From positions 1 through 30,318 of the IMG/VR virus record IMGVR_UViG_3300042896_000682: 30,318 bases of DNA, one strand, 5' to 3'. Positions 1 through 30,318 of this stretch are shown here, in pieces. The notes beneath the pieces are model-generated. The model had not been told where the DNA came from, searched no databases, and saw nothing but the letters and a program-made list of their open reading frames with translations. A program made the translations under genes and the position numbers. Positions within the stretch are counted from its first letter, which is position 1; each line of letters begins with the position of its first letter. This stretch comes from a virus.

Positions 1-612
1 AGCTAATGCCAATTGAACTGTTGCGGCTCCAGTATTTTTGTCTAATGCTACGAAGTTGTCTGCGAACTCAGGAAGTGTTTTTAAATACTGTAAAGTAGGA
101 ATCAAACCTTTATCAATGATATTGTAGAAAGGAGCTTTCACAACCTCATCAGTCAAGATGTCTTGTGCTGCAATTCCGGAATCACTTAACAACGCAATAC
201 GCTGTAAATCCAAAGCCATTGCTTTAGCTACTAAATCCTGAATGAACAAAGCCATTTCAGTACCAGTCAAATCTTTTCTTTTGTATCCGTTATTCAAACC
301 CCATTGTAAGAATGAGTTTTCGAAATCAGCATAACAATATTCCAATTTAACTTCCGCTAATTTTGGATTCCATTTTTGCGAGAATGCTGGGAAATCAGGA
401 GAAATACCATTACCTCCACATCCTGCTGATGCTTTAGTGATGTATTCAAATCCTTTCATTGCGGCTACTTGCTGACCTCCTTTAATACCAGGAACAATGG
501 TAAAGAAGTTTTCAGTTGGCTCATAGAATAAATCGTTCATTACGATTTCTCTTGTGTCTTGGATGAAGCGATCACTTGTCGCTAAATCTTTAAAATCGGC
601 TATTAATCCCAT
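1..612 (-). CDS. major capsid protein, N-terminal part (runs off window)
   Basis: Translating the minus strand from the ATG at 612 gives 204 codons with no stop; the gene continues beyond base 1. The protein starts MGLIADFKDLATSDRF and contains a central EYCYADFENSFLQWG stretch, a pattern I associate with major capsid proteins of Bacteroidota siphophages. It would form the icosahedral shell. It lies 3 bp downstream of the protease/scaffold gene, the usual order for protease, scaffold and capsid. The family call rests on recall of sequence style plus context; the C-terminal half is not visible. Confidence 0.7.
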   Translation of the reverse strand, partial: MGLIADFKDLATSDRFIQDTREIVMNDLFYEPTENFFTIVPGIKGGQQVAAMKGFEYITKASAGCGGNGISPDFPAFSQKWNPKLAEVKLEYCYADFENSFLQWGLNNGYKRKDLTGTEMALFIQDLVAKAMALDLQRIALLSDSGIAAQDILTDEVVKAPFYNIIDKGLIPTLQYLKTLPEFADNFVALDKNTGAATVQLALA

Positions 613-615
613 TTC

Positions 616-1860
616 TTATTTCTTTTTTTCGTTTAACTTCTTTCTTGCTTCAGCTACTTTGTCGGCATCATATCCGGCAACGACTGGTTTCTTTTTCTCT
701 GGTGTTTCAACTGGTGGAACATCATACTTTGATTTCACTGTTTTACCCATTTCAGTTACTCGCTTGTCAACTTTTCCAAATTGCTCACCTAGTAATTCAA
801 ATGCTTCTTCATTATCTTTTTGCGCCGATTCAAATTTTGATTTGAAAGCTGAAAAAGATTTGCCAATTGCATTTACTGAATTCATCACTTCTTGAAGTGT
901 TGGTTCCGTTTCATTGGCTGCTTCAGGAGTATCATTGATTTCAGTAATTGTACCATCTACGGTAACAATTGAACCACCATCAGGCAGTAAGTGCGTAGCG
1001 TTGTCTTTTCCCTCTTCATTGGGAACTGGACCGCCAGCATCATCTACGACATTGTCGCCAACTTGTGGCATTTCAGCATCAGTAACAACAGTAACGATAG
1101 AGCCATCAGCCAAAGTGATATCTAAATCGAAAGTGTCTTCTTTCGTGCTGAACTTCTTTTTTAGTTTGTCTAAAAAGCTCATATTAAAATTGATTAAGGA
1201 TTTACGATTGTGGTAATTGAAATAGCGTTCAAAGAAATCTTGAATGATTTCAGGGTTTTTGTTTACGCTTTCAAAAAGTGCTGGATTTTCGTCTAAGAAT
1301 TGCGTTACAACTATTCCTAAATCGTTTGGATTTGATGAAAAAAGAGCGTTTGTAGCTGCTGGATCATCCACTAAATCAGAAGAGGTAATGTCATTTAATT
1401 CTAAAACTTCAAATCCTTCTACTAAAGTTGGCTTTTCATTTCTGATATGGGTAATGTGAATTGAATTTCCGAACATATCAGGGTTTGATTCTGACATATC
1501 CATGATATAATCATACATCATAATTCCTTTTCCTTCTACCTGTGTTTTTTTAGTGATAGGATCTAGATGCAAATCAGCAAAGCAATTGCCATTTTGAATA
1601 TTGAAGTTCTTGTAACGGCCAATATAAGTACCTAATGATGTAGCGCACATGCTTGGATGACCAAAACGGGATTTCACTCCTTGCGTTTGTGCATTGCCTT
1701 TTTCGACTAAAGAAATAATAAACTTCTCATCGAAATAAGAATCATTCTTATTCTTCCCAAAATTCGCAATTGATACATTTTTCAATACATCATTTTCCCT
1801 ATCCACATTTATATGTGAAGAGCTGAAATTTGGCAAGGAATTGAATTGTTTTTTTGACAT
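616..1860 (-). CDS. prohead protease fused to scaffold domain
   Basis: A 414-residue protein. The N-terminal ~175 residues look like a phage prohead serine protease: SRFGHPSMC with candidate catalytic His68, MFGNSIH with candidate Ser133, and SDLVDDPAATNALF at 161-174, the end motif seen in such proteases. Residues 227-414 are acidic and then coiled and Lys-rich, as expected for an internal scaffold. Met227 (codon at 1182) begins MSFLDKLKKKF and could be a second start giving scaffold alone. The next gene is the capsid protein, so the role is capsid assembly and maturation. Palindrome copy 1 ends 4 bp upstream of the ATG. The catalytic assignments are inferred by motif. Confidence 0.75.
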   Translation of the reverse strand: MSKKQFNSLPNFSSSHINVDRENDVLKNVSIANFGKNKNDSYFDEKFIISLVEKGNAQTQGVKSRFGHPSMCATSLGTYIGRYKNFNIQNGNCFADLHLDPITKKTQVEGKGIMMYDYIMDMSESNPDMFGNSIHITHIRNEKPTLVEGFEVLELNDITSSDLVDDPAATNALFSSNPNDLGIVVTQFLDENPALFESVNKNPEIIQDFFERYFNYHNRKSLINFNMSFLDKLKKKFSTKEDTFDLDITLADGSIVTVVTDAEMPQVGDNVVDDAGGPVPNEEGKDNATHLLPDGGSIVTVDGTITEINDTPEAANETEPTLQEVMNSVNAIGKSFSAFKSKFESAQKDNEEAFELLGEQFGKVDKRVTEMGKTVKSKYDVPPVETPEKKKPVVAGYDADKVAEARKKLNEKKK

Positions 1861-1864
1861 ATCA

Positions 1865-1881
1865 GTAATATATTATATTAC
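1865..1881. promoter_or_regulatory. 17-bp palindrome, copy 1
   Basis: GTAATATATTATATTAC, a palindrome apart from its central base, identical to the copy at 12833-12849. It lies 4 bp upstream of the protease/scaffold ATG (minus strand) and 49 bp upstream of the -7 box of the rightward gene at 1943, so it could act on either. No TAnnTTTG box follows it on the minus strand. Candidate operator. Confidence 0.6.
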
Positions 1882-1930
1882 CTACAAAGTAAAGAAGTAT
1901 TTTAAATTTTAATAGTTAACAGAAATTAGC

Positions 1931-1938
1931 TATATTTG
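1931..1938 (+). promoter_or_regulatory. -7 promoter box TATATTTG, near-leaderless
   Basis: TATATTTG matches the Bacteroidota -7 consensus TAnnTTTG. Only four bases separate it from the ATG at 1943, so transcription would start at or next to the start codon and give a leaderless or near-leaderless mRNA. No clear -33 TTG is seen at about 19 bp upstream. Confidence 0.55.
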
Positions 1939-1942
1939 TGAT

Positions 1943-2230
1943 ATGATTGTACTTTATGTTTTGGGAGCTTTATTTTTAATTATTGCCTGCTACTTGTGGG
2001 TGAAGTTTGTATTGGCTTTGTGCAATATATTGAACAATTATTTTAACCGGAATAAAATTAAAGAGAATGCCAATCCGTACATTATTGAGCAAAAAGCAAG
2101 GATGTGGAATGACCAACAATATGAAGATTATTTGAAGTGGATGCGAACGAAAGGCGAAGGAATGACCATTGAAAAGATAATGACAAAAGACGAATTTGAA
2201 GCCAACGAAAAAATAAAAAAGTACCTATAG
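1943..2230 (+). CDS. small membrane protein, probable moron
   Basis: A 95-residue protein with one strong N-terminal hydrophobic segment (residues 2-30, IVLYVLGALFLIIACYLW) followed by a charged, Trp-rich cytoplasmic tail (MWNDQQYEDYLKWMRTKGEG). I do not recognise a family. It is the only rightward gene inside the leftward late module. It has its own TATATTTG promoter box and ends in a shared hairpin terminator, facing the gene at 2244-2465. That independent unit is typical of a moron, a host-expressed prophage gene. Superinfection exclusion is a common job for small phage membrane proteins, but nothing here proves it. Confidence 0.75.
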   Translation: MIVLYVLGALFLIIACYLWVKFVLALCNILNNYFNRNKIKENANPYIIEQKARMWNDQQYEDYLKWMRTKGEGMTIEKIMTKDEFEANEKIKKYL

Positions 2231-2247
2231 ATTAGGTACTTTTTTAT
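2213..2247. terminator. bidirectional terminator of two convergent genes
   Basis: Stem GTACCT (2221-2226) and AGGTAC (2234-2239) around a 7-base loop, extended by an A run on the left and a T run on the right, so it is a terminator on both strands. The stop codon of the rightward gene (2228-2230) lies in the loop and the stop of the leftward gene (2244-2246) in the T run. Confidence 0.8.
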
Positions 2248-2465
2248 TTGGATAAATCAGAAACTATTTTCTTTATGCTTTGCCAACTTAATTTATGATC
2301 TTCTGCTAAAAATTCATAACAACAATACACACATACCTTTTGATTCCTTAGTTCATGGAACTTTTCAAATATTCCTATATTTCTAATCCAAGAAGGATCT
2401 ATTAAACCTATCTGGGTAAGTTCTTTTATTTCTACGGTACGGTGTTTCAATTTCGTGTATAGCAT
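2244..2465 (-). CDS. hypothetical 73-residue protein
   Basis: MLYTKLKHRTVEIKELTQIG and onward; no recognised family. It contains a Cys cluster (VCVYCCYEF, residues 44-52) that could bind metal or be fortuitous. The ATG at 2465 lies four bases after a TATATTTG box (2470-2477), the same near-leaderless layout as the facing gene at 1943. Palindrome copy 2 abuts the box. The two convergent genes share one bidirectional terminator and look like an inserted two-gene cassette between the Cys-rich gene and the protease. Confidence 0.65.
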   Translation of the reverse strand: MLYTKLKHRTVEIKELTQIGLIDPSWIRNIGIFEKFHELRNQKVCVYCCYEFLAEDHKLSWQSIKKIVSDLSK

Positions 2466-2469
2466 GAAA

Positions 2470-2494
2470 CAAATATAGTAATATTTTATATTAC
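2470..2494 (-). promoter_or_regulatory. promoter box plus palindrome copy 2
   Basis: On the minus strand the palindrome GTAATATAAAATATTAC (2478-2494) is followed directly by TATATTTG (2470-2477) and, four bases later, the ATG at 2465. The palindrome lies where the spacer between -33 and -7 would be, so a bound protein should affect initiation. Its outer end overlaps the stop codon of the upstream gene (2491-2493). Confidence 0.6.
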
Positions 2495-2745
2495 CATAAA
2501 CCTTTAGGACATTTATAATCTTTGCTTCTCACCGCTGTAGAAAGTGGACAACCACAATCATCACAATACATTCCTTGAATTTCACTTATGGAGTAATCCG
2601 GTAAGATGGCAGTGTGTAAACCATGTTTTGCAAATGGACAACTTATACAAATTTCAGCTCTTTTTTTTGCCATCTCTAAAGTGGCTGGAGAACTTCCTTG
2701 TAAGTAGTTTCCCCAACCGTCTAGTATATCATCTACTTTACTCAT
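2491..2745 (-). CDS. small Cys-rich, probably zinc-binding phage protein
   Basis: An 84-residue protein with Cys33, Cys36 (CISC), Cys61, Cys64, Cys66 (CDDCGC) and Cys79 (CPKGLW), spaced as in a zinc-ribbon-like fold. It sits 3 bp after the tape measure stop and is cotranscribed with the tail genes. Small Cys-rich proteins of this type accompany Bacteroidota phage structural genes; their role is not known to me. Its stop codon is embedded in palindrome copy 2. Confidence 0.7.
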   Translation of the reverse strand: MSKVDDILDGWGNYLQGSSPATLEMAKKRAEICISCPFAKHGLHTAILPDYSISEIQGMYCDDCGCPLSTAVRSKDYKCPKGLW

Positions 2746-2748
2746 GTT

Positions 2749-5604
2749 TTAAAAATTTGCACCATTTACAACATCAACATACGAATTATTTTGCAAATGA
2801 AAATCAACTAAGCTCAGTTGATTTGGGGGTAATGATTTATTTGCTTGTGCAACCTTACTTGCAAGTAAATCATAATCTATAGGTTGTGCTTGTGGAACTT
2901 GCGTATTATTGAAAGTATTCAAAACAGATGTAGGGTAAGGAATGCCACCTCCAGCAAATCCTACTCCACCTCCAGCTTGGTTAATTGCAGAAAGCAAAGG
3001 TTTGAACATAGCTGTAGATTTAGCATTAATTACGCTTTCACCTCTGGATAAATTAGCTGGTATGCTGTCGCTAGTTGTTGTTCCTGGTCCATCTAAATCA
3101 ATTGCTCCTTTAGCCAATTTAATACCCGAAATTTTAGATGCCTGTACAACTCCACCAGCAATAATTAAACCTCCCTGTATATTAGCAACAACGGCAGCTC
3201 CTGCATGTGCTGATGATCCAACAAAATCATAAGATGCCGCACTAGCAGCCGCTTTAAGAGTCTCTTTTCCACCAATCTGAAACGCTTCACTTGCATTTTT
3301 ATAAGTAATAATACCTACTTCGGCCAGTGCAGCTGCTTTTGCTACTGCTGTGTTTTCTCCAAACAACCCCTTTATCATTGAGAATGTTTTTAAATAAGAA
3401 TCTAATTTATAATTTCTTAAATCAGTGTCTAACTGTTTTTGAATAACTGCATATTTATCTTCAATTAGTTTTTTATTCGCACCGCTTTTTTCTGCTGCTG
3501 CTAATTCTTGCGCTAAATTATTATCTAATTGTAATTGTCTTGATTCAAATTCACTTTCTGTAGCAGCTATTTTATTTTCAAGGTCAATTGCTTTTTTGTC
3601 TAAATCTTCTTGCGCCTTAGTTTCTTGAAGTGCTTTGTTATCTTCAGCAACTTTATCATCAATAGCCTTGATTGCATCGGCATATTGCTGGGCGTTGATT
3701 TGCCCCGTTTCCAGCCTTTGGGTTTGATAGGCTGCTTCGGCTTCTGAAACTCTATTGATACGGTCCAGTTCTTGCGATACTAACTCATCCGTTAAGAATT
3801 TGTTTGCTTCAAGTTTAGATTTATTTGCATCGAGATAAGCGGTAAGTTCTATTTGAGCATTGGCTAAAGTAATTTCAGCTTGCTTTTTTAAGAACTCATT
3901 TTTGATGTTTAACGATTGTAATTCAAATTCCGTTTGCGTAATCTTTTTTACATCAAATTCTTTTTTAGAAAGGGCTAACTTTTTATCTCGAATTTGCTCT
4001 TCTAGTTTTAAATTTTCTTCTAATGATTTTGCACGGATACCTTGTTGAGCTATGAAAAGTTCTATTTCTTTTTTTGACTGCTCAATACCTTTATCAATTG
4101 CTTTTTGAGCCTCATCAAAGCGTTTCTTTTTATCTGCTTCTGCCTTTTGTGCATTGGCTTCCACTTTGGCTTGTGCCTTCTCTATTTTATCCTGAGCACG
4201 TTGTTCATCTTCAGCCTGCTTGTTTCGGTTATCTATAACAGAATTGGTTGCTTCTTTCAATTTATTATAAGCATCGGTTGTGATTTTCCCATTATTTAAT
4301 AGCTGATTCGCTACGGCCAAATCTCCAAAACGTATGCTTGCTTCCAAACGCTTCTGATCTACTTTATTTAGTTCCTGAGCCGTATTAATAGCGGACTGTA
4401 AAGACAAATCCAGCGTCTTATTATTAACTTCAGTTCTGTTTGCAGATAGTTTTTCAAAGTTTTTATTAATTCTTTTTTCTATTTCCTGTTCTTCTTTGGC
4501 CGTAAGGTCTTTTGATTTCAATCTTATTTTATCCAATGCTATTTGGCTTTCAATATTCTTGTTTCTGACCTCGTAAATATCCTTCAAATCGCCTAATCCT
4601 TGTTCTGCTTCTTTCAAAAGTGCGGCTGCTTTGGCTGCATTTCCAACCTCCTTAGAGAAACTTTTTATACTATCTATAGGATGAGCAATAAGATTCCCTA
4701 TTTTACTAAATGCATCACCTATACTGGTAATATTAGAAACAAACTTTACTATTAGTTGACTTGCTTTATCGATTGCTCCTCCTATTCCAGCAGTTGCTTG
4801 TTCGATTAAATCCATAACTGGATCTAATTTTGAAAGTCCGTTAACTAATAATCCAACTCCAATAATCAGCAACCCAATTCCTGTAGCTGCTAAGGCGAGT
4901 TTGAAAATACGTAATGCACCACTTCCAACTTCGGTAGCAATTGCACCGGCTTTTTGTGCCTTTCCTAATCCTTCAGTTTCGGCACCTGCATTTTTTATCT
5001 GGGAAAGACTACTTTCAAGTTCATCCCCCATTTTTGAGTAAACTGTTTTGAAGTTGTTGGTAAATTGAGTTATGTTCTGAATTTGCCCTCCAAACAAACC
5101 GCTTTCTTCAATTGCTCCGGTTATAGCAGTTTTATAATCGCCAATACCTATTTTCTGCTGTTCATAACCAGAAACATTTTCTTTAATAAATTTGTTGTTA
5201 GCGTCAAGTTTTGCGTTTATCTCAGCAGCCAAACGTGCTTCACTTTCTTTGGATAAATTTAATTCGTTTCGAATCTTCAAAAGTTCCGAATTACTTTGTC
5301 GTGCAGCCGAAATAGAATTAATTTCCTTGTCTAATGACAAACCTACCTTTTGATTTATCGTGAGGTACTTGTCATTTACTTGGGCCAAGTTTGCTAGTTG
5401 CTTTTGATTTAAATTATATTCTCCTGATACTTTATTTAATTGAGCTGCTAACTTTACATAGGTTTCACTATTGGTATCTCCTGACTTTTTCAAATCATTT
5501 TGTGAAGATTTGAGTTTATCCAACTCTGTTTTAAGCTGAACCGATTTTGCAATGATGGCTTCAACATCAATATCTAATTCGAGTAATTTTCTTTTGTCTG
5601 CCAT
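2749..5604 (-). CDS. tail tape measure protein
   Basis: A 951-residue protein, the longest in the window. The N-terminal ~140 residues and the region ~330-680 are rich in Lys, Glu, Ala and Gln and predicted coiled coil. Residues ~233-257 (LALAATGIGLLIIGVGLLV) form a hydrophobic segment, with further Gly/Ala-rich stretches near 740-830. This pattern is the hallmark of tape measure proteins, which set siphophage tail length and help DNA entry. The start ATG overlaps the stop of the upstream tail gene by one base (TAATG), implying coupling. Confidence 0.85.
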   Translation of the reverse strand: MADKRKLLELDIDVEAIIAKSVQLKTELDKLKSSQNDLKKSGDTNSETYVKLAAQLNKVSGEYNLNQKQLANLAQVNDKYLTINQKVGLSLDKEINSISAARQSNSELLKIRNELNLSKESEARLAAEINAKLDANNKFIKENVSGYEQQKIGIGDYKTAITGAIEESGLFGGQIQNITQFTNNFKTVYSKMGDELESSLSQIKNAGAETEGLGKAQKAGAIATEVGSGALRIFKLALAATGIGLLIIGVGLLVNGLSKLDPVMDLIEQATAGIGGAIDKASQLIVKFVSNITSIGDAFSKIGNLIAHPIDSIKSFSKEVGNAAKAAALLKEAEQGLGDLKDIYEVRNKNIESQIALDKIRLKSKDLTAKEEQEIEKRINKNFEKLSANRTEVNNKTLDLSLQSAINTAQELNKVDQKRLEASIRFGDLAVANQLLNNGKITTDAYNKLKEATNSVIDNRNKQAEDEQRAQDKIEKAQAKVEANAQKAEADKKKRFDEAQKAIDKGIEQSKKEIELFIAQQGIRAKSLEENLKLEEQIRDKKLALSKKEFDVKKITQTEFELQSLNIKNEFLKKQAEITLANAQIELTAYLDANKSKLEANKFLTDELVSQELDRINRVSEAEAAYQTQRLETGQINAQQYADAIKAIDDKVAEDNKALQETKAQEDLDKKAIDLENKIAATESEFESRQLQLDNNLAQELAAAEKSGANKKLIEDKYAVIQKQLDTDLRNYKLDSYLKTFSMIKGLFGENTAVAKAAALAEVGIITYKNASEAFQIGGKETLKAAASAASYDFVGSSAHAGAAVVANIQGGLIIAGGVVQASKISGIKLAKGAIDLDGPGTTTSDSIPANLSRGESVINAKSTAMFKPLLSAINQAGGGVGFAGGGIPYPTSVLNTFNNTQVPQAQPIDYDLLASKVAQANKSLPPNQLSLVDFHLQNNSYVDVVNGANF

Positions 5605-8084
5605 TATGAATTTGAATTAACTGTGTTTGAATTAACTGAACTATGTGAAAGTGTTATAGCGTGAACAACCGGAGTATCATCAAATGCTTTATGACCAAGT
5701 TCCTGAACAACATATCCTGTTTGCGTTGTAATATTAAAGCTGTTGGAGTTGTACCCATAAGGAGAGGTTGCTCCTAAATCTATATTGTTTGGCACTTGTA
5801 AATCTGTTGTATAATCTATTCTAACGGTTCTTACATTACCTACAATTGAGAGTGTCTGAACATTAGTGATGGTAATATAAGTTAGTTCTGGACCGGGTGG
5901 AACATAACTGCAAGTTGCTGTATTTTCAAAACTCCAAATGTTTGAATTGATATCTACAGATGGAATTCTTAAATAAAATTGCCAATAACCACCTGTTAGA
6001 ACTGTTATTGTTATTTGATTTGTTGCGGCATTCACAACAGCATTATAATAATATTGCGGATCTAATACAGGAGGTGGAATTACTCCGAAAGAATTAGGAA
6101 ATCCAATTACATTAATTTCTTTGGGTAATATAAAATCTGTGTTGAAATCAATAACTACATCACAATCCGTAGTTGTTATATTCGTAATAGAAATATAAGT
6201 GCCTGGTTCCGGTATTGGAGACTCCAACGTTTTAAGATAATCTACTTCAATAATTTCGCATTTAGTTTTTTTTCCTTTTATAAAATTTATGATTTTATTT
6301 ACCAAATAGTAACTTGCGAATTGTTCCACATAGATCAAGTTCTTAAAAGTGAACGCTTCTACATCAGTAGTTTTAAGATTAAAATTTACTTCTATAGTTT
6401 TTGATTTATCCAATATGCTTTCCATTTCAGCATAATTATCATAAATAATCTCCTGATATTTTAATCTTGAATAATTTTCTTTTTTGATTACTGATACTGT
6501 AGTTTCTGTATTTAAACTTTGTGAGCCTATAAGTATTGGTTCGCTAAAAGTGTGTGCTTCTGCTCTTAAAAAATAATATCTACCTGTCAATTCTTTGTAC
6601 TCAACAGTACTGTCATCTTTAATTTCCTTACTCCAAAATTTATAGACGTTCACTATTAATCCTTCTACGTATGACTTTAATTTTTCAGGACTATAAATTT
6701 TTGATGCTATGATGGTTACTTCATCATTTAGATTCTCATTGTTTACCGATATGAAGCCATCATTATAATTTACATTATCATCGTTATATCTGTATTTGAA
6801 ATTATTCTTTTTAGCATAATTCGAACAAGTATATTTTTCAGCTCCCTTTTCAGGAAACTTACTGGACCAATCAACAATCTCATTACCTTGCAAAATTTCT
6901 TTTAAGGTTCTAAAATCAACATTATTTGAATATTTGTCTTTAAACATGGTAAGACCGAAATCTTGCATAATCTCATTAATGAAATCTTTTACTTTAAAAT
7001 TTATAAGGGCCTCATCAAAATTAGCATCATAGCCTAAAATATAATCTAGTGTTGTTTGAATACTTCCTGAAAATGTAGCGTTTAAAAAAGCGACATTACC
7101 TAAATATAATTTATCTCCTGAATTTGCAGCAATAACAAATGATTCGTTTATCGCTCCGTTAACCGTTCCGTTTGATTTGATTTCTCCTATGCTGTTTACC
7201 AAAAACCAACTGATTAAACCACTCGGATTGCTGTCTATATAAAAAACACCTTCGACTTTTAAACGGTAGGAACCATCGTTTTTTATAAGTATTATTTCTG
7301 GATTTGCATTGTTATCCGCATTTGCTGTATCAAAGTTATTAGGCAAGCATGAAAGATTGTAGGAGAATGTTAAATCTGAATTCCAGATTGTTTTTAATTG
7401 TGATTCTTGTGAAGAGATTGGAGTAATTATAGGTTCAAGTGTAGGCACTGGCTTTGGGTAAGTCATCCAATGATTTAGAAATTTATCCGATTCAAAAACA
7501 GAACCCGTATAAGTCATTCCGATAAACTGAAATATTCTATCCCATAAATAACTGATCCTTGCGCTTGGTAATTGATAATCTATATTTAAGGCATTGTTAG
7601 CTGTTTTATTATTTCCGTTATAATCCGCTATGATATACATGTAATTCAGAACACCACTAAAAGAGTTAATTACATTATCTAAGTTTTTTATATGGTTTAA
7701 GTCTGATATCCCAACATCACTAAGGCTTAAATTCTCAATTGCTTTATAGATATCAATATTACCATCATAAACATGTATTTCATATCCTTTATCGCTAGAA
7801 CCAGTAATATTTGCTCTTCCTTTGTAAATCATACAAACACCCGTTACAGCATCAAATAAATCGGCTGTGTTCTTTTGATAGGGTATGTTGGATTGATTGC
7901 CTGTCAAATAGAGTTTATCCATTGCACGAACATTGTTTGCAGTTGGCTTAACTGTAAATTTATTGGTGAAATTAGTTTGGCGGTTGTCCAGTCTGGCAAT
8001 GTCATTTACTTGTTTGGTTTGCGCTATTGGACTGGCTTCTGAAAGCTCTATTAAGTTCCCGTTTATGTAAAGAATGTAACTCAT
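5604..8084 (-). CDS. tail/baseplate protein
   Basis: An 826-residue protein beginning MSYILYINGNLIELSE, with NDIARLDNRQTNFTNKF near residues 28-44, a style I associate with distal-tail proteins of Bacteroidota phages. The C-terminus holds two related beta-rich modules starting YISITNITTTD and YITITNVQTL, which could bind a surface ligand. The last residues carry a short VNSN repeat encoded by a direct DNA repeat (TTTGAATTAACTG at 5611 and 5626). It overlaps the next tail gene upstream by 4 bp and the tape measure downstream by 1 bp. The exact tail role (distal tail, hub or fibre) is not resolved. Confidence 0.65.
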   Translation of the reverse strand: MSYILYINGNLIELSEASPIAQTKQVNDIARLDNRQTNFTNKFTVKPTANNVRAMDKLYLTGNQSNIPYQKNTADLFDAVTGVCMIYKGRANITGSSDKGYEIHVYDGNIDIYKAIENLSLSDVGISDLNHIKNLDNVINSFSGVLNYMYIIADYNGNNKTANNALNIDYQLPSARISYLWDRIFQFIGMTYTGSVFESDKFLNHWMTYPKPVPTLEPIITPISSQESQLKTIWNSDLTFSYNLSCLPNNFDTANADNNANPEIILIKNDGSYRLKVEGVFYIDSNPSGLISWFLVNSIGEIKSNGTVNGAINESFVIAANSGDKLYLGNVAFLNATFSGSIQTTLDYILGYDANFDEALINFKVKDFINEIMQDFGLTMFKDKYSNNVDFRTLKEILQGNEIVDWSSKFPEKGAEKYTCSNYAKKNNFKYRYNDDNVNYNDGFISVNNENLNDEVTIIASKIYSPEKLKSYVEGLIVNVYKFWSKEIKDDSTVEYKELTGRYYFLRAEAHTFSEPILIGSQSLNTETTVSVIKKENYSRLKYQEIIYDNYAEMESILDKSKTIEVNFNLKTTDVEAFTFKNLIYVEQFASYYLVNKIINFIKGKKTKCEIIEVDYLKTLESPIPEPGTYISITNITTTDCDVVIDFNTDFILPKEINVIGFPNSFGVIPPPVLDPQYYYNAVVNAATNQITITVLTGGYWQFYLRIPSVDINSNIWSFENTATCSYVPPGPELTYITITNVQTLSIVGNVRTVRIDYTTDLQVPNNIDLGATSPYGYNSNSFNITTQTGYVVQELGHKAFDDTPVVHAITLSHSSVNSNTVNSNS

Positions 8085-9238
8085 AGCGTTTGTGCGTTTC
8101 TTGCTGGTAAATCAAATTCTATATAATAATTGTAAAGCTTTTTACCAGGTGCTTGAGTTTGAAAGGAGTTTGTTTTTAATTTAATTTCCATCCAGTCCGT
8201 AAGATCTGATTTTGCGTAGCGTTCTCCTGTGAAGTAATAAATCTTTGGAGAATCTATTAATTCTTCAAAAATTAGTTTCTGGTTTTCGTTCAGCTTTTCA
8301 GCAGCACATCTAAAAGTTTCATCTCCTACTTTTCCTGTTTGTAAAGTTGGAGAAGTTGTATCTTCAAGATTATTGAACTCATTGTCAATTTCTCCAAGAT
8401 ATTTTGAACTTCTATTTCTGAAAAAGTTTTTAGACAATAGCCAGTAATTGAAGCGTCCGTACTTGTTTAAAAATTTAATGTAAACTCCACAATCACTATC
8501 CACTTTTTCAATATTGATATTGATGTTTTGATTTACTCCACCTATTAAAACCTGAATATCATTTTGACCAATTACCAACGGTAAAAAATTTTCTAATGTG
8601 ACATCGGTTCTACCATCTGAAAGGAACATCGAATTTACTTTTGATTTAGAATTGAAAGCATAGCTCAAACCGTTGGAGTTATTTTTTAAGGTGAAAGCTG
8701 CAACCGGATATTCTCTATTGTAAAATGAAAATTCAAACGGATAACCTTCCCAATATTTTAAGTAAGTTGTGTTGTTGGTTCTTTCAGCAACCGGAGACAA
8801 AACAATTATATGATTAGTAGCAAAAAGGATTTCATTCTTCTTGTAATTTTCCAACTGCTCCACTCCTGTAATGAAATGCAGGTTTCGTGTAGTCGTTTCG
8901 TTGGTACCGTTTGTAAAGTTTATTTTAAAAGTTATTACGCCTTCCATATAACAACCATTAGCCACATCATAAGTAAACGTGTTAGCATCTGAGCTGTTTA
9001 AATCATACACCAAATCATCTGCAAAGTTCTTTGTATTGATCTCTGAAGCGATGTAGTCTTGAAAGTTAAAATAGAATGAACCGTTAGGATGTGGATATAA
9101 TACAACATCGATTCCCAAGCCTGTAATTTGTGCGGTTTTAGGAATCAAAACAGAATCAGAATGAAATCGTACAATGTTATTATTATAAGCCATGAGAAGC
9201 TTATTTACAGCAATGTCTTTTGAAAATACTATAGCCAT
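8081..9238 (-). CDS. putative tail protein
   Basis: A 385-residue, beta-rich, mostly neutral protein starting MAIVFSKDIAVNKLLMAYNN. No catalytic motif or signal peptide is seen. It sits between the tail-completion-like genes and the large baseplate gene, with a 4-bp ATGA-type overlap downstream, so a structural tail role is inferred from context. I do not recognise a named family. Confidence 0.6.
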   Translation of the reverse strand: MAIVFSKDIAVNKLLMAYNNNIVRFHSDSVLIPKTAQITGLGIDVVLYPHPNGSFYFNFQDYIASEINTKNFADDLVYDLNSSDANTFTYDVANGCYMEGVITFKINFTNGTNETTTRNLHFITGVEQLENYKKNEILFATNHIIVLSPVAERTNNTTYLKYWEGYPFEFSFYNREYPVAAFTLKNNSNGLSYAFNSKSKVNSMFLSDGRTDVTLENFLPLVIGQNDIQVLIGGVNQNININIEKVDSDCGVYIKFLNKYGRFNYWLLSKNFFRNRSSKYLGEIDNEFNNLEDTTSPTLQTGKVGDETFRCAAEKLNENQKLIFEELIDSPKIYYFTGERYAKSDLTDWMEIKLKTNSFQTQAPGKKLYNYYIEFDLPARNAQTL

Positions 9239-9342
9239 GATTTAATGATTTTGAATATTAAATACAGAATGAATGATGCTACATATAAAATAGCGTATGC
9301 CATTGTGATTAGTTTGAAAATGTTTTTTCGGAATACTCTCAT
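9229..9342 (-). CDS. 37-residue single-span membrane peptide
   Basis: ATG at 9342, stop at 9229-9231. The peptide begins MRVFRKNIFKLITMAY and continues with a hydrophobic stretch (AILYVASFILYLIF) and a basic tail: positive ends around one membrane span. Its start overlaps the upstream stop by 4 bp (ATGA) and its end overlaps the next start by 10 bp, so it fills the only gap in this part of the operon exactly. That tiling is the main evidence that it is real. Function unknown; a holin-like or tail-linked membrane role is only a guess. Confidence 0.6.
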   Translation of the reverse strand: MRVFRKNIFKLITMAYAILYVASFILYLIFKIIKSWL

Positions 9343-9836
9343 GCTACTTCTTTAAATATTTTTAAAATGTCAACTTTTATTCTAGCGAGAAACACTTCTC
9401 CTAATTCTAAAAGCATTTCGTCTATGTCATTAGCAAGGAAATCATCTACTACTTCACTTACTACTTTTCCTTTGTTGTGCTCGTTAGGAACTTTAATTCC
9501 TTCTGTTGCAATTTTTCGAGCAATTAAGTAAACAAAGACTTTTTTATTCTCTTTAAAATCATCTGGTAGAATACCTTTGTTGTCTACCCATTCGCTTATT
9601 TCATCAAAAGTTCCAGTCTCAGGATTATAAGGAGGGAACTTTCCAGAACTTCTACCGTTCTCCATAAAATAAGCATGGTCAGCTCCCCAAATTATTCCTT
9701 TGTTTGGTGAGGTTTCAACTTCTAATGATTCTTCATATTCACCGGATGCCTTTAAACCTAACTCAATGTATTTTGCAATGAGCTTTAATCGAAGTGCCTC
9801 AAGGAACTTATGATATATTTGCTCTTGACTATTCAT
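9339..9836 (-). CDS. HK97 gp10-like tail completion protein (putative)
   Basis: 165 residues. The centre has GIIWGADHAYFMENGRSSGK then FPP; an aromatic residue and ENGR before GKFPP is the pattern of Bacteroidota gp10-like tail-completion proteins. The rest is helical and charged. Such proteins act at the head-tail joint. It overlaps the upstream gene by 8 bp. The call is from motif style and position; no structure-level evidence is available. Confidence 0.55.
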   Translation of the reverse strand: MNSQEQIYHKFLEALRLKLIAKYIELGLKASGEYEESLEVETSPNKGIIWGADHAYFMENGRSSGKFPPYNPETGTFDEISEWVDNKGILPDDFKENKKVFVYLIARKIATEGIKVPNEHNKGKVVSEVVDDFLANDIDEMLLELGEVFLARIKVDILKIFKEVA

Positions 9837-10260
9837 ATTCGAATGAGAATCTTATTTTTAATCCATCCATATTAGCATCATAAATATTTGATACCTCAGA
9901 TTCTTTCCAAGACTTAATTGTCCATCCCTCACAATCTGGAATAGCATTAAATAACCTTTCAGTTTCGGCTTCCAAATTTTTGATGTGGGTTTTGTATTTA
10001 TAGTCATAGGTAGGATCACTTATTTTAGAACGTACTAGCAAAACCATTTCACCATCATAAGTGTATCCGGTAACTGCTCCATGTTTATTAACTGTAAAAG
10101 TCCTATCCTTCCATAAAAGCAAAAGATACTTCTGTCTTTCGGCAAAAGGAAGTTCTTCATCATTTGGATAATCGCCTTTGTTCTGCCAATGGTCTTTACC
10201 GTAATTGAAATTCCAATTCGGTAAATTGCTAACTATTTCTTCGAGACTTTCTACTAGCAT
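9829..10260 (-). CDS. putative tail terminator or head-tail joining protein
   Basis: 143 residues, mixed alpha/beta (KYLLLLWKDRTF, GEMVLLVRSK, LKIRFSFEYE). The size, fold impression and position just before the gp10-like gene fit a tail terminator or neck protein. No diagnostic motif. It overlaps both neighbours (32 bp upstream, 8 bp downstream), showing tight packing. Confidence 0.45.
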   Translation of the reverse strand: MLVESLEEIVSNLPNWNFNYGKDHWQNKGDYPNDEELPFAERQKYLLLLWKDRTFTVNKHGAVTGYTYDGEMVLLVRSKISDPTYDYKYKTHIKNLEAETERLFNAIPDCEGWTIKSWKESEVSNIYDANMDGLKIRFSFEYE

Positions 10261-10843
10261 TTTCTTGCATTGTTTGATTTATATCATGTCGTTTTTTCTC
10301 CATGCACATTTTACGGAATACTTTAGCATAAGGCAGTTTCAAATATTCGTCGTATTTAAGCAAATCACCTTGAGCGATACTGTCGAGCATTACGCTATAT
10401 CCAAATTCTTGCATATCTTCGGCTCCTGCTTCTTTTTCTTCATCGGTCATTTCGCTGGCTAACTCCTGAACTTCTATTTTTGCAATCTCAAAGTATTGCT
10501 CCGAAATCCATTTATAAACTGAAAAGGCGTTTAGCATTTCCAGATTTGCAAATTCTTTTTCGTCAATATCAAATACGATTCTGAGTACCTCGAAAATATT
10601 TTCTTCTGCAATGGCTATTCTCAATTCTATAATGTCAGACCATGATAAAAACCAAAGGTTATCTTTCTTTGGTTTGGCAATAGTTGATTTTAATAAACCA
10701 CTTAGTCTTAAAAATGAATTCGCTTTAAGACTTTCGGCAATGGTATAATCAATAACTTCTTTGGCTTCTAAAGTCAAAGTGGAATAGTCTGAAAGTTTCA
10801 GTCTGTTCTTGAAAATTGTTATACTGTTTTGCTTGAACCCCAT
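10229..10843 (-). CDS. structural-module protein of unknown function
   Basis: A 204-residue, helical, acidic protein (EMTDEEKEAGAEDMQEFGY) with a basic C-terminus (EKKRHDINQTMQENASRKSR). It follows the large terminase with a 25-bp overlap. The portal gene is usual here, but this protein is far too short and lacks portal features. A neck or assembly-chaperone role is possible; I do not recognise it. Confidence 0.5.
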   Translation of the reverse strand: MGFKQNSITIFKNRLKLSDYSTLTLEAKEVIDYTIAESLKANSFLRLSGLLKSTIAKPKKDNLWFLSWSDIIELRIAIAEENIFEVLRIVFDIDEKEFANLEMLNAFSVYKWISEQYFEIAKIEVQELASEMTDEEKEAGAEDMQEFGYSVMLDSIAQGDLLKYDEYLKLPYAKVFRKMCMEKKRHDINQTMQENASRKSRRNS

Positions 10844-12252
10844 CCTGTACTTTTTGGTTTTTTCAATGAATTATTAATTGCTATTGACAGACAGTCAATC
10901 CTTCCATCTTGTTTTGAATTCGGGAACGTTTTCACTTGATCTAAAAAACCATCATTCCAACTTCCACGAATTAACTTTACTCTTTTGCTCTCACATATTG
11001 GCGATACATCACTTGCCCTTGCAACTTTATCTTTGAACGGTGCAGCATCTTCTTTGATGTTGACCTTTGTATCTCTTTTTATCGTTTGTACTAAAGACTT
11101 TCCACTTGCTTTAGGTTCAACATAAATCATCGATTTACTACTGTAACCATGTAATGAAGAAAATGCAACGGTATGTTTAACCAACTCCGGAAATTCTTTA
11201 TAAACACCTTCGCAATATCTTATGATCATTTCATTTTGAAAGGTCCCAAATTGCATGTAAGCACTTTCATCATTCTTTAAATTCTCTGAATAGGCTGAAT
11301 CAATTGCAGTGTTCCAAACGATGCTGTTGAAATCATCTTTCCAATCAATAATATCAAACCACTTAACTTTTAAAACTCCACCCTCTGGAGGTGCTTCTTC
11401 TTGACCGTATTGATTTGAATAACCGTAACTACCTAAATCTGTTTTCGCTTCTGTCAGCACCCGCATTGGCATTCTTATATGATCTAGCAAACCATCAACA
11501 TATCTTTCTTTTAATTCGGCTGGCTTTACTCTTTCTGATAATTCAGCAGGCAAACAAATATGTTTGACTGTTTCGCCTTTTTTATCAAGTATAAAACCCG
11601 TAACATCTTCTTCATGTAATCTTTGCATGACTGTTATAGTCGGGGTATTCTCTTTATCTACCTTACGAGATGAAAGTGTTTTGGTATGCTCATTTGCGCT
11701 TTTTCTATCTGCTTCACTTGATGCTTGTGAAGGGTTCAATGGATCATCATTAATAATTATATGTGCGTGCTTCCCTGTAATTGTTCCACCTGTTGAAGTG
11801 GTATATCTTGCACCTCCAGAAACATTATCATAATTCTGTTTTGTTGCTTTATCAGCTCTTAATCTTACATCCGGAAACAACAATTTAAACTTATCTGATA
11901 AAATAATATCCCTTGATTTTACAGCATGTTCAGTTGATAGATCACTTGAATATGAATTTGTAATAATTCTAATTGTAGCATCTTGCGTCCACAACCAAAC
12001 TGGAAACATGATTGTACAAATTGTACTTTTCGATGTACCAGGAGGAATATTTATAATCAAATCGTAAGGTTTAGGCTCACGCTTAATTATGAACGGTGCC
12101 AAATACTGCAACTCATCACACAAGTACTTAATGTGCCAATTATAAACCGGCTTTTCTTTTATAATAACATCCCAAAACAACCTAACGAAATCATAAAATG
12201 ACTTTTTAGACCGTTCGTGTTGAACTGCTAGAATAGTTTCATTACTTATCAC
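10819..12252 (-). CDS. terL: terminase large subunit
   Basis: 477 residues. The ATPase domain has a Walker A-like IPPGTSKST (69-77) and Walker B IIINDD (165-170). The nuclease half begins with AIDSAYSEN, with Asp318 as candidate metal ligand. The stretch YGQEEAPPEGGVLKVKWF (272-289) is typical of TerL linkers. It cuts concatemeric DNA and pumps it into proheads. It overlaps terS by 11 bp. Length is normal for the family. Confidence 0.9.
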   Translation of the reverse strand: MISNETILAVQHERSKKSFYDFVRLFWDVIIKEKPVYNWHIKYLCDELQYLAPFIIKREPKPYDLIINIPPGTSKSTICTIMFPVWLWTQDATIRIITNSYSSDLSTEHAVKSRDIILSDKFKLLFPDVRLRADKATKQNYDNVSGGARYTTSTGGTITGKHAHIIINDDPLNPSQASSEADRKSANEHTKTLSSRKVDKENTPTITVMQRLHEEDVTGFILDKKGETVKHICLPAELSERVKPAELKERYVDGLLDHIRMPMRVLTEAKTDLGSYGYSNQYGQEEAPPEGGVLKVKWFDIIDWKDDFNSIVWNTAIDSAYSENLKNDESAYMQFGTFQNEMIIRYCEGVYKEFPELVKHTVAFSSLHGYSSKSMIYVEPKASGKSLVQTIKRDTKVNIKEDAAPFKDKVARASDVSPICESKRVKLIRGSWNDGFLDQVKTFPNSKQDGRIDCLSIAINNSLKKPKSTGWGSSKTV

Positions 12253-12793
12253 TTGGCTTTAGCTTTAACGATATTTCAAAGAGCTGTTCTTTTTCTTCAT
12301 CACTTAAATTAGATGTCTCAAAAGATATTTTATTTGTATTTTCAACTTCTGTTTTATCCCTCCATGAATCGGATTTTCTATTCTTTAACCAAAATTGCTG
12401 ACTTCTGAAATCAGCAGGAATTACTTTTTCAACATCAACTATTTCTATCTTTTCAGATTCAATCCTTTTACCTTCATCATTATAATAAACCTCTTTACAC
12501 TTGAAAGCCTGTTGTTCAATTACAGTTCTATCTTGAGTGGTTTGATATAAAGAATGAACCACTTCCATGTCTGATATTTTCTTACCTTTCCTTATGGACT
12601 CCAAAAACTCTTGATGTTCTTGTTTCCAGTTGTTGATTGTTGATTCAGAAACTTCAAAAAAATCAGCTAACTCTTTATCAGTTGCACCAAGTAAACAAAG
12701 CTTATAGGCTTGATCGTTATACTCTTCTTTGTAAAGAGTAGGACGTCCACCTTCGTTACCTTCTGCATAGTTATTTCCTTTTTCAGCTGCCAT
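12242..12793 (-). CDS. terS: terminase small subunit
   Basis: 183 residues from the chosen ATG at 12793 (MAAEKGNNYAEGNEGGRPTL). An upstream in-frame ATG at 12826 lies before the TATGTTTG promoter box (12816-12823) and would not be in that transcript, so I prefer the inner one. An HTH (ATDKELADFFEVSESTINNW) near residues 42-61 would bind the packaging site. A GGRPTLYKEEY lead-in is common in small terminases. First gene of the late operon; TerL follows with an 11-bp overlap. Confidence 0.8.
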   Translation of the reverse strand: MAAEKGNNYAEGNEGGRPTLYKEEYNDQAYKLCLLGATDKELADFFEVSESTINNWKQEHQEFLESIRKGKKISDMEVVHSLYQTTQDRTVIEQQAFKCKEVYYNDEGKRIESEKIEIVDVEKVIPADFRSQQFWLKNRKSDSWRDKTEVENTNKISFETSNLSDEEKEQLFEISLKLKPSDK

Positions 12794-12815
12794 ATCTATA
12801 ATGAAATATTTTATA

Positions 12816-12849
12816 CAAACATACAAAATTTAGTAATATATTATATTAC
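12816..12849 (-). promoter_or_regulatory. late-operon promoter with palindrome copy 3
   Basis: On the minus strand: palindrome GTAATATAATATATTAC (12833-12849), nine bases, then TATGTTTG (12816-12823), then a 22-base leader to the terS ATG at 12793. The module is nearly the same as at 13322-13355, including the palindrome-to-box spacing. The palindrome occupies the place of the -33 element, as an activator site or strong operator would. Confidence 0.65.
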
Positions 12850-12860
12850 CAATTTGAAAC

Positions 12861-12893
12861 AAAAAAAGCCACTCGGTTATGAGTGGCTTTTGA
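12861..12893. terminator. hairpin terminator between exported-protein gene and terS promoter
   Basis: Stem GCCACTC (12868-12874) and GAGTGGC (12881-12887) with a 6-base loop, an A run on the left and TTTT on the right. It lies after the stop of the leftward gene at 12913, with a T run on the minus strand, so it should end that transcript before the late promoter. Confidence 0.8.
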
Positions 12894-12912
12894 TATATTG
12901 AATTGATTTTTT

Positions 12913-13290
12913 TTAACAGTCATTCCTTATCGTAATGTTTCCCTTATTTGTGAGGTCAACAATTGGTATTCGATTTAATTGCTTGGAATTACTTTTGATT
13001 AAATGCTTATTGTAATTTTCTTTATGGCTCTTCCATCCTACATCTCCAATAGCTTCATTTAGAGTTGGCCGCTTCGCTTGCTTCAAAAAGCTTTCGTTAT
13101 AATTGAAACCCTTGAAAATTGTTGCCTCTGAAACGACAGATAGCAATTCTACATTTACAGTATTTAATTGAAGCGATTGCTCCATTTTAAAAACTGGCTT
13201 CTGCTTTTGCTCCTGATGGGTTGTAGTTCCCAGTACAGTGAAGGATATCATCCCGATAACCAACATTAAGAGCGATTGAATGAAACGCAT
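12913..13290 (-). CDS. small exported protein, probable moron
   Basis: 125 residues with a signal-peptide-like N-terminus: basic MR, hydrophobic IQSLLMLVIGMISFTVLG, then TTTHQEQKQKP, with likely cleavage near residue 21-24. The mature part is about 100 residues, basic and polar, ending ITIRNDC, with no recognised domain. It has its own promoter with palindrome copy 4 and its own terminator, so it is a separate transcription unit between the early and late operons. Exported products in such units often alter the lysogen's envelope; that role is inference. Confidence 0.7.
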   Translation of the reverse strand: MRFIQSLLMLVIGMISFTVLGTTTHQEQKQKPVFKMEQSLQLNTVNVELLSVVSEATIFKGFNYNESFLKQAKRPTLNEAIGDVGWKSHKENYNKHLIKSNSKQLNRIPIVDLTNKGNITIRNDC

Positions 13291-13321
13291 AAATTTATTT
13301 TAATTCTTTAAAAGGTGAAAG

Positions 13322-13355
13322 CAAATATAATAAATTTAGTAATATATTGTATTAC
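13322..13355 (-). promoter_or_regulatory. promoter with palindrome copy 4
   Basis: On the minus strand: GTAATACAATATATTAC (13339-13355), nine bases, TATATTTG (13322-13329), then 31 bases to the ATG at 13290. The spacing and the bases just after the palindrome match the late-operon promoter at 12816-12849, so both are probably controlled by the same protein. Confidence 0.65.
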
Positions 13356-13418
13356 TGTGTTTATATTTTATTTTTTGTCTCCACCGTGTGTAGGATGTTG
13401 ATTCAAGTATTGATTTTA

Positions 13419-13787
13419 CTAGGTTTTAGATTTTAAGGTTTTATTAATAATTCCTTCTACTGCATTTGGATTATGCTCATGTGCCATCAAGAACCCACAA
13501 ATCAAAGCTTTATCTAGTAAGTGGTGTTTCATGATAAATTGATTATTGTTTTTTACCACATCATAAAAGTGATCCATTCCATCTGGAGAAACAGAATGCA
13601 TGTCGCTATATCTTTTCGTTTGCTTTTCTAATGGAGCATACAAGCCTTTCAAATGAGCATTCAAAGGCTTGTTACCAAGTGGGTTTCTTTGTAGGTCCAA
13701 ATCATCAAGGATTTCAATTGACCTTTGTAAAAGGATTCTTAACTCAATGAGGTTGTATCCTGTTTCGTGTTCTTTACTCAAGTTCAT
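13419..13787 (-). CDS. hypothetical phage protein
   Basis: 122 residues, helical, starting MNLSKEHETGYNLIELR. No domain recognised. Its start overlaps the end of the PcfJ-like gene by 4 bp (ATGA), so it is translationally coupled and is the last gene of the early operon. The 128 bp downstream, up to the next gene start, contain promoter copy 4 and no clear terminator. Confidence 0.65.
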   Translation of the reverse strand: MNLSKEHETGYNLIELRILLQRSIEILDDLDLQRNPLGNKPLNAHLKGLYAPLEKQTKRYSDMHSVSPDGMDHFYDVVKNNNQFIMKHHLLDKALICGFLMAHEHNPNAVEGIINKTLKSKT

Positions 13788-15112
13788 ACTGCTATTTTTT
13801 GGAAATGATTACTGTTTTTCTTATTTTGGATTGCTATTTTTCTAATGTGCCACAAATTCTTACTGACCAAATCAACTATTTTATTATGGTGTTCCGTTGA
13901 TTTATTATTCAGTCCACGCGATTGTGATATTTTCATATCATCAAGCGATACTTCTATTGTTTCAGTGCGTTTTCCTTCAACTCTTGCAGAAAATACTAAT
14001 GAGTTTTGTCTGCTGTAATATTCATTGGTAAAAACGCAATGTTTCAATTCGTCTCCTTCTTGTTTGAACTCTTCCACGCTTTGCAAAAGCTTTACGGTTA
14101 TGTTATCCTTAGTAAATTCCAGATCAAAAAACTTTCTATTTCGCTCCACATATTCAACAATGGCTTTCTCAAGGTTTTCTTGACGTTTAATAACTTTTAA
14201 TCGTTCCTGTTCTATTTCTTGAAGCCTTAGAATTTCACGCTTTTTCTTCATAAGCCTGTCATGCTCTTTCATCAAATCTTTAGGACAAACGTATTTGGCA
14301 TTGCGTAAATCTTTCTTGAAATACTTCAATAATTCCATGTAATCAATCCAAATAATAGCGTCTTTTACATAGTATTTATTCCTAAGACATATTTTTATGG
14401 AATCCCAATAGGTTCTAATTCTGTAACTATTACCTTGACCGGCCAATGCATATTGTTTCGCTTTTAAAAGAGTTTCTATATGTGGATTATTTGGGACAAC
14501 TTGAATAGCTTCCAAGAATGATAATCCTTTCAAATTGTGATTTATTCCATATTTCAAATATTCCTTTTTGAACTCTGATTTTGGATAATAAAAACGAGGG
14601 TAAACATCATATTTATTACCGCCCCAACGCTTTGTTTCTTGTCTTATTTCCATCGAACCGCTCCAGGAATCCATGCACCAATTTGAATTATGGCTTTTTC
14701 CAAACATCGTTGTTTTACCATCTGGCTGAACCCAGTACTGAAGGATTTCATGCAAATAATAATTTACTGGATTTCCTTTTTTGTATTGTGCGATAATTTC
14801 AAAATTTCTAATAACTTGAAACTCTTCCATTATTTCGGTTATAGCAAAATAATTTATCTGTTTGTCTGTAGTATTTCTTGAATCTTTTACCTGAACCTTT
14901 GTGCTGCAATTAGGACAAATCGCTTTTTTTCTGCTGACCAATTGAGGCGAAAACGTTTCTCCGCAATCTAAACACAAAACTCTATTTTTTGTGGCATAGG
15001 CTCTATGTTCTAAACAGGTTTTATAAGCCCATTCCTTTTGCTCCTTGGATATGTACCATAGCTCCTTGCTTAGTTCCGCTACCCTATTTTGAAGTTTAGT
15101 TTTCGGCTTCAT
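13784..15112 (-). CDS. PcfJ-like protein
   Basis: 442 residues. An N-terminal zinc ribbon uses Cys47, Cys50 (CLDC), Cys66 and Cys69 (CPNC). A charged coiled coil lies around residues 280-325. The C-terminal part has EGDELKHCVF, EGKRTETIEVSL and SQSRGLNNKSTEHH, matching the PcfJ domain pattern. PcfJ was named from the conjugative plasmid pCF10; phage versions have no established function that I know of. It follows the PcfK-like gene by 4 bp, the usual pairing. A nucleic-acid role is suggested by the zinc ribbon only. Confidence 0.75.
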   Translation of the reverse strand: MKPKTKLQNRVAELSKELWYISKEQKEWAYKTCLEHRAYATKNRVLCLDCGETFSPQLVSRKKAICPNCSTKVQVKDSRNTTDKQINYFAITEIMEEFQVIRNFEIIAQYKKGNPVNYYLHEILQYWVQPDGKTTMFGKSHNSNWCMDSWSGSMEIRQETKRWGGNKYDVYPRFYYPKSEFKKEYLKYGINHNLKGLSFLEAIQVVPNNPHIETLLKAKQYALAGQGNSYRIRTYWDSIKICLRNKYYVKDAIIWIDYMELLKYFKKDLRNAKYVCPKDLMKEHDRLMKKKREILRLQEIEQERLKVIKRQENLEKAIVEYVERNRKFFDLEFTKDNITVKLLQSVEEFKQEGDELKHCVFTNEYYSRQNSLVFSARVEGKRTETIEVSLDDMKISQSRGLNNKSTEHHNKIVDLVSKNLWHIRKIAIQNKKNSNHFQKIAV

Positions 15113-15116
15113 AGGC

Positions 15117-15638
15117 TTAGAATAATGATCCTTGTGTTGGTTCTTCTACTTCATCGGTATTACCCGTAATTGGTTTTGATACCGGTTTCTTCTTTTCGAA
15201 TATTTTCTTTTGTGCTTCAGCAACAGCAAGATTCATTGCTATTGTTTTAGCTTCTGCCATATCCTTTTCATTAAGCTTAATCTTTGGAAGCTTGATATCT
15301 TTTTTAGCTTCTTCAATGACTCTTTCCATTGCTTGCTTTTTGGCATCTTCCAAATCTTCTTGGCTCAATTGTACCGCATGATTTACAATTACTTTAGCTT
15401 GGATTTTACTTGTTGCCTTAATATCATCTTCATCGTAATAATGAACTGCCATTGCGAATATTTCCTGATCTTCAAAGCCATTGCATCCACTTTTTTTAAC
15501 GGTATCGAAAATATAATTAATACATTCATCAAGGCTTTTGTTTGGCTTCTTCAGCGTTTCAGCAAATAATACATCATTGGCAGCTATACCTTCTAAATGT
15601 TGCTGAATTACTTTTTTAAAATTGTCAGTTGGTTTCAT
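15117..15638 (-). CDS. PcfK-like protein
   Basis: 173 residues. SLDECINYIFDTVKKSG (residues 35-51) and EIFAMAVHYYDEDDIK are the conserved PcfK-like stretches. The C-terminal half is a charged helix ending with an acidic tail (DEVEEPTQGSLF). It is adjacent to PcfJ, as in many Bacteroidota mobile elements. Function is unknown; the pair is probably linked to DNA processing. Confidence 0.75.
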   Translation of the reverse strand: MKPTDNFKKVIQQHLEGIAANDVLFAETLKKPNKSLDECINYIFDTVKKSGCNGFEDQEIFAMAVHYYDEDDIKATSKIQAKVIVNHAVQLSQEDLEDAKKQAMERVIEEAKKDIKLPKIKLNEKDMAEAKTIAMNLAVAEAQKKIFEKKKPVSKPITGNTDEVEEPTQGSLF

Positions 15639-15658
15639 AATGTTTTGCTCGGTTGTTT

Positions 15659-15856
15659 TTAATTTGATTGTTTATTGAAGAATAAAGGATATTCCTCTCT
15701 TAAAAATTGGATTTCTGCAATGGTAAGTTTATGATTTGCTTTGATCATTCCAGTATCATTTATTGAAAGCGTTACCTCTTCTGAATTGTTCCTGAAAATG
15801 AAATAGGTATTTTCTTTTGAAATTGCTTTAGCTATTATTACTGGTTTGTCATTCAT
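15659..15856 (-). CDS. hypothetical 65-residue protein
   Basis: MNDKPVIIAKAISKENTYFI and onward, short and mixed alpha/beta, no recognised family. It is packed 2 bp from the upstream gene and 20 bp from PcfK in the same direction, supporting a real operon member. The acidic middle EEVTLSIND and final LREEYPLFFNKQ are unremarkable. Confidence 0.55.
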   Translation of the reverse strand: MNDKPVIIAKAISKENTYFIFRNNSEEVTLSINDTGMIKANHKLTIAEIQFLREEYPLFFNKQSN

Positions 15857-15858
15857 GA

Positions 15859-16059
15859 TTAAACTTTTTTCATTAGCATAAATCCATTTATTGCTTCTCG
15901 GATTTGAACCTCTTCATTATTGTACATTTCGGAAATGATTTCTTCAAACTCAATTAATGGAATCTGCAACTCCCTTAAAAAATGCGTGAAGTAGGTACCA
16001 CAACTCCCATTGCTTGCTTTGTGTTTTTCATTTACTATCTGGAGTATTTTAGCTTTCAC
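15859..16059 (-). CDS. hypothetical small protein, possibly winged helix
   Basis: 66 residues, MKAKILQIVNEKHKASNGSC then helices and a final EEVQIREAINGFMLMKKV that resembles the wing of a small winged-helix protein. Its start overlaps the DnaC-like gene end by 4 bp. The fold call is an impression, not a match to a named family. Confidence 0.55.
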   Translation of the reverse strand: MKAKILQIVNEKHKASNGSCGTYFTHFLRELQIPLIEFEEIISEMYNNEEVQIREAINGFMLMKKV

Positions 16060-16946
16060 CTCCTAAAGCTTTTACCCTTGAATTCAATGATATTGAACAT
16101 TTCAAAAAGCCTGTCGTAAATGTGTCCACCGTACCTATCCCCAAACTCAACCAATGCTTCTTGAAGATTATTAGAATACCCTTCTCGGTAATTGCAAGTG
16201 ATGTAAGTCTTAGCTTTTTTGTCATAACGCTTTTCTATTATTTCTCTGATTATTTCCGTTTTTCCATAATTAGATGCTGTCTTTTCTTTTTTTACATCAT
16301 CAAAATAGTATCGGAAACTATTGTACTTTTTATAGAAATTATCCTTCGCTTCCGGGTTGTTTATCGTTTCAAATTCCGTTACTACATCATGAGATTTTGA
16401 ACTTTTAAAACGTAACTTTTGCCAATCTCTTAGCGTGTCCCAATTCTCTGCAATTGCTATTTCATAATTCTTTTTAAATAGAATTTCAAAACATTGCATG
16501 ATAGTTGTTTTCCCGTTGCCATAATCTCCAATAATCAGCAAACCCTTTTCAAAGGAATTGTCAAGCTCTTTTCCGTTGAAATTTTGAACTAAGTTTTTAC
16601 AATCAAAGAAAGTGTAGTCGTTTGCAAAATATTTCAAAATAGGCTCTAGGTTGGCTAATGTATCAGGAGTTTTAGAAAACTCCTTCCCTTGAGAAATTAA
16701 GAAAGCTTGGAGAAATCCATTCCAAATTGTTTTTTTATCTGGAACTAATCCCTTAGTAATCACAATGGGTTCTTTTTTAATTAACTTTTGAGTTTCAGAT
16801 CCTTTTAAACTATCCTCAAACTCTTTTATTTTTGCAAGCTCATGAGGTTCTAATGTCTCAAATGTTTTTAACCATTCGTATTCTCTTCTTGTGATGATGC
16901 CATTTTTTATAGGCATCGTTTCTAAAATTTTAGCTACACTATCCAT
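16056..16946 (-). CDS. DnaC-like helicase loader ATPase
   Basis: 296 residues. Walker A is GDYGNGKT (140-147), Walker B YYFDDV (213-218), and the sensor-1 region TYITCNY has Asn252. The arrangement fits the DnaC/IstB class of AAA+ proteins. It would load the replicative helicase at the phage origin. The gene abuts the DUF4373 replication gene, the usual initiator-loader pair. An N-terminal ~100 residues with no clear motif may contact the helicase. Confidence 0.8.
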   Translation of the reverse strand: MDSVAKILETMPIKNGIITRREYEWLKTFETLEPHELAKIKEFEDSLKGSETQKLIKKEPIVITKGLVPDKKTIWNGFLQAFLISQGKEFSKTPDTLANLEPILKYFANDYTFFDCKNLVQNFNGKELDNSFEKGLLIIGDYGNGKTTIMQCFEILFKKNYEIAIAENWDTLRDWQKLRFKSSKSHDVVTEFETINNPEAKDNFYKKYNSFRYYFDDVKKEKTASNYGKTEIIREIIEKRYDKKAKTYITCNYREGYSNNLQEALVEFGDRYGGHIYDRLFEMFNIIEFKGKSFRR

Positions 16947-17735
16947 TTATTGATTTATTGAAAATTTAGGTTTTTCTGAATAAGGCTGTGTTTCATTTTT
17001 TAATTGAAAGAATCCTTTCCATCCTTTTGCCATTGACTGGTTTATAATTTCAATAGCGGTTTTTTCGCTTTTTTGAGAAAGATTTGATAATTCTGTAAGT
17101 GAAGCCTGCTCGCTTTGAACTGATTTGTATTTGAAATTAAATTCTTTGGATTTATATACTTTCCAAAGCTGCCATTGTGTTTTGAATTTTTCTGTAAAAA
17201 ATGGATATTCTATTTTTATAACATCAACAACCGCTGCTTTTGGTTCTTTTATTAAAAGAACTTTACTTTCCTTTACTTTACTTTCCTTTACTTTACTTTC
17301 CTTTACTTTACTTTGTATAGTTTCTGTCACAGAAACATCTGTTTTTTCGTCAAAATTTGCTATTTCTAGTATTTTTTTATTCAGAAACTTATCTTTTGCA
17401 TTGTTTCTCTTGTCTAAAACTGGTTGCAATCTTTTCTTTAAACCATTTGAAAAAAAGACATTATCTTGATTTTGTAACAAGCCTATTTTAACACAGTAAT
17501 CCAAAATTTGAATTAAAGTTTCAGTTTCAACATCAAAGTCTCCAGCTAAAATCTCATATTGCAAATCATTCATTTCAAATTCAAAAAAAATGCAATCAGT
17601 CAAGTATTCCAAAAACATGTTATAAACGGAATAACCAATTGAAAACCTTCGTCTCAAAGCTTTTATTTTAGGATCGTTCCTCATGCCTGAATCATGAGAA
17701 AAGTAGTCCGCATTTTCTTTTTTAGGTCTAGCCAT
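16947..17735 (-). CDS. DUF4373-type replication protein
   Basis: 262 residues. MARPKKENADYFSHDSGMRN followed by KIKALRRRFSIGYSVYNMFLEYL is the signature of the DUF4373 (Lin1244/Lin1753-like) N-terminal domain, a winged-helix family common in phage and plasmid replication regions. A basic linker at ~142-158 is made of SKVKE repeats from a 15-bp DNA tandem repeat. The C-terminal part (WQLWKVYKSKEFNFKYKS) is a typical DnaD-like or adaptor tail. Its partner is the DnaC-like gene directly downstream. Likely role: replication initiation. Confidence 0.75.
   Translation of the reverse strand: MARPKKENADYFSHDSGMRNDPKIKALRRRFSIGYSVYNMFLEYLTDCIFFEFEMNDLQYEILAGDFDVETETLIQILDYCVKIGLLQNQDNVFFSNGLKKRLQPVLDKRNNAKDKFLNKKILEIANFDEKTDVSVTETIQSKVKESKVKESKVKESKVLLIKEPKAAVVDVIKIEYPFFTEKFKTQWQLWKVYKSKEFNFKYKSVQSEQASLTELSNLSQKSEKTAIEIINQSMAKGWKGFFQLKNETQPYSEKPKFSINQ
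17261..17314 (-). repeat. 15-bp tandem repeat in replication gene linker
   Basis: Three full units of CTTTACTTTCCTTTA (plus strand) at 17261, 17276 and 17291, and a partial fourth. The length is a multiple of three, so loss or gain of a unit changes the linker by five residues (SKVKE) without a frameshift. Confidence 0.9.
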
Positions 17736-17788
17736 ACATTTTTACTTTGTTTCTGTTAAATAGGGAGCTTTTACACCCCCAATTAGGA

Positions 17789-18508
17789 TTAATATTCAAT
17801 AACAGTCACAAAGGATTTAATCTTTTCTACTTCTTGATTTACTCTTTCAGCAAATTGTGTTTCTATTAATTCAGCTGCATCAATGCTTTCAAGCGAACAA
17901 AGTATACCTGAACCTCCATTTGCCTCAAGAATAACATTTACCTCAATTTCAATAGGTTCTTCACCCTCCAAAAGAGGTAGTTTCAATTTAATTGAATCTG
18001 GCATATTACTGTTTACTGTTTGTTTAAAGTTTTCAGTAACATTCCCTTTTCTGTCATTTAGGTTTTCTATTTGAGAATTAATTTTAGCCTTTAAATTTCT
18101 AAGCGTTGAGCATATATTTGAATGCTCTATATTACTAACAAACATGGAGCGCAAAAGCTTTAATTTATTAGCCAATTCTTCGGGTTCATAACTTATTTTA
18201 TCATTATTAATTCCAAGTGAGGTAAACTTCTTAGCAACCTCAATTTTGCCTTGAACTACATACTTATCAACTACACTTTGTTCATTTAAAATCAAAGTAA
18301 TTATACCGTCAGTTTTTGAAACTTTACAATGTTTTCTACTATCTGCAAAATCTTCTTTTCGACCTTCAATAAACCTTGAAGGAGCATCGATATTACCCAA
18401 AATATTTACGGGTTGGTTGTTGTGTTGTTCCGGTACTTTTCCTTCCAGAATGATCACCTGTTTTACATCTTTTTCAATCATGGTCTGAACTACTTTGTCA
18501 TTATTCAT
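17789..18508 (-). CDS. conserved-looking phage protein of unknown function
   Basis: 239 residues. The N-terminus has beta-rich KQVIILEGKVPEQHNNQPVN and a HCKVSKTDGIITLILNE stretch. The middle is helical. The end returns to beta (IKLKLPLLEGEEPIEIEVNV, SGILCSLESIDAAE). It resembles large phage early proteins of the DUF2303 type in general style, but I cannot confirm that. It overlaps the upstream gene by 8 bp, and 53 bp separate it from the DUF4373 gene. Confidence 0.6.
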   Translation of the reverse strand: MNNDKVVQTMIEKDVKQVIILEGKVPEQHNNQPVNILGNIDAPSRFIEGRKEDFADSRKHCKVSKTDGIITLILNEQSVVDKYVVQGKIEVAKKFTSLGINNDKISYEPEELANKLKLLRSMFVSNIEHSNICSTLRNLKAKINSQIENLNDRKGNVTENFKQTVNSNMPDSIKLKLPLLEGEEPIEIEVNVILEANGGSGILCSLESIDAAELIETQFAERVNQEVEKIKSFVTVIEY

Positions 18509-18947
18509 TGCTTCCAGTTTTTAGAGTTTTTATTTTAGTTTGCTTTTCTTGCTTTGTCAATGGTCTAGCATCTACGCAGATTCCAGTTACATCAAAAAAG
18601 TACATCATTCCAGCTTCTTGATCATCAACCAAAAAAAGCTTTCCATGCATTTGTTCTGATTTGAATTTGATTGATTTCAAAAGAATTGATGCATTCTCTT
18701 TTGGCTCTTTCTCTAATTTTTTGAAGCGGTTCATTGCTTCTGATTTCTGTTCTGCTATTTCCGAAAGTTGAATTCCAATAGCTGAATACTCATCCTTTCG
18801 CTCCACAATTTCATCTTCAGTAAGATTCTTTGTATAACTCGATTCTTGAATACCATAAGCAACAGCTTCTAAGTTATCTTTGATTTCTGAAGGTTGCATT
18901 ACTTGAAATGCGAGGTCATAATGTTGACCGATTTTAAAATGTGACAT
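18501..18947 (-). CDS. hypothetical phage early protein
   Basis: 148 residues, helical with charged central segment (EIAEQKSEAMNRFKKLEKEP) and a C-terminal beta portion (GKLFLVDDQEAGMMYFFDV) ending in a basic tail. No family recognised. Its end overlaps the next gene by 8 bp, indicating coupled translation in the early operon. Confidence 0.6.
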   Translation of the reverse strand: MSHFKIGQHYDLAFQVMQPSEIKDNLEAVAYGIQESSYTKNLTEDEIVERKDEYSAIGIQLSEIAEQKSEAMNRFKKLEKEPKENASILLKSIKFKSEQMHGKLFLVDDQEAGMMYFFDVTGICVDARPLTKQEKQTKIKTLKTGSNE

Positions 18948-18960
18948 TCTTTTTTTGTTT

Positions 18961-19329
18961 TTAATTATTAAATAATCCCAATGTTTGATGCTCTACTTTT
19001 CTATTCTTTTGCTGCTTTAATCGGTATTCTTTGCTTATCCAAATCTGTTGTGGTCTTGAATGGCATTTTGGATTTTTAGATAATTGAAAACCATTTTTAA
19101 AAATCAATCCATCTTTTGAAAGTTCTCTAAAAACAGCTCCAAATACTCTTGGTTCAATTGGTTTCAAATTTCCATGAGAGTAATACGCCTCTTTTAAATG
19201 CTCGCTTGTAAATCCTTTGAACTGTGTTTTTACCCATGTCTGAGCAAATAAAATTACCTTCTCATAGTATTTCCGGTTATTCTCTTTTACTTGCTTAATT
19301 GCTTCATTTGTGATGTCAAAGTTTTTCAT
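18961..19329 (-). CDS. winged-helix-like phage protein
   Basis: 122 residues. FKGFTSEHLKEAYY, EPRVFGAVFRELSKDG and LIFKNGFQ read as helix, recognition helix and wing of a winged-helix DNA-binding domain, followed by a basic tail (EYRLKQQKNRKVEH). It overlaps the HNH gene by 4 bp. Proteins of this style occur next to HNH and replication genes in Bacteroidota phages; the fold call is by eye. Confidence 0.55.
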   Translation of the reverse strand: MKNFDITNEAIKQVKENNRKYYEKVILFAQTWVKTQFKGFTSEHLKEAYYSHGNLKPIEPRVFGAVFRELSKDGLIFKNGFQLSKNPKCHSRPQQIWISKEYRLKQQKNRKVEHQTLGLFNN

Positions 19330-19625
19330 GTGAATTGCGTATTAAGTTTGTCTTTTTCTTGGTGGCATTCCCGGCAAAGAATGGTGATGTTACCAACATT
19401 CCAGCATTGTTCTGTTTGCCCGTTTTCTTTAGCCTTTTTTACTGAAATGTCATGTGAACAATCTAACCTTGTGTTTGAAGCATTACGTCCGCACTCTTCG
19501 CAAAAGTTGTAATCAAATTCATTAAATTGCTTTTCGAGTGCTGCAGCTTTGGCAATTCTCATTCTGGATTCAACTTGGGCCGTGGTGAACTTTTCACCGG
19601 AACTTGTTCTATAGGTATTTGACAT
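19326..19625 (-). CDS. HNH endonuclease-like protein
   Basis: 99 residues. Zinc ligands are likely Cys42, Cys45 (CEEC) and Cys84, Cys87 (CREC); Ser57-His58-Asp59 and Asn79 plus His88 complete an HNH-like motif (SHD then N then CHQEKD). It could be a NinG-like recombination nuclease, a packaging HNH or a homing enzyme. Its position in the early operon, beside the DGR, favours a recombination or DNA-processing role. Confidence 0.7.
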   Translation of the reverse strand: MSNTYRTSSGEKFTTAQVESRMRIAKAAALEKQFNEFDYNFCEECGRNASNTRLDCSHDISVKKAKENGQTEQCWNVGNITILCRECHQEKDKLNTQFT

Positions 19626-19636
19626 TAGTTTCCTTT

Positions 19637-19933
19637 TTAGGTGAATTCCAAATACTCACCGTTCTTTTTTATTTTTGTTTTAAATGGAAACTTATCTTTT
19701 GGGACTTTCTCAATAGTTTGAATCAGATACTTTCCTCCAGTAAAAACTACTCTAGGTTCATCCCGATACTCAATTTGTAAATCAAGTCTTGAACCTCTTC
19801 CTTCATAATTTGATGGAACTACTTTAAAGTCCATTACGATTATGTCTTTATCTAGTAGTTTTGATGTATTTATTTTTTCACCGGTGAAACATGTTATTTC
19901 TGGTTTTATATCGAAATCTTTAAAATTGTTCAT
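19637..19933 (-). CDS. hypothetical protein next to DGR reverse transcriptase
   Basis: 98 residues, beta-rich (VVFTGGKYLIQTIEKVP, PFKTKIKKNGEYLEFT). It overlaps the reverse transcriptase stop by 14 bp, so it is made from the same mRNA. It lacks the helical-bundle character and length (about 120) of Avd, the usual DGR accessory protein. A single-strand-binding-like beta fold is possible. Unknown function; its tight link to the reverse transcriptase merits a test. Confidence 0.6.
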   Translation of the reverse strand: MNNFKDFDIKPEITCFTGEKINTSKLLDKDIIVMDFKVVPSNYEGRGSRLDLQIEYRDEPRVVFTGGKYLIQTIEKVPKDKFPFKTKIKKNGEYLEFT

Positions 19934-20951
19934 TGGGTATTAATTTTTTTAATAAGTGTTTTGAATTGCAATGTTTTGCCCATCCATAATAAGCCGCTAT
20001 AGTGGCTTTATTCTTTGTTTTTGACATTGCCTTTGCGAATCTTTTTTTAATTGATTTCCGGAGCATTGTGTGCGTATGGTAGAAGACATATCCAACAAAA
20101 TCAATTCCACGAGATTCAATGGGAAATATTTGATAATTACCTTTTACCTCCAGTTTTAAATTATCTTTCAGATAGGTTTTTATTTCTGCTAAAATTTCAT
20201 GCAAATGAGTTTTATTACTGGATAGAATTACGATATCATCAGCATATCTGAAGTAATATTTAATCTCCTTATTTTCTTTTATCCAATGATCGAAATACGT
20301 TAGGTAATAGTTAGCAAAATATTGACTTAGATAATTTCCAATCGGTAAACCTTCAGCACTATCAATGATTTCATCAAGTAACCAAAGAAGATCATTGTCC
20401 TTAAATTTTCTTCTTAATAATTGCTTGAGTATTTCATGATCTACATTTGGGTAAAACTTCACGATGTCTAATTTTAGACAGTACTTTGTGTTCTCCTGGT
20501 GCCGCAATGCTAGTTTCAAATTTTTAGCAGCTCCATGAATACCTCTTCCTTTGATGCAACTATAAGTATCAGCTGTGAATAGCTTTGTAAAAATTGGTTC
20601 TAGCACATTCATTATTGCATGATGCGTTATTCTATCTGGGAAATAAGGAAGTCTAAAAACTAATCTTTCTTTTGGCTCATACACTTTGAAAGTGGTATAT
20701 TCTGATGTTTGGTAATTCTTTTCAAACAACATCTTATTAAGCTCTACAAGATTATTCTGTGGATTCCTATCAAATACTTTAACTCCATACTGTTTAGCTT
20801 TTCCCTTGCGTGCTTTACTTTCTGCAAGTGTTAGATTTTCAATTGAAATGATCTGCTGATAAATATTTTTGAATCTTTTCATACTTTGCTTTGATTGGTT
20901 CGTTTTCACTTTCATTACTAACGAACCTATTAATTTGTGTTTTTTTGCCAT
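19920..20951 (-). CDS. DGR reverse transcriptase
   Basis: 343 residues from the ATG at 20951; the Met24 codon at 20882 (MKRFKNIYQQI) better matches usual DGR starts and is a good alternative. Domains: LPYFPDRITHHAIMNVLEP (101-119), SCIKGRGIHGA (131-141), LKLDIVKFYPNVDH with Asp162, GLPIGNYLSQYFANYYL (201-217), which carries the I/LGxxxSQ signature of DGR enzymes, YFRYADDIVIL with catalytic Asp248-Asp249, and DFVGYVF (284-290). It copies the template RNA with adenine-specific errors. The template repeat ends 37 bp upstream of the ATG and the two targets lie just before it. Confidence 0.93.
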   Translation of the reverse strand: MAKKHKLIGSLVMKVKTNQSKQSMKRFKNIYQQIISIENLTLAESKARKGKAKQYGVKVFDRNPQNNLVELNKMLFEKNYQTSEYTTFKVYEPKERLVFRLPYFPDRITHHAIMNVLEPIFTKLFTADTYSCIKGRGIHGAAKNLKLALRHQENTKYCLKLDIVKFYPNVDHEILKQLLRRKFKDNDLLWLLDEIIDSAEGLPIGNYLSQYFANYYLTYFDHWIKENKEIKYYFRYADDIVILSSNKTHLHEILAEIKTYLKDNLKLEVKGNYQIFPIESRGIDFVGYVFYHTHTMLRKSIKKRFAKAMSKTKNKATIAAYYGWAKHCNSKHLLKKLIPNEQF

Positions 20952-20988
20952 GTGGGCAAGGTCTGTGATGTATAATATTTTTTAGCTC

Positions 20989-21065
20989 AGGTGCGAGCTG
21001 ACATTCGAATTCGTATTCCAATTATCGTAGTCGTTGTACGAAAAACTGACGCCTGAAGAAGAACT
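20989..21065 (-). repeat. DGR template repeat (TR)
   Basis: 77 bp between the last target gene and the reverse transcriptase. On the coding strand it reads Ser/Asn/Tyr-rich with AAT, AAC and TAC codons, the adenine-rich codons typical of templates. It contains 20 coding-strand adenines; 15 differ in VR1 and 14 in VR2, with A to G most frequent. The adjacent flanks (20988 on one side, 21066 on the other) diverge at non-adenines, which sets the ends. It is expected to be transcribed as the template RNA. Confidence 0.93.
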
Positions 21066-21095
21066 ACAGCAACGACACCACACAACCTTAATTAT

Positions 21096-21470
21096 TTATG
21101 CTTTTACAAAATAGCTTTTGTACAAATCTTCAAATTGCTTCCCGGCATATTTTGCCTGCTCTCTAGTTTCAAAGCAAAGGCGCGAGCCGACATCCGAATC
21201 CGTATCCCAACCACCGCAGACGTCGCACGAAAAACCGACGCCCGAAGAAGAACCCATCTCGAACCAAGGATAGTATTTGTATTGATTCCAATCTTTCCAG
21301 TCTGGTACCCATTCGCCGTTTATAGCTTTGGCGATTATCACTAATTTGGCATGGTCAATCATTGCCTGTCTATCTGATTCATAAAACAGTGAGAAATCAG
21401 GAACTACATTTTTAGGGTTGAGAGCTAATACTTTACAAGCATCTTCAAAAGTTTTAATATCTGTGTACAT
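21096..21470 (-). CDS. DGR target protein 1 (variable protein)
   Basis: 124 residues. The conserved lead-in VPDWKDWNQYKYYPWFEM (55-72) is followed by the variable region SSSGVGFSCDVCGGWDTDSD (74-93) and VGSRLCF (94-100). The pattern of a variable surface closed by a GSRxCF strand resembles the C-type-lectin-like variable domains of other DGR targets. No signal peptide or membrane span, so it is likely cytoplasmic or a virion component. It is a paralogue of the next gene. Codons at TR adenines give Cys82, Asp83, Val84, Cys85, Gly86, Gly87, Asp89, Asp91 and Asp93. Confidence 0.88.
   Translation of the reverse strand: MYTDIKTFEDACKVLALNPKNVVPDFSLFYESDRQAMIDHAKLVIIAKAINGEWVPDWKDWNQYKYYPWFEMGSSSGVGFSCDVCGGWDTDSDVGSRLCFETREQAKYAGKQFEDLYKSYFVKA
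21178..21254 (-). repeat. DGR variable repeat 1 (VR1)
   Basis: Aligns with the template repeat without gaps over 77 bp. 15 differences, all at template adenines on the coding strand (14 A to G, 1 A to T). Corresponds to residues ~73-98 of target protein 1. Confidence 0.93.
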
Positions 21471-21472
21471 AA

Positions 21473-21949
21473 TTAAATTGTAAAAAGTGGTTTGTAAATT
21501 TCTTGTTCAAAAAGTTTTCCAGCATGTTTTGCCAAATCAGCAGATTTAAAGCAAAGGCGCGAGCCGACACCCGAATACGTAAACCAATCACCGAAGCCGT
21601 CGTCCGAAAAACCGACGCCCGAAGACGAAACCATAGTAAACCAAGGGAAGTACTTATACTCATTTGAACTTGTCCAATCTGGAAGCCATCCCTCATTGAA
21701 AGTGATGCAAACTAATTTTGCCATTCGATAAGCAACTTCATCCGGTTCCAATCCTTTACAGGATGTTTCAAAATCTTCTCTAGAAATTCCATTATTTTCT
21801 AAAACATCATCAAAATTTTTGATTCTGTCTTTTATATCTTTAAGAAATACCTTTTTTCCAAATAGATTTTCAAGTAATGATTTCCCTTTTGTGCTTGCTG
21901 CTTCATGAGCTTTTAAAGCATTTGCTTTGTCAATTTGTAATGTTTCCAT
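21473..21949 (-). CDS. DGR target protein 2 (variable protein)
   Basis: 158 residues. It has an N-terminal helical extension (1-75, LKDIKDRIKNFDDVLENNGI) absent from the shorter paralogue. Then LPDWTSSNEYKYFPWFTM, the variable region SSSGVGFSDDGFGDWFTYSG (108-127) and VGSRLCF (128-134). The core is the same as target 1. No export signal. It is followed 2 bp later by target 1. The pair probably arose by duplication, with both kept as VR acceptors of one template. Function unknown. Confidence 0.88.
   Translation of the reverse strand: METLQIDKANALKAHEAASTKGKSLLENLFGKKVFLKDIKDRIKNFDDVLENNGISREDFETSCKGLEPDEVAYRMAKLVCITFNEGWLPDWTSSNEYKYFPWFTMVSSSGVGFSDDGFGDWFTYSGVGSRLCFKSADLAKHAGKLFEQEIYKPLFTI
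21555..21625 (-). repeat. DGR variable repeat 2 (VR2)
   Basis: Aligns with the template repeat over 71 bp with 15 differences: 14 at template adenines (10 A to G, 4 A to T) and one T to G (21604 against 21038). Beyond 21625 it diverges at non-adenines, so retrohoming or identity ends there. Encodes the variable face of target protein 2. Confidence 0.92.
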
Positions 21950-21973
21950 ATTATTTTTTATTGTTGTTGTTTT

Positions 21974-22459
21974 TTAAAATTTTACGTCAATTGGTTGTGA
22001 TAAATCTTCGTTTGGTAATGGAATTTGATGTTCAAACATATCCCAAGCTACTTGTCTACATTTTTCGTGATAATCTTCTTGGTCCTTAGTGGTGTTCTTG
22101 GTTATGGATTTAGTTTTTGTGAAAGGTTTATTCGTTGTAGGATTAAATATTATTTCTCCCGTTTCATAATCAACAACCTCCTCAGCGTTGAATTCTCTTT
22201 TCAAAAATTCGTGAACCTCATCCTTTGTCCAAATTTCCCCCCACTCCTGGAGAATTATATTCTTCCAATGTTCTATGATAACTCCCCAGTAGTAGTTGAT
22301 TTCCTTTTTGGTGATTTTTCTAAAAAACCGCTCTATAGTTACCGTTACTTTTTTTCCTTCATAAACTTCAATTGCATCTACAATTAGACTTCTATTTTCA
22401 ATGAACTTTCCCTTTTCAACTTCAGTTTCGATGGATATTTTTCGGGGGGTAACTGCCAT
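21974..22459 (-). CDS. NinB-like recombination protein (putative)
   Basis: 161 residues. RFFRKITKKEINYYWGVIIE, IWTKDEVHEFLKREF and KNTTKDQEDYHEKC then IPLPNE follow the layout of phage NinB-type proteins: a WTKxxV helix, then TTK and Y and a final IPxP. NinB acts in recombination in lambda-like phages. It shares one base with the YqaJ gene (TAATG). Similarity is by pattern, so an alternative is a Bacteroidota-specific protein of the same region. Confidence 0.5.
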   Translation of the reverse strand: MAVTPRKISIETEVEKGKFIENRSLIVDAIEVYEGKKVTVTIERFFRKITKKEINYYWGVIIEHWKNIILQEWGEIWTKDEVHEFLKREFNAEEVVDYETGEIIFNPTTNKPFTKTKSITKNTTKDQEDYHEKCRQVAWDMFEHQIPLPNEDLSQPIDVKF

Positions 22460-23145
22460 TATTCAAATGCTTTTAGTCTTTCTTTTTTTCTTTTAATGGC
22501 CTCAGTCAATCGTTTCTCCAGCTTAGCAATGTCAATGTCGTTTCTTACTATTTCCAAAACAAAAAGCCTTTTGTTTACATTTTTAAATCTTGGATCATAA
22601 CTAATGAAATACCAACTCTTGCGACCTGTGATGTACATTGAGCCTTGAATTTGCCAGTAGTATTTTTTACATAAACTTTTGAAGTTTTCAAGGTTTAAGG
22701 TTTCCAAATAGTACAAATGCGTTTTACTATCTGGACACTTTGATTCAATTCCTTGGTCTGTTCCTATAAGTCCATCAGGTGTGCAACCAATGTGCTTTCC
22801 AAGCTCTGCAAATTCCTGATCATCTCCATAATTGAAAACCTCCAATCCGGTTTTTTTTACAAATTCTTCAACTGCTTCAATTTCGGTATCTGAACCCCAA
22901 GCTACTGATGCGGATGAGATTTGTTTATTTTCTCCAGTCGTAACAATTTCAAGTACCTTTTCAGTTACATAAGTAATTGCACCATCAGGAAATGCATCTT
23001 TATCTTCATAACCCATTAGTCTGTCAAACTCCGATGCTGTAAACTTTCCTTTGCGTTGTTTTAGCCATGCTTCCTCTCTATCGATTTCCGTTTCGGAAAT
23101 AACTGCCGAATGTAAATTCGGCAGGCTTAAAGTTTCTACTTCCAT
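22459..23145 (-). CDS. YqaJ/lambda-exonuclease-like recombination nuclease
   Basis: 228 residues. It has the PD-(D/E)xK exonuclease layout: EAWLKQRKGKFTASEF (25-40), VAWGSDTEIEAVEEF, CTPDGLI with Asp124, IESKCP with Glu134 and Lys136, and YYWQIQGSMYITGR with Gln165 and Gln167. It resects double-stranded ends for single-strand annealing. Normal length for the YqaJ family. Its neighbours on both sides overlap by one base, so it belongs to a compact recombination block. Confidence 0.85.
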   Translation of the reverse strand: MEVETLSLPNLHSAVISETEIDREEAWLKQRKGKFTASEFDRLMGYEDKDAFPDGAITYVTEKVLEIVTTGENKQISSASVAWGSDTEIEAVEEFVKKTGLEVFNYGDDQEFAELGKHIGCTPDGLIGTDQGIESKCPDSKTHLYYLETLNLENFKSLCKKYYWQIQGSMYITGRKSWYFISYDPRFKNVNKRLFVLEIVRNDIDIAKLEKRLTEAIKRKKERLKAFE

Positions 23146-23573
23146 TATCCTACTATTAATGGTTTAACACTCCAGCGGTCAGATTGAAAAGCATTAGTTG
23201 CGTTTTTCTCTTTACCTAAGTATTCAATTTTCAAAGGTGTTCCTTGCGCAATTTTCCCTGTGTGAACTGCATCTTCTAAGGAAGCAACCAGTCTTTTAGA
23301 ACCATTGCGAATAGTTTTTAATTCGCCTAATTTGTTTTGTTCTAAGAAGATGATACAAGGCAATTCAATTGTTTCTCCAGTTTTATCATCGGTGTAAGTG
23401 CTGGACTTAATTTCTTGGAAGAAACCTAACTTATTTTCTCCAGCAGTTGTTGGAGTCCAATACTCGCTAGTTAGATCTGTTGGCATTACCTTTGCATCTT
23501 GAAGATTTGGTAATACTGCCATTAAGTCGAATGACTGTAAGCTGTTTTTTGCTTTTTCTACTTGATTTTCCAT
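23145..23573 (-). CDS. hypothetical protein of recombination block
   Basis: 142 residues, beta-rich after residue 45 (NKLGFFQEIKSSTYTD, ETIELPCIIFLEQ, GTPLKIEYLGKEKNATNAF). The position just before the YqaJ nuclease is where phages often carry a single-strand annealing or DNA-binding partner. No RecT, Erf or SSB motif is visible, so this role is only inferred from place. Confidence 0.5.
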   Translation of the reverse strand: MENQVEKAKNSLQSFDLMAVLPNLQDAKVMPTDLTSEYWTPTTAGENKLGFFQEIKSSTYTDDKTGETIELPCIIFLEQNKLGELKTIRNGSKRLVASLEDAVHTGKIAQGTPLKIEYLGKEKNATNAFQSDRWSVKPLIVG

Positions 23574-23605
23574 TTTTGCTCTGTTATTAAAAATTTGATT
23601 TATTA

Positions 23606-24799
23606 TTAAATTATACTTGAAACTTCTTTTTTAGACCACGCTTGAAACTCTTTGAATTTTTGCATGATTTCAGTAACCTTTGCATTTGCTTCACTCAAAG
23701 GAGAATCTGCTATTTCAAAACTATCTACCCATTTATGGAGTTTTTCAACTGTTGGTTTTAGCTCTTCAATTCTTTTAGCTTCGGCTTTAGCTTTTACTTT
23801 TGCATCAGCATCTTCTTTCTCTTTTTGGGCTATATCTTCCAATCTTTTAGCTTCAGCATACTCAGCATCTTCTTTGGCTTTTTTGTCAGCATCAAGCTTA
23901 TTTTGAACCTCAGCTAATTCATTCGCCTTTCTTTCATTTTCAAGTCTTAAAGCTTCATTTGCTTTATCGGCTGCATTTTGTTTGGCTTCAAATTCAGCTT
24001 CTAAATCAGCTTTACGTTTTGCTTCGGCTTCATCAGATGCTTTTTGTTTCTCCTCTAATTCTTTTCGAGTTTTCTCGTTAGCATCATCTATAGCTTTTTG
24101 TTTGGCTTCCCGCTCCTCAGCATCTTTTTTATCGGCTTCCTCTTTGGCTTTTTTCTGAGCTTCAAATTCAGCTTTCTCTTTGGCTAATTTTTCAGCTTCA
24201 ACTCTTTGGTTTTCCTTTTCAGTTAAGGATTTAATTTTATCTTCTAACTGCTGTTTTAGGAGTTGAACTTTTGAAGCAAATTGCAAATCGAACTCTTCAA
24301 AATCTTCATCATTTTGAAACAAATTCAACTCAAAATCCAATTTCATATCAACTATATTTTCAAAAGTCAAAGTATCAACTTTGGATTTTTCAGATAGATA
24401 GATGGCATCGATTTTAGAAAGAATCAAATCCTTACGTTCTTGGTCTTTTCTCTCTTTTTCAAGGCGTTCCGTTTCTTTTATTGCTTCGAAACGCTTAACC
24501 TCTTCCTGTTGTTTTTCCTCAGATGGTAGCGTGATGTCAATAAGCTCCTTTGTGGCTTCACTAACTTTAGTACGAACATCTTTAAGTTTTGAAGCAATAA
24601 GCTTTTCTTGCTTTTCGATGGTAGTTCTGGCACTTACTAAAATGGTTCTACTCTTTTTAGCTTCTTCAAAACTTTTGTTATCCGTAATTGCAATGAAAGG
24701 ATTTTCATTTACGATAAGTTGTTGTTTTTCTTTCCAACCTTGCAGTTCTGGAAGCATTGATACTTCTAATTCTTCCAATGTGATTAATTGCTCTGTCAT
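23606..24799 (-). CDS. long coiled-coil phage early protein
   Basis: 397 residues. The N-terminal ~130 residues (EEAKKSRTILVSARTTIEKQ, KLKDVRTKVSEATKELID) look like the DUF1351-type phage protein that sits near recombinases. Residues ~185-355 are a low-complexity coiled coil of Ala, Glu, Lys and Asp. The C-terminus (VEKLHKWVDSFEIADSPLSE) is globular. It lies upstream of the exonuclease in the same operon. Possible structural or recombination cofactor. Confidence 0.6.
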   Translation of the reverse strand: MTEQLITLEELEVSMLPELQGWKEKQQLIVNENPFIAITDNKSFEEAKKSRTILVSARTTIEKQEKLIASKLKDVRTKVSEATKELIDITLPSEEKQQEEVKRFEAIKETERLEKERKDQERKDLILSKIDAIYLSEKSKVDTLTFENIVDMKLDFELNLFQNDEDFEEFDLQFASKVQLLKQQLEDKIKSLTEKENQRVEAEKLAKEKAEFEAQKKAKEEADKKDAEEREAKQKAIDDANEKTRKELEEKQKASDEAEAKRKADLEAEFEAKQNAADKANEALRLENERKANELAEVQNKLDADKKAKEDAEYAEAKRLEDIAQKEKEDADAKVKAKAEAKRIEELKPTVEKLHKWVDSFEIADSPLSEANAKVTEIMQKFKEFQAWSKKEVSSII

Positions 24800-24815
24800 T
24801 GTATTTAAAATTTGA

Positions 24816-24938
24816 TTATTGTTGTAAAATAAAGTATGCTGTCAAAGCACCTAGTAAAGCTCCAATTGTTAATTCGATAAGCATCCCATAACAAAACACC
24901 GTGAATATTTTGTTAGTTCTTTCATCATCTAAATTCAT
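24816..24938 (-). CDS. 40-residue membrane peptide
   Basis: ATG at 24938, stop at 24816-24818. The sequence MNLDDERTNKIFTVFCYGML continues with a hydrophobic, Gly/Ala-rich span (IELTIGALLGALTAYFIL) and ends QQ. The ATG overlaps the stop of the 48-residue gene just upstream (ATGA), which argues for a real coupled gene. One predicted membrane span; unknown function. Confidence 0.6.
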   Translation of the reverse strand: MNLDDERTNKIFTVFCYGMLIELTIGALLGALTAYFILQQ

Positions 24939-25081
24939 GATGCTTTTTTTGCTTCAAAGTTGATTCGCATTTCTATAAGGAATTCATCAAAGAATGCTCT
25001 TTCTGGATATGTTAATTCTGAATAGGGCTTTCCGTTGATAAGCCACTTCCCGTTTAGGTTTGTGATTTCTATTTTTCGCAT
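24935..25081 (-). CDS. 48-residue hypothetical peptide
   Basis: ATG at 25081, stop TGA at 24935-24937. It begins MRKIEITNLNGKWLINGKPY and ends with a helix (SELTYPERAFFDEFLIEMRI). It overlaps the gene upstream by 13 bp and the membrane peptide downstream by 4 bp. Tiling with its neighbours and normal codon use support it; no family recognised. Confidence 0.6.
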   Translation of the reverse strand: MRKIEITNLNGKWLINGKPYSELTYPERAFFDEFLIEMRINFEAKKAS

Positions 25082-25290
25082 TGCTTTTGCTTTTTAAAGG
25101 ATTTGATTATTTCTTCGGAGTACACTAGATCTGTTCTGTGGACAACATGACCAAAAGAATTTCTTTTATCAGATACTGGATTTCCTTCTTTGTCAATTTC
25201 TTTAAAGTGATGAAAACCACTTTCCCGAACTGCGGAAACCTGAAGTAACTTTCCTGATTTTGTTTTATAGATTTCGTTTTTTAAGACCAT
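25069..25290 (-). CDS. hypothetical 73-residue protein
   Basis: MVLKNEIYKTKSGKLLQVSA with a small beta-rich core (HHFKEIDKEGNPVSDKRNSF) and basic C-terminus (KSFKKQKQCEK). No recognised family. It overlaps both neighbours (13 bp and 10 bp), so it belongs to the early operon. Confidence 0.6.
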   Translation of the reverse strand: MVLKNEIYKTKSGKLLQVSAVRESGFHHFKEIDKEGNPVSDKRNSFGHVVHRTDLVYSEEIIKSFKKQKQCEK

Positions 25291-25487
25291 TCCAACTCTT
25301 TTTTTAGTTTCGCAATCTTTTTGGCTATCTTCAAATCCTTTAAATTTTGAAGGCGATTTAATTCCTCATTGATTTCAAAGATGTCTTTATTTCGTTCTTC
25401 CTTTGGGTATTTGTTCGTTAGAATATCAAACATCTCTAAGGTCTTTTTACCTAATTTTATTTCTGATTTTATTTTTTTGAGTTTCAT
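25281..25487 (-). CDS. hypothetical 68-residue coiled protein
   Basis: Lys/Glu-rich helical protein (MKLKKIKSEIKLGKKTLEMF, then EINEELNRLQNLKDLKIAKK). Probably a single coiled coil. Two bp downstream of the 100-residue gene, 10-bp overlap with the next. Function unknown. Confidence 0.55.
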   Translation of the reverse strand: MKLKKIKSEIKLGKKTLEMFDILTNKYPKEERNKDIFEINEELNRLQNLKDLKIAKKIAKLKKELEWS

Positions 25488-25489
25488 CC

Positions 25490-25792
25490 TTAGTTTAGAT
25501 TAAAAAGTTTCACACATCCCATTTCAACATTCATTTTGAAAACCGTTTCCGCATCGAAATACATTTTCTGATTAAGGAAAAAAGCGAAGTTTTGAGCGAA
25601 ACTTGAAAGAGTTGCTGACTGGGTAATGATTCTTTTTTTGCTCCAAACCGCAAAAGGCATCGTAGAACGTAAGCTTGTTATTTCATTCAAAATCGCTTCG
25701 ATTTCTAAGAATGAAAGGCTTTGGATTTCACCGTTGTAGTTCACATTTATTTTCTGTGAGGTGAAATCGTTTGTTTTTTCTGGAATTTCCAT
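25490..25792 (-). CDS. hypothetical 100-residue protein
   Basis: MEIPEKTNDFTSQKINVNYN, then a helix (SLSFLEIEAILNEITSLRST) and a QNFAFFLNQKMYFDAETVFK stretch. No family recognised. It follows a hairpin at 25841-25870 and precedes tightly packed small genes. Confidence 0.55.
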   Translation of the reverse strand: MEIPEKTNDFTSQKINVNYNGEIQSLSFLEIEAILNEITSLRSTMPFAVWSKKRIITQSATLSSFAQNFAFFLNQKMYFDAETVFKMNVEMGCVKLFNLN

Positions 25793-25840
25793 ATCTTTGC
25801 TTTTTGATTATGCCTGCTCGGCGTTTTTAAAATTTGATTG

Positions 25841-25870
25841 AAACCACTTTTCGAGAAGTGGTTTTTTTAT
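25841..25870 (+). terminator. hairpin with T run, orientation uncertain
   Basis: Stem AAACCACTT (25841-25849) and AAGTGGTTT (25856-25864), loop TTCGAG, followed by T-rich sequence on the plus strand. On the minus strand no strong T run follows, so it may be an attenuator or partial terminator inside the leftward early operon rather than a full stop. No rightward gene ends here. Confidence 0.5.
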
Positions 25871-26055
25871 TTTCTCAACTTTCTTGCTTCTCGTTCTTCA
25901 ATGAGATTCAAGTATCGGTTTACTCCTTGCTTTACCGTTTCGGGTTTAGATTTAGGGGCAACTAGCGCCCCTTCATCAAGCTTTTCCAGTATCTGGAGAA
26001 GCGGCTTTAAATGTTTCCGCAAACATTTTATGTCTTGTTCTGTTAGATTTACCAT
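25867..26055 (-). CDS. hypothetical 62-residue protein
   Basis: MVNLTEQDIKCLRKHLKPLL then QILEKLDEGALVAPKSKPET and NRYLNLIEEREARKLRK; helical, basic at the end. Its ATG overlaps the stop of the 28-residue gene upstream by 7 bp. The hairpin at 25841-25870 overlaps its stop codon. Unknown function. Confidence 0.55.
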   Translation of the reverse strand: MVNLTEQDIKCLRKHLKPLLQILEKLDEGALVAPKSKPETVKQGVNRYLNLIEEREARKLRK

Positions 26056-26135
26056 CTTGTTTCTCTTGGGCAGTTTTTAGCTTGTTCTTGAAGTGCTAAG
26101 TAGATTCTTTTAAAAAATGTCCTGATTGATTTCAT
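26049..26135 (-). CDS. 28-residue peptide
   Basis: ATG at 26135, stop at 26049-26051. MKSIRTFFKRIYLALQEQAK then NCPRETRW: an amphipathic basic helix. It fits between two genes with a 7-bp overlap downstream. Short length makes it tentative. Confidence 0.45.
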   Translation of the reverse strand: MKSIRTFFKRIYLALQEQAKNCPRETRW

Positions 26136-26137
26136 AT

Positions 26138-26359
26138 TTAGTTTGATTTGTTATTTTCCGATTCAAAAAATTGGCTTCTTTTCATTCCTAATTCCGTCTC
26201 AATGAGTTTTAAGCACCATTCTTTGGTGAGCGAATCATCATTATTGTTTATCCATCTAACCACCGTACTATCTGTAATGTTTTTTGGAGAGGCTAAAACG
26301 ATCTTAGCTCTCATACGTGGCTCTCTTATTTTTTCTAAAATATTTTGTCGCATTCCCAT
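26138..26359 (-). CDS. small HTH-like early regulator (putative)
   Basis: 73 residues. AKIVLASPKNITDSTVVRWI reads as the core of a small HTH (ITDSTVVRWI as recognition helix), followed by NNNDDSLTKEWCLKLIETEL. The size and place, near the start of the leftward operon facing the repressor, fit a Cro- or CII-like regulator. An alternative start is Met3. No match to a named family. Confidence 0.55.
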   Translation of the reverse strand: MGMRQNILEKIREPRMRAKIVLASPKNITDSTVVRWINNNDDSLTKEWCLKLIETELGMKRSQFFESENNKSN

Positions 26360-26370
26360 TATGATTTATA

Positions 26371-26499
26371 TTAATTATTATTGTTTGTGCCGTTGTACTT
26401 TCGCAAGTAATTAGTTTCTATTTCCAAAACTGCAACGGCTAATTTTTTCAGTTTATACAATTTTCGTTTCAGCCGTTCTACGAGGGGTATAAATCCCAT
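26371..26499 (-). CDS. 42-residue basic peptide, first early gene
   Basis: ATG at 26499, stop at 26371-26373. MGFIPLVERLKRKLYKLKKL and then AVAVLEIETNYLRKYNGTNN: a Lys/Arg-rich helix. It is the first reading frame after the leftward promoter at 26598-26628 and lies 11 bp from the next gene. Reasonable codon use; small size keeps confidence moderate. Confidence 0.5.
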   Translation of the reverse strand: MGFIPLVERLKRKLYKLKKLAVAVLEIETNYLRKYNGTNNNN

Positions 26500-26584
26500 A
26501 GGCAATTCGTTTTTTATTTTTTTTGTTCGATATGTCAAAGACCATTACATTTTATTCTTACATTTACTTAATATTTGTATTGAA

Positions 26585-26592
26585 TAATTTTG
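26585..26592 (+). promoter_or_regulatory. possible repressor-gene promoter box TAATTTTG
   Basis: TAATTTTG matches TAnnTTTG on the plus strand, 91 bases before the repressor ATG at 26684. No convincing -33 TTG is present at the right spacing, so it may be weak or need activation. It lies close to the leftward promoter, fitting a divergent switch. Confidence 0.35.
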
Positions 26593-26597
26593 TTAGG

Positions 26598-26628
26598 CAA
26601 ATATATGTCGGTTATTCGACATTACAAA
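26598..26628 (-). promoter_or_regulatory. leftward early promoter with repressor operator in spacer
   Basis: On the minus strand: TTTG (-33) at 26625-26628, a 19-base spacer and TATATTTG (-7) at 26598-26605. The spacer contains the palindrome ATGTCG-N6-CGACAT (26605-26622). A second half-site CGACAT lies at 26647-26652 and a weaker ATGTC at 26532-26536. Repressor bound here would block early transcription. This is the best-formed promoter in the window. Confidence 0.7.
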
Positions 26629-26683
26629 ACAAATAAGTAGAAAAATCGACATTTTTTTTTATTTATTTCATATTCCATTAATT

Positions 26684-27295
26684 ATGAGCGATATAGACGT
26701 AAGAGAAATAAGAAAAAAATTAGGACTAACACAATTAGCTTTTGCCAAAAAGATAGGAGTATCAAGAGATACAATAATAAATTATGAAAAAGGAGAAACT
26801 ATTCCAGCATCAAAAATAGAAATGTTGAATAATCTACTTTTAAATAAAAAAGATGTTAGCATTTTAGAAATAATAGAACCTCAACAAGGCGTGCCTTATT
26901 ACGATTTAGATTTCACGGCTGGATTCTTGGAGGTAACCAATAACCAAGGAACAAAGCCGGATTCGTATATTAATCATCCATTTTTTAAAGGATGCGATTA
27001 TGTAGTACGAGCATCAGGACAATCAATGGCAAAGGTGATTTCTCATGGTGACGCAATAGGATTAATAAAGTTGAATAACTGGCAAGATTTTTTCCCTTTT
27101 GGCGAAATTTATGCCATTGTAACGAATGATAATTTTAGAATGATTAAAGTGATCACACAAGGAGATAGTGAAGAACACTATACATTAATAAGTAAACCAA
27201 CTGACGGCAAAAAAGACGAATTTCCACCACAACAAATTAAGAAAAGCAGCATTTCAGCTATTTTCAGAGTTCAAGCTTCAAGCCATTTATTTTAA
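26684..27295 (+). CDS. phage repressor, HTH plus S24 peptidase
   Basis: 203 residues. The N-terminal XRE HTH (REIRKKLGLTQLAFAKKIGV, 7-26, with SRDTIINYEKGE) binds DNA. The C-terminal S24 peptidase has SGQSM with nucleophile Ser114 and general base Lys155 (FRMIKVI). Ala79-Gly80 (FTAGF) is a plausible self-cleavage site. It maintains lysogeny and would be inactivated by RecA upon DNA damage. It is divergent from the early operon, and the likely operators lie between them. First gene of a rightward operon. Confidence 0.9.
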   Translation: MSDIDVREIRKKLGLTQLAFAKKIGVSRDTIINYEKGETIPASKIEMLNNLLLNKKDVSILEIIEPQQGVPYYDLDFTAGFLEVTNNQGTKPDSYINHPFFKGCDYVVRASGQSMAKVISHGDAIGLIKLNNWQDFFPFGEIYAIVTNDNFRMIKVITQGDSEEHYTLISKPTDGKKDEFPPQQIKKSSISAIFRVQASSHLF

Positions 27296-27314
27296 ATTAA
27301 ACAAATCAAAAATT

Positions 27315-27722
27315 ATGAAGAAAATTACTTTACTATTTGTGCTGTCCATCGCTTTGTTTTCATGTTCAAAAAACAACGAACAAGTTGAAATTGCTAAAAA
27401 TAAATTAAAGGAACAAGGAAAAGCTGATATAGAAATTCAAAGTACCAAGTTCGATGTAGTTGAGATGATTGATAAAGATGTGTATAATATTCTTTATTAT
27501 AAAAAAAACAAAGCAATATTTGAAACAGTATCTGTTGGAGGTGATTATAAAGAAATGGAAAATGATTCTAAAAAACTTGCAAGTGAAATCAGAAATTCAA
27601 AAGGAGAAAAAAAGTTTTTCAAGGTTCATTTTTATAGACTTGCTGACAAAGATACCGTAAGTAATAGTATTTTATTTTTGAATGATAAGAATGAAGAAAT
27701 AGGATTTGAATATTTAAAATAA
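27315..27722 (+). CDS. lipoprotein in lysogeny operon
   Basis: 135 residues. Type II signal peptide: MKKITLLFVLSIALFSC with lipobox LFSC and lipidated Cys17. The mature part is small, charged alpha/beta (KNKLKEQGKADIEIQSTKFD, KKFFKVHFYRLADKDTVSNS), with no recognised family. It lies 19 bp after the repressor and is likely expressed in the lysogen, at the membrane. Lysogeny-operon lipoproteins can alter phage adsorption; that is inference. The next gene follows directly. Confidence 0.8.
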   Translation: MKKITLLFVLSIALFSCSKNNEQVEIAKNKLKEQGKADIEIQSTKFDVVEMIDKDVYNILYYKKNKAIFETVSVGGDYKEMENDSKKLASEIRNSKGEKKFFKVHFYRLADKDTVSNSILFLNDKNEEIGFEYLK

Positions 27723-27989
27723 ATGACTCCAATTGACACTAAAATATTAGACTTAATTGATATACTTAAAACATTAGGCATCATTGAATATGCCAAAGAT
27801 TTCTGTGAGGCAATAGGAATGCCAAAACAGAGCATTACAAGAATAAGACAAGGTAAGGCTCATTTTACGGCTCAACATATTGCAAACATTTGCAAAGTTT
27901 ATAATATCAATCCGTTCTGGATTTTTGACACTCAAAAAAATGTTTTTAATAGTACTGAAATTCAATTAAATAAGGCAGTTAATCTATAA
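27723..27989 (+). CDS. XRE-like HTH regulator
   Basis: 88 residues. AKDFCEAIGMPKQSITRIRQ then GKAHFTAQHIANICKVYNIN forms a HTH (helices ~24-55) with NPFWIFDT, a common ending in Bacteroidota XRE proteins. The start ATG directly follows the lipoprotein stop (27720-27722), indicating coupling. It may regulate phage or moron genes; a role at the 17-bp palindrome is only a hypothesis. Confidence 0.7.
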   Translation: MTPIDTKILDLIDILKTLGIIEYAKDFCEAIGMPKQSITRIRQGKAHFTAQHIANICKVYNINPFWIFDTQKNVFNSTEIQLNKAVNL

Positions 27990-27997
27990 AATAGCAA

Positions 27998-28016
27998 TGT
28001 ACAAATAGTGTACAAA
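27998..28016. repeat. two TGTACAAA repeats one helical turn apart
   Basis: TGTACAAA at 27998-28005 and again at 28009-28016, 11 bp apart. The phasing and the place between the last phage gene and the att site suggest a protein-binding pair, such as integrase arm sites or an operator. Confidence 0.4.
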
Positions 28017-28097
28017 AACAATAATAACTCATTTTAAATTTGTTTGTAAAACGTTTAAAATCAGTCATGTAATTTATAAAAAGGCGGTATTATAGTT

Positions 28098-28113
28098 TCC
28101 CTCTTTCTCCGCA
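28098..28113 (+). other. probable attR: 3' end of a tRNA-Ser gene
   Basis: TCCCTCTTTCTCCGCA reads as the end of a tRNA-Ser: T-stem strand CCCTC, acceptor strand TTTCTCC, discriminator G. No other part of a tRNA precedes it. It is followed by a strong terminator. Phage genes lie to the left and chromosomal-type genes to the right, so this fits an integration site in which the displaced gene end remains at the right junction. Confidence 0.55.
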
Positions 28114-28116
28114 AAG

Positions 28117-28146
28117 AAAACCCGAAACGAAAGTTTCGGGTTTTTT
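28117..28146 (+). terminator. strong Rho-independent terminator
   Basis: Stem CCCGAAAC (28121-28128) and GTTTCGGG (28133-28140), loop GAAA, A run before and six T after. It probably is the native terminator of the tRNA-Ser gene whose 3' end lies just upstream. Confidence 0.85.
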
Positions 28147-28195
28147 GTTTTCAAGCCCACGCTAAAAGCTTGCTTTTATAATCGGGCTTGAAAAC
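28147..28195. repeat. large nested inverted repeat
   Basis: Outer arms GTTTTCAAGCCC (28147-28158) and GGGCTTGAAAAC (28184-28195) are perfect. An inner stem TAAAAGC (28163-28169) and GCTTTTA (28172-28178) is also perfect. It lies directly after the terminator T run. Could be a second terminator or a cruciform. Confidence 0.75.
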
Positions 28196-28200
28196 AAAAA

Positions 28201-28235
28201 ACAAAGCAAAATTCACTTTGGTTCAGGTTTTCTTT
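28201..28235 (+). repeat. 35-bp direct repeat, copy A
   Basis: The 35 bp starting ACAAAGCAAAATTCACTTTG recur identically at 28321-28355, exactly 120 bp on. The flanking bases are partly similar (CTTGAAAACAA versus CTTAAAAACAA), so the original duplication was longer. No gene overlaps this copy. Confidence 0.9.
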
Positions 28236-28314
28236 GCACGGTTCCCCCTTCTGGGATCAACGGAGTTAATCCTAGAAAATTTAGTTTTCAGAACAACGTT
28301 ATTAGCGGACTTAA

Positions 28315-28542
28315 AAACAAACAAAGCAAAATTCACTTTGGTTCAGGTTTTCTTTTGATATAGCAATTATAAATATTAATAAAACAAATATTAAAACAAT
28401 TGAAGCTATTAAACCTGATCTAAACCGACAAACAGAGCAAGGAAAAGATGATAGAAGACAAGTAGTTGGCCCGCCAAATAAGCATAAACATCCTTCTTTA
28501 AAACTGCACAAACAGGAGCCTAAATATAAAGGTATTTTTTAA
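28315..28542 (+). pseudogene. possible 3' remnant of a gene
   Basis: An open frame with no usable ATG. It ends RRQVVGPPNKHKHPSLKLHK and a few more residues, then TAA at 28540-28542, followed 11 bp later by a terminator. The upstream part enters the 35-bp repeat. It may be the tail of a gene cut by rearrangement. The minus-strand frame here looks like a shadow. Confidence 0.35.
28321..28355 (+). repeat. 35-bp direct repeat, copy B
   Basis: Second copy of the repeat at 28201-28235, identical over 35 bp. It lies at the head of an open frame without a start codon (28315-28542), so the repeat may mark a deletion or rearrangement endpoint. Confidence 0.9.
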
Positions 28543-28553
28543 TCTCTTTCGTA

Positions 28554-28579
28554 GCCTATCAATTTTCGATAGGCATTTT
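28554..28579 (+). terminator. terminator after the gene remnant
   Basis: Stem GCCTATC (28554-28560... GTAGCCTATC end) and GATAGGC (28568-28574) with loop AATTTTC, then ATTTTT. It ends any rightward transcript before the SDR gene. The following 120 bp up to 28700 hold the promoter region of that gene; no clear TAnnTTTG box at standard spacing is seen. Confidence 0.75.
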
Positions 28580-28699
28580 TGTTACAATTGTCCCGTCCTC
28601 AAATAGATTTGTCATTTTGGACACATCTCAAGTCAATTTGGCAACATTTATCATCTATTATATCTTGAACTTTGCATAGTTAAAAATAAAGATCTCACT

Positions 28700-29509
28700 A
28701 TGCAAAAGACTATCTTCATCACCGGAGCCTCGTCAGGACTTGGAAAAACAACTGCCAAATTATTTCAGTCCGAAGGGTGGCATGTAATCGCTACGATGCG
28801 AAACCCGGAAAACGAAAAAGAGCTGACAAAACTTTCAAATGTTACCGTTATGAAGTTGGATGTAAACAACCCAACAGCAATAACTGAAACAGTAAATCAG
28901 CTACTTAAAAGTCATACTGTCGACCTTGTGTTAAACAATGCTGGGTATGGTCTGGTAGGTCCATTGGAAGCCCTAAATGATGAACAAGTTATAAGACAAA
29001 TAAATACCAATTTGCTGGGTACTATCAGGGTAACAAAGGAATTTCTACCCCACTTTCGAAGACGGAAAAGTGGTTTGTTCATCAATATTACTTCAATGTT
29101 CGGTCTTATCGGCTACCCTACCTGCAGTATCTATGCCGCTACAAAGTTTGCGCTGGATGGATTTTCCGAGAGTTTAGCATACGAACTAGCTCATTTTAAT
29201 ATAAAAGTAAAGACTATTGCACCGGGTGGAATTCAAACAGATTTCGCTGGTCGTTCAATGGATGGCGGTATGCATGACGCATACAAAAAATTAGTAGAAA
29301 AAGTAAGCGAAGGATATAGTGAGGAAAAAGCAAGCCAGTTTTCAACACCGGAAAGTATTGCCGAAGTAATCTTTGAAGCAGCCACCGACAATAAGGATCA
29401 GCTACGATATATAGCCGGTAATGATGCGGTTGCCTTGTATAATGAAAGAATTCAACATGGTGCTGAAGAACAATATTTGACGATAAAAAAAATGTTTGAT
29501 TTCAAATGA
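28700..29509 (+). CDS. SDR-family oxidoreductase
   Basis: 269 residues. Classical short-chain dehydrogenase: TGASSGLG cofactor loop (8-15), NNAG (79-82), catalytic Ser132 (ITSMFG), Tyr145 and Lys149 (YAATK), and PGGIQTDF. Length fits the classical family. It would reduce or oxidise a small carbonyl or alcohol with NAD(P); the substrate is unknown. It lies outside the prophage and is followed 34 bp later by another NAD(P)-binding gene in the same direction, probably one operon. Confidence 0.88.
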   Translation: MQKTIFITGASSGLGKTTAKLFQSEGWHVIATMRNPENEKELTKLSNVTVMKLDVNNPTAITETVNQLLKSHTVDLVLNNAGYGLVGPLEALNDEQVIRQINTNLLGTIRVTKEFLPHFRRRKSGLFINITSMFGLIGYPTCSIYAATKFALDGFSESLAYELAHFNIKVKTIAPGGIQTDFAGRSMDGGMHDAYKKLVEKVSEGYSEEKASQFSTPESIAEVIFEAATDNKDQLRYIAGNDAVALYNERIQHGAEEQYLTIKKMFDFK

Positions 29510-29543
29510 GAAATCCGCTTTCAATAACTTAAAAAAAATAAAA

Positions 29544-30318
29544 ATGATAGTAATTACAGGAGCAACAGGAAAAATAGGCTCTAAAATCGCAACGATATTA
29601 ATCGATAAAGGAAAAAAAGTCAGAGTAGTTGGAAGAAGCTCCACTGCATTGGAAAAATTACAATCACAAAGCACCGAAATTGCCGTTGGTGAAATGCTTG
29701 ATGCAGCTTTTTTAACGAAAGCCTTCTCTAATGCTGACGCGCTTTTTTTAATGTTACCTCCAGATAAAGACACATTGGATTTTGGTGCATTGCAGGATGA
29801 AATCGGCAGGATACAAATTGAGGCAATTAAAAATTCCGGAATAAAAAATATCGTGTTCCTATCTTCTCAGGGAGCACACGATATAATTCATACCGGAACC
29901 GTTAAAGGCTTGGGCAGACAGGAAATCCGTCTAAATGAATTGGCTCCAGATGTCAACGTTTTAAGTTTACGTCCTGAGGCATTTATGGAAAACAACATCG
30001 AATCCTTAAAATTATTTAATACCATAGCCTCCCCTTTGCGCCCCGAAATAAGCACCGGATTGATTGCCACTGGTGACATTGCTGTTTTCGCAGCTGAGAA
30101 ATTGGATAAACTCGATTTTAAAGGAAAAACTCATCAGTATTTGCTGGGTAATCGCGAGTATACACAAACCGAAGCTACTCAAATAATTGGGAAAGCCATC
30201 GGCCGTCCAGAGCTGGAGTATGTTCAATATTCTTATGAAGACTATAAAAACAAATTGTTAAGTGTGGGCATGTCAGAAAGCAGAGCAGATATGATTACTG
30301 AACGCTACAAAGCAATAA
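29544..30318 (+). CDS. NmrA-like NAD(P)-binding protein, 3' end off window
   Basis: The ATG at 29544 opens MIVITGATGKIGSKIATILI, with the GATGKIG dinucleotide-binding loop (6-12). 258 codons are open and the frame runs off the end; the TAA at the last three bases is out of frame. The layout (FLSSQGAH, LRPEAFMENN, then YTQTEATQIIGKAIG) is that of NmrA/quinone-reductase-like atypical SDR proteins. It probably needs only a short continuation. Likely cotranscribed with the SDR upstream. Confidence 0.82.
   Translation, partial: MIVITGATGKIGSKIATILIDKGKKVRVVGRSSTALEKLQSQSTEIAVGEMLDAAFLTKAFSNADALFLMLPPDKDTLDFGALQDEIGRIQIEAIKNSGIKNIVFLSSQGAHDIIHTGTVKGLGRQEIRLNELAPDVNVLSLRPEAFMENNIESLKLFNTIASPLRPEISTGLIATGDIAVFAAEKLDKLDFKGKTHQYLLGNREYTQTEATQIIGKAIGRPELEYVQYSYEDYKNKLLSVGMSESRADMITERYKAI

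Follow-up and report, generated by a model that had tools for sequence, protein, structure and literature searches.

The prototype diversity-generating retroelement (DGR), and the only well-studied one, is that of a Bordetella phage, in which Avd is essential. Two new DGR accessory genes were reportedly announced by Wu et al. in 2018. According to myRT, Avd is found near just 62% of DGR reverse transcriptases (RTs; PMC8934634). Avd-less phage DGRs are already known as 'lineage 3', with crAssphage LMMB and its relatives (PMC7290462), and the DGR of hankyphage (Bacteroides phage p00) is experimentally active (PMC12135933). In BPP-1, where the cassette is ordered mtd-avd-TR-brt, the spacer between the template repeat (TR) and the RT gene serves both to recruit the RT-Avd complex and to prime cDNA synthesis (PMC12875486).

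Here we describe a DGR in IMG/VR virus record IMGVR_UViG_3300042896_000682; the whole 30,318-nt stretch of DNA that was analysed is called the window below. The DGR is of the known lineage 3 type: no Avd is present, the order is target-TR-RT, and the RT is close to those of crAss-like phages. Compared with the passages on lineage 3 in PMC7290462, the window cassette has the same order and the same lack of Avd, its RT is 52% identical, and its variable repeats (VRs) end in the (G)SRLC motif of lineage 3 / CLec3. It differs in its targets, a tandem pair of small ones in the replication region as against a tail-collar fibre protein of 486 aa, and those passages make no mention of the companion gene or of the CAG rule described below. 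With BPP-1 the cassette shares a homologous RT (34.5% identity), adenine-specific VR changes, a structured spacer between TR and RT, and non-identical IMH and IMH*; unlike BPP-1 it is without Avd, has a companion gene following the RT, and has its targets outside the tail genes. Hankyphage resembles it in carrying the companion domain, there fused to the RT C-terminus, and in that no small ORF tested near the RT matches Avd models, but has one large target with a C-terminal VR and an RT only 32% identical.

Organization of the cassette

The features, in window positions, are:

19637..19933, minus strand: companion gene, 98 aa, phrog_19665, overlapping the RT 3' end; candidate accessory factor in place of Avd (linkage, fusion, exclusivity)
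19920..20882, minus strand: DGR reverse transcriptase, 320 aa (RVT_1, E 2.7e-20)
20883..20993, minus strand: structured spacer RNA with three helices, Rfam RT-17-like (RT-17 match and covariation)
20985..20993, minus strand: IMH*, the TR 3' end, CACCTGAGC; fixed differences from the VRs at +7 and +10 to +12
20994..21054, minus strand: TR, predicted transferred tract; the recognisable repeat extends to about 20978-21064
21096..21470, minus strand: target gene 1, 124 aa, phrog_11581 family, carrying VR1
21168..21182, minus strand: IMH side of VR1, CGCCTTTGCTTT...; tracking of the TR by the VR ends between +5 and +11 (70 loci)
21183..21243, minus strand: VR1, predicted transferred tract
21473..21949, minus strand: target gene 2, 158 aa, phrog_11581 family, carrying VR2; the second target has the same place in relatives
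21545..21559, minus strand: IMH side of VR2, CGCCTTTGCTTT...; tracking ends as for VR1 (70 loci)
21560..21620, minus strand: VR2, predicted transferred tract

The RT carries the motifs GLPIGNYLSQ and YADD, in agreement with the DGR class pattern ([I/V/L]GxxxSQ, YxDD). Its best match among solved structures was the 8ub7-8ube series, listed as 'Reverse transcriptase' (8ub7, E 1e-44; next best 5e-16), a series that we take to represent the DGR RT complexes of Bordetella phage; matches to retron, group II and Drt3a RTs were far weaker. Annotated DGR phages are among the relatives of the RT (crAss-like, hankyphage, BPP-1). The protein most likely starts at 20882 (M24, MKRFKNIY...) and not at 20951, the start of the listed ORF: ATG was found at the codon equal to M24 in 70/70 loci, and several relatives have in-frame stops upstream of that codon. 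Sequences cut from the corrected start were used for the tree of 70 RTs referred to below.

A blind repeat search recovered an 81-nt family at 20984-21064 (TR), 21173-21253 (VR1) and 21550-21630 (VR2), as well as the paralogy of the two target genes (197 nt at 75% identity). Over 76 nt, in which adenine makes up 19/76 TR bases, VR1 has 14 mismatches to the TR, 14/14 at TR adenines (P 1.7e-11). Position numbers follow the coding (minus) strand and are counted from the Gly codon of GSR. In the 61-nt core so numbered (-55..+5), 13/13 mismatches of VR1 fall at TR adenines (P 1.3e-9), and so do 13/14 of VR2, the remaining one being T>G (P 1.7e-8). More TR/VR differences lie outside the tract at IMH/IMH* (e.g. 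G>T), and towards its 5' side VR2 has one G>T and one T>G relative to the TR. About 24-30 codons of the target gene are left after each VR with the frames open, which places the VR near the 3' end of the gene.

A preliminary description of this DNA, made from the sequence alone, had proposed a DGR spanning 19920-21949. Its content is borne out: both RT motifs are present as stated, the RT groups with DGR RTs when compared with structures and relatives, a template and two VRs in neighbouring paralogous genes agree with the repeat search and the target-gene paralogy, and the co-oriented order target 2, target 1, TR, RT holds, with all features on the minus strand. The extent needs correction, because inclusion of the companion gene takes the feature to 19637. 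The description had counted 15/15 VR1 changes at adenines, and for VR2 14 at adenines plus one T to G; the adenine-only character of VR1 and the single T>G of VR2 are upheld, and the counts are off by a base or two owing to a different choice of repeat end.

Hairpins downstream of the VR IMH are needed for efficiency in BPP-1. In the window, the hairpin z was -2.5 after VR2 and a weaker -1.6 after VR1. With all loci taken together, VRs showed no hairpin excess relative to TRs (mean z -1.19 for VRs vs -1.33 for TRs), which gives no support to a family-wide post-IMH hairpin. The hairpin right after VR2 (21528-21556, minus strand) has a 5-bp stem and a 4-nt loop, is extended by TTTGC/GCAAA, and is common to close relatives.

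Recent activity and the transferred tract

At least one TR/VR pair was found in 76/80 RT relatives in IMG/VR, with target 2, target 1, TR and RT nearly always following one another in this order; with the window included, two VRs are present in 63 loci and three in 9. Across 141 TR/VR pairs, 2027/2089 mismatches lie at TR adenines. Between the window and locus L003 the RT DNA is 96.3% identical (3.7% different) and the TR has 0/87 changes; VR1 has 13 changes and VR2 has 10, each at a TR adenine. The contigs of L071 and L073 are identical over about 2 kb (RT, TR and another ~900 bases) except for nine changes, all in one VR and 9/9 at TR adenines. A comparison of VRs across relatives had been suggested in the preliminary description as a check, and the outcome agrees with it: VRs vary, with new changes only at TR adenines (window vs L003). 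Judged from such comparisons among natural phages, the cassette is a genuine and recently active DGR. Remote VRs beyond the cassette were also observed (L055:404-484 and L071:12276-12343), at 5.6 kb on the upstream and 6.3 kb on the downstream side of the RT. Despite identical cassette backbones, contigs L071 and L073 differ in the remote VR near L071.

The extent of the tract was estimated from concerted evolution of TR and VR. On the tree of 70 RTs, at least 24 TR changes were counted at +5, a synonymous third-codon site, and VR1 and VR2 together match the TR there in 127/127 comparisons. VRs likewise agree with the TR at -46, -43, -16 and +2, where no more than one or two cases deviate. By +11, VRs no longer follow the TR (6/26 and 5/23 agree). 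This pattern indicates a tract that begins at about -55 and stops between +5 and +7, with IMH and IMH* marked by the fixed VR/TR differences at +7 and +11 seen across 70 loci.

Adenines in CAG contexts

Within the tract core (-46 to -5), any base can stand in the VR at a TR adenine: A in about 40%, G in 28%, T in 21% and C in 11%. Adenines in CAG were G in the VR in 350/354 cases in window-like loci and in 137/138 in crAss-query loci (~99%). In contrast, only 5/12 were G in BPP-1-like and 11/59 in ACA2-like loci (19-42%), the others remaining A, with none T or C. A>C changes in NAC contexts were also suppressed, to 2% here vs 11% in BPP-1-like pairs. The tract holds few other AG sites (GAG), and these behave in a mixed way, so that the rule concerns CAG. 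With the BPP-1 RT, A-to-C all but disappears when a G follows on the 3' side (0.08%; PMC12875486), which is in line with an RT that reads CAG as CGG.

A companion gene and the absence of Avd

A companion gene stands directly 3' of the RT, on the same strand, in 71/76 loci, and other neighbour genes are not conserved. Among 268 loci with enough flank, taken from five query groups, 109 have Avd only, 148 the companion only, 0 both and 11 neither. The companion alone is present in 68/71 window-like and 59/64 crAss-query loci (together 127/135), and in hankyphage-like loci it forms the C-terminal domain of the RT in 21/21 (profile comparison probability for the hankyphage fusion 98.5%, E 1.6e-15). 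Avd alone is present in 54/56 BPP-1-like and 55/56 ACA2-like loci. When 84,980 bacterial and archaeal genomes were searched with the companion alone, using a profile built from short ORFs only (an earlier profile had caught RTs via a fused sequence), 24 loci were found. A DGR RT lies upstream in 23 of them, usually within 20 nt, and the 24th, at a contig edge, starts with an apparent RT tail. Searches of Pfam, NCBIfam and PDB gave no credible match to the companion, and phrog_19665 is annotated as unknown function; the gene may already have been named by Wu et al. 2018. At locus L064, a 408-aa RT ORF reads through into the companion domain, either an independent fusion or a frameshift artefact.

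The Avd model NF033474 was absent from the window and from 36/37 other records. Its sole match (1/38 records), at G030:C1:4965-5276 in the record of L069, lies far from the companion-type DGR of that record; this true Avd gene is possibly part of a second DGR. No Avd hidden in the locus was found with NF033474, nor in window-like loci with a local Avd profile (0/71). The published 'Avd' label in hankyphage was not confirmed: 0/3 small ORFs tested near its RT matched Avd models, and two real Avd proteins run as controls did match. The cassette, which had been called complete, does comprise a TR, two VRs and an RT, but it is without Avd and has a different conserved gene in that place. On the simplest reading of these distributions, the companion probably does the job of Avd. 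Since neither gene was found in L071, L073, L074 and a few crAss-like loci, some of these DGRs may do without the companion.

A structured spacer RNA between TR and RT

The stretch upstream of the corrected RT start is, on covariation, a spacer RNA resembling RT-17. It is ~110 nt long and folds into three short helices, in which two-sided compensatory changes were found for 11/12 pairs and 97.8% of cells are paired; the covariation score was 0.70, vs at most 0.12 with the partners slid. Rfam RT-17 (RF03020) matches the window spacer at 20882-20963, up to the RT start codon, with E 8e-5 and 37.4 bits, just under the gathering threshold of 40.4, and 0/12 relatives tested reached that threshold. 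By analogy with BPP-1, the spacer RNA of the window may have a role similar to that of the BPP-1 spacer.

Targets and their genomic setting

The targets are flanked on one side by a NinB/Orf-like gene and a YqaJ exonuclease, and on the other by HNH, replication initiation and DnaC-like genes. Neighbours in relatives are likewise genes of DNA metabolism (replication, recombination, primase, methyltransferase and HNH), and none of the 25 commonest neighbour matches on either side in relatives is a tail family. By their gene neighbours, the targets lie in the replication region and not in the tail region. AF2 models of both targets gave a VR pLDDT under 50, with a helical N-terminal part in target 2. 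Foldseek with these models found no match to a C-type lectin fold, probably because the VR, modelled at low confidence, gives little usable alignment signal. The replication-initiation gene in the window contains three overlapping copies of a 15-bp tandem unit (17260-17314), which encodes a repeated KVKES motif. At 26684-30318 an opposite-strand repressor gene is followed by bacterial-looking genes (short-chain dehydrogenase), and a prophage end near 28 kb is suggested.

A distant homologue of the target (29%) is found in phage Versailles, in the order NinB, target, replisome organiser. The TR next to the Versailles RT matches a tail protein, with 12/13 mismatches at A, and the same TR matches the early-region target gene ~43 kb away, with 14/14 mismatches at TR adenines. 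One TR serving both genes points to diversification of the target family separately from the tail protein in that phage. The TR/VR loci of Versailles, a Bacteroides phage (ON453897) with one TR and two targets, are at L405:4241-4347 and L407:2125-2231.

Alternative explanations

The record is a fragment, and the cassette might be taken for a decayed or domesticated DGR with VRs that no longer change; with all frames open, and with VRs that differ from those of L003 at 23 adenines next to an identical TR, we consider this very improbable. The companion, being without a known domain and part of a cassette that sits among DNA-metabolism genes, could belong to phage DNA metabolism and simply travel along with the cassette. 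We regard this as unlikely, as a gene of that kind is hard to reconcile with the DGR RT just upstream of nearly every companion found in genomes, with covalent fusion to the RT in hankyphages and at one window-like locus, and with its never occurring together with Avd. The nature of the targets is more evenly balanced. There is close to an even chance that, as in BPP-1, they are tail proteins that bind the receptor, with genes placed apart from the other tail genes: for three DGR clades, Roux et al. assign the majority of viral targets to tail proteins (PMC8144416), and the distant Versailles homologue is itself annotated 'tail protein'. Against this stand the replication and recombination neighbours in both the window and its relatives, and the Versailles TR, which also diversifies a separate tail protein far from the target homologue.

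The G at CAG sites could likewise have an origin other than the RT, being kept by selection or reflecting the ends of the tract. Sites -48 and 0 encode conserved glycines, site +7, just beyond the tract, has the same A/G difference in a CAC context, and the scarcity and mixed behaviour of AG sites outside CAG is also compatible with this account, to which we give a substantial chance, though somewhat under one half. Selection on glycines would account for -48 and 0 but not for -55, where the CAG site is synonymous (TCA/TCG) and 78/80 VRs nevertheless have G and 0/80 have A; C, G or T in the TR at this site is copied into the VR in 46/50 (by locus). The TR has also toggled between A and G without a response of the VR, at least 14 times at -48 and at least 8 times at -55, and adenines outside CAG at -48/-47 vary. 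Tract ends would not explain CAG sites more than 15 nt from the repeat ends, which are G in 194/195 and 135/135 cases here (not de-duplicated), unlike Avd-type DGRs (12/52 and 7/13). On balance we slightly favour an origin of the CAG pattern at reverse transcription, the RT reading CAG as CGG.

Proposed mechanism and implications

We are highly confident in the overall reading of the locus as a functional, Avd-less Bacteroidetes phage DGR; within it, a role of the companion in the step of Avd is probable, and a reading of CAG adenines as G at reverse transcription is slightly more likely than not. In the proposed mechanism, a transcript of the TR and the structured spacer would be copied by the RT, with most template adenines miscopied at random and an adenine in 5'-CAG-3' read out as G almost always. 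In both VR1 and VR2, the cDNA would then take the place of the homologous core of 61 nt (about -55 to +5), as far as the GC-rich IMH; the TR would be spared through the difference between its IMH* and the IMH of the VRs. The step that needs Avd in the Bordetella phage would most likely be served by the companion encoded directly after the RT. Around a dozen codons would thereby become variable in each of the two small target proteins, whose genes lie between those for recombination and those for replication.

The lineage of the DGR is known; added interest comes from its companion gene, the CAG rule and the position of its targets in the genome. The mutual exclusivity of Avd and companion, together with the fusion in the active hankyphage DGR, makes directly testable how Avd-less DGRs manage. 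If CAG is read deterministically as CGG, the rule would give a handle on the adenine errors of the RT and a design rule for DGR-based diversification. More tentatively, and with less than an even chance of being right, there may be two mechanistic kinds of DGR, one with RT and Avd and the other with RT, an unrelated companion and the CAG-to-CGG rule, and the replication-region targets may act inside the host cell; were this true, a phage could hold some residues constant and randomise others. Targets in the replication region, one of them in Versailles diversified from a TR ~43 kb away, suggest that phages may diversify proteins that act after entry.
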